Shown here one piece after another: positions 1 through 40,073 of a DNA stretch of 40,073 bases. Numbering within the stretch: position 1 is the first letter of the stretch; each line of letters starts with the position of its first letter. The position numbers were made by a program, and so were the translations under genes. The stretch spans positions 1 to 40,073 of the forward strand of contig VBKJ01000199.1 of assembly GCA_005879795.1 (NCBI GenBank). Reading direction: 5' to 3'. Source of the DNA: Deltaproteobacteria bacterium. GTDB taxonomy: Bacteria; Desulfobacterota; Binatia; DP-6. Below the pieces are notes generated by a model. It had not been told where the DNA came from, did no database searches, and worked only from the letters and a program-made list of their open reading frames with translations.

Positions 1-347
1 TGCACTCGCGGCTGCAGCTCGGCATCCAGCAGTACCAGGACGATCCGAACTTCCAGGGCGACATCATCCTGCTCGAGCCGGGCGAGACCGATCTCGCCTT
101 CTTCAAGATGGCGCCGCTCAATCTGTGGGCGGGGCGCAGCGCGGGGGCGCACGGCTATCTCTCGGTGACGCAGGCGATCGAGGCGCACTACGAGATGATC
201 CGGCAGATCCTGCAGACCTACGGCGTGCTCATGACCCGCAAGGAGGTGCGCGAGGGCCTCGAGCGGCTGCTGCGCCACGAGCCGAGCGAGGGGCCCGAGG
301 ACGTGCTCCTCCGCGACGTGCCGAAGCGGAACCTGCACGTTGCGTAG
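1..347 (+). CDS. Patatin-like phospholipase/lipase, C-terminal part (5' end outside window)
   Basis: The reading frame is open from base 3 to the TAG at 345-347, giving about 114 residues of a protein that begins before the window. The visible part has a 'GDIILLEP' segment, then a helical region with many charged residues (AIEAHYEMIRQILQTYG), and a polar tail. A strand ending in a hydrophobic-Pro pair followed by helices and a charged tail resembles the C-terminal part of bacterial patatin-like (PNPLA) acylhydrolases. The Ser-Asp dyad that would prove the family lies upstream and cannot be seen, so the call rests on overall resemblance. A strong 24-bp inverted repeat begins 18 bases after the stop. 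Confidence 0.45.
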   Translation, partial: HSRLQLGIQQYQDDPNFQGDIILLEPGETDLAFFKMAPLNLWAGRSAGAHGYLSVTQAIEAHYEMIRQILQTYGVLMTRKEVREGLERLLRHEPSEGPEDVLLRDVPKRNLHVA

Positions 348-364
348 CGTCGCGTAGGCTGCTC

Positions 365-475
365 GCCCGGGGCGGGAGGGCCCCGCGGCTCACGCTCGCG
401 CCGACGGGACGCATCATCACGGCCGCGCGTTGCGTCCGGCGCGAGAGATCGCCGCGGGGCCCTCCCGCCCCGGGC
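365..475. repeat. Perfect 24-bp GC-rich inverted repeat downstream of the patatin-like gene
   Basis: Bases 365-388 are the exact reverse complement of 452-475. A further 8-bp match (395-402 with 438-445) extends the stem inward, leaving a loop of about 35 bases. It lies in the 348-616 non-coding spacer, 18 bases after the stop codon. It could be a transcription-end structure without a T tract, or a miniature inverted-repeat element. I see no gene in the rest of the spacer. Confidence 0.7.
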
Positions 476-616
476 TCGGGCCTTGCGGCCCTTCGCACCC
501 CGCCCCGCTTCGGCACATCGCACCCTCGGCTCCCGGTGGGATCATCGAGCGGGTTGCGCCCGCCGGTCGAGGCAGGGCGGCTGTCAAACGATGGGCGGCC
601 GCGCTAAGAACGGTCC

Positions 617-943
617 ATGCACGTCACGATGGTCAAGAAGAAGCTGGCCGACGGCTCGGACTGCCGCAAGTGCGCCGACGTGACGGCATACCTCCAGACG
701 CGCGGCTTCTGGGACCGTGTCGACGAGGTGGTGTGGGCGTACGAGAACGATCCCGCGAGCCCGGGCATGCTGCTCGGGAAACGCCTCGGCGTGGAGCGCG
801 CGCCCTTCTTCGTCGTCCGCGACGAGCGCGGCGAGACCGTCTACACGAGCGCGCTGCAGCTGATCCAGGAGCGGTTCGGGCAGGAGGTATCGACCGCCGA
901 GCGGGCAGGCGACGTCGACCCCGATGACGTGGGCGGGATCTGA
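617..943 (+). CDS. Glutaredoxin/thioredoxin-fold protein with CRKC motif
   Basis: A 108-residue protein. It opens with a short strand, then Cys16-Arg-Lys-Cys19 at the start of a helix, the usual place of a redox-active CxxC. Next comes a region suggesting helix-strand-helix, and 'VERAPFFVV' supplies the strand with a preceding Pro typical of the cis-Pro loop in thioredoxin folds. No signal peptide is visible, so it is probably cytoplasmic. It converges on the sulfonucleotide reductase gene cysH. CysH enzymes of this type need thiol reductant, so this protein may serve as electron donor, but only proximity supports that. The start at 617 is chosen because it is the first ATG before the conserved part. 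Confidence 0.6.
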   Translation: MHVTMVKKKLADGSDCRKCADVTAYLQTRGFWDRVDEVVWAYENDPASPGMLLGKRLGVERAPFFVVRDERGETVYTSALQLIQERFGQEVSTAERAGDVDPDDVGGI

Positions 944-1068
944 CTCATCCCGGGTCCGTGCGCTGCTCGCGCGGCTGCGCCGCGCTCCGCTGCTCCGACC
1001 CAACGCCGCCGCGGCTCCGCCGCGGGGCCCTTGCGTCCGTCGGCGAAGTCTCCCTCGGCTTCGCCCGC
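944..1068. other. Convergent spacer with several GC-rich hairpins
   Basis: The spacer between the thioredoxin-fold gene and cysH contains consecutive short palindromes: GCGCGGC/GCCGCGC, CCGCGG/CCGCGG and GGCGAAG/CTTCGCC. None is followed by a T run. It may end transcription from both sides, but the stems alone do not prove it. Confidence 0.35.
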
Positions 1069-1806
1069 CTACGGTGCCGGCCGCACGTTGCCGGCGTGCA
1101 GGCCGCACTCCTTGAGCGTCTCCTCCTCCCACCACCAGCGCCCCTCGCGCTCGTGCTGGCCGGGGTTGATCGGCCGCGTGCACGGCTCGCAACCGATCGA
1201 GAAGAAGCCGCGCTCGTGGAGCGGGTTGTAAGGGACCTCGTGCTCGCGGATGTAGGCCCACACCTGCTTCGACGTCCAGTTCGCGAGCGGGTTGAACTTG
1301 ACGAGCGGCCGCTCGGGCGAGCCGAAGGTCGGATCGGCCTGGACGACGGGAACCTCGGCGCGCGTGCCCGGGCTCTGGTCCCTGCGCTGGCCCGTCACCC
1401 ACGCCTTCACGGGGCGGAGCGCACGCACCAGGGGCTCCACCTTCCGGATGCCGCAGCACTCCTTGTGGCCGTCCTTGTAGAAGGAGAAGAGTCCCTTCTC
1501 GCGCACGAGCTTCTCCACCGCCTCGGGCTGCGGGAAGAAGACCTCGACGGCGATCCGGTAGTGCTCGCGGACCTTCTCCAGGAACTGGTAGGTCTCGGGG
1601 TGGAGCCGTCCGGTATCGAGCGAGAAGACGCGGAACGGGCCGCCGATCTTGGCCGCCATGTCGACGAGGACGACGTCCTCGGCGCCGCTGAACGAGATGG
1701 CGAGATCCCGCCCATACTCGCGGATCGCGAGCGCGAGGACGTCCCGCGGATCGCGTCCCGCGTACTCAGCGGCTGTGGCCGGGAGGGTCTTGGGATCGAG
1801 CGCCAT
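1069..1806 (-). CDS. cysH: Adenylylsulfate (APS/PAPS) reductase, iron-sulfur type
   Basis: A 245-residue sulfonucleotide reductase that reduces activated sulfate to sulfite in assimilatory sulfur metabolism. Seen: the substrate-binding '[10 protein letters not shown]' region at residues 38-47, paired cysteines C117-C118, a second pair C206/C209, and the C-terminal ECGLH with nucleophile C234. The CC...CxxC set is known to bind a [4Fe-4S] cluster and usually marks enzymes that prefer APS over PAPS; the substrate preference is inferred. The start at 1806 (MALDPK) is preferred over an ATG 36 bases upstream because GGAG sits 5 bases before it. No sulfate adenylyltransferase or sulfite reductase lies in the window. 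Confidence 0.93.
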
Positions 1807-1995
1807 GGGGTCTCCGGGGGATGAGCGCTGCCCGGTGGGCAAGCACCGGTTTCATATCTACCGACGCGAGGATGGATTCGCAACCTCGCGCCACTCCGGG
1901 ACGCGCCGGCCGACATCGCCGACATCCTTGACAGGCGTGGACGCATGACCTAGGAGACCGTGCATCAACCCCCCACCCAAGAGGAGGAGTTTGGC

Positions 1996-2319
1996 ATGAC
2001 GCCTGAAGAGATCTTCAAGGAGATGCCCGCCAACCTGAACGCCGACGCGGCCAGGGGCATGAACTCGACGATCCAGTTCAACCTCGCCGGTGACAACGGC
2101 GGCCAGTGGTACGTCGCCATCAAGGACGGCAAGGCCGAGGTCACCAAGGGCACCGCGTCGTCGCCCAACATGACGCTCTCGATGTCGGCGTCGGACTACG
2201 TCGACATGATCCTCGGGAAGCTGAACGGCCAGATGGCCTTCATGAGCGGCAAGCTCAAGATCTCCGGCGACATGGGGCTCGCGATGAAGATGCAGAGCCT
2301 CTTCAAGCGGCCCGTCTGA
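1996..2319 (+). CDS. SCP2 sterol-binding domain protein
   Basis: A 107-residue protein made almost wholly of one SCP2 fold: N-terminal helix, then strands with 'GGQWYVAIKDGKAEV', 'NMTLSMSASDYVDMILGKL' and a C-terminal 'FMSGKLKISGDMGLAMKM'. The last motif is typical of bacterial SCP2 proteins. These bind lipids or acyl-CoA-like molecules in a hydrophobic tunnel; the ligand here is unknown. An AGGAGG-type ribosome site lies just upstream of the ATG at 1996, which is why this start is preferred to an ATG 36 bases earlier. The next gene on the same strand encodes a phasin-like protein, suggesting a shared link to lipid or polyester storage. Confidence 0.88.
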   Translation: MTPEEIFKEMPANLNADAARGMNSTIQFNLAGDNGGQWYVAIKDGKAEVTKGTASSPNMTLSMSASDYVDMILGKLNGQMAFMSGKLKISGDMGLAMKMQSLFKRPV

Positions 2320-2418
2320 GCGAGAGACCACGTCTGAACCGGAGGCGGGTGGATGCGCGGCGCCGTCCACCCGGTCTCCTGCACCTGCGAGAGCGCCGCG
2401 GCCGGGGAGGAGGATGTG

Positions 2419-2700
2419 ATGGAAGAGGGGACGAGCAAGGCGATTCCGCTCCGGCGCCCGCGCGGCGCCGCGCGGGCGCTGGCGTCGCGGCCGCTGCAGC
2501 TCACGGAGCGGCTCGGCGCGGGTGTGCGGCGCGTGCTGTCACCGCCGCGTCAGATCTGGCTGGCCAGCCTGGGCGGCGCGGTGCTCGCCGTCCGCGGAGC
2601 CCGCGCCGCGTGGTCTCAGCTCGTCACCGAGGGTGCCGCCGTGGAGGGCTGGCTCCGCCACACGCTCGCGGGTGCCGCGGACCGCGAAGCCCGCGGCTGA
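2419..2700 (+). CDS. Phasin-like (PHA granule-associated) small protein
   Basis: A 93-residue protein. The core 'QIWLASLGG...WSQLVTEGAAVEGW' matches the usual pattern of PhaF/PhaI-type phasins, where an 'IWLAGLG' helix is followed by an amphipathic helix ending in an acidic 'EG..VE' segment. The N-terminal 35 residues are basic. Phasins coat polyhydroxyalkanoate granules; no PHA synthase is visible here, so the role is inferred. GGAGGAGG just before the ATG at 2419 decides that start over an in-frame ATG at 2353. The gene ends 10 bases from the stop codon of the convergent small membrane protein gene. Confidence 0.6.
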   Translation: MEEGTSKAIPLRRPRGAARALASRPLQLTERLGAGVRRVLSPPRQIWLASLGGAVLAVRGARAAWSQLVTEGAAVEGWLRHTLAGAADREARG

Positions 2701-2710
2701 GACCCGACTC

Positions 2711-2995
2711 CTACGGGGGCGGCACGCGGCGCAGCAGCTCGCCCAGCGCGAGCAGGATGCCGCCGAGCGCGAGTCCCCCGAGCAGGCCTCCGAGCGCCGC
2801 GGCCACCAGCCCGTAGTGCCGCGCCGCCGCCACCCAGTACTCGGTCTGGAAGAGCGCGTGCTCGGGGTGACGCGCATACGCCGCCGCGACCTCCCGGAAG
2901 TGCGCGTCGCCCGCAACCAGCCAGCCCGTCACGCCCGCGGTGGCGAGCCCGAGCACCAGGATCGCCACCCCGAGGACGCGCAGAAAGCCCGGCAT
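2711..2995 (-). CDS. Small two-helix membrane protein
   Basis: A 94-residue protein starting MPGFLRV. Two hydrophobic segments, about residues 3-28 (LGVAILVLGLATAGVTGWLV) and 58-85 (Gly/Leu/Ala-rich, with GGLLGG and LALGG), flank a polar stretch of about 30 residues containing 'YARHPEHALFQTEYWVAAARHYG'. It is probably an inner-membrane hairpin with the polar part on one face. I do not recognise the family. Its ATG overlaps the stop of the upstream acetyltransferase gene (TGATG), so it is translationally coupled to it. Confidence 0.6.
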   Translation of the reverse strand: MPGFLRVLGVAILVLGLATAGVTGWLVAGDAHFREVAAAYARHPEHALFQTEYWVAAARHYGLVAAALGGLLGGLALGGILLALGELLRRVPPP

Positions 2996-4197
2996 CAACC
3001 GCGCCCCGGGTCGAGCTCTCGCTTGCAGACGACGACGCGCGCGCGCCGGCGGGCATCGTAGCCGGCCCACTTCGCGGCCGGCACCTGCCCCGCCCCGACC
3101 TGCGAGAAGCCGAGGCGCAGGAAGAACTGCACCGCCCGCTCGTCGACCGCGCAGGCGAAGACGTAGGCGAGTCCGCGCCCCGCCGCCTCGCCGAGGAGCC
3201 GGGCGACCAGGCGCTCACCGATCCCCTCCCCCTTGAAGCGCGTGATGGTGTAGAGGCCGACGATCTCCCCTGCCCGTTCCGCGGCGTAGGGCGCGGTCAG
3301 GAGCCCGGCGATCCCCGCCAGGTGGCGGTCGCAGATGGTGGCGCCGAAGCCGACGGCGAGCACCTCCGCGATCTCGTCCGGCGAGCGCAGCTTGAGCAAC
3401 CCCTCGCGCTGGCCGCGCTCGAGTAGGCGCTCCGCCTGCGCGAAGTCGTCCAGGCCGAGCGGCGCGACGCGGCAGTAGTCGCCGCGTGTGAAGAGGGTGC
3501 CCGAGCCCTCGTAGGTGAAGAGCTCGTCCGCGATGCCCTCGGGGGTACAGAGGTTCACGGAGTCGACGCCGGCGTGGAGCGCCTCACGCACCGCGACCAG
3601 CAGCGCCCGGCGGTCGCCGAGCCCTGACCACTCCGCCTGGCCCTGGCGGAGCAGCGTGTCGAGCACGTCGGCGTCGACGAACGAGAGCCGCCGCGGCTGA
3701 CCGGCGAGGAGGCCGCCCTCGGGATCGACGAGTACGAGCTTCGGGATGCGGAGCGCGGTGGCGAGCGCCGGCGCGAGCCCGGGGAAGGGGGGCCCCGCCC
3801 CTCCGCGCACGGCGAGCGCGCACAGGCGCTCGCGGCGCAGGATGCCCCACAGCTCGGCGCGGAGCGCCTCCGTGTCCGGTGGCGGGAGCCCCGTGCCATC
3901 CACGCACACCACGGGCGCGCGCCGGCGGCCGAGCCCCTTCACACCCCCGAGCGCGGCGCGGAGGCGGCGCTGGGCCGCGGGCGTCAAGTCGGACCAACAG
4001 AGGAGGACGCGGGTGTCGTTGCGCACGAGGTCGGCGAGCGCGCTCGCGAGCCGTCCCAGGTCGGTGACCCCGGGGGCGACCGCCACGAGCACGCTCCGGC
4101 CACGGAACTCCTCGAGGTAGAAGTCCTTCTCGGCGAAGTGCTCGCCCTGACGCAGCTCTGCCGCCACTCGTCGCACGCGCTCGCCCGGGCCGGGCAT
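2995..4197 (-). CDS. argA: N-acetylglutamate synthase, amino-acid-kinase plus GNAT domains (ArgA-like)
   Basis: A 400-residue protein with two domains. Residues about 1-245 resemble the amino-acid-kinase fold of ArgA-type synthases, ending in 'GVDSVNLCTPEGIADELFTY' and 'GTLFTR', the usual kinase-to-acetyltransferase join. Residues about 255-390 are a GNAT domain with 'ITRFKGEGIGERLVARLL' for acetyl-CoA binding and 'FFLRLGF' near the end. The enzyme would acetylate glutamate as the first step of arginine synthesis, and in ArgA relatives the kinase-like domain senses arginine. The kinase half looks diverged, so arginine feedback is uncertain. No other arg gene lies in the window. It is divergent from gamma-glutamyltranspeptidase across 88 bases. 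Confidence 0.8.
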   Translation of the reverse strand: MPGPGERVRRVAAELRQGEHFAEKDFYLEEFRGRSVLVAVAPGVTDLGRLASALADLVRNDTRVLLCWSDLTPAAQRRLRAALGGVKGLGRRRAPVVCVDGTGLPPPDTEALRAELWGILRRERLCALAVRGGAGPPFPGLAPALATALRIPKLVLVDPEGGLLAGQPRRLSFVDADVLDTLLRQGQAEWSGLGDRRALLVAVREALHAGVDSVNLCTPEGIADELFTYEGSGTLFTRGDYCRVAPLGLDDFAQAERLLERGQREGLLKLRSPDEIAEVLAVGFGATICDRHLAGIAGLLTAPYAAERAGEIVGLYTITRFKGEGIGERLVARLLGEAAGRGLAYVFACAVDERAVQFFLRLGFSQVGAGQVPAAKWAGYDARRRARVVVCKRELDPGRG

Positions 4198-4285
4198 GTG
4201 CGCCGAACCCTAGCACACGACGCGACGCCGGCAAGAAGGACGCGTAGATTTGCGCTCGTGCGTGCGCTCGCGCTAAGCGGCCGCG

Positions 4286-5944
4286 GTGCGCGCGCGCCTG
4301 GCGATCGCCCTGGCCCTGGTCCTCGCCGCCCGCGCGCGGCCCGCGTCCGCGGCCGCGCGCGCCGGCGCCGTCGCGAGTGAGCATCCCGCGGCGGCCGCGG
4401 CCGGCGTCGAGATGCTGCGGGCGGGCGGCACGGTCGTGGACGCGGCGATTGCGGCCGCTGCTGCCGTCTGCATCGTACATGCCTCCTCCTGCGGGCTCGG
4501 CGGCGGTGGCTTCGCGCTCGTCCATCGTGCGGACGGGGGCGACTTCGCGCTCGATTACCGCGAGGTCGCTCCGGCGGGCGCCACCCCCGAGCACTTCGAG
4601 ACGCGCGGAAAGCCCGAGCCGGCGCTCCTCCGCGCGGGCGGGCTCGCCGTCGGCGTGCCGGGCGAGGTGGCGGGCATGGCGGCGCTCCACCGCCGCTTCG
4701 GCCGCCTGCCGCTCGCGCGCGTGCTCGCACCGGCCATTCGCCTCGCGCGCGACGGATTCACGCTCGCCGAGGCGCCCCACCTCGCGCGCGAGATCGAGCA
4801 CAGCAAAGACCTCCTCGCCGCCGACCCGGACCTGCGCCGCGTGTTCCTCGCCGGCGGTACCAGTGCCCCCGGCCCCGATTTCCGCATCCTGCAGGCCGAT
4901 CTCGCGCGCACCCTGGAGGCGGTCGCCGCGCGCGGCGCGCGCGCCTTCTACCGGGGGCCGCGCGCAGCGGGCATCGCCGCCGCCGTGCGGACGCGCGGCG
5001 GGGTGCTGGGCGAGGCCGACCTCGCCCGCTACCGGCCGCGCTGGCGCCAGCCGCTCGCGGGCGCGTTCCGCGGCCGCCGGATCGTGACCTTCCCGCCACC
5101 CGGCTCGGGCGGCGTGTTGCTCGAGGTGCTCGGGCTCCTCGCGCACGACGATCTCCCCGCCCTCGGCCGCGGCACGCCCACGGCGCTCCACCTCCTGGCC
5201 GGGGCCATGGCGCAGGGCTTCGCGGATCGCGCGCGCTGGTACGGCGATCCGGAGTTCACACGCGTGCCCGTGGCGGCGCTCCTGGCACCCCCGCGCCTCG
5301 CCGCGCTGCGGAGCGCGCTCAGCGCACTCGGCCCGACGCCGAAGCGCACCGCGCTCGTCCCCGACCACGGCACGGCGCACGTGTCGGTGGTGGACGCCGA
5401 AGGCAACGCCGCCGCCATCACGACCACCATCAACACCGGCTTCGGCGCCGGTATCCTGGTGGCCGGCACGGGGATCATCCTGAACGACGAGATGGACGAC
5501 TTCGCCCTCGCCCCAGGCGTACCCAACGTCTACGGGCTCGTCGGCACGGCGGCCAACGCGCTCGCGCCGGGCAAGCGCCCGCAGTCGAGCATGTCGCCCA
5601 CCATCGTGCTCGCCGGGCGGCGCCCCGAGCTGGTGGTCGGCGGCTCGGGCGGCCCGACGATCATCTCCGGGACCCTCCAGGTGGTGCTCGGTGTCACCGC
5701 CTTCGGGCTCCCGCTACGCGAGGCCGTCGAGGCGCCACGCCTCCACGACCAGGCGGTGCCGCCGGTGCTGGGGGTCGAGCCGGGGGTCGAGCCCGGCGTC
5801 CGCGCCGTGCTCGAGCGGCTGGGTCACCGCGTCGCGGTAACGCCGGTGATCGGCGCCATCTCGGCCTGCGGCCTCGCCCGCGACGGGTCGCCCGTCGCCG
5901 CCGGCGACCCGCGCAAGGACGGCGGCGCCGCCGTCGTTCCATAG
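4286..5944 (+). CDS. ggt: Gamma-glutamyltranspeptidase precursor
   Basis: A 552-residue Ntn hydrolase of the Ggt family, usual length. A short basic start and hydrophobic helix (residues 3-22, LAIALALVLAA then ASA) form a signal peptide, so it acts in the periplasm on glutathione and other gamma-glutamyl compounds. The proenzyme self-cleaves before a Thr: here Thr363 in 'DHGTAHVSVVD' would start the small subunit (363-552). 'QSSMSPT' and 'GGSGGPTI' in that subunit match the family's oxyanion-hole and glycine-rich segments. The start is a GTG, chosen because the signal peptide follows directly. The gene ends with a perfect palindrome at 5918-5935. Confidence 0.93.
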   Translation: MRARLAIALALVLAARARPASAAARAGAVASEHPAAAAAGVEMLRAGGTVVDAAIAAAAAVCIVHASSCGLGGGGFALVHRADGGDFALDYREVAPAGATPEHFETRGKPEPALLRAGGLAVGVPGEVAGMAALHRRFGRLPLARVLAPAIRLARDGFTLAEAPHLAREIEHSKDLLAADPDLRRVFLAGGTSAPGPDFRILQADLARTLEAVAARGARAFYRGPRAAGIAAAVRTRGGVLGEADLARYRPRWRQPLAGAFRGRRIVTFPPPGSGGVLLEVLGLLAHDDLPALGRGTPTALHLLAGAMAQGFADRARWYGDPEFTRVPVAALLAPPRLAALRSALSALGPTPKRTALVPDHGTAHVSVVDAEGNAAAITTTINTGFGAGILVAGTGIILNDEMDDFALAPGVPNVYGLVGTAANALAPGKRPQSSMSPTIVLAGRRPELVVGGSGGPTIISGTLQVVLGVTAFGLPLREAVEAPRLHDQAVPPVLGVEPGVEPGVRAVLERLGHRVAVTPVIGAISACGLARDGSPVAAGDPRKDGGAAVVP

Positions 5945-6293
5945 CGCGCCGCGCCGCCAAGCGCGCAAAATGTTGCCGCCGCGCGGACAAGTGTGAACGC
6001 CGAGTCGCACCCACGCCCACAGCCACTTCTCACGCGGCACAGAGCACTCCGGTGCGGCCCTTCCCCCCCATGGGTGAGACCGCGAACCGAAATAGGCGAT
6101 GACCGGCACCCGAACCGGGGGGCATCCCTTGTCCGTATGCTCCCGCGACTCCGCGTGTCGCGCGAAAAGTCACGCTGCGCGCGCGATTTTTCCTGCGCTC
6201 CCCGCAGATGCCGGGCGGGACGCTTCACCCTCGCTGGCGCGCCGCGCGGGCACGGTCCCTGCTCGTTGGCCGAGTCCAGGAGGACCACCACCG
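5945..6293. other. Non-coding spacer between ggt and the small-protein/ACP pair
   Basis: About 350 bases with no supported gene on either strand. It is less GC-rich in places than its surroundings and has A- or T-rich spots near 5975, 6085 and 6190. No tRNA, riboswitch class or clear promoter pair was recognised. A long spacer before a two-gene unit may hold its promoter and leader. Confidence 0.4.
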
Positions 6294-6572
6294 ATGACGT
6301 ATCACACCGGCGATTACGTATACCCGGCCGATCTCCCCCGCCGGGTCCTCTGCCGCGTGCGCAACACCGAGAGCCTGAGCGTCAGGAACGCCCCGTCTCA
6401 GATCCTCAAGCTCGAGCCGCTCGAGGGGCCATGGCCCGCCGGAACGGAGCTCATCCGCCTGGACGAGTGGGTGGTCCCCGCTCGGCCGCGGCGGCTCTGG
6501 CAGGACGCGCTCGGTCCGGGGCGCGTGGTGCGGCCGGCGGTGCGGAAGACCAGCAGCCAGAACGCGGCCTGA
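6294..6572 (+). CDS. Small conserved-looking protein of unknown function
   Basis: A 92-residue protein starting MTYHTGDYVYPADLPRRVL. It has no signal peptide, membrane segment or cysteine pair. Alternating hydrophobic strands (GDYVYP, RRVLCRV, ILKLEPLEG, ELIRLDEWVVPA) suggest a small beta barrel of SH3/KOW type, followed by a basic tail ending KTSSQNAA. Function unknown. AGGAGG lies 8 bases before the ATG at 6294 and decides this start; an in-frame ATG at 6099 adds a low-complexity stretch with no ribosome site. The ACP-fusion gene begins 4 bases after the stop, so the two are almost certainly co-translated. Confidence 0.7.
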   Translation: MTYHTGDYVYPADLPRRVLCRVRNTESLSVRNAPSQILKLEPLEGPWPAGTELIRLDEWVVPARPRRLWQDALGPGRVVRPAVRKTSSQNAA

Positions 6573-6576
6573 CGAC

Positions 6577-7119
6577 ATGCTGCAGGCCCTTCTCGAGCCG
6601 CGCGTCCGTTGCCTGGTGGCCGACACCCTCGGCGTGGGAATCGACGAGCTCGGGGTCGAGGTGTCCCTGACCGACGACCTCGCCGCCGACTCGCTCGATC
6701 TGGCCGAGCTCGCCGCCCGGCTCGAAGCCGATCTCGGCCTGGTCATGCCGGACCGCGTGGTCGATCACCTGCGCACCTACGGCGACCTGGTGCGGGCCGC
6801 GACGGCAGCGGCCCGGGAGCGGCGCACGGCCCTGGGGCGCGTCGACGCCTTGCCGGTGCAGGTCTGGGCCCACCTGGTCTCGCCGCGCGGCCAGCTCGTG
6901 CGCGCGGAACTCCTGACGCCGTATGCCGCCCAGACGATCGCGGAGGACGCGCTCCGTGCGGGCCCTGGGGCGCGGCTCGAGATCACCGTCCCGGAGGACG
7001 CCAGCGACGCCGATTTGGCGGGCGTGCGCGCCGAGTTCGCCTGGCTCGCCGACCACGGCCTGGCGCTGCGCATCGGCCGCGCCCACCGACCCGACGCCCC
7101 CTCGAGCGCAGCCGCGTAA
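6577..7119 (+). CDS. Acyl carrier protein domain fused to an unknown C-terminal domain
   Basis: A 180-residue protein. Residues 1-80 are an acyl carrier protein: the DSLD motif with Ser39, the expected 4'-phosphopantetheine site, is followed by the acidic recognition helix 'LAELAARLEADLGL' and 'DHLRTYGDLV', the last ACP helix. Residues 81-180 are not ACP; they include 'GARLEITVPEDASDADLAGV' and 'WLADHGLALRIGR', suggesting an alpha/beta domain I cannot name. Normal ACPs stop near residue 80. No ketosynthase, acyltransferase or phosphopantetheinyl transferase is nearby, so the acyl group and partner enzyme are unknown. It follows the small unknown gene by 4 bases. Confidence 0.72.
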   Translation: MLQALLEPRVRCLVADTLGVGIDELGVEVSLTDDLAADSLDLAELAARLEADLGLVMPDRVVDHLRTYGDLVRAATAAARERRTALGRVDALPVQVWAHLVSPRGQLVRAELLTPYAAQTIAEDALRAGPGARLEITVPEDASDADLAGVRAEFAWLADHGLALRIGRAHRPDAPSSAAA

Positions 7120-7132
7120 CCCGCGGGCCGGC

Positions 7133-7150
7133 GCGGCGTCCCCACGCCGC
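7133..7150. terminator. Short hairpin between convergent ACP-fusion and purA genes
   Basis: GCGGCGT (7133-7139) pairs with ACGCCGC (7144-7150) around a CCCC loop. It lies 13 bases after the ACP-fusion stop and 30 bases beyond the purA stop, a sensible place for a two-way terminator. There is no T tract on either strand. Confidence 0.3.
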
Positions 7151-7179
7151 ACGCCCGCTCACGCGCCGCGAGGCTGCGC

Positions 7180-8469
7180 TCAGAAGGGCGCGGCCAGGCG
7201 GATCGTCTGGTCGCGCTGCGCGCCGACCGAGAGGAGCGCGACCGGCACGCCGACCAGCGCCGCGAGCCGCTCGAGGTACCGCCGCGCGTTGCCCGGCAGG
7301 TCGGCGAGCGCGCGCGCCCCGCCGAGCGGCTCACGCCAACCAGGCAGCTCGTCGTACTGCGGCACGACGCGCTCCCACGCGCCCCCGCTTGCGGGCGGCA
7401 GCGCGAGGCGGCGCCCGCCCAGCTCGTAGGCGGTGCACAGGCGCAGCGGGTCGATACCGGTCAGCACGTCGAGCTTGGTGACCGCGAGGCCGTCGACGCC
7501 GGAGAGCGCGGCCGCCTGGCGGACGACCACCGCGTCGAACCAGCCGCAGCGCCGCGGACGCCCGGTGGTCGCACCGTACTCGTCGCCGTCGGCGCGCAGC
7601 CGCTCGCCGAGCGCGTCGGTCAGCTCGGTCGGGAAGGGCCCGCCCCCGACGCGCGTGGTGTAGGCCTTGGCGATGCCGACGACGCGGTCGATGGCGCGCG
7701 GCGGGAGGCCCGCGCCGGCGGCCGCGGCGCCCGCCACGCAGCTCGACGAGGTGACGAACGGATAGGTGCCGTGGTCGACGTCGAGCATCATGCCCTGCGC
7801 ACCTTCGAGGAGCACGCGCCGCCCGGCGGCGAGCGCCGCGCGCAGCTCGGCCCCCGTGTCGGTGACGAACGGGCGGAGCGGCTCGCGGAAGCCCGCGTAG
7901 CGCTCGAGGATGGCGTCGAAGGCGAGCGGCGGCTCGCCGAGGAGCGCCTGGAGGTAGGTGTTCTTCTCGCGCAGGTTGCGCTCGAGGGCCGCGCGGAAGC
8001 CCGTCTCGTCGAACAGGTCGCCGACGCGGATGCCGCTGCGCGCCATCTTGTCCTCGTAGGCGGGACCGATGCCGCGCCCGGTGGTGCCGATGCTTCCCGC
8101 CCCGCGCAGCCGCTCGCGCGCCCGGTCGATGGCGCGATGGTAGGGCATGATGAGGTGCGCCTGCTCGCTGACGCGCAGCCAGCGGTCCTCGGCCAGGTAG
8201 CCCCGCCTGCGCAGCGCTTCGATCTCGCCCACCAGCACCTCGGGGTCGATCACCACCCCCGGCCCGAGCATGCAGATGCGGCCCGGGTGGAGCACGCCGG
8301 CGGGAACGAGGTTCAGGACGGTCTTCTCGCCGTTCACCACCAGCGTGTGCCCGGCGTTGTTGCCGCCGTGGAAGCGGACCACGACGTCGGCGTCGGCAGC
8401 GAGGAGGTCGACGACCTTCCCCTTCCCCTCGTCGCCCCACTGCGTGCCGATGATGACGGTGGCGGGCAT
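7180..8469 (-). CDS. purA: Adenylosuccinate synthase
   Basis: A 429-residue enzyme, full family length. It joins IMP and aspartate using GTP to give adenylosuccinate, the first step from IMP to AMP. The N-terminal GTQWGDEGKGK (residues 8-18) is the GTP loop, 'NNAGHT' the IMP-binding turn, 'GSIGTTGRGIGPAYEDK' and 'EGAQGMMLDVDHGTYPFVTSS' the other signatures. The ATG lies 12 bases after the serA stop, so it is the last gene of the riboswitch-led aminotransferase-serA-purA operon. Control by the ZTP riboswitch would reach it unless an internal promoter exists. Confidence 0.97.
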   Translation of the reverse strand: MPATVIIGTQWGDEGKGKVVDLLAADADVVVRFHGGNNAGHTLVVNGEKTVLNLVPAGVLHPGRICMLGPGVVIDPEVLVGEIEALRRRGYLAEDRWLRVSEQAHLIMPYHRAIDRARERLRGAGSIGTTGRGIGPAYEDKMARSGIRVGDLFDETGFRAALERNLREKNTYLQALLGEPPLAFDAILERYAGFREPLRPFVTDTGAELRAALAAGRRVLLEGAQGMMLDVDHGTYPFVTSSSCVAGAAAAGAGLPPRAIDRVVGIAKAYTTRVGGGPFPTELTDALGERLRADGDEYGATTGRPRRCGWFDAVVVRQAAALSGVDGLAVTKLDVLTGIDPLRLCTAYELGGRRLALPPASGGAWERVVPQYDELPGWREPLGGARALADLPGNARRYLERLAALVGVPVALLSVGAQRDQTIRLAAPF

Positions 8470-8481
8470 GGGCGGCGCCGG

Positions 8482-10071
8482 CTAGAGGCGGAGCTGCTGC
8501 GCCGAGACGATCTGCGGCAGCGTGCGCAGCGCGGCGAGCACGTCGTCCGGCACCGGCTCGTCGACGTGGATCAGCGAGATCGCCATGCCGCCCACCCGCT
8601 CGCGGCCGAGCTCGAGGCCGGCGATATTGATGCCGCGCTCGCCGAGGAGCGTGCCGACGCGTCCCACCACGCCCGGCACGTCACGGTTGTGGAGCATCAG
8701 GATGTGGCCCTCGGGCACCGCCTCCATGCGGAACCCGTCGATCTTGGTGACGCGCACCGTGTCGGCGCCGAACACCGCGCCCTCGACCGCGATCGTGCGC
8801 GAGGCGGTGCGCGCCTGGACCGAGAGCGCGTTCAGGTAGTCGCTCGTCTGCGGCGCGCGCGCCTCGATCACCCGGATGCCGCGCTCGCGAGCGATCGCCG
8901 GCGCGTTCACGTAGTTGACGCCCGACTCGAGGAGCTGCCCGAGGAGCCCGCGCAGCACGGCCGCCGCCAGCGAGCGGAGCTCGCGCTCGGCCACCTCACC
9001 GCTCGCCTGCACGGTCACCTCGAGCGGCGGTTCCGGCGAAAGCTGGGCCTGCAAGGCGCCCAGCTTCTCGGCCAGCAGCAGATACGGGCGCAGCACCTGC
9101 AGGACCTCGGGGGAGAGCGAGGGAACGTTGACCGCGTTCTGGATGATGCCGCGGCAGAGGAAGTCGGCGACCTGCTGCGCGATGGCGACCGCGACGTTCA
9201 CCTGCGCCTCGCCGGTCGAGGCCCCCAGGTGCGGCGTGCAGATCACCTGCTCGAGCCGGAGGAGCGGATGGCCGGCGGGTGGCGGCTCCTTCTCGAGCAC
9301 GTCGAGGGCCGCGCCGGCCACGTGGCCGGCCTGGATGGCCGCGGCGAGCGCCGCCTCGTCGACGATGCCGCCGCGCGCGCAGTTGACGATGCGTACGCCG
9401 CGCTTCATGCGCGCGATCGTGCTCGGGCCGATGAGCCCGCGCGTCTCGGGCGTGAGCGGGGTGTGGATGGTGATGAAATCGGCGCGGGCGTAGAGCTCGT
9501 CGAGCGAGACCAGCTCGACGCGCAGGCGCGCCGCGACCTCGTGCGTGACGAAGGGGTCGGAGGCGATCACCTTCATGCGCAGCCCGTGGGCCCGCTCGGC
9601 GACGATCGCGCCGATGTTGCCGAGGCCGATGATGCCGAGCACCTTGTTGCAGACCTCGGTGCCGAGCCACTTCTCGCGCTCCCAGCGCCCGGCGCGCACG
9701 CCGGCCGCGGCCTGCGGGACGTTGCGCGCCACGGCGAGGAGCAGCGTGATCGCGTGCTCGGCGGTGGTCACGTTGGAGCCGCCGGGCGTGTTCATGACCA
9801 CGATGCCCTTCTTGGTGGCGGCGGCGACGTCGACGTTGTCGACGCCGATACCCGCCCGGCCGATCACGCGCAGCGCGTCGGCCTGCGCGAGCACGTCGGC
9901 CGTCACCCGGGTGCCGCTCCGGATGATGAGGGCGTGGAAGCCGCGCACGGCGTCCCTCAGCTCCGCCGGCGAGAGGCCGGGGCGCGCCTCGATCGCCAGC
10001 TCGGGCTGCTCGCGGAGCCGCGCCAGCCCCTCGGGGCCGAGCGGGTCGGTCAGGAGGACCCGGTAGGCCAT
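8482..10071 (-). CDS. serA: D-3-phosphoglycerate dehydrogenase, long form with ACT domain
   Basis: A 529-residue enzyme that oxidises 3-phosphoglycerate to phosphohydroxypyruvate, opening the phosphorylated serine route. Domains: substrate-binding halves around a Rossmann domain with 'GIIGLGNIGAIVAERA', Arg in 'NCARGGIVDEAAL' and His in 'CTPHLGAST'. An intervening ASB-type domain (about 320-450) and a C-terminal ACT domain ('HNRDVPGVVGRVGTLLGE') follow. ACT domains in this family usually bind serine for feedback. The start ATG overlaps the aminotransferase stop (TGATG), so the two pathway enzymes are coupled. A longer open frame upstream is only the aminotransferase gene read in another frame. 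Confidence 0.96.
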   Translation of the reverse strand: MAYRVLLTDPLGPEGLARLREQPELAIEARPGLSPAELRDAVRGFHALIIRSGTRVTADVLAQADALRVIGRAGIGVDNVDVAAATKKGIVVMNTPGGSNVTTAEHAITLLLAVARNVPQAAAGVRAGRWEREKWLGTEVCNKVLGIIGLGNIGAIVAERAHGLRMKVIASDPFVTHEVAARLRVELVSLDELYARADFITIHTPLTPETRGLIGPSTIARMKRGVRIVNCARGGIVDEAALAAAIQAGHVAGAALDVLEKEPPPAGHPLLRLEQVICTPHLGASTGEAQVNVAVAIAQQVADFLCRGIIQNAVNVPSLSPEVLQVLRPYLLLAEKLGALQAQLSPEPPLEVTVQASGEVAERELRSLAAAVLRGLLGQLLESGVNYVNAPAIARERGIRVIEARAPQTSDYLNALSVQARTASRTIAVEGAVFGADTVRVTKIDGFRMEAVPEGHILMLHNRDVPGVVGRVGTLLGERGINIAGLELGRERVGGMAISLIHVDEPVPDDVLAALRTLPQIVSAQQLRL

Positions 10072-11225
10072 CAGCCGCGCGCCGGGAGCCCTTCGGCGAG
10101 GATCCGCTCGGCCGCGCCCACGCCGCGGCCGAGCTCGACCCGGGCGCCGAAGTGATGGAGCCCGAGCTCGAGCGCCGCGACCCCCGTCACCACGTCGAAG
10201 GCGCCCGCGTAGCCGAGGTGCGCGAGGCGGATGATCTTGCCCTTCAGCTTGTCCTGGCCGCCGGCGAAGGTGACGCGCAGGCCGTCGCGCAGGTAGCGGA
10301 AGAGCGCCGAGCCGTCGAGGCCCTCGGGCAGCATGACGGCGGTGGCCGCCGGGCTCGGCGACTCGGGCGCGAGCAGGCGGAGGCCGAGCGCCGTCGCGGC
10401 CGCACGGGTGGCGCGCGCCAGGCGATCGTGGCGTGCGTGGACGTTCGCCCAGCCCTCGGCGCGCAGCATCTGGAGCGCGACGCGCAACCCCTGGACGAGC
10501 GAGATGGCCGGCGTCCACGCGGTCGAGCGTTCGGCCACCCCCTTCCGCTCGCGGCGGAAGTCGAAGTAGAAGCGCGGCAGACGCGCCGTCTCGGTCGCCT
10601 TCCAGGCGCGCTCGGAGAGGGCCACGAAGGCGAGCCCGGGCGGCAGCATGAGCGCCTTCTGCGAGCCGGTCACGAGGACGTCGATCCCGAGCCGGTCCAT
10701 GGGGAGCTCGATGACGCCGACCGCGGTGATGCCGTCGACGACGAGGAGCACGTCGCGCCGGCGCGTGATCTCCGCCAGGGCCGGCACTGGATGGAGGGCG
10801 CAGGTCGAGGTCTCGCTCGCCTGCACGAAGACCGCCCGCACCCGCGGATGCTCGTCGAGCGCCGTCCTGACCGCTTCGGGCCGGACCGCACGGCCCCACT
10901 CGACCACCACCTCGCGCACGGTGAGCCCGTAGGCCTGGCAGATCCTCGTCCAGCGCTCGCCGAACTTGCCGCCGTTCACGACCACGACCTCGTCGCCGGG
11001 CGAGAGGAGGTTGGTGACCGAGCCTTCCATCGCCCCGGTGCCGGAGGCGGCGAGCACGAGGACGTCCTGCGCGGTGCCGAAGAGCTCGCGCAGGCCCTCC
11101 TGCACCTCGGCCAGCACGGCGGCGAACTGCGGCGTGCGATGATGGATCACCGGCAGCGCCATCGCCGCCAGGACCTCGGGCGGGACCGGCGTTGGCCCCG
11201 GGGCGAGCAGAAACGACTTGATCAC
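10071..11225 (-). CDS. Class V aminotransferase, probable phosphoserine/serine-pathway transaminase
   Basis: A 384-residue PLP enzyme of the alanine-glyoxylate / serine-pyruvate aminotransferase group. Lys190 in 'TGSQKALMLPPG' is the expected Schiff-base lysine; 'SGTGAMEGSV' and 'VDGITAVG' are cofactor-binding segments. Being first in an operon with serA, and coupled to it, argues that it transaminates phosphohydroxypyruvate in place of SerC. Family membership alone would also allow glyoxylate or pyruvate as amino acceptor. The start is a GTG at 11225 giving the standard 'KSFLLAPGPTPVPPEVL' opening. An in-frame GTG at 11282 would add 19 residues from the riboswitch expression region and is rejected. 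Confidence 0.88.
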   Translation of the reverse strand: MIKSFLLAPGPTPVPPEVLAAMALPVIHHRTPQFAAVLAEVQEGLRELFGTAQDVLVLAASGTGAMEGSVTNLLSPGDEVVVVNGGKFGERWTRICQAYGLTVREVVVEWGRAVRPEAVRTALDEHPRVRAVFVQASETSTCALHPVPALAEITRRRDVLLVVDGITAVGVIELPMDRLGIDVLVTGSQKALMLPPGLAFVALSERAWKATETARLPRFYFDFRRERKGVAERSTAWTPAISLVQGLRVALQMLRAEGWANVHARHDRLARATRAAATALGLRLLAPESPSPAATAVMLPEGLDGSALFRYLRDGLRVTFAGGQDKLKGKIIRLAHLGYAGAFDVVTGVAALELGLHHFGARVELGRGVGAAERILAEGLPARG

Positions 11226-11251
11226 GGCGGTACCTGTACCCCCTGTGTCAC

Positions 11252-11270
11252 GAGCTCGCGGGGCGAGCCC
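11252..11270 (-). promoter_or_regulatory. Hairpin in the ZTP riboswitch expression platform
   Basis: On the minus strand GGGCTCGC pairs with GCGAGCTC across a CCC loop. It lies between the aptamer and the aminotransferase start and has no T tract, so it does not look like an intrinsic terminator. Flanking it, CCCCTG at the aptamer's 3' edge (11290-11285) can pair with CAGGGG (11245-11240) near the ribosome site, which suggests control of translation. Confidence 0.45.
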
Positions 11271-11289
11271 TCCATCCTCCACCGCAGGG

Positions 11290-11362
11290 GCCCAGGCGTT
11301 CGGCCCGCTGGTCGTTCAGCACTCCCCCGTGGTCGATTCCACGTGAACGCCAGTCGTGCGAG
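11290..11362 (-). ncRNA. ZTP (pfl) riboswitch aptamer
   Basis: Read on the minus strand, the conserved blocks of the ZTP class appear in order: CGCACGACUGGCG (11360-11348), a P2 hairpin CGUGG/CCACG with loop AAUCGA, then GGGGAGUGC, a short GCUG/CAGC hairpin in the linker, and CGCCUGGGC (11298-11290). GCAC/GUGC closes P1 and GGCG/CGCC forms the long-range pseudoknot. This class binds ZTP/ZMP, which build up when 10-formyl-tetrahydrofolate is short, and generally turns genes on. It lies 64 bases before the aminotransferase GTG, in the right direction to control the aminotransferase-serA-purA operon. Confidence 0.88.
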
Positions 11363-11367
11363 GGATT

Positions 11368-11397
11368 CGTTTAGCCGCGCGCTCGCACCCTTGTCAA
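11368..11397 (-). promoter_or_regulatory. Promoter of the serine/purA operon
   Basis: On the minus strand a perfect TTGACA (11397-11392) is followed after 18 bases by TAAACG (11373-11368), a weak -10. Transcription would begin near 11361, which is almost exactly the 5' end of the riboswitch; this agreement is the main support. Confidence 0.5.
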
Positions 11398-11446
11398 GGC
11401 AGCCGATTTTATTGACTCGGTGCGCGTTATCCGTTAGCGGCAGCGC

Positions 11447-13222
11447 GTGTCCTGGTCGCGTTGGCTGCTCGCGCTCGTGCTGTCGACGATCGTGGCGACC
11501 CGAGCCGCGAGCGAGCCGCCCGCGGCTCCTCCCGAGCCGGCGTGGCGCGGCGCGGTCCTCCCGGAGCAGTGGCGCCCCGGCGTTGCGGAGAGCGCGGCGG
11601 TGCGTGTGCCCACGCCGATCACACGCGACGAGGCGGTCGAGCGCGTGACGCTCAAGGAGGCGATCGGCCTCGCGCTCCAGAACAACCCGGGCATCGCCGC
11701 GCAGCGCCTCGAGCCGACGCGCCAGGCCGAAGGCATCCTCCAGGCGCAGGCGCAGTACGACCCCTCGCTGTCCGGCGAGCTCGACTACAGCCGGGCGGTG
11801 ACGCCGAACGCGAGCGTGCTCGGCGGCACCCTCACCTCGGTCGTCGAGGACCGGTACGCGAACCTGCATCTCTTCAAGCTCCTGCGCAGCGGCACGCAGA
11901 TCATGATCGACAGCCTGAACGACCGCTTCGACAGCAACTCGCGGTTCATCCAGCTCCGCCCCCAGTACAAGCCGCAGCTCAACTTCTCGCTCGTCCAGCC
12001 GCTCCTCCAGAGCTTCGGCTGGGACTTCAGCTACCTCGTGGTCCGGGTGGCCGAGCGCACCGCGGATGCCGCCGTCTACCAGTACGAGGCGAACCTCGCC
12101 AACTTCCTCGAGCAGGTGATCGACGCGTACTGGGCGGTCGTCGGTGCGCGCGAGAACGTCGAGGTGGACCGCGAGGCGAAGCAGCTCGCCGACCGGACGG
12201 TCGACGAGAACCAGGCGCGCGTGCGGGTGGGGCTGCTCCCGCCGGTCTCCGTCCTCGAAGCACAGGCAGACGCAGCGAGCCGGCAGTCGGACCTCATCGC
12301 CGCCGAGAACAGGCTGGCGGTCGCTCGCCAGACGCTGGCGCAGCTCGTCTACTACCGCCCCGCCGACACCTTCGTGCCGCGCACTCTCGAGCCGAGCGAG
12401 ACGGCCGAGCCCGAAGAGGTGAGCGTCGACCTGGACGAGACGCTCGCCGTCGCGCTCGCCGCGCGGCCCGAGATCCAGGCCTCGGCGCGCGGCGTGACCG
12501 TGCAGCAGCTCAACGAGAAGATCGCCGGCAACGCGCTCCTTCCGGTCCTCAACATGGTCGGGTCGTACGGCGTGAACGGCCTCAGCGGCACGAACCGCGC
12601 CGCCGTCTTCGGCAGCACCACGACCTTCTCCCTCACCCCGATCGCCGGGGCGCGCTGCGTCTCGCTCGCGCCGAACCAGGGCTTCCTCTGCACCGTTCCG
12701 GGCTTGACACCGCCGTCGCCGTTCGCCGGCTCGGCATCCGAGGCGTACGACCGGATGGCCAGCAACGACTTCAGCGCCTACTCCTTCGGGCTCCGGTTCC
12801 AGGTCCCGCTCTCGAACGCGCTCGCCCGGAGCCAGTACACGGCGAGCCGCATCGCGCGTTCGGAAGCGGAGCTGAACCATCGCCAGCTGCTGTCCAACGT
12901 GACCCTCGAGGTGCGCCAGGCGGTCGCCGACCTGGTCTCGAGCCGCCAACGGATCGACACGACGCGCGTCGCGCGCGAGCTCGCGGAGGAGAACCTGCGC
13001 AACCAGCAGAAGCGGCACGAGGTCGGCATGGCGACGACCAAGGACCTGCTCGACTTCCAGACCCGGCTCACGACCGCGCGCGGCGCCGAGGTGCAGGCGA
13101 AGATCGACTACGCGATCGCGGTGGCGCGCTGGCGGCGGGCGCGCGGGCAGCTCCTCGCCTATTACCAGGTCGTGGTCGAGCATCCCGGCCGGCACTCGGC
13201 GCCCTGGTTCGCCAGGTTCTGA
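11447..13222 (+). CDS. TolC-family outer membrane efflux protein
   Basis: A 591-residue outer membrane channel protein. The first 21 residues form a signal peptide (WLLALVLSTIVATRAAS). 'VTLKEAIGLALQNNPGIAAQRLE' begins the first of the two repeats of the OEP fold, and 'LDETLAVALAARPEIQASARGV' begins the second, each followed by long coiled-coil helices. An insertion near residues 370-430, with two Cys and many Ser/Pro, is unlike minimal TolC. No periplasmic adaptor or inner-membrane pump gene is adjacent, so its partner must be elsewhere. The start is a GTG. It is divergent from the riboswitch-led operon, and no convincing promoter was seen for it. Confidence 0.9.
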   Translation: MSWSRWLLALVLSTIVATRAASEPPAAPPEPAWRGAVLPEQWRPGVAESAAVRVPTPITRDEAVERVTLKEAIGLALQNNPGIAAQRLEPTRQAEGILQAQAQYDPSLSGELDYSRAVTPNASVLGGTLTSVVEDRYANLHLFKLLRSGTQIMIDSLNDRFDSNSRFIQLRPQYKPQLNFSLVQPLLQSFGWDFSYLVVRVAERTADAAVYQYEANLANFLEQVIDAYWAVVGARENVEVDREAKQLADRTVDENQARVRVGLLPPVSVLEAQADAASRQSDLIAAENRLAVARQTLAQLVYYRPADTFVPRTLEPSETAEPEEVSVDLDETLAVALAARPEIQASARGVTVQQLNEKIAGNALLPVLNMVGSYGVNGLSGTNRAAVFGSTTTFSLTPIAGARCVSLAPNQGFLCTVPGLTPPSPFAGSASEAYDRMASNDFSAYSFGLRFQVPLSNALARSQYTASRIARSEAELNHRQLLSNVTLEVRQAVADLVSSRQRIDTTRVARELAEENLRNQQKRHEVGMATTKDLLDFQTRLTTARGAEVQAKIDYAIAVARWRRARGQLLAYYQVVVEHPGRHSAPWFARF

Positions 13223-13256
13223 GGCGGCGGCCGCAGCGCTCGCTCCACCCTCCCGC

Positions 13257-13700
13257 CTACCGCCGCCGCGCGCGCACCAGCTGGACGCGCTCGCCGCCGT
13301 CGAGCCACAGCCGCTCGACGGCGAGGCCGAGCGCGCTGAGCTCGCGCGCCGCGGGATAGCGAGCGCGCGCGGGGCCGAGCCCCCGCGCGGCCAGGTGGAG
13401 GACCGCGAGCGCGCGGCGCCAGAGGGCGCGCGGCTGATTGTGGTCGAGGAGGACGAGCGGCGCGCCGGGCGGGAGCCGCTCCTCGACCGCGCGGAGCGCC
13501 GCCTGGCGCTCGGCCGGGCCGGGCGCGCCGCCCAGGAAGGCGACGACCGCGCCCATCGGCGCCCCCCCGTCGCGCGCGGGGGGCAGGCGCAGGGCGAGCG
13601 CGGCGGCCAGGCGCGGCGCCCAGGGACAGGTGACCAGGACCGGACCCGCGAGCGGCCCGAGCAGCGCCACGGCGCGCGCGGCGAGCCGCGCCGGCCTCAC
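13257..13700 (-). CDS. Small unknown protein, resembles the C-terminal half of a SAM methyltransferase
   Basis: A 147-residue frame starting with a GTG that overlaps the folE stop (GTGA). The segment 'RLPPGAPLVLLDHNQP' followed by a helix, and the final 'LGLAVERLWLDGGERVQLVRARR', look like the late strands of class I methyltransferases. No glycine-rich SAM-binding loop is present before them, so activity is doubtful. It could be a shortened relative or another alpha/beta protein. Coupling to folE suggests a folate-linked role, but that is inference. Confidence 0.45.
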   Translation of the reverse strand: MRPARLAARAVALLGPLAGPVLVTCPWAPRLAAALALRLPPARDGGAPMGAVVAFLGGAPGPAERQAALRAVEERLPPGAPLVLLDHNQPRALWRRALAVLHLAARGLGPARARYPAARELSALGLAVERLWLDGGERVQLVRARRR

Positions 13701-14260
13701 CGCCGCCCGATGAGCGTCATGAACTCCTCGCGCGTCGTCTGGTGCTCGCGGAAGACGCCCAGCATGGCGCTCGTCACCACCACCGAGTTCTGCTTCTCGA
13801 TCCCCCGCATGCGCATGCACAGGTGCTCGGCCTCGAGCACGACGCCGACGCCGAGCGGATCCAGCTGCTCGTGAATCGTGGTCGCGATCTGGTTCGTCAT
13901 GCGCTCCTGCACCTGGAGCCGCCGGGCGTAGACCTCGACCAGCCGCGCGAGCTTGCTGATCCCGACGATCCGGCGGTTGGGCAGGTACGCCACCTGCGCC
14001 TTCCCGAAGAAGGGCAGGATGTGGTGCTCGCACAGTGAGTAGAAGTCGATGTCCTTGAGCACGATCATCTCGGAGTACTCCTCGTTGGTGAAGAGCGCCC
14101 CGTTGATGACCCGCCGCGGATCCTCGTCGTGCCCCTTGGTGAGGAAGGTGAGCGCGCGCGCGACGCGCTCGGGCGTGCGCGCGAGCCCTTCCCGCTCCGG
14201 CTCGGGATCGAGGGCGCGCAGGAGCGCGCGCACGTGCTGCGCCAGGTCGTGTGCCGCCAT
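13697..14260 (-). CDS. folE: GTP cyclohydrolase I
   Basis: A 187-residue enzyme, normal length, converting GTP to 7,8-dihydroneopterin triphosphate, the entry to tetrahydrofolate (and queuosine-type) synthesis. Seen: zinc ligands Cys77 and His80 in 'SLCEHHILPF', Cys148 in 'HLCMRMRG', plus 'GISKLARLVEVYARRLQVQERMT'. It lies 44 bases after metF on the same strand and overlaps the next small gene. The start at 14260 gives the family N-terminus; the open frame further upstream reads metF's tail. Queuosine shares this precursor, and queE lies 7 kb away in the window. Confidence 0.96.
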   Translation of the reverse strand: MAAHDLAQHVRALLRALDPEPEREGLARTPERVARALTFLTKGHDEDPRRVINGALFTNEEYSEMIVLKDIDFYSLCEHHILPFFGKAQVAYLPNRRIVGISKLARLVEVYARRLQVQERMTNQIATTIHEQLDPLGVGVVLEAEHLCMRMRGIEKQNSVVVTSAMLGVFREHQTTREEFMTLIGRR

Positions 14261-14304
14261 GCGCTCAGGCTGTAACGGAAGCGCTCCGGCGCCGCAAGGC
14301 GCGC

Positions 14305-15180
14305 TCAGCGCGGGATCGCGCCCTCGCGGCGCAGGTTCTCGAAGATGGCGCGCGTCGCCGGCGAGCGGTTGAGGGTGTAGAAGTGGAGGCCCGGCGCGCC
14401 CTGGCGCAGCAGCTCGGCGCACTGCCGCGTCGCCCACTCGATACCTACCGCCATGGCGGCCGGCTCGTCGTCGCGCGCGCGCTCGAGCGCGTCACGCAGG
14501 CGGGGCGGCACCTGGTTCCCGGAGAGCGTCGTGATGCGCTCGATCTGCGGCCAGTTGGTGATCGGCATGATGCCGGGCACGAGCGGCACGCCGACACCGG
14601 CCCGCCGCGCGCGCTCGACGAAGGCGAAGTAGTCCCGGTTGTCGTAGAAGAGCTGCGTGATCACCACGTCGAGGCCCGCGTCCACCTTCATCTTCAGGTG
14701 CTCGACGTTGCGCTCGCGGTCGCGGCACTCGGGATGCCCCTCGGGATGCCCGCCGCCGATGAGACAGAAGTGGTGGCCGCGCTCGCGGATGAAGCGGATC
14801 ATGTCGAGGGCGTAGCGAAAGCCGTTCGCCGGCGGACGGAAGCCGGGGTCCTTCGGCTGGTCGCCGCGGATCGCGACCACGTTCTCGATGCCGCGCCGCT
14901 CGATCAGGTCGCAGTGCGCCGCGATCTCCTCCCGGCTCGCCTCGATGCAGGTGACGTGCGCGGCCCCCTCGAGGCCGAGCGCGCGGATGCGCGTCACCAG
15001 CTCGACCGGCGCCTCGCGCGGCTTCGTCCCGGTGCGGGTCACGGTGATGAACCCCGGGCCGAGGGGCCGGAGCGCGTCGATCGTGCGCACGAGGGCTTCC
15101 TCGCCCGCGGCCGTGGCGGGCGGGAAGAACTCGAAGGAGACGACCGGGCGGCCGTCGGCGTAGAGCTGGCTGACTTTCAC
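14305..15180 (-). CDS. metF: 5,10-methylenetetrahydrofolate reductase
   Basis: A 291-residue flavoprotein that makes 5-methyl-tetrahydrofolate for methionine synthesis. 'VSFEFFPP' carries the catalytic Glu17; 'RGDQP' and 'ITQLFYDN' are family motifs, and 'IPGIMPI' appears here as VPGIMPI. Length fits the single-domain bacterial enzyme. The start is a GTG at 15180. It lies 29 bases after the phosphotransferase gene and before folE, forming an operon around one-carbon and methionine metabolism. Confidence 0.95.
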   Translation of the reverse strand: MKVSQLYADGRPVVSFEFFPPATAAGEEALVRTIDALRPLGPGFITVTRTGTKPREAPVELVTRIRALGLEGAAHVTCIEASREEIAAHCDLIERRGIENVVAIRGDQPKDPGFRPPANGFRYALDMIRFIRERGHHFCLIGGGHPEGHPECRDRERNVEHLKMKVDAGLDVVITQLFYDNRDYFAFVERARRAGVGVPLVPGIMPITNWPQIERITTLSGNQVPPRLRDALERARDDEPAAMAVGIEWATRQCAELLRQGAPGLHFYTLNRSPATRAIFENLRREGAIPR

Positions 15181-15209
15181 GGTCGGCTGGGCGGGCGCCG
15201 CCGGGCGGG

Positions 15210-16247
15210 CTACTTCGTGCCCTTCTTCTCGAGCGCCTTCACCTTCTGGTACTTGCGGTAATCGTAGCCGGTGGCCATCGCCATGAGGAGCCCCTCCATC
15301 CCGCCGTCGCGCTCGCGGCGCAGGATGCGGAGCCGCTCGTAGAACTCGCGGAAGTCCTTGTTGACGCGCACGTGGTCCTCGACCGGGTTCAGGAAGAAGT
15401 CGCGCAGCCGCGTCACCGTGAAGCGGAGGGCCGAGAAGCGGAGCTCGTTCGGGAACGCGTCCCACTCGGCGAGCGAGAGCGCGCGCAGGCTCTCGTAGCC
15501 CGCGATGAGCGCCTCGAAGCGCTTCAAGTCGTACTCCTCGCCCTGGAAGCAGAGCGCGTTCACCGCGGTGGCGAGGTCGAAGATGAACTTGCCGCGCGAC
15601 GCCGCCTCGAAGTCGAGCACGGCGACGATCTTGTCGCCCTTCACGATCAGGTTGTCGTGGAAGAGGTCGCCGTGGATGATGCCCTTGGGCAGCTTCGTCT
15701 CGAGGTAGTTCTGCAGGTAGTCGACCTCGTCGTCGAGCGTGCGCACGATGCGCTTGAAGTACGAGGGCAGCCGCCCCCGCACCTCGCCGTAGAGGCCGGC
15801 GACCCGCTCGAAGCTGAAGCGGTTCTCGATCCCCTTCTTGTAGCTCTTGCCGATCGTGTGCAGGTCGGCGAGCGCGCGTCCGATGTTCTCGAGCTGCCCC
15901 GCCGTGATGCGCTCGGGGCGGAGCACGTGGCCGTCGTACCAGCGGTAGACCGAGAGGCACTTGCCCCCCGCCTCGCGGTAGTGGCGCCCCTTGCGGTCGG
16001 CGAGCGGCTGGGGGCACGGGAAACCATGTTTGCGGAGAAAGAGGAGGAGGTCGAGCTCGCGCTTCACCTCGAGCTCGCCTTTCACCTCGTCGACGCGCAC
16101 GAGATGCTTTCCACGCGCCGTCTCGAGGAGATAGGTGGTGTTGACGGAGCCGGCGGCGAGGCCCTGCGCGGCGAGCAGCTTGACGAGGCCGTAGTCCTCG
16201 ACGATCTCGGCGAGCTCCCGTTTGTCGACCACGGTGTAAACGGCCAT
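15210..16247 (-). CDS. APH-family phosphotransferase, probable homoserine kinase type II
   Basis: A 345-residue kinase of the aminoglycoside-phosphotransferase fold. His192-Gly-Asp194 with Asn199 ('IHGDLFHDNL') is the catalytic loop and Asp212 in 'AVLDFEAA' the metal ligand. The 'GLAAGSVNTTYLLETARGKHLVRV' opening and 'FPCPQPLADRKG' segment are characteristic of the type II ThrB homoserine kinases. Choline- or hydroxylysine-kinase relatives are possible. The next genes are metF and folE, so a role in threonine/methionine supply is plausible. The ATG at 16247 follows a GGGAGG-rich leader; an ATG 54 bases upstream is at or before the predicted transcription start. Confidence 0.72.
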   Translation of the reverse strand: MAVYTVVDKRELAEIVEDYGLVKLLAAQGLAAGSVNTTYLLETARGKHLVRVDEVKGELEVKRELDLLLFLRKHGFPCPQPLADRKGRHYREAGGKCLSVYRWYDGHVLRPERITAGQLENIGRALADLHTIGKSYKKGIENRFSFERVAGLYGEVRGRLPSYFKRIVRTLDDEVDYLQNYLETKLPKGIIHGDLFHDNLIVKGDKIVAVLDFEAASRGKFIFDLATAVNALCFQGEEYDLKRFEALIAGYESLRALSLAEWDAFPNELRFSALRFTVTRLRDFFLNPVEDHVRVNKDFREFYERLRILRRERDGGMEGLLMAMATGYDYRKYQKVKALEKKGTK

Positions 16248-16297
16248 CTCCTCCCGCCTCCCTAACTCGCCGGATTCCCGTCCAAAAAGCCCGGGCG

Positions 16298-16326
16298 ACA
16301 CTATCGTTGCAGCCCCCGGATGTCAA
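16298..16326 (-). promoter_or_regulatory. Promoter of the kinase-metF-folE operon
   Basis: Minus strand: perfect TTGACA (16326-16321), 17-base spacer, TAGTGT (16303-16298). The transcript would start near 16291 with a leader of about 45 bases before the ATG at 16247. Confidence 0.55.
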
Positions 16327-16357
16327 GATGAAATTCTGGTTTGCTCGTGGAAAGTCC

Positions 16358-16386
16358 TTTACCCGCCCGGGTTTGGAGCCTATAAG
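16358..16386 (+). promoter_or_regulatory. Promoter of the VIT-family transporter gene
   Basis: TTTACC (16358-16363), 17-base spacer, TATAAG (16381-16386): four and five of six consensus bases. Start near 16393, 18 bases before the ATG. It lies back to back with the promoter of the kinase-metF operon. Confidence 0.55.
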
Positions 16387-16410
16387 GGCCGCGTCCCGGA
16401 GGGTGAGCCG

Positions 16411-17178
16411 ATGGCGTCCATGCCCGAGGAAAGGCGGGCCTCCCCGCCTCCGGTCACCTGGCTCGCCGAGCCCCTGAAGCGCTTCCACGACGAGGCCTGG
16501 CACACGCCCCAGGGCCGCCTCGTGCGCGAGATCATCTTCGGGCTGAACGACGGGGTGATCTCGACGGTCGGCTTCCTGGCTGGCGTGACCGCCACCCTGG
16601 GCGACGTGCGGACCATCGCCCTCGGCGGCATCGCGGCGGCCATCGCCGGGGCGGTCGCCATGGGGGTCGGGGCCTTCGTGTCCTCCAAGTCCCAGCGCGC
16701 CTTCTTCCAGGCCGAGATCGCCCGCGAGGCCTGGGAGATCGAGAACATGCCCGAGCACGAGCGCCAGGAGATCCGGGAGATCTACCAGAAGCTCGGCTTC
16801 AGCCCCGACGAGGTCGACATCATCGTCCGGCGGGTCACCTCGAGCCCGGAGCTCTGGCTGCGGGTCATGTCGCGCGAGGAGCTGGGCCTGGCCGAGGAGG
16901 TGTTCGACTCGCCGATCCGCGTGGGCCTGGTGACGAGCCTCGCCTACCAGCTGGGCGCCTTCCTGCTCCTCGTCCCGTACGCGTTCGCGGCGACCCCGCG
17001 CCGGGCCTTCGCCGCCGCGGCGGTCATTGCGGTGGTGACCCTGCTCGCCACCGGCGCCGGCAAGACGTGGGTCACCAGGGAGCCGCCCGTGCGGGCCGCG
17101 CTCGAGCTGGCGGGCCTGGGTATCCTCGCATGCGTGATCGGGCTCGTGCTGGGGTGGGTGGTGGGGGTAGCGGTGTAG
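16411..17178 (+). CDS. VIT1/CCC1-family iron/manganese transporter-like membrane protein
   Basis: A 255-residue membrane protein. The first helix region 'REIIFGLNDGVISTVGFLAGV' with its GLNDG is the signature of the vacuolar iron transporter family. A second helix (IALGGIAAAIAGAVAMGVGAFVSSKSQ) follows; a charged cytoplasmic stretch at about 95-160 with many Glu ('EIAREAWEIENMPEHERQEI') corresponds to the metal-binding domain, and three hydrophobic helices end the protein. Family members move Fe2+ or Mn2+ out of the cytoplasm; direction and metal are inferred. GGAGGG precedes the ATG and a good promoter lies upstream. No Fur-like site was recognised. Confidence 0.85.
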   Translation: MASMPEERRASPPPVTWLAEPLKRFHDEAWHTPQGRLVREIIFGLNDGVISTVGFLAGVTATLGDVRTIALGGIAAAIAGAVAMGVGAFVSSKSQRAFFQAEIAREAWEIENMPEHERQEIREIYQKLGFSPDEVDIIVRRVTSSPELWLRVMSREELGLAEEVFDSPIRVGLVTSLAYQLGAFLLLVPYAFAATPRRAFAAAAVIAVVTLLATGAGKTWVTREPPVRAALELAGLGILACVIGLVLGWVVGVAV

Positions 17179-17201
17179 GGGGGTCTTGGGTACCGCAGGC
17201 G

Positions 17202-17870
17202 ATGAAGCGAGGCACCCCCCTGAAGACCGCGGTCATTCTCGTGCCACTTCTGGTGGCACTCGTGCTCGTCATTCGGTGGGCGTTCAGACGCTCCCTCGTG
17301 CCGGAGTCGCTATTCCGCGTGAGCGTCACTGATCGTGAGATCGTGGCGACCGATCCCGCCGGCGAGGAGCGCCGCGTTGCCTGGTCTGGTCTGACGAGGG
17401 TGGAGATTCGCACAACCGACAAGGGCCCATGGGAACCGGATGTGTTCTTGGTCTTCTACGCGCACTCCGTCACTCCCAGTCTTGTCCTTCCACAGGGTGC
17501 CACGGGCGACGACCGACTGCTGGAAGCCCTTGGGACGCGTCTGCCAGGTTTTCGAAGAAACCGAAAGCCCGGTTCCCGAAGCCCCGCCCGCGAATCGTCG
17601 TGGATTGCAGCGCGTAGGCAAATCGCCGTCCCGGCCCGTGCTTGGAGCGCGGACGGCCGTCGCGCCCCGCCCACCGCACCTACGCCGAGGCCCTCACCCC
17701 AATCTGCGGGCACCAGCGCAGCACCGGGCACACGCTGCAGCGCGGCTTCCGCGCCACGCACACGCGCCGCCCGTGATGGATCAGGCGGTGCGCGAACGCG
17801 GTCCACTCCTTCGGCGGGAGGAGCGCCTGCAGGTCGCGCTCGATCTTGTCGGGGTCGTCTTCCACGGTGA
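17202..17870 (+). CDS. Membrane-anchored unknown protein, C-terminal frame suspect
   Basis: Starts MKRGTPLK at 17202. Residues 8-27 are one membrane helix (AVILVPLLVALVLVIRW). Residues about 36-110 form a strand-rich domain with 'ATDPAGEERRVAWSGLTRVEI', 'TTDKGPWEPDVFLVFYAH' and 'LLEALGTRLPGF'. In small proteins of this type that I recall, 'LPGF' is followed by an acidic/aromatic end of about 20 residues. Here the frame instead turns Arg/Pro/Ser-rich after about residue 116 (base 17550) and runs 110 residues, the last 64 opposite the nth gene. A frameshift near 17550 or a lost stop would explain it. Base use in 17202-17600 is less GC-extreme than the neighbours. Confidence 0.45.
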   Translation: MKRGTPLKTAVILVPLLVALVLVIRWAFRRSLVPESLFRVSVTDREIVATDPAGEERRVAWSGLTRVEIRTTDKGPWEPDVFLVFYAHSVTPSLVLPQGATGDDRLLEALGTRLPGFRRNRKPGSRSPARESSWIAARRQIAVPARAWSADGRRAPPTAPTPRPSPQSAGTSAAPGTRCSAASAPRTRAARDGSGGARTRSTPSAGGAPAGRARSCRGRLPR

Positions 17871-18369
17871 GCCCGAGGCGGTTCGCCAGCCGGCGGACGT
17901 GCGTGTCGACGAAGATCGCGGGCTTCCCGAACGCGGTGCCGAGGACGACGTTCGCCGTCTTGCGCCCGATGCCGGGCAGCTCGGTGAGCGCCTCCATCGA
18001 ATCGGGCACCTGGCCGCCGTGCCGCTCCGCGACGGCACGCGCGGTTGCCTGGATGGACTTCGTCTTCTGGCGGAAGAAGCCGGTGCGCTTGATGAGCTGC
18101 TCGACGCGCACCGAAGGCGCCGCGGCGAGCGCGGCCGGCGACGGGAACTCGGCGAAGAGCACGGGCGTCACCTGGTTCACCATCGCGTCGGTGCACTGCG
18201 CCGAGAGGATGGTCGCCACCACCAGCTCCCACGGGGTCCGGTAGTGGAGCGCGCACCACGCGTCGGGGTAGGCGCGGGCGAGCGCACGCGCGATGGCGCG
18301 CGCACGCGCCTTGCGGGCCGTCGTGCTCTCGCGCGCGACGTCGAGACGGCGCGCCGGCGCGCGCTTCAC
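17680..18369 (-). CDS. nth: Endonuclease III
   Basis: A 229-residue DNA glycosylase/AP lyase for oxidised pyrimidines. Helix-hairpin-helix 'LPGIGRKTANVVL' contains catalytic Lys137; Asp155 lies in 'VDTHVRR'; the iron-sulfur cluster ligands are C204-x6-C211-x2-C214-x5-C220. The start is a GTG overlapping the glpD stop (GTGA), so it is translationally coupled to glpD, an unusual partner for a repair gene. The extra 20 basic N-terminal residues may be partly artefact if translation starts later. Confidence 0.95.
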   Translation of the reverse strand: MKRAPARRLDVARESTTARKARARAIARALARAYPDAWCALHYRTPWELVVATILSAQCTDAMVNQVTPVLFAEFPSPAALAAAPSVRVEQLIKRTGFFRQKTKSIQATARAVAERHGGQVPDSMEALTELPGIGRKTANVVLGTAFGKPAIFVDTHVRRLANRLGLTVEDDPDKIERDLQALLPPKEWTAFAHRLIHHGRRVCVARKPRCSVCPVLRWCPQIGVRASA

Positions 18370-20027
18370 CGCCACCGGCGGCGCACGGCCTCGGCGGCCT
18401 CGGCGTACTGGCGCGCGGCCGCGCGCGAGGCCTCCGCGTCCCAGCCGAGCGGGCGCGCCATGAGCGCAGCCACGTCGTCGGCCGCCGTGGCGCCCGCGCT
18501 CGCATCGCGCAGCGCGACCTGGGTGCGGCGGCGCATGACGTCCTCGAGCGTGAGGGCCCACTCGCGCTCGACCGCCTCCACCACCTCGGCGCGCGGGTCC
18601 GGGAGGCCGGCGACGATCGGCTCGCCCAGGCGCTGATCGCGCGCGACCAGCTCCAGCACCTCGTCGAGCCGGGTGCCGTAGCGGCCGGCCAGATGGTCGA
18701 TCACGGCGGGCGCCACCCCGTGGCCGTCGCGCGAGAGCGCCGCCCCGGCGAGCGTGGTCGGCGGCGCGGCGCCGCCCGGCAGCGGCACCTCGCCGGTGCG
18801 GGAGGGCCGGAAGCGGCGCCGATCGCCCGCGGCGCGGAGCGCGTCGACGACGCGATCGACCACCGTCCTCGCCACCAGCCGGTAGGTGGTGAGCTTGCCG
18901 CCCGCGATCGAGACGAGCCCCGAGGCGGAGGTGAAGACCTCCTCCTCGCGCGACACGGCGGAGGGCGACATCGTCGCCTTGCCGCGCGGCGCGATCAGGG
19001 GCCGGAGGCCCGCGAACGCGCTCACCACGTCGCCGGACGCGAGGCGCGCCGCGGGGAAGTAGTGGTTCACCGTGTCGAGCAGGTAGGCGACGTCCGAGGG
19101 CTCGACCGTGGGCGGCACGTCGGGCCCGCCGGGGTGGTCGGTATCCGTCGTGCCGACGAGCGTGTGCGCGCCCCAGGGGATGACGAACATCACCCGGCGG
19201 TCGGCGACCGCATTGAGCACGACCGCGGCGCGGTTCCCGACCCGCTCGCGGGGCACCACCACGTGCACGCCCTTGGTGAGCCGGAGCCGCGGGGGCGTCT
19301 CGGGCACGTCCAGCGCGGCCACCCGATCGACCCACGGCCCGGCCGCATTCACCACCACCCGTGCGCGCGCGATCACCTCACCGCTGCCGAGCCGATCGAC
19401 GACGCGCGCGCCGGCGATCCGCCCGCCCTCCTTCACGAAGCCGGCGACCTCGGCGTAGGAGACGATGAGCGCGCCCTCGGCGGCGGCGGACAGCGCGGTC
19501 TCGAGCACGAGGCGCGCATCGTCGGTGCGGCAGTCCCAGTACTGGCCCGCGCCGCAGAGCCCGTCGCGCAGGAGCGCCGGCTCGGCCTCGGCAACCGCCC
19601 TCGGCGAGAGCATGCGATGCCGGCGCACGTTCCAGAAGCCGGCGAGGAGATCGTACGCCCAGAGACCGGCCGCGAGCTTGAGGGGCCCGAGCGGCCCGCC
19701 CCGGTAGAGCGGGAAGACGAACTCCTGCGGCCGCACGAGGTGCGGGGCGAGGCGTTGCAGGCGCTCGCGCTCGCGCACCGCCTCGAGCACGAGGCGCAGG
19801 TCGCCCTGCTCCAGGTAGCGGAGCCCGCCGTGGATCAGCTTCGACGACCGGCTCGAGGTGCCCGAGGCGAGGTCGCCGCGCTCGACGAGCCCCACCCGGA
19901 GCCCGCGCATCGCCGCGTCGCGCGCGATGCCGGCGCCATTGATGCCGCCGCCCACCACGAGCAGGTCGAGCGTCTCGCGGGCAAGCGCGGCGAGCGCGGC
20001 ACGTCGCCGGGCGAGAGCGTTCGCCAT
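18366..20027 (-). CDS. glpD: Aerobic glycerol-3-phosphate dehydrogenase
   Basis: A 553-residue FAD enzyme that oxidises sn-glycerol 3-phosphate to dihydroxyacetone phosphate and passes electrons to quinone at the inner membrane. The N-terminal 'VVGGGINGAGIARD' (24-37) binds FAD; 'GTSSRSSKLIHGGLRYLE' and 'PQEFVFPLY' are family signatures, and the C-terminal domain (about 390-540) is the GlpD-type helical cap. It lies 59 bases after the isocitrate dehydrogenase gene on the same strand. No glycerol kinase or facilitator is in the window; lipid turnover could supply the substrate. Confidence 0.95.
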   Translation of the reverse strand: MANALARRRAALAALARETLDLLVVGGGINGAGIARDAAMRGLRVGLVERGDLASGTSSRSSKLIHGGLRYLEQGDLRLVLEAVRERERLQRLAPHLVRPQEFVFPLYRGGPLGPLKLAAGLWAYDLLAGFWNVRRHRMLSPRAVAEAEPALLRDGLCGAGQYWDCRTDDARLVLETALSAAAEGALIVSYAEVAGFVKEGGRIAGARVVDRLGSGEVIARARVVVNAAGPWVDRVAALDVPETPPRLRLTKGVHVVVPRERVGNRAAVVLNAVADRRVMFVIPWGAHTLVGTTDTDHPGGPDVPPTVEPSDVAYLLDTVNHYFPAARLASGDVVSAFAGLRPLIAPRGKATMSPSAVSREEEVFTSASGLVSIAGGKLTTYRLVARTVVDRVVDALRAAGDRRRFRPSRTGEVPLPGGAAPPTTLAGAALSRDGHGVAPAVIDHLAGRYGTRLDEVLELVARDQRLGEPIVAGLPDPRAEVVEAVEREWALTLEDVMRRRTQVALRDASAGATAADDVAALMARPLGWDAEASRAAARQYAEAAEAVRRRWR

Positions 20028-20086
20028 GGCTCGAATTCTATACCTCGGTCGCGCCCCGTGTCACGGCGCGTCACCAAGAGCCGGCG

Positions 20087-21108
<1,022 letters not shown>

Positions 21109-21112
<4 letters not shown>

Positions 21113-21861
21113 GGGATGCCGAGCACCTTGTGGAGCTGCGGGAGGACCCGCACGTCGGGATGGACGCGGCTCGCGAGCGCGTGCAGGCGCTCGAGCGTGC
21201 CCGCGCCGATGGTGAGCCGCGGCGTCGTGGGCTCGGTGAGCGGGGTCAGGAAGAGCGGCGCGCCCGGCGCGGTCTCGGCGACCAGCCGCGCCCCGCGCTC
21301 CACCTCCTCCGGCACCGTCCCCTCGTCGACCGGCATCTTCACGTACACCTCGCGGCCCGCGGCGACGGCCGCCCGCAGGCAGCCCTCGTGCTCGTCCCAA
21401 CGCGCGCGCTCGCCCGTGTTGCTCGGGCACTTTACGTCGAAGCTCACGATCGCCACCCAGGGGAGCACGCGCCCGAGCCGCACGGGCAGGATGCCCGCCG
21501 TCTCGAGCAGCACGGGGAGCGTGCCCGTGCGGAGCGCGAGCCAGGCGGCCAGGAAGTCCGCCTGCGCCAGCGGCTCGCCCCCCGTCACGGCGAGCGCATG
21601 CAGCGGCGGCGCGGCGGCGGCGAGCGCCCTCACCTCGGCGTCGAGCGCGGCGGGCGAGAAGGGGTTCGCCCGGCGGCGCATGCCGTCGGGACCGAGGATG
21701 CGGCACTCGGCGACCGGGACCAGGCTCTCCGGCTCGTCGCAGTAGCGGCAGCGGAGTGGGCAGCCCCCGAGGCGCACGAAGAGCTGCCGGCGACCCGCGT
21801 GCAGGCCCTCGCCCTGGAAGGAGACGAACAGTTCCGAGACGTTGCCGGCGTCGGCGCCCAT
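21109..21861 (-). CDS. queE: 7-carboxy-7-deazaguanine synthase (radical SAM)
   Basis: A 250-residue radical SAM enzyme of queuosine (7-deazaguanine) synthesis. The cluster motif is C34-x3-C38-x2-C41 ('GCPLRCRYCD'); 'SFQGEGLHAGRRQLFVRLGGC' is the QueE N-terminal signature and 'VTGGEPL' the SAM-binding strand. The enzyme contracts 6-carboxytetrahydropterin to the deazapurine. queC, queD and queF are not present here, so the pathway is split. It starts 12 bases after the glycerate kinase stop. Confidence 0.92.
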
Positions 21862-21873
21862 GCGCCGGCCCCC

Positions 21874-23199
21874 TTAGCACGCGGCGCGGAGCGCCACCAC
21901 CAGATCGGCGACGTTCGTGCCCGTGGGCCCGGTGCGGAGGAGATCCCCGGTCGCGTCGAGGAGCGGATGGCTGTCGGTCGCCGCGAGGGCCGCCGCGGGG
22001 TCGAGGCCGCGCGCCCGCGCGCGCGCGACGGTCCCCCCGTCGACGCACGCCCCGGCCGCGTCGGTCGGCCCATCGACCCCGTCGGTGCCGGCGGCGAGGA
22101 GGACGCACGGCTCGCCCTCGAGCGCCACGGCTGCGGCGAGCGCGAGCTGCTGCGCGCGCCCGCCGCGCCCGCCCGGGCGGACGCGCACCGTGGTCTCGCC
22201 CCCCGCGACGAGGGCGAAGGCCCCCGCGCGCGCCGCGCACAGGCGCGCGGCCAGCACCTGCCCCGCCCGGGCCGCGTCTCCTGCGAGCGGCTCGGGAACG
22301 ACCTCGGCCGCGTAGCCGCGCGCGGCGGCCGCGGCCGCCGCGGCGGCCACCGCCTCGTGGTTCCCGCCGACGACGACCGTCGCCGCGCGCGCCAGGGCGG
22401 AGTCGCCAGGCTTCACGGTCTCCGGGGCGGCGCCCGCCGCGCCGCGCTCCAGGTGGGCGCGTACCGCCACGGGCACGTCCTCCGGCGCGAGGTACCGCGC
22501 CAGGACCGCCGCCGCATCCCGGAACGTGCTCGGGTCGCCGACGGTGGGGCCGGAGGCGATGGTCGCCGGGTCGTCGCCCACCACGTCCGAGAGGACGAGG
22601 GTCCAGAGACCGCCCGCCCGCGCCGCCTGACGCGCGAGCCCGCCGCCCTTGACGCGCGAGCAGTGCTTGCGCACGACGTTCACGTCGGTGATGTCCGCGC
22701 CGCTCGCGAGGAGTCGTGCGGCAAGGGCCTGCTTGTCATCGAGCGTGAGTCCCGCCGCGGGCGCCACCAGGAGGGACGAGGCGCCGCCGGAGAGGACGAC
22801 CAGCACGAGCGTCCCCGCGTCGGCCGCAGCGACCGCCGCGAGCAGGCGCGCCGTCGCCGCTGCGCCCGCGCCGTCGGGTACCGGATGCGCTCCGGTCGCG
22901 ACCTCGATCCCCCGGGGGCAGGGTCCGGCGGCCCCGTGCGGGACGATCACGAGGCCGCCCGCGCAGGCATCGCCCAGGACCGCCGCGGCGGCGCGGGCCA
23001 TGGCGAGCCCCGCCTTGCCGGCACCCACCACGAGCACCCGCCCGGCGTGCTCGGCGAGCAGCTCGCCGCCTCGGCCGCGGAGCCGGATTCTGCCGCCGGC
23101 GCGCTCGAGGCCCCTACGGACGAGTATGCCCAGCTCCACGGCTGCCAGCGCGGCCGCGTGGCAGGCGAGCGCGTCGGCGCGCAGCGCGGCCCAGCTCAC
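21874..23199 (-). CDS. Glycerate 2-kinase (MOFRL/DUF4147 family)
   Basis: A 441-residue kinase making 2-phosphoglycerate from glycerate. The N-terminal part has 'VLVVGAGKAGLAMARAAA' and 'VLSGGASSLL'; 'NVVRKHCSRVKGGGLAR' holds the conserved Lys/Arg cluster. The C-terminal MOFRL domain has 'ALVAGGETTVRVRPGGRGGRAQQLALA' and 'TDGVDGPTDAAG'. Glycerate from glyoxylate or serine breakdown could enter central metabolism this way, matching the serine/C1 theme of the window. The start is a GTG; the Yip1-domain gene is divergent 50 bases away. Confidence 0.92.
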   Translation of the reverse strand: MSWAALRADALACHAAALAAVELGILVRRGLERAGGRIRLRGRGGELLAEHAGRVLVVGAGKAGLAMARAAAAVLGDACAGGLVIVPHGAAGPCPRGIEVATGAHPVPDGAGAAATARLLAAVAAADAGTLVLVVLSGGASSLLVAPAAGLTLDDKQALAARLLASGADITDVNVVRKHCSRVKGGGLARQAARAGGLWTLVLSDVVGDDPATIASGPTVGDPSTFRDAAAVLARYLAPEDVPVAVRAHLERGAAGAAPETVKPGDSALARAATVVVGGNHEAVAAAAAAAAARGYAAEVVPEPLAGDAARAGQVLAARLCAARAGAFALVAGGETTVRVRPGGRGGRAQQLALAAAVALEGEPCVLLAAGTDGVDGPTDAAGACVDGGTVARARARGLDPAAALAATDSHPLLDATGDLLRTGPTGTNVADLVVALRAAC

Positions 23200-23249
23200 C
23201 CTCGCGCCTCTGGACGGCCGCAGCGGGCACCCCCTATAAGGAGGGCCGC

Positions 23250-23765
23250 ATGGCGACCACGGAGTCCGAGCCCCGAGCGGGGATCGAGGCCTTTCCCGAG
23301 CTCTGGCAACGCGTGGTCACGGCGCCCCACGGCTTCTTCGCCGACATGCCCCAGACGGGCGGCCTCGGCGAGCCGAGCCTCTTCCTCGCCCTCTGCGCTG
23401 CGATCAATGCGGTCGGCCATCTCCTCTTCGCCGCCGGGCTGCGCGGCATGATCGGGAGCTTCGTCGGCCAGATGGTCGCGGCGTTCGTCCTTGCGGCGCT
23501 GCTCGTGGTGGTGGCGCAGAACCTGTTCGAGGGCCGCGCCGGCTACGAGCCCACCTTCCGGGTGGTGGCGTACGCCTGGGCTCCCCTGGTGGTCGCCTGG
23601 CTGCCCTTCGTGGGCAGCCTCGCCCTCGTTTACTCCGCCTACCTGATGCTGCGCGGCCTCGAGCGCATCCAGGCCCAGGACACCACCCGCGCCGCCCTCA
23701 CCCTCGTCGTCTCCCTCGGCATCCTCTGGATCCTCGGCCGCGCCGGCCGCCCCATAGGCCTCTAG
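23250..23765 (+). CDS. Yip1-domain membrane protein
   Basis: A 171-residue protein with a polar N-terminus of about 40 residues (LWQRVVTAPHGFFADMP, the usual Yip1 entry segment) and about four hydrophobic helices, including 'AAFVLAALLVVVAQ' and 'TLVVSLGILWILG'. 'YEPTFRVVAYAWAPLVVAWLPFVG' is the conserved middle of bacterial Yip1 proteins. Their function is not established. AAGGAGG lies just upstream of the ATG. The TAG stop forms part of a large palindrome (23762-23947) shared with the convergent traR-like gene. Confidence 0.85.
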   Translation: MATTESEPRAGIEAFPELWQRVVTAPHGFFADMPQTGGLGEPSLFLALCAAINAVGHLLFAAGLRGMIGSFVGQMVAAFVLAALLVVVAQNLFEGRAGYEPTFRVVAYAWAPLVVAWLPFVGSLALVYSAYLMLRGLERIQAQDTTRAALTLVVSLGILWILGRAGRPIGL

Positions 23766-23947
23766 CCGAGCGGGGCGCGGCCCGTTGCGTGCGCCGCGGC
23801 CCGGCGCGGGGGCGGGGCCGCCCTCGCAGCGCCTCTGCGCCGGCACGCCCGCGCAGTCGGGGTTGCTCGCGGGGCCGGCGCAGCCGAAGCGGAGAGGGCG
23901 GCTCCGCTCCCGCGCCGCGCCCAACGCAAGCGGCCGCGCCCCGCTAG
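23762..23947. repeat. Large GC-rich imperfect palindrome bounded by CTAG
   Basis: The left arm (23768-23825) matches the reverse complement of the right arm (23894-23947) in long blocks, including 14 bp at the outer end, TTGCGT, CGGCGCGGG and GCCGCCCTC. Inside, 23835-23844 pairs perfectly with 23874-23883. Both ends carry CTAG, which supplies the TAG stops of the two convergent genes. It may be a two-way transcription-end structure or an inserted element. Confidence 0.7.
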
Positions 23948-24369
23948 CTCCCCTCTTCGTCGCTCTCGCTCGTCGCCAGGCGCCGGTAGGTCCGGTCCTC
24001 CTCGAAGCGCTTCATGGTCTTTGCTTCCTTCTCCCGCTCGGCCTGGCAGTTGACGCAGAGCCGGGTGAAGGGCAGTGCCTCGAGCCGCCCCTCGGCGATG
24101 TCGGATTCGCAGCTCTCGCACACGCCGTAGCTGCCGTCGTCGATACGGGCGAGGGCGTCGTCGATCGCCTGCAGCTTGTCGCGGTCGCGGTCGGTCAGGA
24201 TGAGATTGATCTCGCGGTCGCGCGCATCGCTCGCGAGGTCGTAGGTGTCCATGCCCTCGTCCTTGGACTGCTCGCGTCCCTCGTGCAGCTCTGCCTGCAC
24301 GTTGCGGAGCAGCTGGGCCCGCATCTCCTGCAGAGTCTCACGGGCCTTCTTGAGAAACGTCTTGCGCAT
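23944..24369 (-). CDS. DksA/TraR-family zinc-finger protein
   Basis: A 141-residue protein with a long N-terminal helical hairpin (residues 1-78, with 'KLQAIDDALARIDDGSYGVCESC' at the turn into the finger) and a C4 zinc finger: C84-x2-C87-x17-C105-x2-C108. 'GRLEALPFTRLCVNCQ' is the family signature. DksA/TraR proteins bind in the RNA polymerase secondary channel and adjust transcription with ppGpp. A short acidic tail (SESDEEGS) follows. It is downstream of rimO by 50 bases. The start MRKTF at 24369 gives the family's N-terminus; an upstream in-frame start lacks a ribosome site. Confidence 0.9.
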   Translation of the reverse strand: MRKTFLKKARETLQEMRAQLLRNVQAELHEGREQSKDEGMDTYDLASDARDREINLILTDRDRDKLQAIDDALARIDDGSYGVCESCESDIAEGRLEALPFTRLCVNCQAEREKEAKTMKRFEEDRTYRRLATSESDEEGS

Positions 24370-24419
24370 GTGGGCGGCCTCCAAGGGGGCCGGGAATATG
24401 CGCCCGGGGCAGGGACGTG

Positions 24420-25760
24420 TCAATTGGAATCTTCGCGCACCTCGCCGCGGAGATCGTAGGTGTCGGAGCCCGTGACTGCCGCCCGGACGATCGTGCCCGG
24501 CGTGGCCTGCCCGACCAGGCGGATGACGCCGTCGATCTCGGGGGCCTGCGTCCGCGTCCGGCCAACCAGGACACGCCCGCGGGCGTCCTCGACCAGCACC
24601 TCCACCCCCTGCCCCACCTGCGCCGCCGCCCGGCGCGCTGCGACGCGCGCCTGCACGGCCATGACCCGCGCCCGGCGCTCGCGCTTCGCGGCCTCCGCGA
24701 CCTGGTCGGGAAGGGTGGCGCCCGCCGTGCCCTCCTCCCGGGAGTAGGTGAACACGCCCACGCGCTCGAACTCTGCCTCCTCGAGGAAGTCACACAGGGC
24801 GCGCACGTCGTCCTCGGTCTCGCCCGGGAAGCCCACGATGAACGCGGAGCGCAGCGCGACGCCCGGGACGGCGGCCCGGACGCGGGCCAGGAGCCGGCGT
24901 ATGGCCGCCCCGCTCCGCTCGCGGCGCATGGCGCGGAGCATGCGGTCGGAGATGTGCTGGAGGGGCATGTCGAGGTACTTGCAGACGGCGGGCTCGGTCG
25001 CGATCACCTCGAGCAGCTCGTCGGTGACCGAGGCCGGGTAGGCGTAGAGGAGCCGCAGCCAGCGCACGGCGGGCACGCGCACGGCGAGCGCGCGGAGGAG
25101 CCTGGCGAGCGAGGTGCCGTCGCGCCGGTCCCGCCCGTAGGCGGTCAGGTCCTGGGCGACGAGGTTCAGCTCGAGGGCGCCGTCGGCGGCGAGCGCCGCC
25201 GCCTCCTCGAGCACGTCGTCCATCGGCCGGCTCTCGTGCCGGCCGCGGATCCTGGGGATGATGCAGAAGCTGCAGGTGTGATCGCAGCCCTCGGAAACCT
25301 TGAGATAGGCGGTCCACCAGGCGCCCGCGCGCACCCGCTGGGTGAGCTCCCGGCGGGGGAGGACGTGCTGCGCGCCGCGGTAGACAACGGGGCCGTCCGC
25401 CGCCGGCGCCTCCACCGCGTCGGCGATGCGCAGGAGGTCGCCCGTGCCGACGAACACGTCGACCTCGGGGAGCGCCGCCCTGAGCTCGTCGGCGTAGCGC
25501 TGGGCGAGGCAGCCGGTGACGACCAGGCGCCGGCCGGCGCGCGCGGCCTTCACGCGCGCCAGGTCGAGGATGGCCTCGATGGACTCCTCCTTGGCGGGCT
25601 GGATGAAGCTGCACGTGTTCACCACCAGCACGTCGGCTGCCTCGGGGTCGAGGACCAGCTCGTGCCCGCGGCGGGCGAGCACGCCGAGCATCACCTCGCC
25701 GTCGACCCGGTTCTTGGGGCACCCGAGGGTGAGGAGGTGGACGCGGCGGGGTTCAGTCAC
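24420..25760 (-). CDS. rimO: Ribosomal protein S12 methylthiotransferase RimO
   Basis: A 446-residue radical SAM enzyme that adds a methylthio group to the conserved aspartate of ribosomal protein S12. The N-terminal cluster cysteines are C14 (LGCPKN), C50 (NTCSF) and C84 (TGCLAQ). The radical SAM cluster is C159-x3-C163-x2-C166. A C-terminal TRAM domain (about 380-440) follows. 'LGCPKNRVD' favours RimO over MiaB. The start is a GTG overlapping the end of yajQ by 8 bases. Confidence 0.95.
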   Translation of the reverse strand: MTEPRRVHLLTLGCPKNRVDGEVMLGVLARRGHELVLDPEAADVLVVNTCSFIQPAKEESIEAILDLARVKAARAGRRLVVTGCLAQRYADELRAALPEVDVFVGTGDLLRIADAVEAPAADGPVVYRGAQHVLPRRELTQRVRAGAWWTAYLKVSEGCDHTCSFCIIPRIRGRHESRPMDDVLEEAAALAADGALELNLVAQDLTAYGRDRRDGTSLARLLRALAVRVPAVRWLRLLYAYPASVTDELLEVIATEPAVCKYLDMPLQHISDRMLRAMRRERSGAAIRRLLARVRAAVPGVALRSAFIVGFPGETEDDVRALCDFLEEAEFERVGVFTYSREEGTAGATLPDQVAEAAKRERRARVMAVQARVAARRAAAQVGQGVEVLVEDARGRVLVGRTRTQAPEIDGVIRLVGQATPGTIVRAAVTGSDTYDLRGEVREDSN

Positions 25761-26238
25761 GGAAGTTCGCGAACTGCACGGCGATGCCGAGGTCGCGCTC
25801 GCGCAGGAGCTTGACGATCGCCTGCAGCTCGTCCTTCTTCTTGCCCGTGACCCGCACCTGATCGCCCTGGATGGCGACCTGCACCTTGAGCTTGGTGTCC
25901 TTCACCAGCTTCACGATCTCGCGCGCCTTGTCGGTCGCGATACCCTGCTGGAGGTCGACGCGCAGCTTGGCGGTGCCGGCGGGCCCGGGCTCCGGGGTGC
26001 CGAACTGGAGCGCCCGGAGCGGCACCTGCCGCCGCCCCATCTTCTCGCGCAGGATGTCGGCGAGCGCACGCAGCTTGAAGTCGTCGGCGGCGTGCAGGTG
26101 GATGGCCGTCTCCTCGCGCCGCACCTCGGCCGGCTGGTTCTTGAAATCGAAGCGCTGTGCGATCTCGCGCAGCGTCTGCTGGATCGCGTTGTCGACCTCC
26201 TGGAGATCGACGCGGCAGACCACGTCGAAGGCAGGCAT
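25753..26238 (-). CDS. yajQ: YajQ-family nucleotide-binding protein
   Basis: A 161-residue protein, full length for the family. 'MPAFDVVCRVDLQEVDNAIQQTLREIAQRFDF' type opening (seen in part here), 'HAADDFKLRALADILREK' and 'VRVTGKKKDELQAIVKLLR' are diagnostic. YajQ homologues bind nucleotides, and some bind cyclic di-GMP and act with a transcription factor; whether this one does is unknown. It sits between lolA (12-base gap) and rimO (8-base overlap). Confidence 0.95.
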   Translation of the reverse strand: MPAFDVVCRVDLQEVDNAIQQTLREIAQRFDFKNQPAEVRREETAIHLHAADDFKLRALADILREKMGRRQVPLRALQFGTPEPGPAGTAKLRVDLQQGIATDKAREIVKLVKDTKLKVQVAIQGDQVRVTGKKKDELQAIVKLLRERDLGIAVQFANFRD

Positions 26239-26250
26239 TTCGGGGGCCCG

Positions 26251-26892
26251 TCAATAGGCGGGGGGGCGGACCACGTCAACCCCGGGCGGGGGCGTGAAAC
26301 GGAAGAGCGCGCCGTCGAGGGGGACGTTGCGGCGCTCGTGCGCGAAGGCGATGCGCGTCGTCGTACCGAGCGGATCGGTGACGCGCGCCTCCTCGACCGC
26401 GGCGTCGGCCTTGCGCACCACGAGCGTGAGCGCGCCGATGCCGGCGTCCTTGCGTGGCACCAGGTGGAGCACCCAGCGCGCGGGCTCGTCGCGCTCGAGG
26501 CTCGCCTGGAAGTCGCGCTCGACGCGCCCGAGGCCGCCGAGAAAGCTGATCGGCGTACGCGCCTGGAACGCCTCGGCGAGCGGCGCCTTGATCACCTGCT
26601 TCTCCTCGGGCTGGTAGATCCAGAGCGTCTTGCCGTCGCCGATGATGAGCTGGCGGTCGGGCGCCGCGTAGTCCCAACGCATGCGGTTCGGCTTCTCGAA
26701 GGCGACCGTGCCGTGCGACTCGAGCGGCGAGCCGAGCGTAGGCGACTCGACCGACTGGCGGAAGTCGGCGGTGAGGGTGCGGGTGGTCTCGTAGCGGCTC
26801 TGGAGGCGGGCGAGGGCGTGCCCGAGCGCGTCGTCCGCGGCCGGGCCGGCCGCGAGCGCCAGCGCGAGAAGGATCGGCAGGAAGACCCGCAT
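26251..26892 (-). CDS. lolA: Outer membrane lipoprotein carrier LolA
   Basis: A 213-residue exported protein. Residues 1-17 are a signal peptide (MRVFLPILLALALAAG) without a lipobox, as expected for a soluble periplasmic carrier. 'LTADFRQSVESPTLG', 'GTVAFEKPNRMRWDY' and 'DGKTLWIYQPEEKQV' are standard LolA features. It carries lipoproteins from the LolCDE complex to the outer membrane, which is the clearest sign in this window of a diderm envelope. No lolB or lolCDE gene is near. Confidence 0.94.
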   Translation of the reverse strand: MRVFLPILLALALAAGPAADDALGHALARLQSRYETTRTLTADFRQSVESPTLGSPLESHGTVAFEKPNRMRWDYAAPDRQLIIGDGKTLWIYQPEEKQVIKAPLAEAFQARTPISFLGGLGRVERDFQASLERDEPARWVLHLVPRKDAGIGALTLVVRKADAAVEEARVTDPLGTTTRIAFAHERRNVPLDGALFRFTPPPGVDVVRPPAY

Positions 26893-26986
26893 GCTCGGCC
26901 GCCCAGCTTCACCGTTTCCCGCTCGCCTCGCAAGCGCTCCGCCGCCCGCTCGACACCCGGTCCCGAGGCCTGTCGCGCCGGCATTC

Positions 26987-27026
26987 GGGGACGAGCGGGG
27001 AGACGAAGGCGGAGACCCCCGTCCCC
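26987..27026 (-). terminator. Hairpin downstream of the beta-helix gene
   Basis: GGGGACG (26987-26993) pairs with CGTCCCC (27020-27026); an inner GGGG/CCCC extends the stem past a bulge. It lies 21 bases beyond the stop of the minus-strand beta-helix gene. There is no T tract. The rest of 26893-27046 shows nothing. Confidence 0.35.
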
Positions 27027-27046
27027 ATGCGCCAGCGCCCCGCGCC

Positions 27047-28174
27047 TCAGTGGCAGGCGGGCAACGGGCCGCCGAGGACCTTCAGCTCACCCGGCCGGTT
27101 GCGGGCGAAGCAGTTCCCCTCGCCGCCGCCGGGGAGATAGATGACGTCGGTGGCGTTGCCCGCGAACGTGTTGTCGATCACGAGGTTCCCGTCGGGCCGG
27201 GGGTCGATCCCGAGCCCCGGGTTCGCGCAGGCGCCGGGCCTGCCCGTGCAGAAGTCGACGAGCGTCAAGCCCGTGAACTGGTTCCCCTCGATCCGGTTGC
27301 GCGCCAGCAGCGTGCGGTCTGCGCCATCGAGGATGATCCCGATCCCCGGCGGGATTTCCGAGGTCTCCGCGTCCGGTGGCGCACTGTTGGGCCGGTTGTT
27401 GTCCTGGACCAGGTTGCCGGTGACGCTGTTGTCGGCCTCGACCGTCGTCTGCCGCTCGTCGATCACGTCGATGATGATCCCGGCGGTGTTGCCGACGGCC
27501 TGGTTGTCGCGCATGCGGACATGGCGGCTGTTCTCGATCTGGAGCCCGATCTGGCAATCGGTGGCGCGGTTGTGGTCGACGAGGACACGCTCGCTCTGCC
27601 CGACGTAGAGGCAGGCGTCGGAGTGCGTGCCCGAGGCGACGTTGCGCCACAGGCGGCCGTCCGTCGAGCGCACGGGAAACATCGCATAGGTGAGGTTCCG
27701 CCTCGCGGTGTTGTCGCGGAGGCGGAAGCCATCGACGCACGCCAGGTAGACGCCGAAACCGGAGAACCCCTGGACCGTGAAGCCGCTCAGCTGGAACCCC
27801 TGGAGGCGCCGGCCGCTCTCGCCGCACGGGGGCAGCTCGTCGTCGGCCGGATCGAGCGTGTCGGGCGGCGAGACCCAGATCCCGTGCGTCTGGGTGCCCG
27901 ACTGCTCGAGCACGACTGGCTGCTTGCCGTGCCGGGCGGCCACGAGCTTGATGCCGTTCCTGGTGATGGTGAGCGCCCGCGCCGCGCCCGGCTCGTGATA
28001 CGTGCCGGGCTCGACCTTGATCGTCGCACCCGGCGGGGCGGCGTCGATCGCGTCCTGGATCGACATCCCGGGACGCACCGTGATCTTCGCCGCGGCCGCG
28101 ACGACGCTGCCGCCGGGTAGGAGCGCGACGGTGAGGGAAAGGGACAGGCAACGGATGAGGCGCACGTCGATCAT
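27047..28174 (-). CDS. Secreted right-handed parallel beta-helix protein
   Basis: A 375-residue protein starting MIDVRLIRC with a signal peptide ending in AAAA near residue 29. 'ITVRPGMSIQDAIDAAPPGATIKVEPGTYHE' type opening (seen in short blocks) is the hallmark of parallel beta-helix proteins of the pectate-lyase / NosD / CASH group. Repeating 'DN..V.GN.AGI' coils follow: LRDNTARRN, VDHNRATDCQ, MRDNQAVGN, VTGNLVQDN, LARNRIEGN, VIDNTFAGN. Cysteines occur in pairs in the later coils and may be disulfides. A polysaccharide is a common ligand, but no catalytic residues can be assigned. It stands alone between lolA and ftsK. Confidence 0.82.
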   Translation of the reverse strand: MIDVRLIRCLSLSLTVALLPGGSVVAAAAKITVRPGMSIQDAIDAAPPGATIKVEPGTYHEPGAARALTITRNGIKLVAARHGKQPVVLEQSGTQTHGIWVSPPDTLDPADDELPPCGESGRRLQGFQLSGFTVQGFSGFGVYLACVDGFRLRDNTARRNLTYAMFPVRSTDGRLWRNVASGTHSDACLYVGQSERVLVDHNRATDCQIGLQIENSRHVRMRDNQAVGNTAGIIIDVIDERQTTVEADNSVTGNLVQDNNRPNSAPPDAETSEIPPGIGIILDGADRTLLARNRIEGNQFTGLTLVDFCTGRPGACANPGLGIDPRPDGNLVIDNTFAGNATDVIYLPGGGEGNCFARNRPGELKVLGGPLPACH

Positions 28175-28180
28175 GGACAC

Positions 28181-28210
28181 ATCATGGATGGATACGGGTC
28201 GGACCGTCAA
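28181..28210 (-). promoter_or_regulatory. Possible promoter of the beta-helix gene
   Basis: Minus strand: TTGACG (28210-28205), 18-base spacer, CATGAT (28186-28181). Transcription would start at about 28174, the ATG itself, so the message would be leaderless or the true start codon lies downstream. Confidence 0.3.
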
Positions 28211-28327
28211 CGCAGCACTTGGCGGCAGACGACGCCGTCTACGGCCTCGGCACCAAGGAGGACGCCTCTCCGCGGGAGATCGGCCGGCGGGCCGCGCAGG
28301 TTCCCCGGGCAGGGCTGAGCCGCCCTC

Positions 28328-30514
28328 CTAGTCCTCGATCCCCCGCGCGATCACCTCGCGCCCCTTCGCCCCGGGCGACGAGACGACGCCTTCCCGCTCC
28401 ATGCGCTCGATCATGCGTGCGGCGCGGTTGTACCCGACGCGCAGCCGGCGCTGGAGCCAGGAGATCGACGCCTGGCGGTGCTCGGTGACGAGCCGCACCG
28501 CCTGGTCGTACATCTCGTCGGAGAGGTCCTCGCCGTCCTCGCCCTCGCCCTCCTCCCCGTCGCCGCCCTCGAGCAGCTCCATCTCGTAGCGCGGCTCCTC
28601 CTGCCGCTTGATGAAGTCGACCACGCGGTGGACGTCGCCGTCGGACACGAAGGCGCCGTGCAGGCGCTGCACGCGCGCCGTGCCGGGCGGCAGGAAGAGC
28701 ATGTCGCCCTCGCCGAGCAGGCGCTCGGCGCCGATCGCGTCCAGGATGGTACGCGAGTCGGTGCGCGAGGTCACCTGGAAGGAGATGCGGGCCGGGAAGT
28801 TCGCCTTGATGAGGCCGGTGATGACGTCCACCGAGGGGCGCTGGGTGGCGAGGATCAGGTGGATGCCGGCGGCGCGCGCCTTCTGCGCGAGACGCGTGAT
28901 CGACTCCTCGACCTCGCGCCCGACCATCATCATGAGGTCGGCCAGCTCGTCGATGATGATGATGATGCGCGGCAGGTGGTGGTGCGGCAGGCTCTCGGGG
29001 GACGCGGGCGCGTCCTTGTCGCCCGCGGTCTCGCGCAGGAGCCGGTTGTAGCTGTCGATGTTGCGCACGCCCTTCTCGTGCAGCAGCCGGTAGCGCACGT
29101 CCATCTCGCGCTCGATGTTGCCGAGCGCCGCGGCCGCCTTCTTCGGGTCGGTCACCACCGGCACGAGCAGGTGCGGGATGTTCTCGTAGATCGACAGCTC
29201 GAGCATCTTCGGATCGATCATGATGAAGCGCACGTCGCGCGGCGAGCTCTTGTAGAGGATGCTCATGATCATGGCGTTCATCGACACCGACTTGCCGGTG
29301 CCGGTGGCGCCCGCGACGAGGAGATGCGGCATGCGCGCCAGGTCGGCGACCACCACGTTCCCGGTCGTGTCCTTGCCGAGCGCGAGGGCGAGCTTCGAGT
29401 CGGCGTGCTCGTACTCGACGCTCTCGATGAGCTCGCGGATGAGGACCTTCTCGCGGCGCGGGTTGGAGACCTCGATGCCGACCACGGGCTTGCCCGGGAT
29501 GGGGGCCAGCACGCGGACCGAGAGCGCGCGGAGCGCCATCGAGAGATCGTCGGCCAGCGTCACGATGCGGTTCACCTTGACGCCCGCCGCCGGCTCGAAC
29601 TCGAAGGTCGTGATCACCGGCCCCGGGCGCACCGCGACCACTCTGCCGATCGCCTGGAAGTCGGCGAGCTTCGTCTCGAGGATGCGCGAGCTGGTATGCA
29701 GCGCGGCCTCGTCGAGCGGCTGCGCCGTGCGCACGGGCGGGTCGAGCAGGTTGTGCGCCGGGAGGCGGTAGGTGTCCTCGGCGAACAGCTCCTCCTGCAG
29801 CTCGGAGCGCCGGGCGCGGCGGGGCGGCTCGGGGCGGTGCTCGGGCTCGCGGATGATGGGGGGTGGCCGGTCGGCGGGGGCCTCGGGCGGCGGATCGAGG
29901 GCGTCGTCCAGGAGGATGGGCAGCTTCGCCCGGCGTGCGGGCCCGGGTTCCGGCGACACCTCGGCCGGGGACGGACCGCGCCGCAGGCGGCGGGCGCCCG
30001 CGGGCACCGTCGCTGCCACCCAGCGCGCGGCCCGGCCCGACGCCTCGATCGCCGAGACGCCGGTCGCGAGCACGAACGCAACCACCAGCACGACGGCGAG
30101 GAGGAGGAGGGCCCCGGGCGCGCCCAGGAGGTCGCCGAGCGCGACACCGGCGAAGCCCCCGAGCCAGCCGCCGCGCCCGCTGCTGAGCAGCCCCGCGAGC
30201 GCCGCGATGCTCGCCACCAGGAGCGCCGCGCCCACCAGCCGGAGCCCGCCGAAGCCAGCCGCCCCGCGCCGGAGAAGCGCGACGGTGAAGTAGCCGAGGT
30301 AGAGCGGGAAGAGGTACGCCGCCACGCCGAGGGCGCCCCGCGCGGTCCCGGCGAGCGCGTGCCCCACCGGCCCGCCCAGGTTCGCCTGCGGCGCGTCGGG
30401 CGAGAACGAGAGGAAGCTGAGCGCGAGGAAGACCGCCACCGCGCCCGCCGAGATGGCCTCGGCCTCGCGGATCAGGTGCGCCGCGGGCATGGCCGGCGGC
30501 CGCCGGGTCGCCAT
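28328..30514 (-). CDS. ftsK: DNA translocase FtsK
   Basis: A 728-residue division-site DNA pump. Four membrane helices fall in residues 20-155. A Pro/Arg/Glu-rich linker (180-260) is much shorter than in E. coli. The motor has Walker A 'GATGTGKS' (402-409), 'RIIIIIDELADLMM' as Walker B, and 'LATQRPSVDVITGLIKANFPARISFQV'. The C-terminal gamma winged helix (about 660-728; 'ISWLQRRLRVGYNRAARMIERME') would read KOPS sites. An acidic Glu/Gly/Asp tract (GDGEEGEGEDGEDL) separates motor from gamma. The start MATRRPP is chosen because the hydrophobic part follows; it overlaps a 9-codon mini-frame (TGATG). Confidence 0.94.
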   Translation of the reverse strand: MATRRPPAMPAAHLIREAEAISAGAVAVFLALSFLSFSPDAPQANLGGPVGHALAGTARGALGVAAYLFPLYLGYFTVALLRRGAAGFGGLRLVGAALLVASIAALAGLLSSGRGGWLGGFAGVALGDLLGAPGALLLLAVVLVVAFVLATGVSAIEASGRAARWVAATVPAGARRLRRGPSPAEVSPEPGPARRAKLPILLDDALDPPPEAPADRPPPIIREPEHRPEPPRRARRSELQEELFAEDTYRLPAHNLLDPPVRTAQPLDEAALHTSSRILETKLADFQAIGRVVAVRPGPVITTFEFEPAAGVKVNRIVTLADDLSMALRALSVRVLAPIPGKPVVGIEVSNPRREKVLIRELIESVEYEHADSKLALALGKDTTGNVVVADLARMPHLLVAGATGTGKSVSMNAMIMSILYKSSPRDVRFIMIDPKMLELSIYENIPHLLVPVVTDPKKAAAALGNIEREMDVRYRLLHEKGVRNIDSYNRLLRETAGDKDAPASPESLPHHHLPRIIIIIDELADLMMMVGREVEESITRLAQKARAAGIHLILATQRPSVDVITGLIKANFPARISFQVTSRTDSRTILDAIGAERLLGEGDMLFLPPGTARVQRLHGAFVSDGDVHRVVDFIKRQEEPRYEMELLEGGDGEEGEGEDGEDLSDEMYDQAVRLVTEHRQASISWLQRRLRVGYNRAARMIERMEREGVVSSPGAKGREVIARGIED

Positions 30515-30543
30515 CAGGCCACCGCCGCCTCGATCGACCTCAT
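30514..30543 (-). other. Possible 9-codon leader frame coupled to ftsK
   Basis: ATG at 30543 preceded by a G-rich stretch with GGAGGGG encodes MRSIEAAVA and stops at TGA, which overlaps the ftsK ATG (TGATG). The ftsK start itself has no well-placed ribosome site, so coupling would explain its translation. Confidence 0.25.
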
Positions 30544-30576
30544 CACCCCCCCGCCCCTCCGAACCTGACGTCTCTA

Positions 30577-32241
30577 CTACATCTCCATCACGAAAGGGAG
30601 GATCACGGGCCGGCGGTCGAGGCGCTTGAAGTAGCGGCGCAGCGCGCGCCGGATCTCCTCCTTCACCTCCGCAGGGTCGGTGCGGGACTCGGGGTTGAGC
30701 GCGACGAGCGCCTCCATCACCGCGCCGCGGGCCGCGTCCAGCACCTCCGGGCTCGCCTCCTCGCCCACGACGCCGCGCGACACCAGGTCGGGGCCCGCTA
30801 CGATCTCGCCCGATCTCTGGTGGATGGCGAGCACGGCGAGCACGAGACCGTCCTCGGAGAGATGGCGGCGGTCGCGCAGGACGACGTCCTTGACGTCGCC
30901 GATGCCCTTGCCGTCGACGAAGACCCGCCCCGCAATGACGCGCTCGGCGCGCCGGGCACCGGCGTCGTCCAGCTCGAGCACGTCCCCGTCCTCGAGGAGA
31001 TGGCAGCCCTCCGCCGGGACGCCGACCTCCATCGCCAGGCGCTGGTGACGCACCAGGTGGCGGTACTCGCCGTGCACGGGCACGAAGTGCCGCGGGCGGA
31101 CGAGGTTCAGCACGAGCTTCAGCTCCTCCTGCGAGGCGTGCCCGGAGACGTGCACCCGCGCCATCCGGTCGTGGAGGACGACGGCGCCGCGCCGGTAGAG
31201 GTGGTTCATCAGGCTCGAGATGGCGCGCTCGTTGCCCGGGATGATGCGCGAGGAGAGCACGACCACGTCGCCCGGGTCGAGCCTGACGAGCGCGTGGTCG
31301 CCCATCGCGATGCGGACGAGCGCCGAGGCGGCCTCGGCCTGGCTCCCGGCGGTGATGAGCGCGACCTGCTCGCGCGGGAGGTCGCGCGCCCGGGCGAGGT
31401 CGACGAGCGTCCCCTCGGGGACCTGGAGGAGATCGAGATCGCGCGCCACGCCCACGTGCACGACCAGGCTCCGCCCCACCAGCGCCACCTTCCGTCCGAA
31501 GCGGGCCGCGAGGTCGATCACCTGCTGCATGCGATGGATGTGCGACGAGAAGGTGGTGACCAGCACGCGCCCCGTCGCCTGGCGGAAGATCACCTCCAGC
31601 TCCGCGCCCACGCTCCGCTCCGAGGGCGTGATGCCGGCATGCTCGACGTTGGTCGAGTCGGAGAAGAGGAGCGCCACACCCTCGGCGCCGAGCTCGGCTA
31701 GCCGCCCGATGTCCGGGAGCCGCCCGTCGAGCGGCGTCTGGTCGAGCTTGAAGTCCCCGGTGTGGACGACGATGCCGACCGGGGTGCGGATCGCGAGCCC
31801 GACCGAGTCGGGGATCGAGTGCGTCATCGCGAAGGGCTCGACCGCGAACGGCCCCACCCGGCACGGCTCCGCGCCGTAGGCGGCGAGCGTGGGCGAGATG
31901 CCGTGCTCGCCCAGCCGCTCGCGCACGAAGCCGAGCGTGAGCGGCGTGCCGTAGACCGGCACCGCACGCTCGGCGAGCACGTAGGGCAGCGCGCCGATGT
32001 GATCCTCGTGGCCGTGGGTCAGGAAGATGGCCCGGAAGCGCTCGCCCAGGCCGCGGAGGTAGGTCACGTCCGGGATGGCGACGTCGATGCCCGGCATCGA
32101 CGCATCGGGGAACATGACGCCGCAGTCGATGGCGATCGCGGTGTCGCCGTGCTCGAGGACGAGGAGGTTGAGACCGATCTCGCCCAGCCCGCCGAGCGGG
32201 ATCACGCGCAGCGGCGCGCCGGTGCCGTTGCCGCCGCTCAT
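30577..32241 (-). CDS. rnj: Ribonuclease J
   Basis: A 554-residue metallo-beta-lactamase/beta-CASP nuclease, full family length. The metal motif HGHEDH is at residues 76-81; 'LFSDSTNVEHAG' and 'SHIHRMQQVIDLAARFGRKVALVGRS' belong to the beta-CASP part; 'SGHASQEELKLVLNLVRPRHFVPVHGEYRHL' closes the active site. RNase J does 5'-3' exonuclease and endonuclease work on RNA in lineages that often lack RNase E. The ATG overlaps the plsC stop (ATGA). Family members can also process 16S rRNA. Confidence 0.95.
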   Translation of the reverse strand: MSGGNGTGAPLRVIPLGGLGEIGLNLLVLEHGDTAIAIDCGVMFPDASMPGIDVAIPDVTYLRGLGERFRAIFLTHGHEDHIGALPYVLAERAVPVYGTPLTLGFVRERLGEHGISPTLAAYGAEPCRVGPFAVEPFAMTHSIPDSVGLAIRTPVGIVVHTGDFKLDQTPLDGRLPDIGRLAELGAEGVALLFSDSTNVEHAGITPSERSVGAELEVIFRQATGRVLVTTFSSHIHRMQQVIDLAARFGRKVALVGRSLVVHVGVARDLDLLQVPEGTLVDLARARDLPREQVALITAGSQAEAASALVRIAMGDHALVRLDPGDVVVLSSRIIPGNERAISSLMNHLYRRGAVVLHDRMARVHVSGHASQEELKLVLNLVRPRHFVPVHGEYRHLVRHQRLAMEVGVPAEGCHLLEDGDVLELDDAGARRAERVIAGRVFVDGKGIGDVKDVVLRDRRHLSEDGLVLAVLAIHQRSGEIVAGPDLVSRGVVGEEASPEVLDAARGAVMEALVALNPESRTDPAEVKEEIRRALRRYFKRLDRRPVILPFVMEM

Positions 32242-33041
32242 AGCGCGGCCGCGGTCGGGGGATCCGCCGTGCCGGCGCGGGCGCCGAGCTGAGCCACCAT
32301 GAAGGCCCGTACACGCTCGATCAGCTCGTCCCGGTCGACGCCCTCGACCGGGATGGGCGCACCGACGATCACCTCGATCTCGCCCGAGGCGGGCTGCCAG
32401 GAGCCGCGCGGCAGGAGCTCGCCGCTCCCGCGCACGGCGATCGGCACGATCGGGAAGCCGGTCTCGAGCGCGAGCATGAAGCCCCCCTTCTTGAAGGGGA
32501 GGAGCGGTCCGTCGAGCGTGGCGCGGGTGCCCTCGGGAAAGATCATGACCGAGACGCCCTCGAGCATCTTGGTGCGCGCGGTGCGCAGGCTGGCGATCGC
32601 CTGCACGTGGTTGCGGCGGTCGATGATGATGTGCCCGCTGTGCTTGAGGGCCCAGCCGAAGAGGGGCACGCGGGTCAACTCGACCTTGGCCACCCAGCGG
32701 AGCTGGAAGTCCTCGAGCGCCTTCACCATGGCCAGGATGTCGAGCTGGCTGCGGTGGTTGGACATGAAGACGTGGGCCAGCGACGGGTCGAGAGGGGCGA
32801 GCCGGGTGGCCCGGACGCGCAGGCCATAGATGAGCAGGTTGAGACGCACCCAGAGCTGGCAGATACGATAGCCGGCGCGCTGGTCGAGGACCGCGAGCGC
32901 CACCACCACGGGCGCGAGGATGACCGTGTGGATCGCGACGAGGACCAGCTTCAGGGCGGAGAGAAGGACCGAGGCGGTGCTTCCCACCTCCCCGCCCCGC
33001 ACCTCACCCCGTGAAATAGCTGGCACGATTCCCGTCGACAT
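32238..33041 (-). CDS. plsC: 1-acyl-sn-glycerol-3-phosphate acyltransferase
   Basis: A 267-residue membrane acyltransferase that makes phosphatidic acid from lysophosphatidic acid. One or two hydrophobic helices (about 22-52) precede the catalytic HX4D motif, H96-R-S-Q-L-D101 in 'SNHRSQLD'. 'FPEGTR' (168-173) is the glycerol-phosphate-binding motif, and '[11 protein letters not shown]' and 'IVPIAVRGS' follow. The ATG at 33041 lies inside the best -10 sequence upstream, so translation may begin at a GTG about 40-55 bases further in. It overlaps the RNase J start by 4 bases. Confidence 0.92.
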
Positions 33042-33067
33042 TAGCGGGGCGGCCCGGCGGAAGTCAA
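33038..33067 (-). promoter_or_regulatory. Predicted promoter of the plsC-RNase J unit
   Basis: Minus strand: TTGACT (33067-33062), 18-base spacer, TAATGT (33043-33038). The -10 overlaps the first ATG of plsC, so either the promoter call or that start codon is wrong. Confidence 0.4.
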
Positions 33068-33105
33068 TTCAATGTGCGGCGGGGCAACAAACGCGCCCCG
33101 CTCCG

Positions 33106-33135
33106 TTGACTTCGTCGCGCGGAGGCGCCTATCGT
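33106..33135 (+). promoter_or_regulatory. Promoter of ssb
   Basis: TTGACT (33106-33111), 18-base spacer, TATCGT (33130-33135). Transcription would start near 33142, about 18 bases before the ATG at 33160, which is preceded by GGAGGGCGGGG. Confidence 0.55.
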
Positions 33136-33159
33136 CCCCGGACCACGGAGGGCGGGGCC

Positions 33160-33582
33160 ATGTCGGTGAACAAGGCGCTGTTGATTGGCAATCTCGGGAA
33201 GGATCCGGAGGTGCGTTTCACGGCGAGCGGGCGCGCGGTGGCGCGCTTCCCGGTCGCGACCAGCGAGGTGTGGACCGATGCCGAGGGCCAGCGCCAGGAG
33301 CGCACCGAGTGGCACAACGTGGTGGTGTGGGGGAAGCAGGCGGAGACCTGCGGCCAGTACCTCGCCAAGGGCCGGCAGGTCTACGTCGAGGGCTCGATCC
33401 GCACCCGCCAGTACGACGACAAGGAAGGCAACCGCCGCTACATCACCGAGATCGTCGCGCAGCGTGTGCAGTTCCTGGGCGGCGGGGGGCGCGGCGCGGA
33501 GGCGCCGCGCGGCGTGGCGGCCGCCGAGGAGCCGCCGGTCGGCGCCCCGGCCGCGGCCGAGGACGACGACATCCCGTTCTGA
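33160..33582 (+). CDS. ssb: Single-stranded DNA-binding protein
   Basis: A 140-residue OB-fold protein. '[24 protein letters not shown]' type opening (seen in short blocks), '[14 protein letters not shown]', '[20 protein letters not shown]' are standard. The linker after residue 108 is Gly/Ala-rich and short. The acidic tip DDDIPF binds partner proteins such as RecQ, exonuclease I and the clamp loader. Its TGA stop is directly followed by the reversed TGA of radC (TGATCA), so the two convergent genes share no spacer. Confidence 0.96.
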
Positions 33583-34260
33583 TCACCACCGCCCCTCCTC
33601 CGCCATGCTCGCCCAGCGGCCGCGGCCGATGACCACGTGGTCGAGCACGCGGATGCCGACCAGCTCGCCCACCTGGCGCAGGCGCTGCGTGATGGCCGAG
33701 TCCTCGGCTGACGGCGTCGGGTCGCCGCTCGGATGGTTGTGGACGAGGACCAGGGCGGCAGCGGCCGCGCGGATCGCCGGCACGAACACCTCGCGCGGGT
33801 GGACGAGCGCCGCCGTGAGCGAGCCCTCGGAGACCCGCACCTCGCCCTGCACGCGGTTCTTGCCGTCGAGGAGGAGCACGTAGAACACTTCGCGCTCGAG
33901 CTGCGGAAGGCGGCCGCTGAAATGCCCGTAGACGGCCGCCGCGCCGCGCACGGGGCTCCCCGCCGCGAGCGGCTCGGCGGCCGCGCGCCTGCCGAGCTCG
34001 AGGGCGGCGCGGACGAGCGCCACCCGGCGCGGCCAGAGGCGGCCGAGCGCGGCGCACGCGTGGCGATCGAGCCGGTCGAGGCGCGCGAGGCCGCCGGCGG
34101 CGCGGAGCATGCGCTCGGCGAGATCGAGATCCGCGTCGGTCTCGGTCCCCGCGTCGAGCACGAGCGCGAGCAGCTCGGCGTCGCTCAACGCGCCGCCACC
34201 CGCGATCAGCAGCCGCTCACGCGTGCCGCGCCCGGTCTCTGCCCGTGCCTCCTCCTCCAC
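33583..34260 (-). CDS. radC: RadC-family (UPF0758) JAB-domain protein
   Basis: A 225-residue protein with an N-terminal helix-hairpin-helix-like part ('LSDAELLALVLDAG') and a C-terminal JAB/MPN domain. 'VHNHPSGDPTPSAED' is the metal-binding JAMM motif. RadC was once linked to repair, but its function is unsettled; an MPN+ domain suggests a metalloprotease or nuclease-like fold. The start is a GTG at the head of a Glu run (GTG GAG GAG GAG). It is convergent with ssb with no spacer. Confidence 0.93.
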   Translation of the reverse strand: MEEEARAETGRGTRERLLIAGGGALSDAELLALVLDAGTETDADLDLAERMLRAAGGLARLDRLDRHACAALGRLWPRRVALVRAALELGRRAAAEPLAAGSPVRGAAAVYGHFSGRLPQLEREVFYVLLLDGKNRVQGEVRVSEGSLTAALVHPREVFVPAIRAAAAALVLVHNHPSGDPTPSAEDSAITQRLRQVGELVGIRVLDHVVIGRGRWASMAEEGRW

Positions 34261-34312
34261 GCCACCCGCAGTAGCAGCGGCGGCGAGCCAGAGGGATACC
34301 TTGTCCCGCCAT

Positions 34313-35482
34313 TCACGCGCGCAGCAGCATCACCTTCAGGTACTCCCCCTCCGGATGGGAGAGGAGGACCGGGTGATCGGGCGGGTGCCCCCACTCCGCC
34401 ACGAGCTCGACGACGCGCCCGGCGTCGGCCGCCGCCGCCGCGACGACCTCGCGGAACCCCGCCCGCGGGAGATGCTGCGAGCACGACGAGGTGAGGAGCC
34501 AGCCGCCGGGCGCCAGGCGGCGGAGCGCCTGCAGGTTCACGTCCTTGTAGCCGCGCAGCCCGGGCGCGAGGTCGCGCCGGCGGCGCACGAAGGGCGGCGG
34601 GTCGAGGACGATCAGGTCGTAGGGCCCGGAGCCCTCGCGCAGGAACTCGAAGACGTCGGCCACGACGAAGCGGCCTCGGGCGGCGGGAAGGCCGTTTTCG
34701 GCCCACGCCTCCTCGGCCAGGGCGAGCGCCGGGCGCGAGGTGTCGACCGACACGACCTCCGCGGCCCCGCCGAGCGCGGCCCTGATCCCGATCGCTCCGG
34801 TATATGCAAACGCGTTCAGCACGCGGCGGCCCGCGGCGAGCGCACGCACGCGCGCGCGGCTCTCGCGTTGGTCGAGGAAGAAGCCGGTCTTCTGCCCGTG
34901 CAGGACGTCGACCAGGAAGCGCGCGCCGTCCTCCTCGATCGGCAGGCGCGGCGGCGGCTCCTCGCCGGCGAGGACGCCGCGCGCGCCCGCGAGCCCCTCC
35001 TCCGTGCGCACCGCGCCCTCGCTGCGCTCGAAGATGCCGCGCGGCGCGAGCCGCTTGCCGAGACCCTCCACCACCGCCGGCGCGAGCCGTGCCGCGCCCG
35101 CGGTCAGGAACTGGCAGACGAGGAAGTCGCCGTAGCGATCGACGACCACGCCCGGAAGCCGGTCGCCCTCCCCGTTCAGCACGCGATGGGCGCACAGGTC
35201 GGCGGGCAGCGTCGCGCGCCTGAGGGCCAGCGCCTGGTCGAGGCGGCGCTCGACCAGCGCCGCCTCGACCGCCTCCTCCTCGAGCGTGAGGACACGGACC
35301 GTGATCGGCGTGCGCGGGTTGCAGTAGCCGGCGGCGAGAAAGCGCCCGCTCGCGGCGTGGATCGCGACCGGCTCGCCCGGCTCCGCGCCCTCGAGGCCCG
35401 CCGCGATCGCCCCCGAGAAGATCCACGGGTGCCCGCCGCGCACCGGCCTCTCGCGCCCGGGCTTGAGCGTGATGCGCCGCAC
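34313..35482 (-). CDS. Class I rRNA methyltransferase, RlmI-like, with PUA domain
   Basis: A 389-residue SAM methyltransferase. The N-terminal PUA-like domain ('[14 protein letters not shown]', '[11 protein letters not shown]') precedes an RlmI-type core: '[13 protein letters not shown]', '[22 protein letters not shown]' for SAM binding, 'LIVLDPPPF' and '[10 protein letters not shown]' with the catalytic Cys. E. coli RlmI methylates C1962 of 23S rRNA; the same target is likely here but RlmI relatives vary. The start is a GTG at 35482 whose first base is the edge of a 202-bp inverted-repeat element, and it has no ribosome-site sequence of its own. The upstream gene on this strand is moaC. Confidence 0.85.
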
Positions 35483-35683
35483 TAGGAGTTCGTCCGGGTA
35501 ATCATGGTGGCTGCGGCGAACGATCCGGGGGCTGCGAGCGGCGCGCTCGCTCCTCCCCCCTGCGGCGGCCAACTCCCGGCGCGCGTCCCGCGCGCCGCAC
35601 CTCGTCGGTCGTCGCTGCGCTTGCCGCTCTCGCTCCCCGGCTCGTTCGCCTCGCTCACCATGATTACCCGGACGGACTCCTAG
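35482..35683. mobile_element. MITE-like element, 28-bp terminal inverted repeats
   Basis: Bases 35482-35509 are the reverse complement of 35656-35683 with one mismatch. The ends read CTAGGAGTTCGTCCGGG and CCCGGACGGACTCCTAG. The 146-base interior is rich in GC palindromes (GGCGCGCG/CGCGCGCC) and has no coding frame I can support. The left end touches the rlmI-like GTG and the right end contains the moaC stop TAG, so it fills that junction exactly. CTAG at both tips could be a target duplication. A simpler reading is a large hairpin; no transposase is near. Confidence 0.55.
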
Positions 35684-36174
35684 CGCTCGCCGGGGCGGAC
35701 GAAAGTGCCCGAGCGGCCGCCCGCCTTGCGCACCAGGCGGATCGTGCCGAGGATCATCTCGCGATCGACCGCCTTGCACATGTCGTAGAGGGCGAGGCCG
35801 GCGACCGCGACCGCGGTGAGCGCCTCCATCTCGACGCCGGTGCGTGCCTCGACCGCCACGCGCGCCTCGATCAGTACCCGTCCGCCGGCGCGGTCGGGCA
35901 CCAGATCGACGGCGACGTGATCGAGCGGCAGGGGGTGGCAGAGCGGCACCAGCTCGGCCGTCCGCTTGGCCGCCATGATGCCCGCCAGGCGTGCGACGCC
36001 CAGCACGTCGCCCTTGGGCAGCGCCCCGGCGGCGATGCGGGCGAGCGTCGCCGCGCGCATGCGCACCTCGCCGCGGGCGACGGCCTCGCGCCGTGTGACC
36101 GGCTTCGGCGACACGTCGACCATGCGGGCGCGCCCGCGCCGGTCCGTGTGGGTGAGCCGCCGCGCGCGCGCCAT
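35680..36174 (-). CDS. moaC: Cyclic pyranopterin monophosphate synthase
   Basis: A 164-residue enzyme of molybdenum cofactor synthesis, acting with MoaA to turn GTP-derived 3',8-cyclo-GTP into cPMP. '[20 protein letters not shown]', 'K70[14 protein letters not shown]' and '[26 protein letters not shown]' (catalytic Lys134, Asp131) are diagnostic. No other moa/moe gene is adjacent. The stop TAG is part of the right arm of the inverted-repeat element at 35482-35683. It is divergent from the aldo/keto reductase gene. Confidence 0.95.
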
Positions 36175-36231
36175 CGCGTGCGCGCCTATACCAGCCTTCC
36201 TTGGGCTCGCGCCACAGTCTATGGTGCGCTC

Positions 36232-37224
36232 ATGACCATTCCACGACGGCAGCTCGGACGCCTCGGCCCCACCGTCTCCGCCATCGGCCTCGGCTGCATG
36301 GGCATGTCGGAGTTCTACGGCGCGCACGACGACCGCGAGTCGATCGCGACCATCCACCGCGCGCTCGACCTGGGCGTCGACTTCCTCGACACGGCCGACA
36401 TGTACGGCCCCTACACCAACGAGGAGCTGGTCGGGCGCGCGATCCGCGGCCGGCGCGACCGGGTCGTCGTCGCCACCAAGTTCGGCATCGTGCGTGGCGA
36501 GGACCCGACGGTGCGCGCCATCAACGGCCGCCCCGAGTACGTGCGCGCCGCGTGCGACGGGAGCTTGAAGCGCCTCGGCGTCGAGACGATCGACCTCTAC
36601 TACCAGCATCGCGTGGATCCCAACACACCGATCGAGGACACGGTGGGCGCGATGGCCGACCTCGTGCGCGCGGGGAAGGTGCGCTGGCTCGGCCTCTCGG
36701 AGGCGGGGCCCGAGACGCTCCGGCGCGCGTGCGCGGTGCACCCCGTCACCGCGCTCCAGACCGAGTACTCGCTCTGGAGCCGCGACCCGGAGGAGAAGAT
36801 CCTCGCCACGTGCCGCGCGCTCGGGATCGGCTTCGTCGCCTACAGCCCGCTCGGGCGCGGCTTCCTCACCGGGCAGATCAAGCGCTTCGCGGACTTCGCG
36901 CCCGACGACTACCGTCGCCTCTCGCCCCGCTTCCAGGGCGAGAACTTCCAGAAGAACCTCGACCTGGTGCGGCACCTGGAGGCTCTCGCCGCGCGCAAGG
37001 GCTGCAAGCCCTCGCAGCTCGCGCTTGCCTGGGTGCTCGCCCGGGGCCCGGACGTCGTCCCCATCCCGGGGACGAAGCGGCGGACCTACCTCGAGGAGAA
37101 CGTGGGCGCGCTCGCCGTCACGCTCACGCCCGAGGACCTGGCGGCGATCGACGGCGTCCTGCCGCCCGGCGCCGCCGCCGGGCTCCGCTATCCGGAGGCG
37201 ATGCTGCGCGCCGTCGCGCGCTGA
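36232..37224 (+). CDS. Aldo/keto reductase
   Basis: A 330-residue NADPH-dependent oxidoreductase. The catalytic tetrad is Asp53 (DTADMYG), Tyr58, Lys83 (ATKFG) and His126 (YYQHRVD). '[15 protein letters not shown]' is the cofactor-binding end. 'GMGCMGMS'-like start is seen here as [12 protein letters not shown], typical of the AKR13-type group that reduces varied aldehydes. Substrate unknown. It starts at ATG 36232 and is followed 49 bases later by trxB. Confidence 0.92.
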
Positions 37225-37273
37225 GCCGGTTGCCGCCGCGCTGCCGAGTCCTTATATTCCCCGCCGCCTCGCC

Positions 37274-38218
37274 ATGTCCGACGCGAACGCGCACCGCCTG
37301 CTGATCCTCGGCTCCGGCCCCGCCGGCCTGACCGCCGCGCTCTACGCCGGGCGCGCCAACCTCTGCCCCACGGTCGTCGAGGGCTCACAGCCGGGCGGCC
37401 AGCTCACCATCACCACGGACGTCGAGAACTACCCCGGCTTCGCCGACGGCATCCTCGGCCCCGAGATGATGGAAATCTTCAAGAAGCAGGCGACGCGTTT
37501 CGGCACGCGCTACCTCTACGGCGACGTGACCGCCGCCGATCTCGCGGCTCGCCCGTTTCGCTTGACGGTGGACGGCAGGGAGCACCGCGCCGAGACGCTC
37601 ATCATCGCGACCGGCGCGACCGCCAAGCTCCTCGGCCTGCCGTCGGAGAAGAAGCTCATGGGCTACGGCGTCTCGGCCTGCGCCACCTGCGACGGCTTCT
37701 TCTTCAAGGAGAAGGACGTGGTGGTGGTGGGCGGCGGCGACACGGCGATGGAGGAGGCGAACTTCCTCACCAAGTACGCGACGCGCGTGCGCGTGCTCCA
37801 CCGCCGCGACCAGCTCCGCGCCTCCAAGATCATGCAGGATCGCGCCCGGCGGAACCCGAAGATCCAGTTCGTGTGGAACGTGGTCGTGCAGGAGGTCCTG
37901 GGCGAGCCGCAGAACGGCGGGGTCACCGGCGTGGTGGTCGAGGACACCCGCACCCACGAGCGCCACACGCTCGAGACCCAGGGCGTCTTCGTCGCCATCG
38001 GCCACGAGCCCAACACGGGGCTCTTCGCGGGCCAGCTCGAGATGGACGAGCGCGGCTATATCGTGACCCGGCCACGGACGACGGAGACGAGCGTGCCCGG
38101 CGTCTTCGCCTGCGGCGACGTCCAGGACCCGAGCTACCGCCAGGCGGTGACGGCGGCCGGCACGGGCTGCATGGCCGCGATCGACGCCGAGCGGTTCCTC
38201 GAGGCGCAGCACGGGTAG
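37274..38218 (+). CDS. trxB: Thioredoxin reductase
   Basis: A 314-residue FAD/NADPH enzyme. '[18 protein letters not shown]' binds FAD; the redox pair is C136-Ala-Thr-C139 in '[16 protein letters not shown]'; '[16 protein letters not shown]' binds NADPH; '[23 protein letters not shown]' closes the FAD site. It reduces thioredoxin in the cytoplasm. No thioredoxin gene is adjacent; the CRKC protein at 617-943 is one possible redox partner. Confidence 0.95.
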
Positions 38219-38230
38219 GCCAGGCTACCC
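38213..38230. terminator. Hairpin shared by convergent trxB and membrane-protein stops
   Basis: GGGTAG (38213-38218) pairs with CTACCC (38225-38230). Both TAG stop codons of the convergent genes are in the stem. No T tract, so its role as terminator is a guess. Confidence 0.3.
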
Positions 38231-38932
38231 CGCCGCGCGCCGGAAGAACTCCCGCCCCCGCCGGTTCGACGTCGACAGCTCCTGGAAGAGCAGCCCGCGT
38301 ACGATCGCCGCGAAGTAGAGCACGACGCCGAACGCCACCGCGCTGAGGAGCCCGAGTGGCCCCGCCGGCAGCTGGAGCACGCCGAGCACGCAGGCGAGGA
38401 GGACGAGGTTCGCCGGGAACCACTCGATCCAGTTCTCGCTGATGAACTTGTAGCTCTCGACCAGCACCTCGGCCGCGGCGTGGCGGCCGACGTAGACCAG
38501 CTCGGGGACGGCGTTCAGGAAGACGAACACGGCGAGCCCGAACACGATCTGTACGAACGGGACCGGCGCCAGGACGTAGGTCCAGATGAGCTGGAGACCC
38601 CAGAGGACGAAGCCCACGTTGAGGAGATCGCCGAAGTAGGTCGCGAAGCTCGTCGGCACGTCCCCGAGACGGATGCGGCCCGTCTGGATCACCTGGGCGA
38701 CGAGCGCGAGCCACGAGCTGAAGCACGCGACCAGCCCGAGGTAGCGGAGCAGGCCACCCACCAGGCCGAGCGGCGCCGTCACCACCGCGACCATGCCGAG
38801 GAGGACCGCGTAGACGATCACGACGAGCCCGACCCACCAGTTGCGGAGCGCCAGCTCGGCGCCGCGCCGGAAGACGCGGGCGTAGAGCGCGGCCGTGTCG
38901 CGGAGCCACCCGCCGGGGAGGCCGAACGCCAT
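38225..38932 (-). CDS. Polytopic membrane protein of unknown function
   Basis: A 235-residue protein with about five hydrophobic segments, including 'WWVGLVVIVYAVLLGMVAVVTAPLGLVGGLL', 'LVGFV'-like helix near residue 105 and 'FPANLVLLACVLGVLQL'. 'AGELALRNWW' near the start and 'ELVYVGRHAAAEVLVESYKFISENWIEWF' in the middle recall the polar loops of bacterial YciC/DUF975-like proteins, but I cannot name the family. A basic end (STSNRRGREFFRRAAG) suggests a cytoplasmic tail. It starts 3 bases after hisF ends. Confidence 0.7.
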   Translation of the reverse strand: MAFGLPGGWLRDTAALYARVFRRGAELALRNWWVGLVVIVYAVLLGMVAVVTAPLGLVGGLLRYLGLVACFSSWLALVAQVIQTGRIRLGDVPTSFATYFGDLLNVGFVLWGLQLIWTYVLAPVPFVQIVFGLAVFVFLNAVPELVYVGRHAAAEVLVESYKFISENWIEWFPANLVLLACVLGVLQLPAGPLGLLSAVAFGVVLYFAAIVRGLLFQELSTSNRRGREFFRRAAG

Positions 38933-38935
38933 GGC

Positions 38936-39705
<770 letters not shown>

Positions 39706-39706
<1 letters not shown>

Positions 39707-40073
39707 CAGGCGGCCTCCGCGACGGCGAGCGCATCGGCCAGGCGGACGGCGCCCGTGTAGAGCGCGCGCCCGATGATCACGCCGGCCACACCGAGCGCGG
39801 CCACGGCGCGCACGTGCTCGAGCGCGCCGACGCCGCCCGAGGCGATGACGGGCACGCCCGCAGCGCGAGCGACGGTCCGCGTGCCCTCCAGGTCCGGCCC
39901 GCGCTCGGTCCCGTCGCGGCCGATGTCGGTATAGATGACGGCGGCGGCGCCGAGCTCCGCGGCGAGCGCGGCCGCCGCGGTCGCGGTCGTCTCCGCGCCC
40001 TCGGTCCAGCCCGCGACGCGCAGGCGGCCGTCGCGTGCGTCGAGGCCGATCGCGACCCGGCCGGGATGCGCGC
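39706..40073 (-). CDS. hisA: Phosphoribosyl-formimino-AICAR ribotide isomerase, C-terminal part (5' end outside window)
   Basis: About 122 residues of the HisA barrel: '[17 protein letters not shown]', '[17 protein letters not shown]' with catalytic Asp in TDI.RDG, and '[14 protein letters not shown]'. It ends with TGA overlapping the hisF start. The gene runs off the right edge of the window. Confidence 0.93.

Follow-up and report, generated by a model that had tools for sequence, protein, structure and literature searches.

ZTP riboswitches (the pfl motif) of the terminator type, as in Clostridium beijerinckii pfl and in Thermosinus carboxydivorans, are ON switches in which one 3' strand is common to the aptamer and the expression platform and doubles as a terminator arm (PMC2864571; PMC13273304). 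ZTP riboswitches have also been listed on glyA (PMC2864571), and in Bacillus and Oceanobacillus, tandem ZTP/glycine riboswitches precede the gene for the first enzyme of serine synthesis, phosphoglycerate dehydrogenase (PMC9481103). The locus described here has the same aptamer sequence as the two terminator-type switches, with the helices P1, P2 and P3, the pseudoknot and the shared 3' strand, but its family lacks the terminator U-run, and its target is an operon of a class V aminotransferase (AT), serA and purA. As in the Bacillus and Oceanobacillus tandems, the first step of serine synthesis would be activated by ZTP; those tandems, however, carry a downstream glycine OFF aptamer, whereas the present locus has a single ZTP aptamer, belongs to a different phylum, and has AT and purA in the operon. 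The glyA switches, which occur in Binatia too, follow the same one-carbon logic, with the aptamer 3' end pairing to the Shine-Dalgarno region, but they target SHMT rather than serine synthesis or AT-serA-purA.

The window, meaning the whole stretch of 40,073 nucleotides that was analysed, derives from an uncultured soil bacterium of the class Candidatus Binatia. Named matches of the AT protein placed the related genomes in the same class, most of them being metagenome-assembled genomes labelled "Deltaproteobacteria bacterium". In a cmscan search of the whole window against Rfam, the only match was RF01750 (ZMP-ZTP), which covered the full model (1-86) at 11367-11283 on the minus strand with 55.1 bits (E = 2e-6), above the curated gathering score of 39 bits, and included P1, P2, P3 and the GGCG/CGCC pseudoknot. 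This was also the single ZTP site found in a search of the entire 4.1-Mb genome. Covariation was assessed on an alignment of 32 aptamers, drawn from Binatia and from further members of the phylum. Once the pseudoknot had been added to the structure, 96.4% of the cells in the helices and pseudoknot were paired, and 10 of the 21 pairs showed changes on both sides with pairing kept. One of these was a pseudoknot pair (columns 18/82), with G-C in 23 aptamers and A-U in the remaining 9. None of 500 shuffled controls reached the observed paired fraction or the count of both-sided changes, and when the partners were shifted by a single base, the pairing fell to about 43%. The ZTP aptamer with matching stems reported in the first-pass annotation was thus confirmed by both the covariance model and the covariation; its range of 11225-11397 runs from the promoter to the start codon, while the aptamer proper occupies only 11283-11367. 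By its sequence the element is a genuine ZMP/ZTP riboswitch, and it probably responds to these ligands.

Upstream of the aptamer, the -35 box TTGACA lies at 11392-11397 (minus strand), followed after an 18-base spacer by a probable -10 element, TAAACG (11368-11373, minus strand), whose match is weak but whose TAAAC recurs throughout the window's family. All AT-operon leaders that extend far enough have a TTGAC box, 41-68 bases ahead of the aptamer core; one leader was cut too short by a contig end to be included. This conservation indicates that the promoter is more than a chance match. The promoter noted earlier therefore stands, and the placing of the transcript start at the first base of the aptamer is approximate. 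A TolC-like outer membrane efflux protein (11447-13222, plus strand) diverges from this promoter region. Downstream, all on the minus strand, are the genes for AT (10071-11225; 384 aa, PF00266), the long form of D-3-phosphoglycerate dehydrogenase, SerA, with intervening and ACT domains (8482-10071; 529 aa, PF19304, PF01842, and TIGR01327 at 651 bits against a cut-off of 454), and adenylosuccinate synthase, PurA (7180-8469; 429 aa, PF00709, and PRK01117 at 596 bits). The GTG start of AT was backed by homologues whose alignments began at that codon. AT and serA overlap in TGATG, and 12 bases separate serA from purA, so the operon is as first described.

A ZTP site was present in 63 of 148 genomes of the class Binatia. 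The 68 sites left 66 that could be classified after one below the cut-off and one at a contig end were set aside; 59 of these 66, with homologous leaders, directly precede the AT-serA-purA operon with its purine and one-carbon genes, and the remaining 7 precede glyA. A second candidate in one genome (G012, L063, 37.6 bits) was rejected, as it lay under the cut-off and had no matching gene. In another genome (G001, L044 671-818), which is counted among the 59, all that remains of AT in the interval from the riboswitch to serA is a frame of about 48 codons, and the switch now stands directly before serA. The AT-serA-purA operon is thus the standard ZTP target within Binatia, and it was found with a ZTP site outside the class as well, for example in GWB2_55_19 (L223). 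These counts and the published Bacillus/Oceanobacillus case, which had already placed serA under ZTP control, run against the earlier view of the target as uncommon. No paper was found on a ZTP switch with adenylosuccinate or with an AT-serA-purA target, in a search that lay outside the main ZTP validation study (Kim et al. 2015), nor any that combined Binatota with a riboswitch. With these sites, serine synthesis joins the ZTP regulon of the uncultured Binatia as a class-wide target.

The seeming change of expression platform in the window's family is the point of greater interest. The first-pass annotation had the class, the promoter and the operon right but left this platform undescribed, though it is here that the family (seven genomes including that of the window) differs from its class. 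In nearly all AT-operon leaders of Binatia outside the family, an intrinsic terminator was found that uses the CGCCUGGGC strand of the aptamer as its 5' arm and closes with 5-8 U. When transcripts cut just past this hairpin were folded, the core strand mostly preferred the terminator arm, with probabilities of up to about 0.9; most Binatia relatives are thus classic terminator switches, like the C. beijerinckii pfl type. In the window and its family, by contrast, the 3' strand of the aptamer is not part of any intrinsic terminator made up of a hairpin and a U-run, and the U-run was absent from all seven leaders. In most of these leaders the strand complementary to the aptamer 3' strand sits 5-15 bases before the start codon. 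All seven leaders showed more pairing of the core to the ribosome-binding site than the mean of shuffled sequences (p of about 0.003 in two of them), and folding of the whole leader preferred the downstream pairing in five (0.5-0.98 in L043, L045, L049, L057 and L058), but gave it only about 0.16 in L044 and 0.01-0.15 in the window. Three sister leaders of one genus had no obvious Shine-Dalgarno sequence. Two genomes of the family (L056 8550-8411, and L054) carry a second ZTP site, on glyA; in these the aptamer-end GGUGCCUC pairs with GAGGCACC, which overlaps the Shine-Dalgarno sequence just before the ATG. The glyA leaders of several other Binatia are similar, with the 3' end of the aptamer pairing to the Shine-Dalgarno region. 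Loss of the U-run, together with a capturing strand that abuts the start codon in most of the family, suggests with moderate confidence that the window's family is under translational control. We consider the chances about even that in this one family of Binatia the ZTP switch passed from transcription termination to translational control on the same operon, with the 3' arm of the terminator recruited as a blocker of the ribosome-binding site and the U-run lost. If so, some sixty homologous leaders on one operon, among which the platform has seemingly changed in type, would offer a natural series of the same genes before and after the change.

In the window itself, the platform begins with CGCCTGGGC, the 3' strand of the aptamer, and runs up to the start codon (11226-11298, minus strand), where the leader comparison and the pairing probabilities together gave an ambiguous picture. 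A sequence near the start codon, CAGGGGGTACAGGT, complements this 3' strand, and between the two lies a strong 8-bp GC hairpin, GGGCTCGC/GCGAGCTC. From the aptamer to the start codon no run of at least five T was present, and an intrinsic terminator was rejected on this ground. The Shine-Dalgarno sequence (AGGU) is weak, and folding of the window's full leader as a single sequence failed to show blocking of the ribosome-binding site, as the local P3 hairpin won; the claim of translational control consequently rests on the sister genomes. It is possible, though we think it rather unlikely, that the switch in this family still acts on transcription through a non-canonical or Rho-dependent terminator in the leader. 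The terminators of nearly all relatives with the same operon would fit such control, as would the GC hairpin and the observation that the start-codon region of the window was paired in both folded states, but the seven leaders without a U-run speak against it, and so do L043, L045, L058 and others, where the complementary strand is found right at the start codon and its pairing prevails when the leader is folded. Translational control is preferred for the family, and it may be the mode in the window. The genes that are controlled allow a second reading as well, in which AT is a serine- or alanine-glyoxylate aminotransferase and the operon yields glycine from glyoxylate rather than phosphoserine. 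The best NCBIfam match of AT was BhcA and the best PDB match was 6pk1, a serine-glyoxylate aminotransferase, in agreement with its nearest characterised or solved relatives, which are serine-glyoxylate and related (glyoxylate/pyruvate) aminotransferases; the SerC model TIGR01364 gave only 19.8 bits against a cut-off of 443.6. However, the BhcA score reached only about half of its cut-off, AT adjoins serA in nearly all relatives, and a search with the SerC model found no canonical SerC elsewhere in the window's genome, AT being the sole match. The other class V matches in the genome appeared, from their translations, to be likely cysteine desulfurases, a GcvP-like frame and other aminotransferase-like proteins, and one further class V aminotransferase (L093) could fill a glyoxylate role. 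The glyoxylate reading is accordingly doubtful. Given the lack of a canonical SerC in the genome and the position beside serA in relatives, AT is most likely a phosphoserine aminotransferase, which would make it a class V enzyme of a non-SerC kind. For the last step of serine synthesis, the match for serB in the same genome scored below its cut-off.

The first-pass annotation had further proposed that the switch evolved to raise serine synthesis and the AMP branch together, pulling IMP toward AMP, which would make purA a purposeful target. Its place 12 bases after serA and its constancy as the third gene of ZTP-controlled operons across Binatia agree with such a purpose, but the gene order does not depend on the switch. 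A set of 28 Binatia genomes that lack a ZTP site yielded serA in 27, and of the 26 serA loci inspected, 24 had both AT and purA alongside and two had purA only. The trio likewise persists with no switch of its own in three genomes (L102, L123 and L124) that carry their ZTP site on glyA. Of 80 named relatives, Nitrospirota and Nitrospinota included, 50 hold all three genes in order, but only 16 of the 80 have a ZTP site. In genomes outside Binatia the order often has a gene between serA and purA, and the gap between the two is at least 900 bases in 17 of the 50. One of these 17 is GWB2_55_19, where a HisZ-like frame (L223 8845-9852) lies in the gap. Since the trio stands without a ZTP switch in Binatia and in other phyla, the position of purA is independent of the switch. 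In addition, ZMP builds up before IMP is formed, so that more PurA would not relieve the block. We therefore hold a purposeful role of purA to be improbable; the gene looks like a passenger carried along as a member of an older operon. This case cautions that not every gene of a riboswitch-controlled operon implies a purpose, since purA holds its position in genomes that lack the switch as well.

Taken as a whole, we are confident in an explanation in which a ZMP/ZTP riboswitch with its own TTGACA promoter serves as an ON switch for AT-serA-purA and raises serine. When 10-formyl-THF is short, ZMP/ZTP would accumulate and bind the aptamer, whose conserved strand would then be held in the pseudoknot and P3, unable to pair with its downstream complement. 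In most Binatia this complement would be the 3' arm of the intrinsic terminator; in the window's family, which has lost the U-run and in most members of which the arm is next to the start codon, the ligand would probably free the ribosome-binding site. The direction is probably ON in either case, and the outcome would be more serine, made with AT most likely acting as the phosphoserine aminotransferase, and its C3 carbon would pass through SHMT to the folate pool. In this respect the serine and one-carbon logic of the first-pass annotation is supported, while purA would be carried along, having already belonged to the operon.

ZTP aptamers were also observed on other genes. In further genomes of the same phylum, GWB2_55_19 among them, they precede monomeric NADP-isocitrate dehydrogenase and rnfC (L190 877-3090, L214 2938-5169, L185 806-2146 and sister loci). 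No paper among those searched links ZTP switches with isocitrate dehydrogenase, and these sites may surprise more than the serine-purA operon. Most aptamers of this set are followed by a U-run, which fits a terminator, and single cases within it precede sucC, a dimeric NADP-isocitrate dehydrogenase and a pntA-like gene. Two more unusual targets were a Kup-like potassium transporter (L180 710-2527) and a BenE-like transporter (L195 4050-5402), each with a ZTP aptamer upstream.
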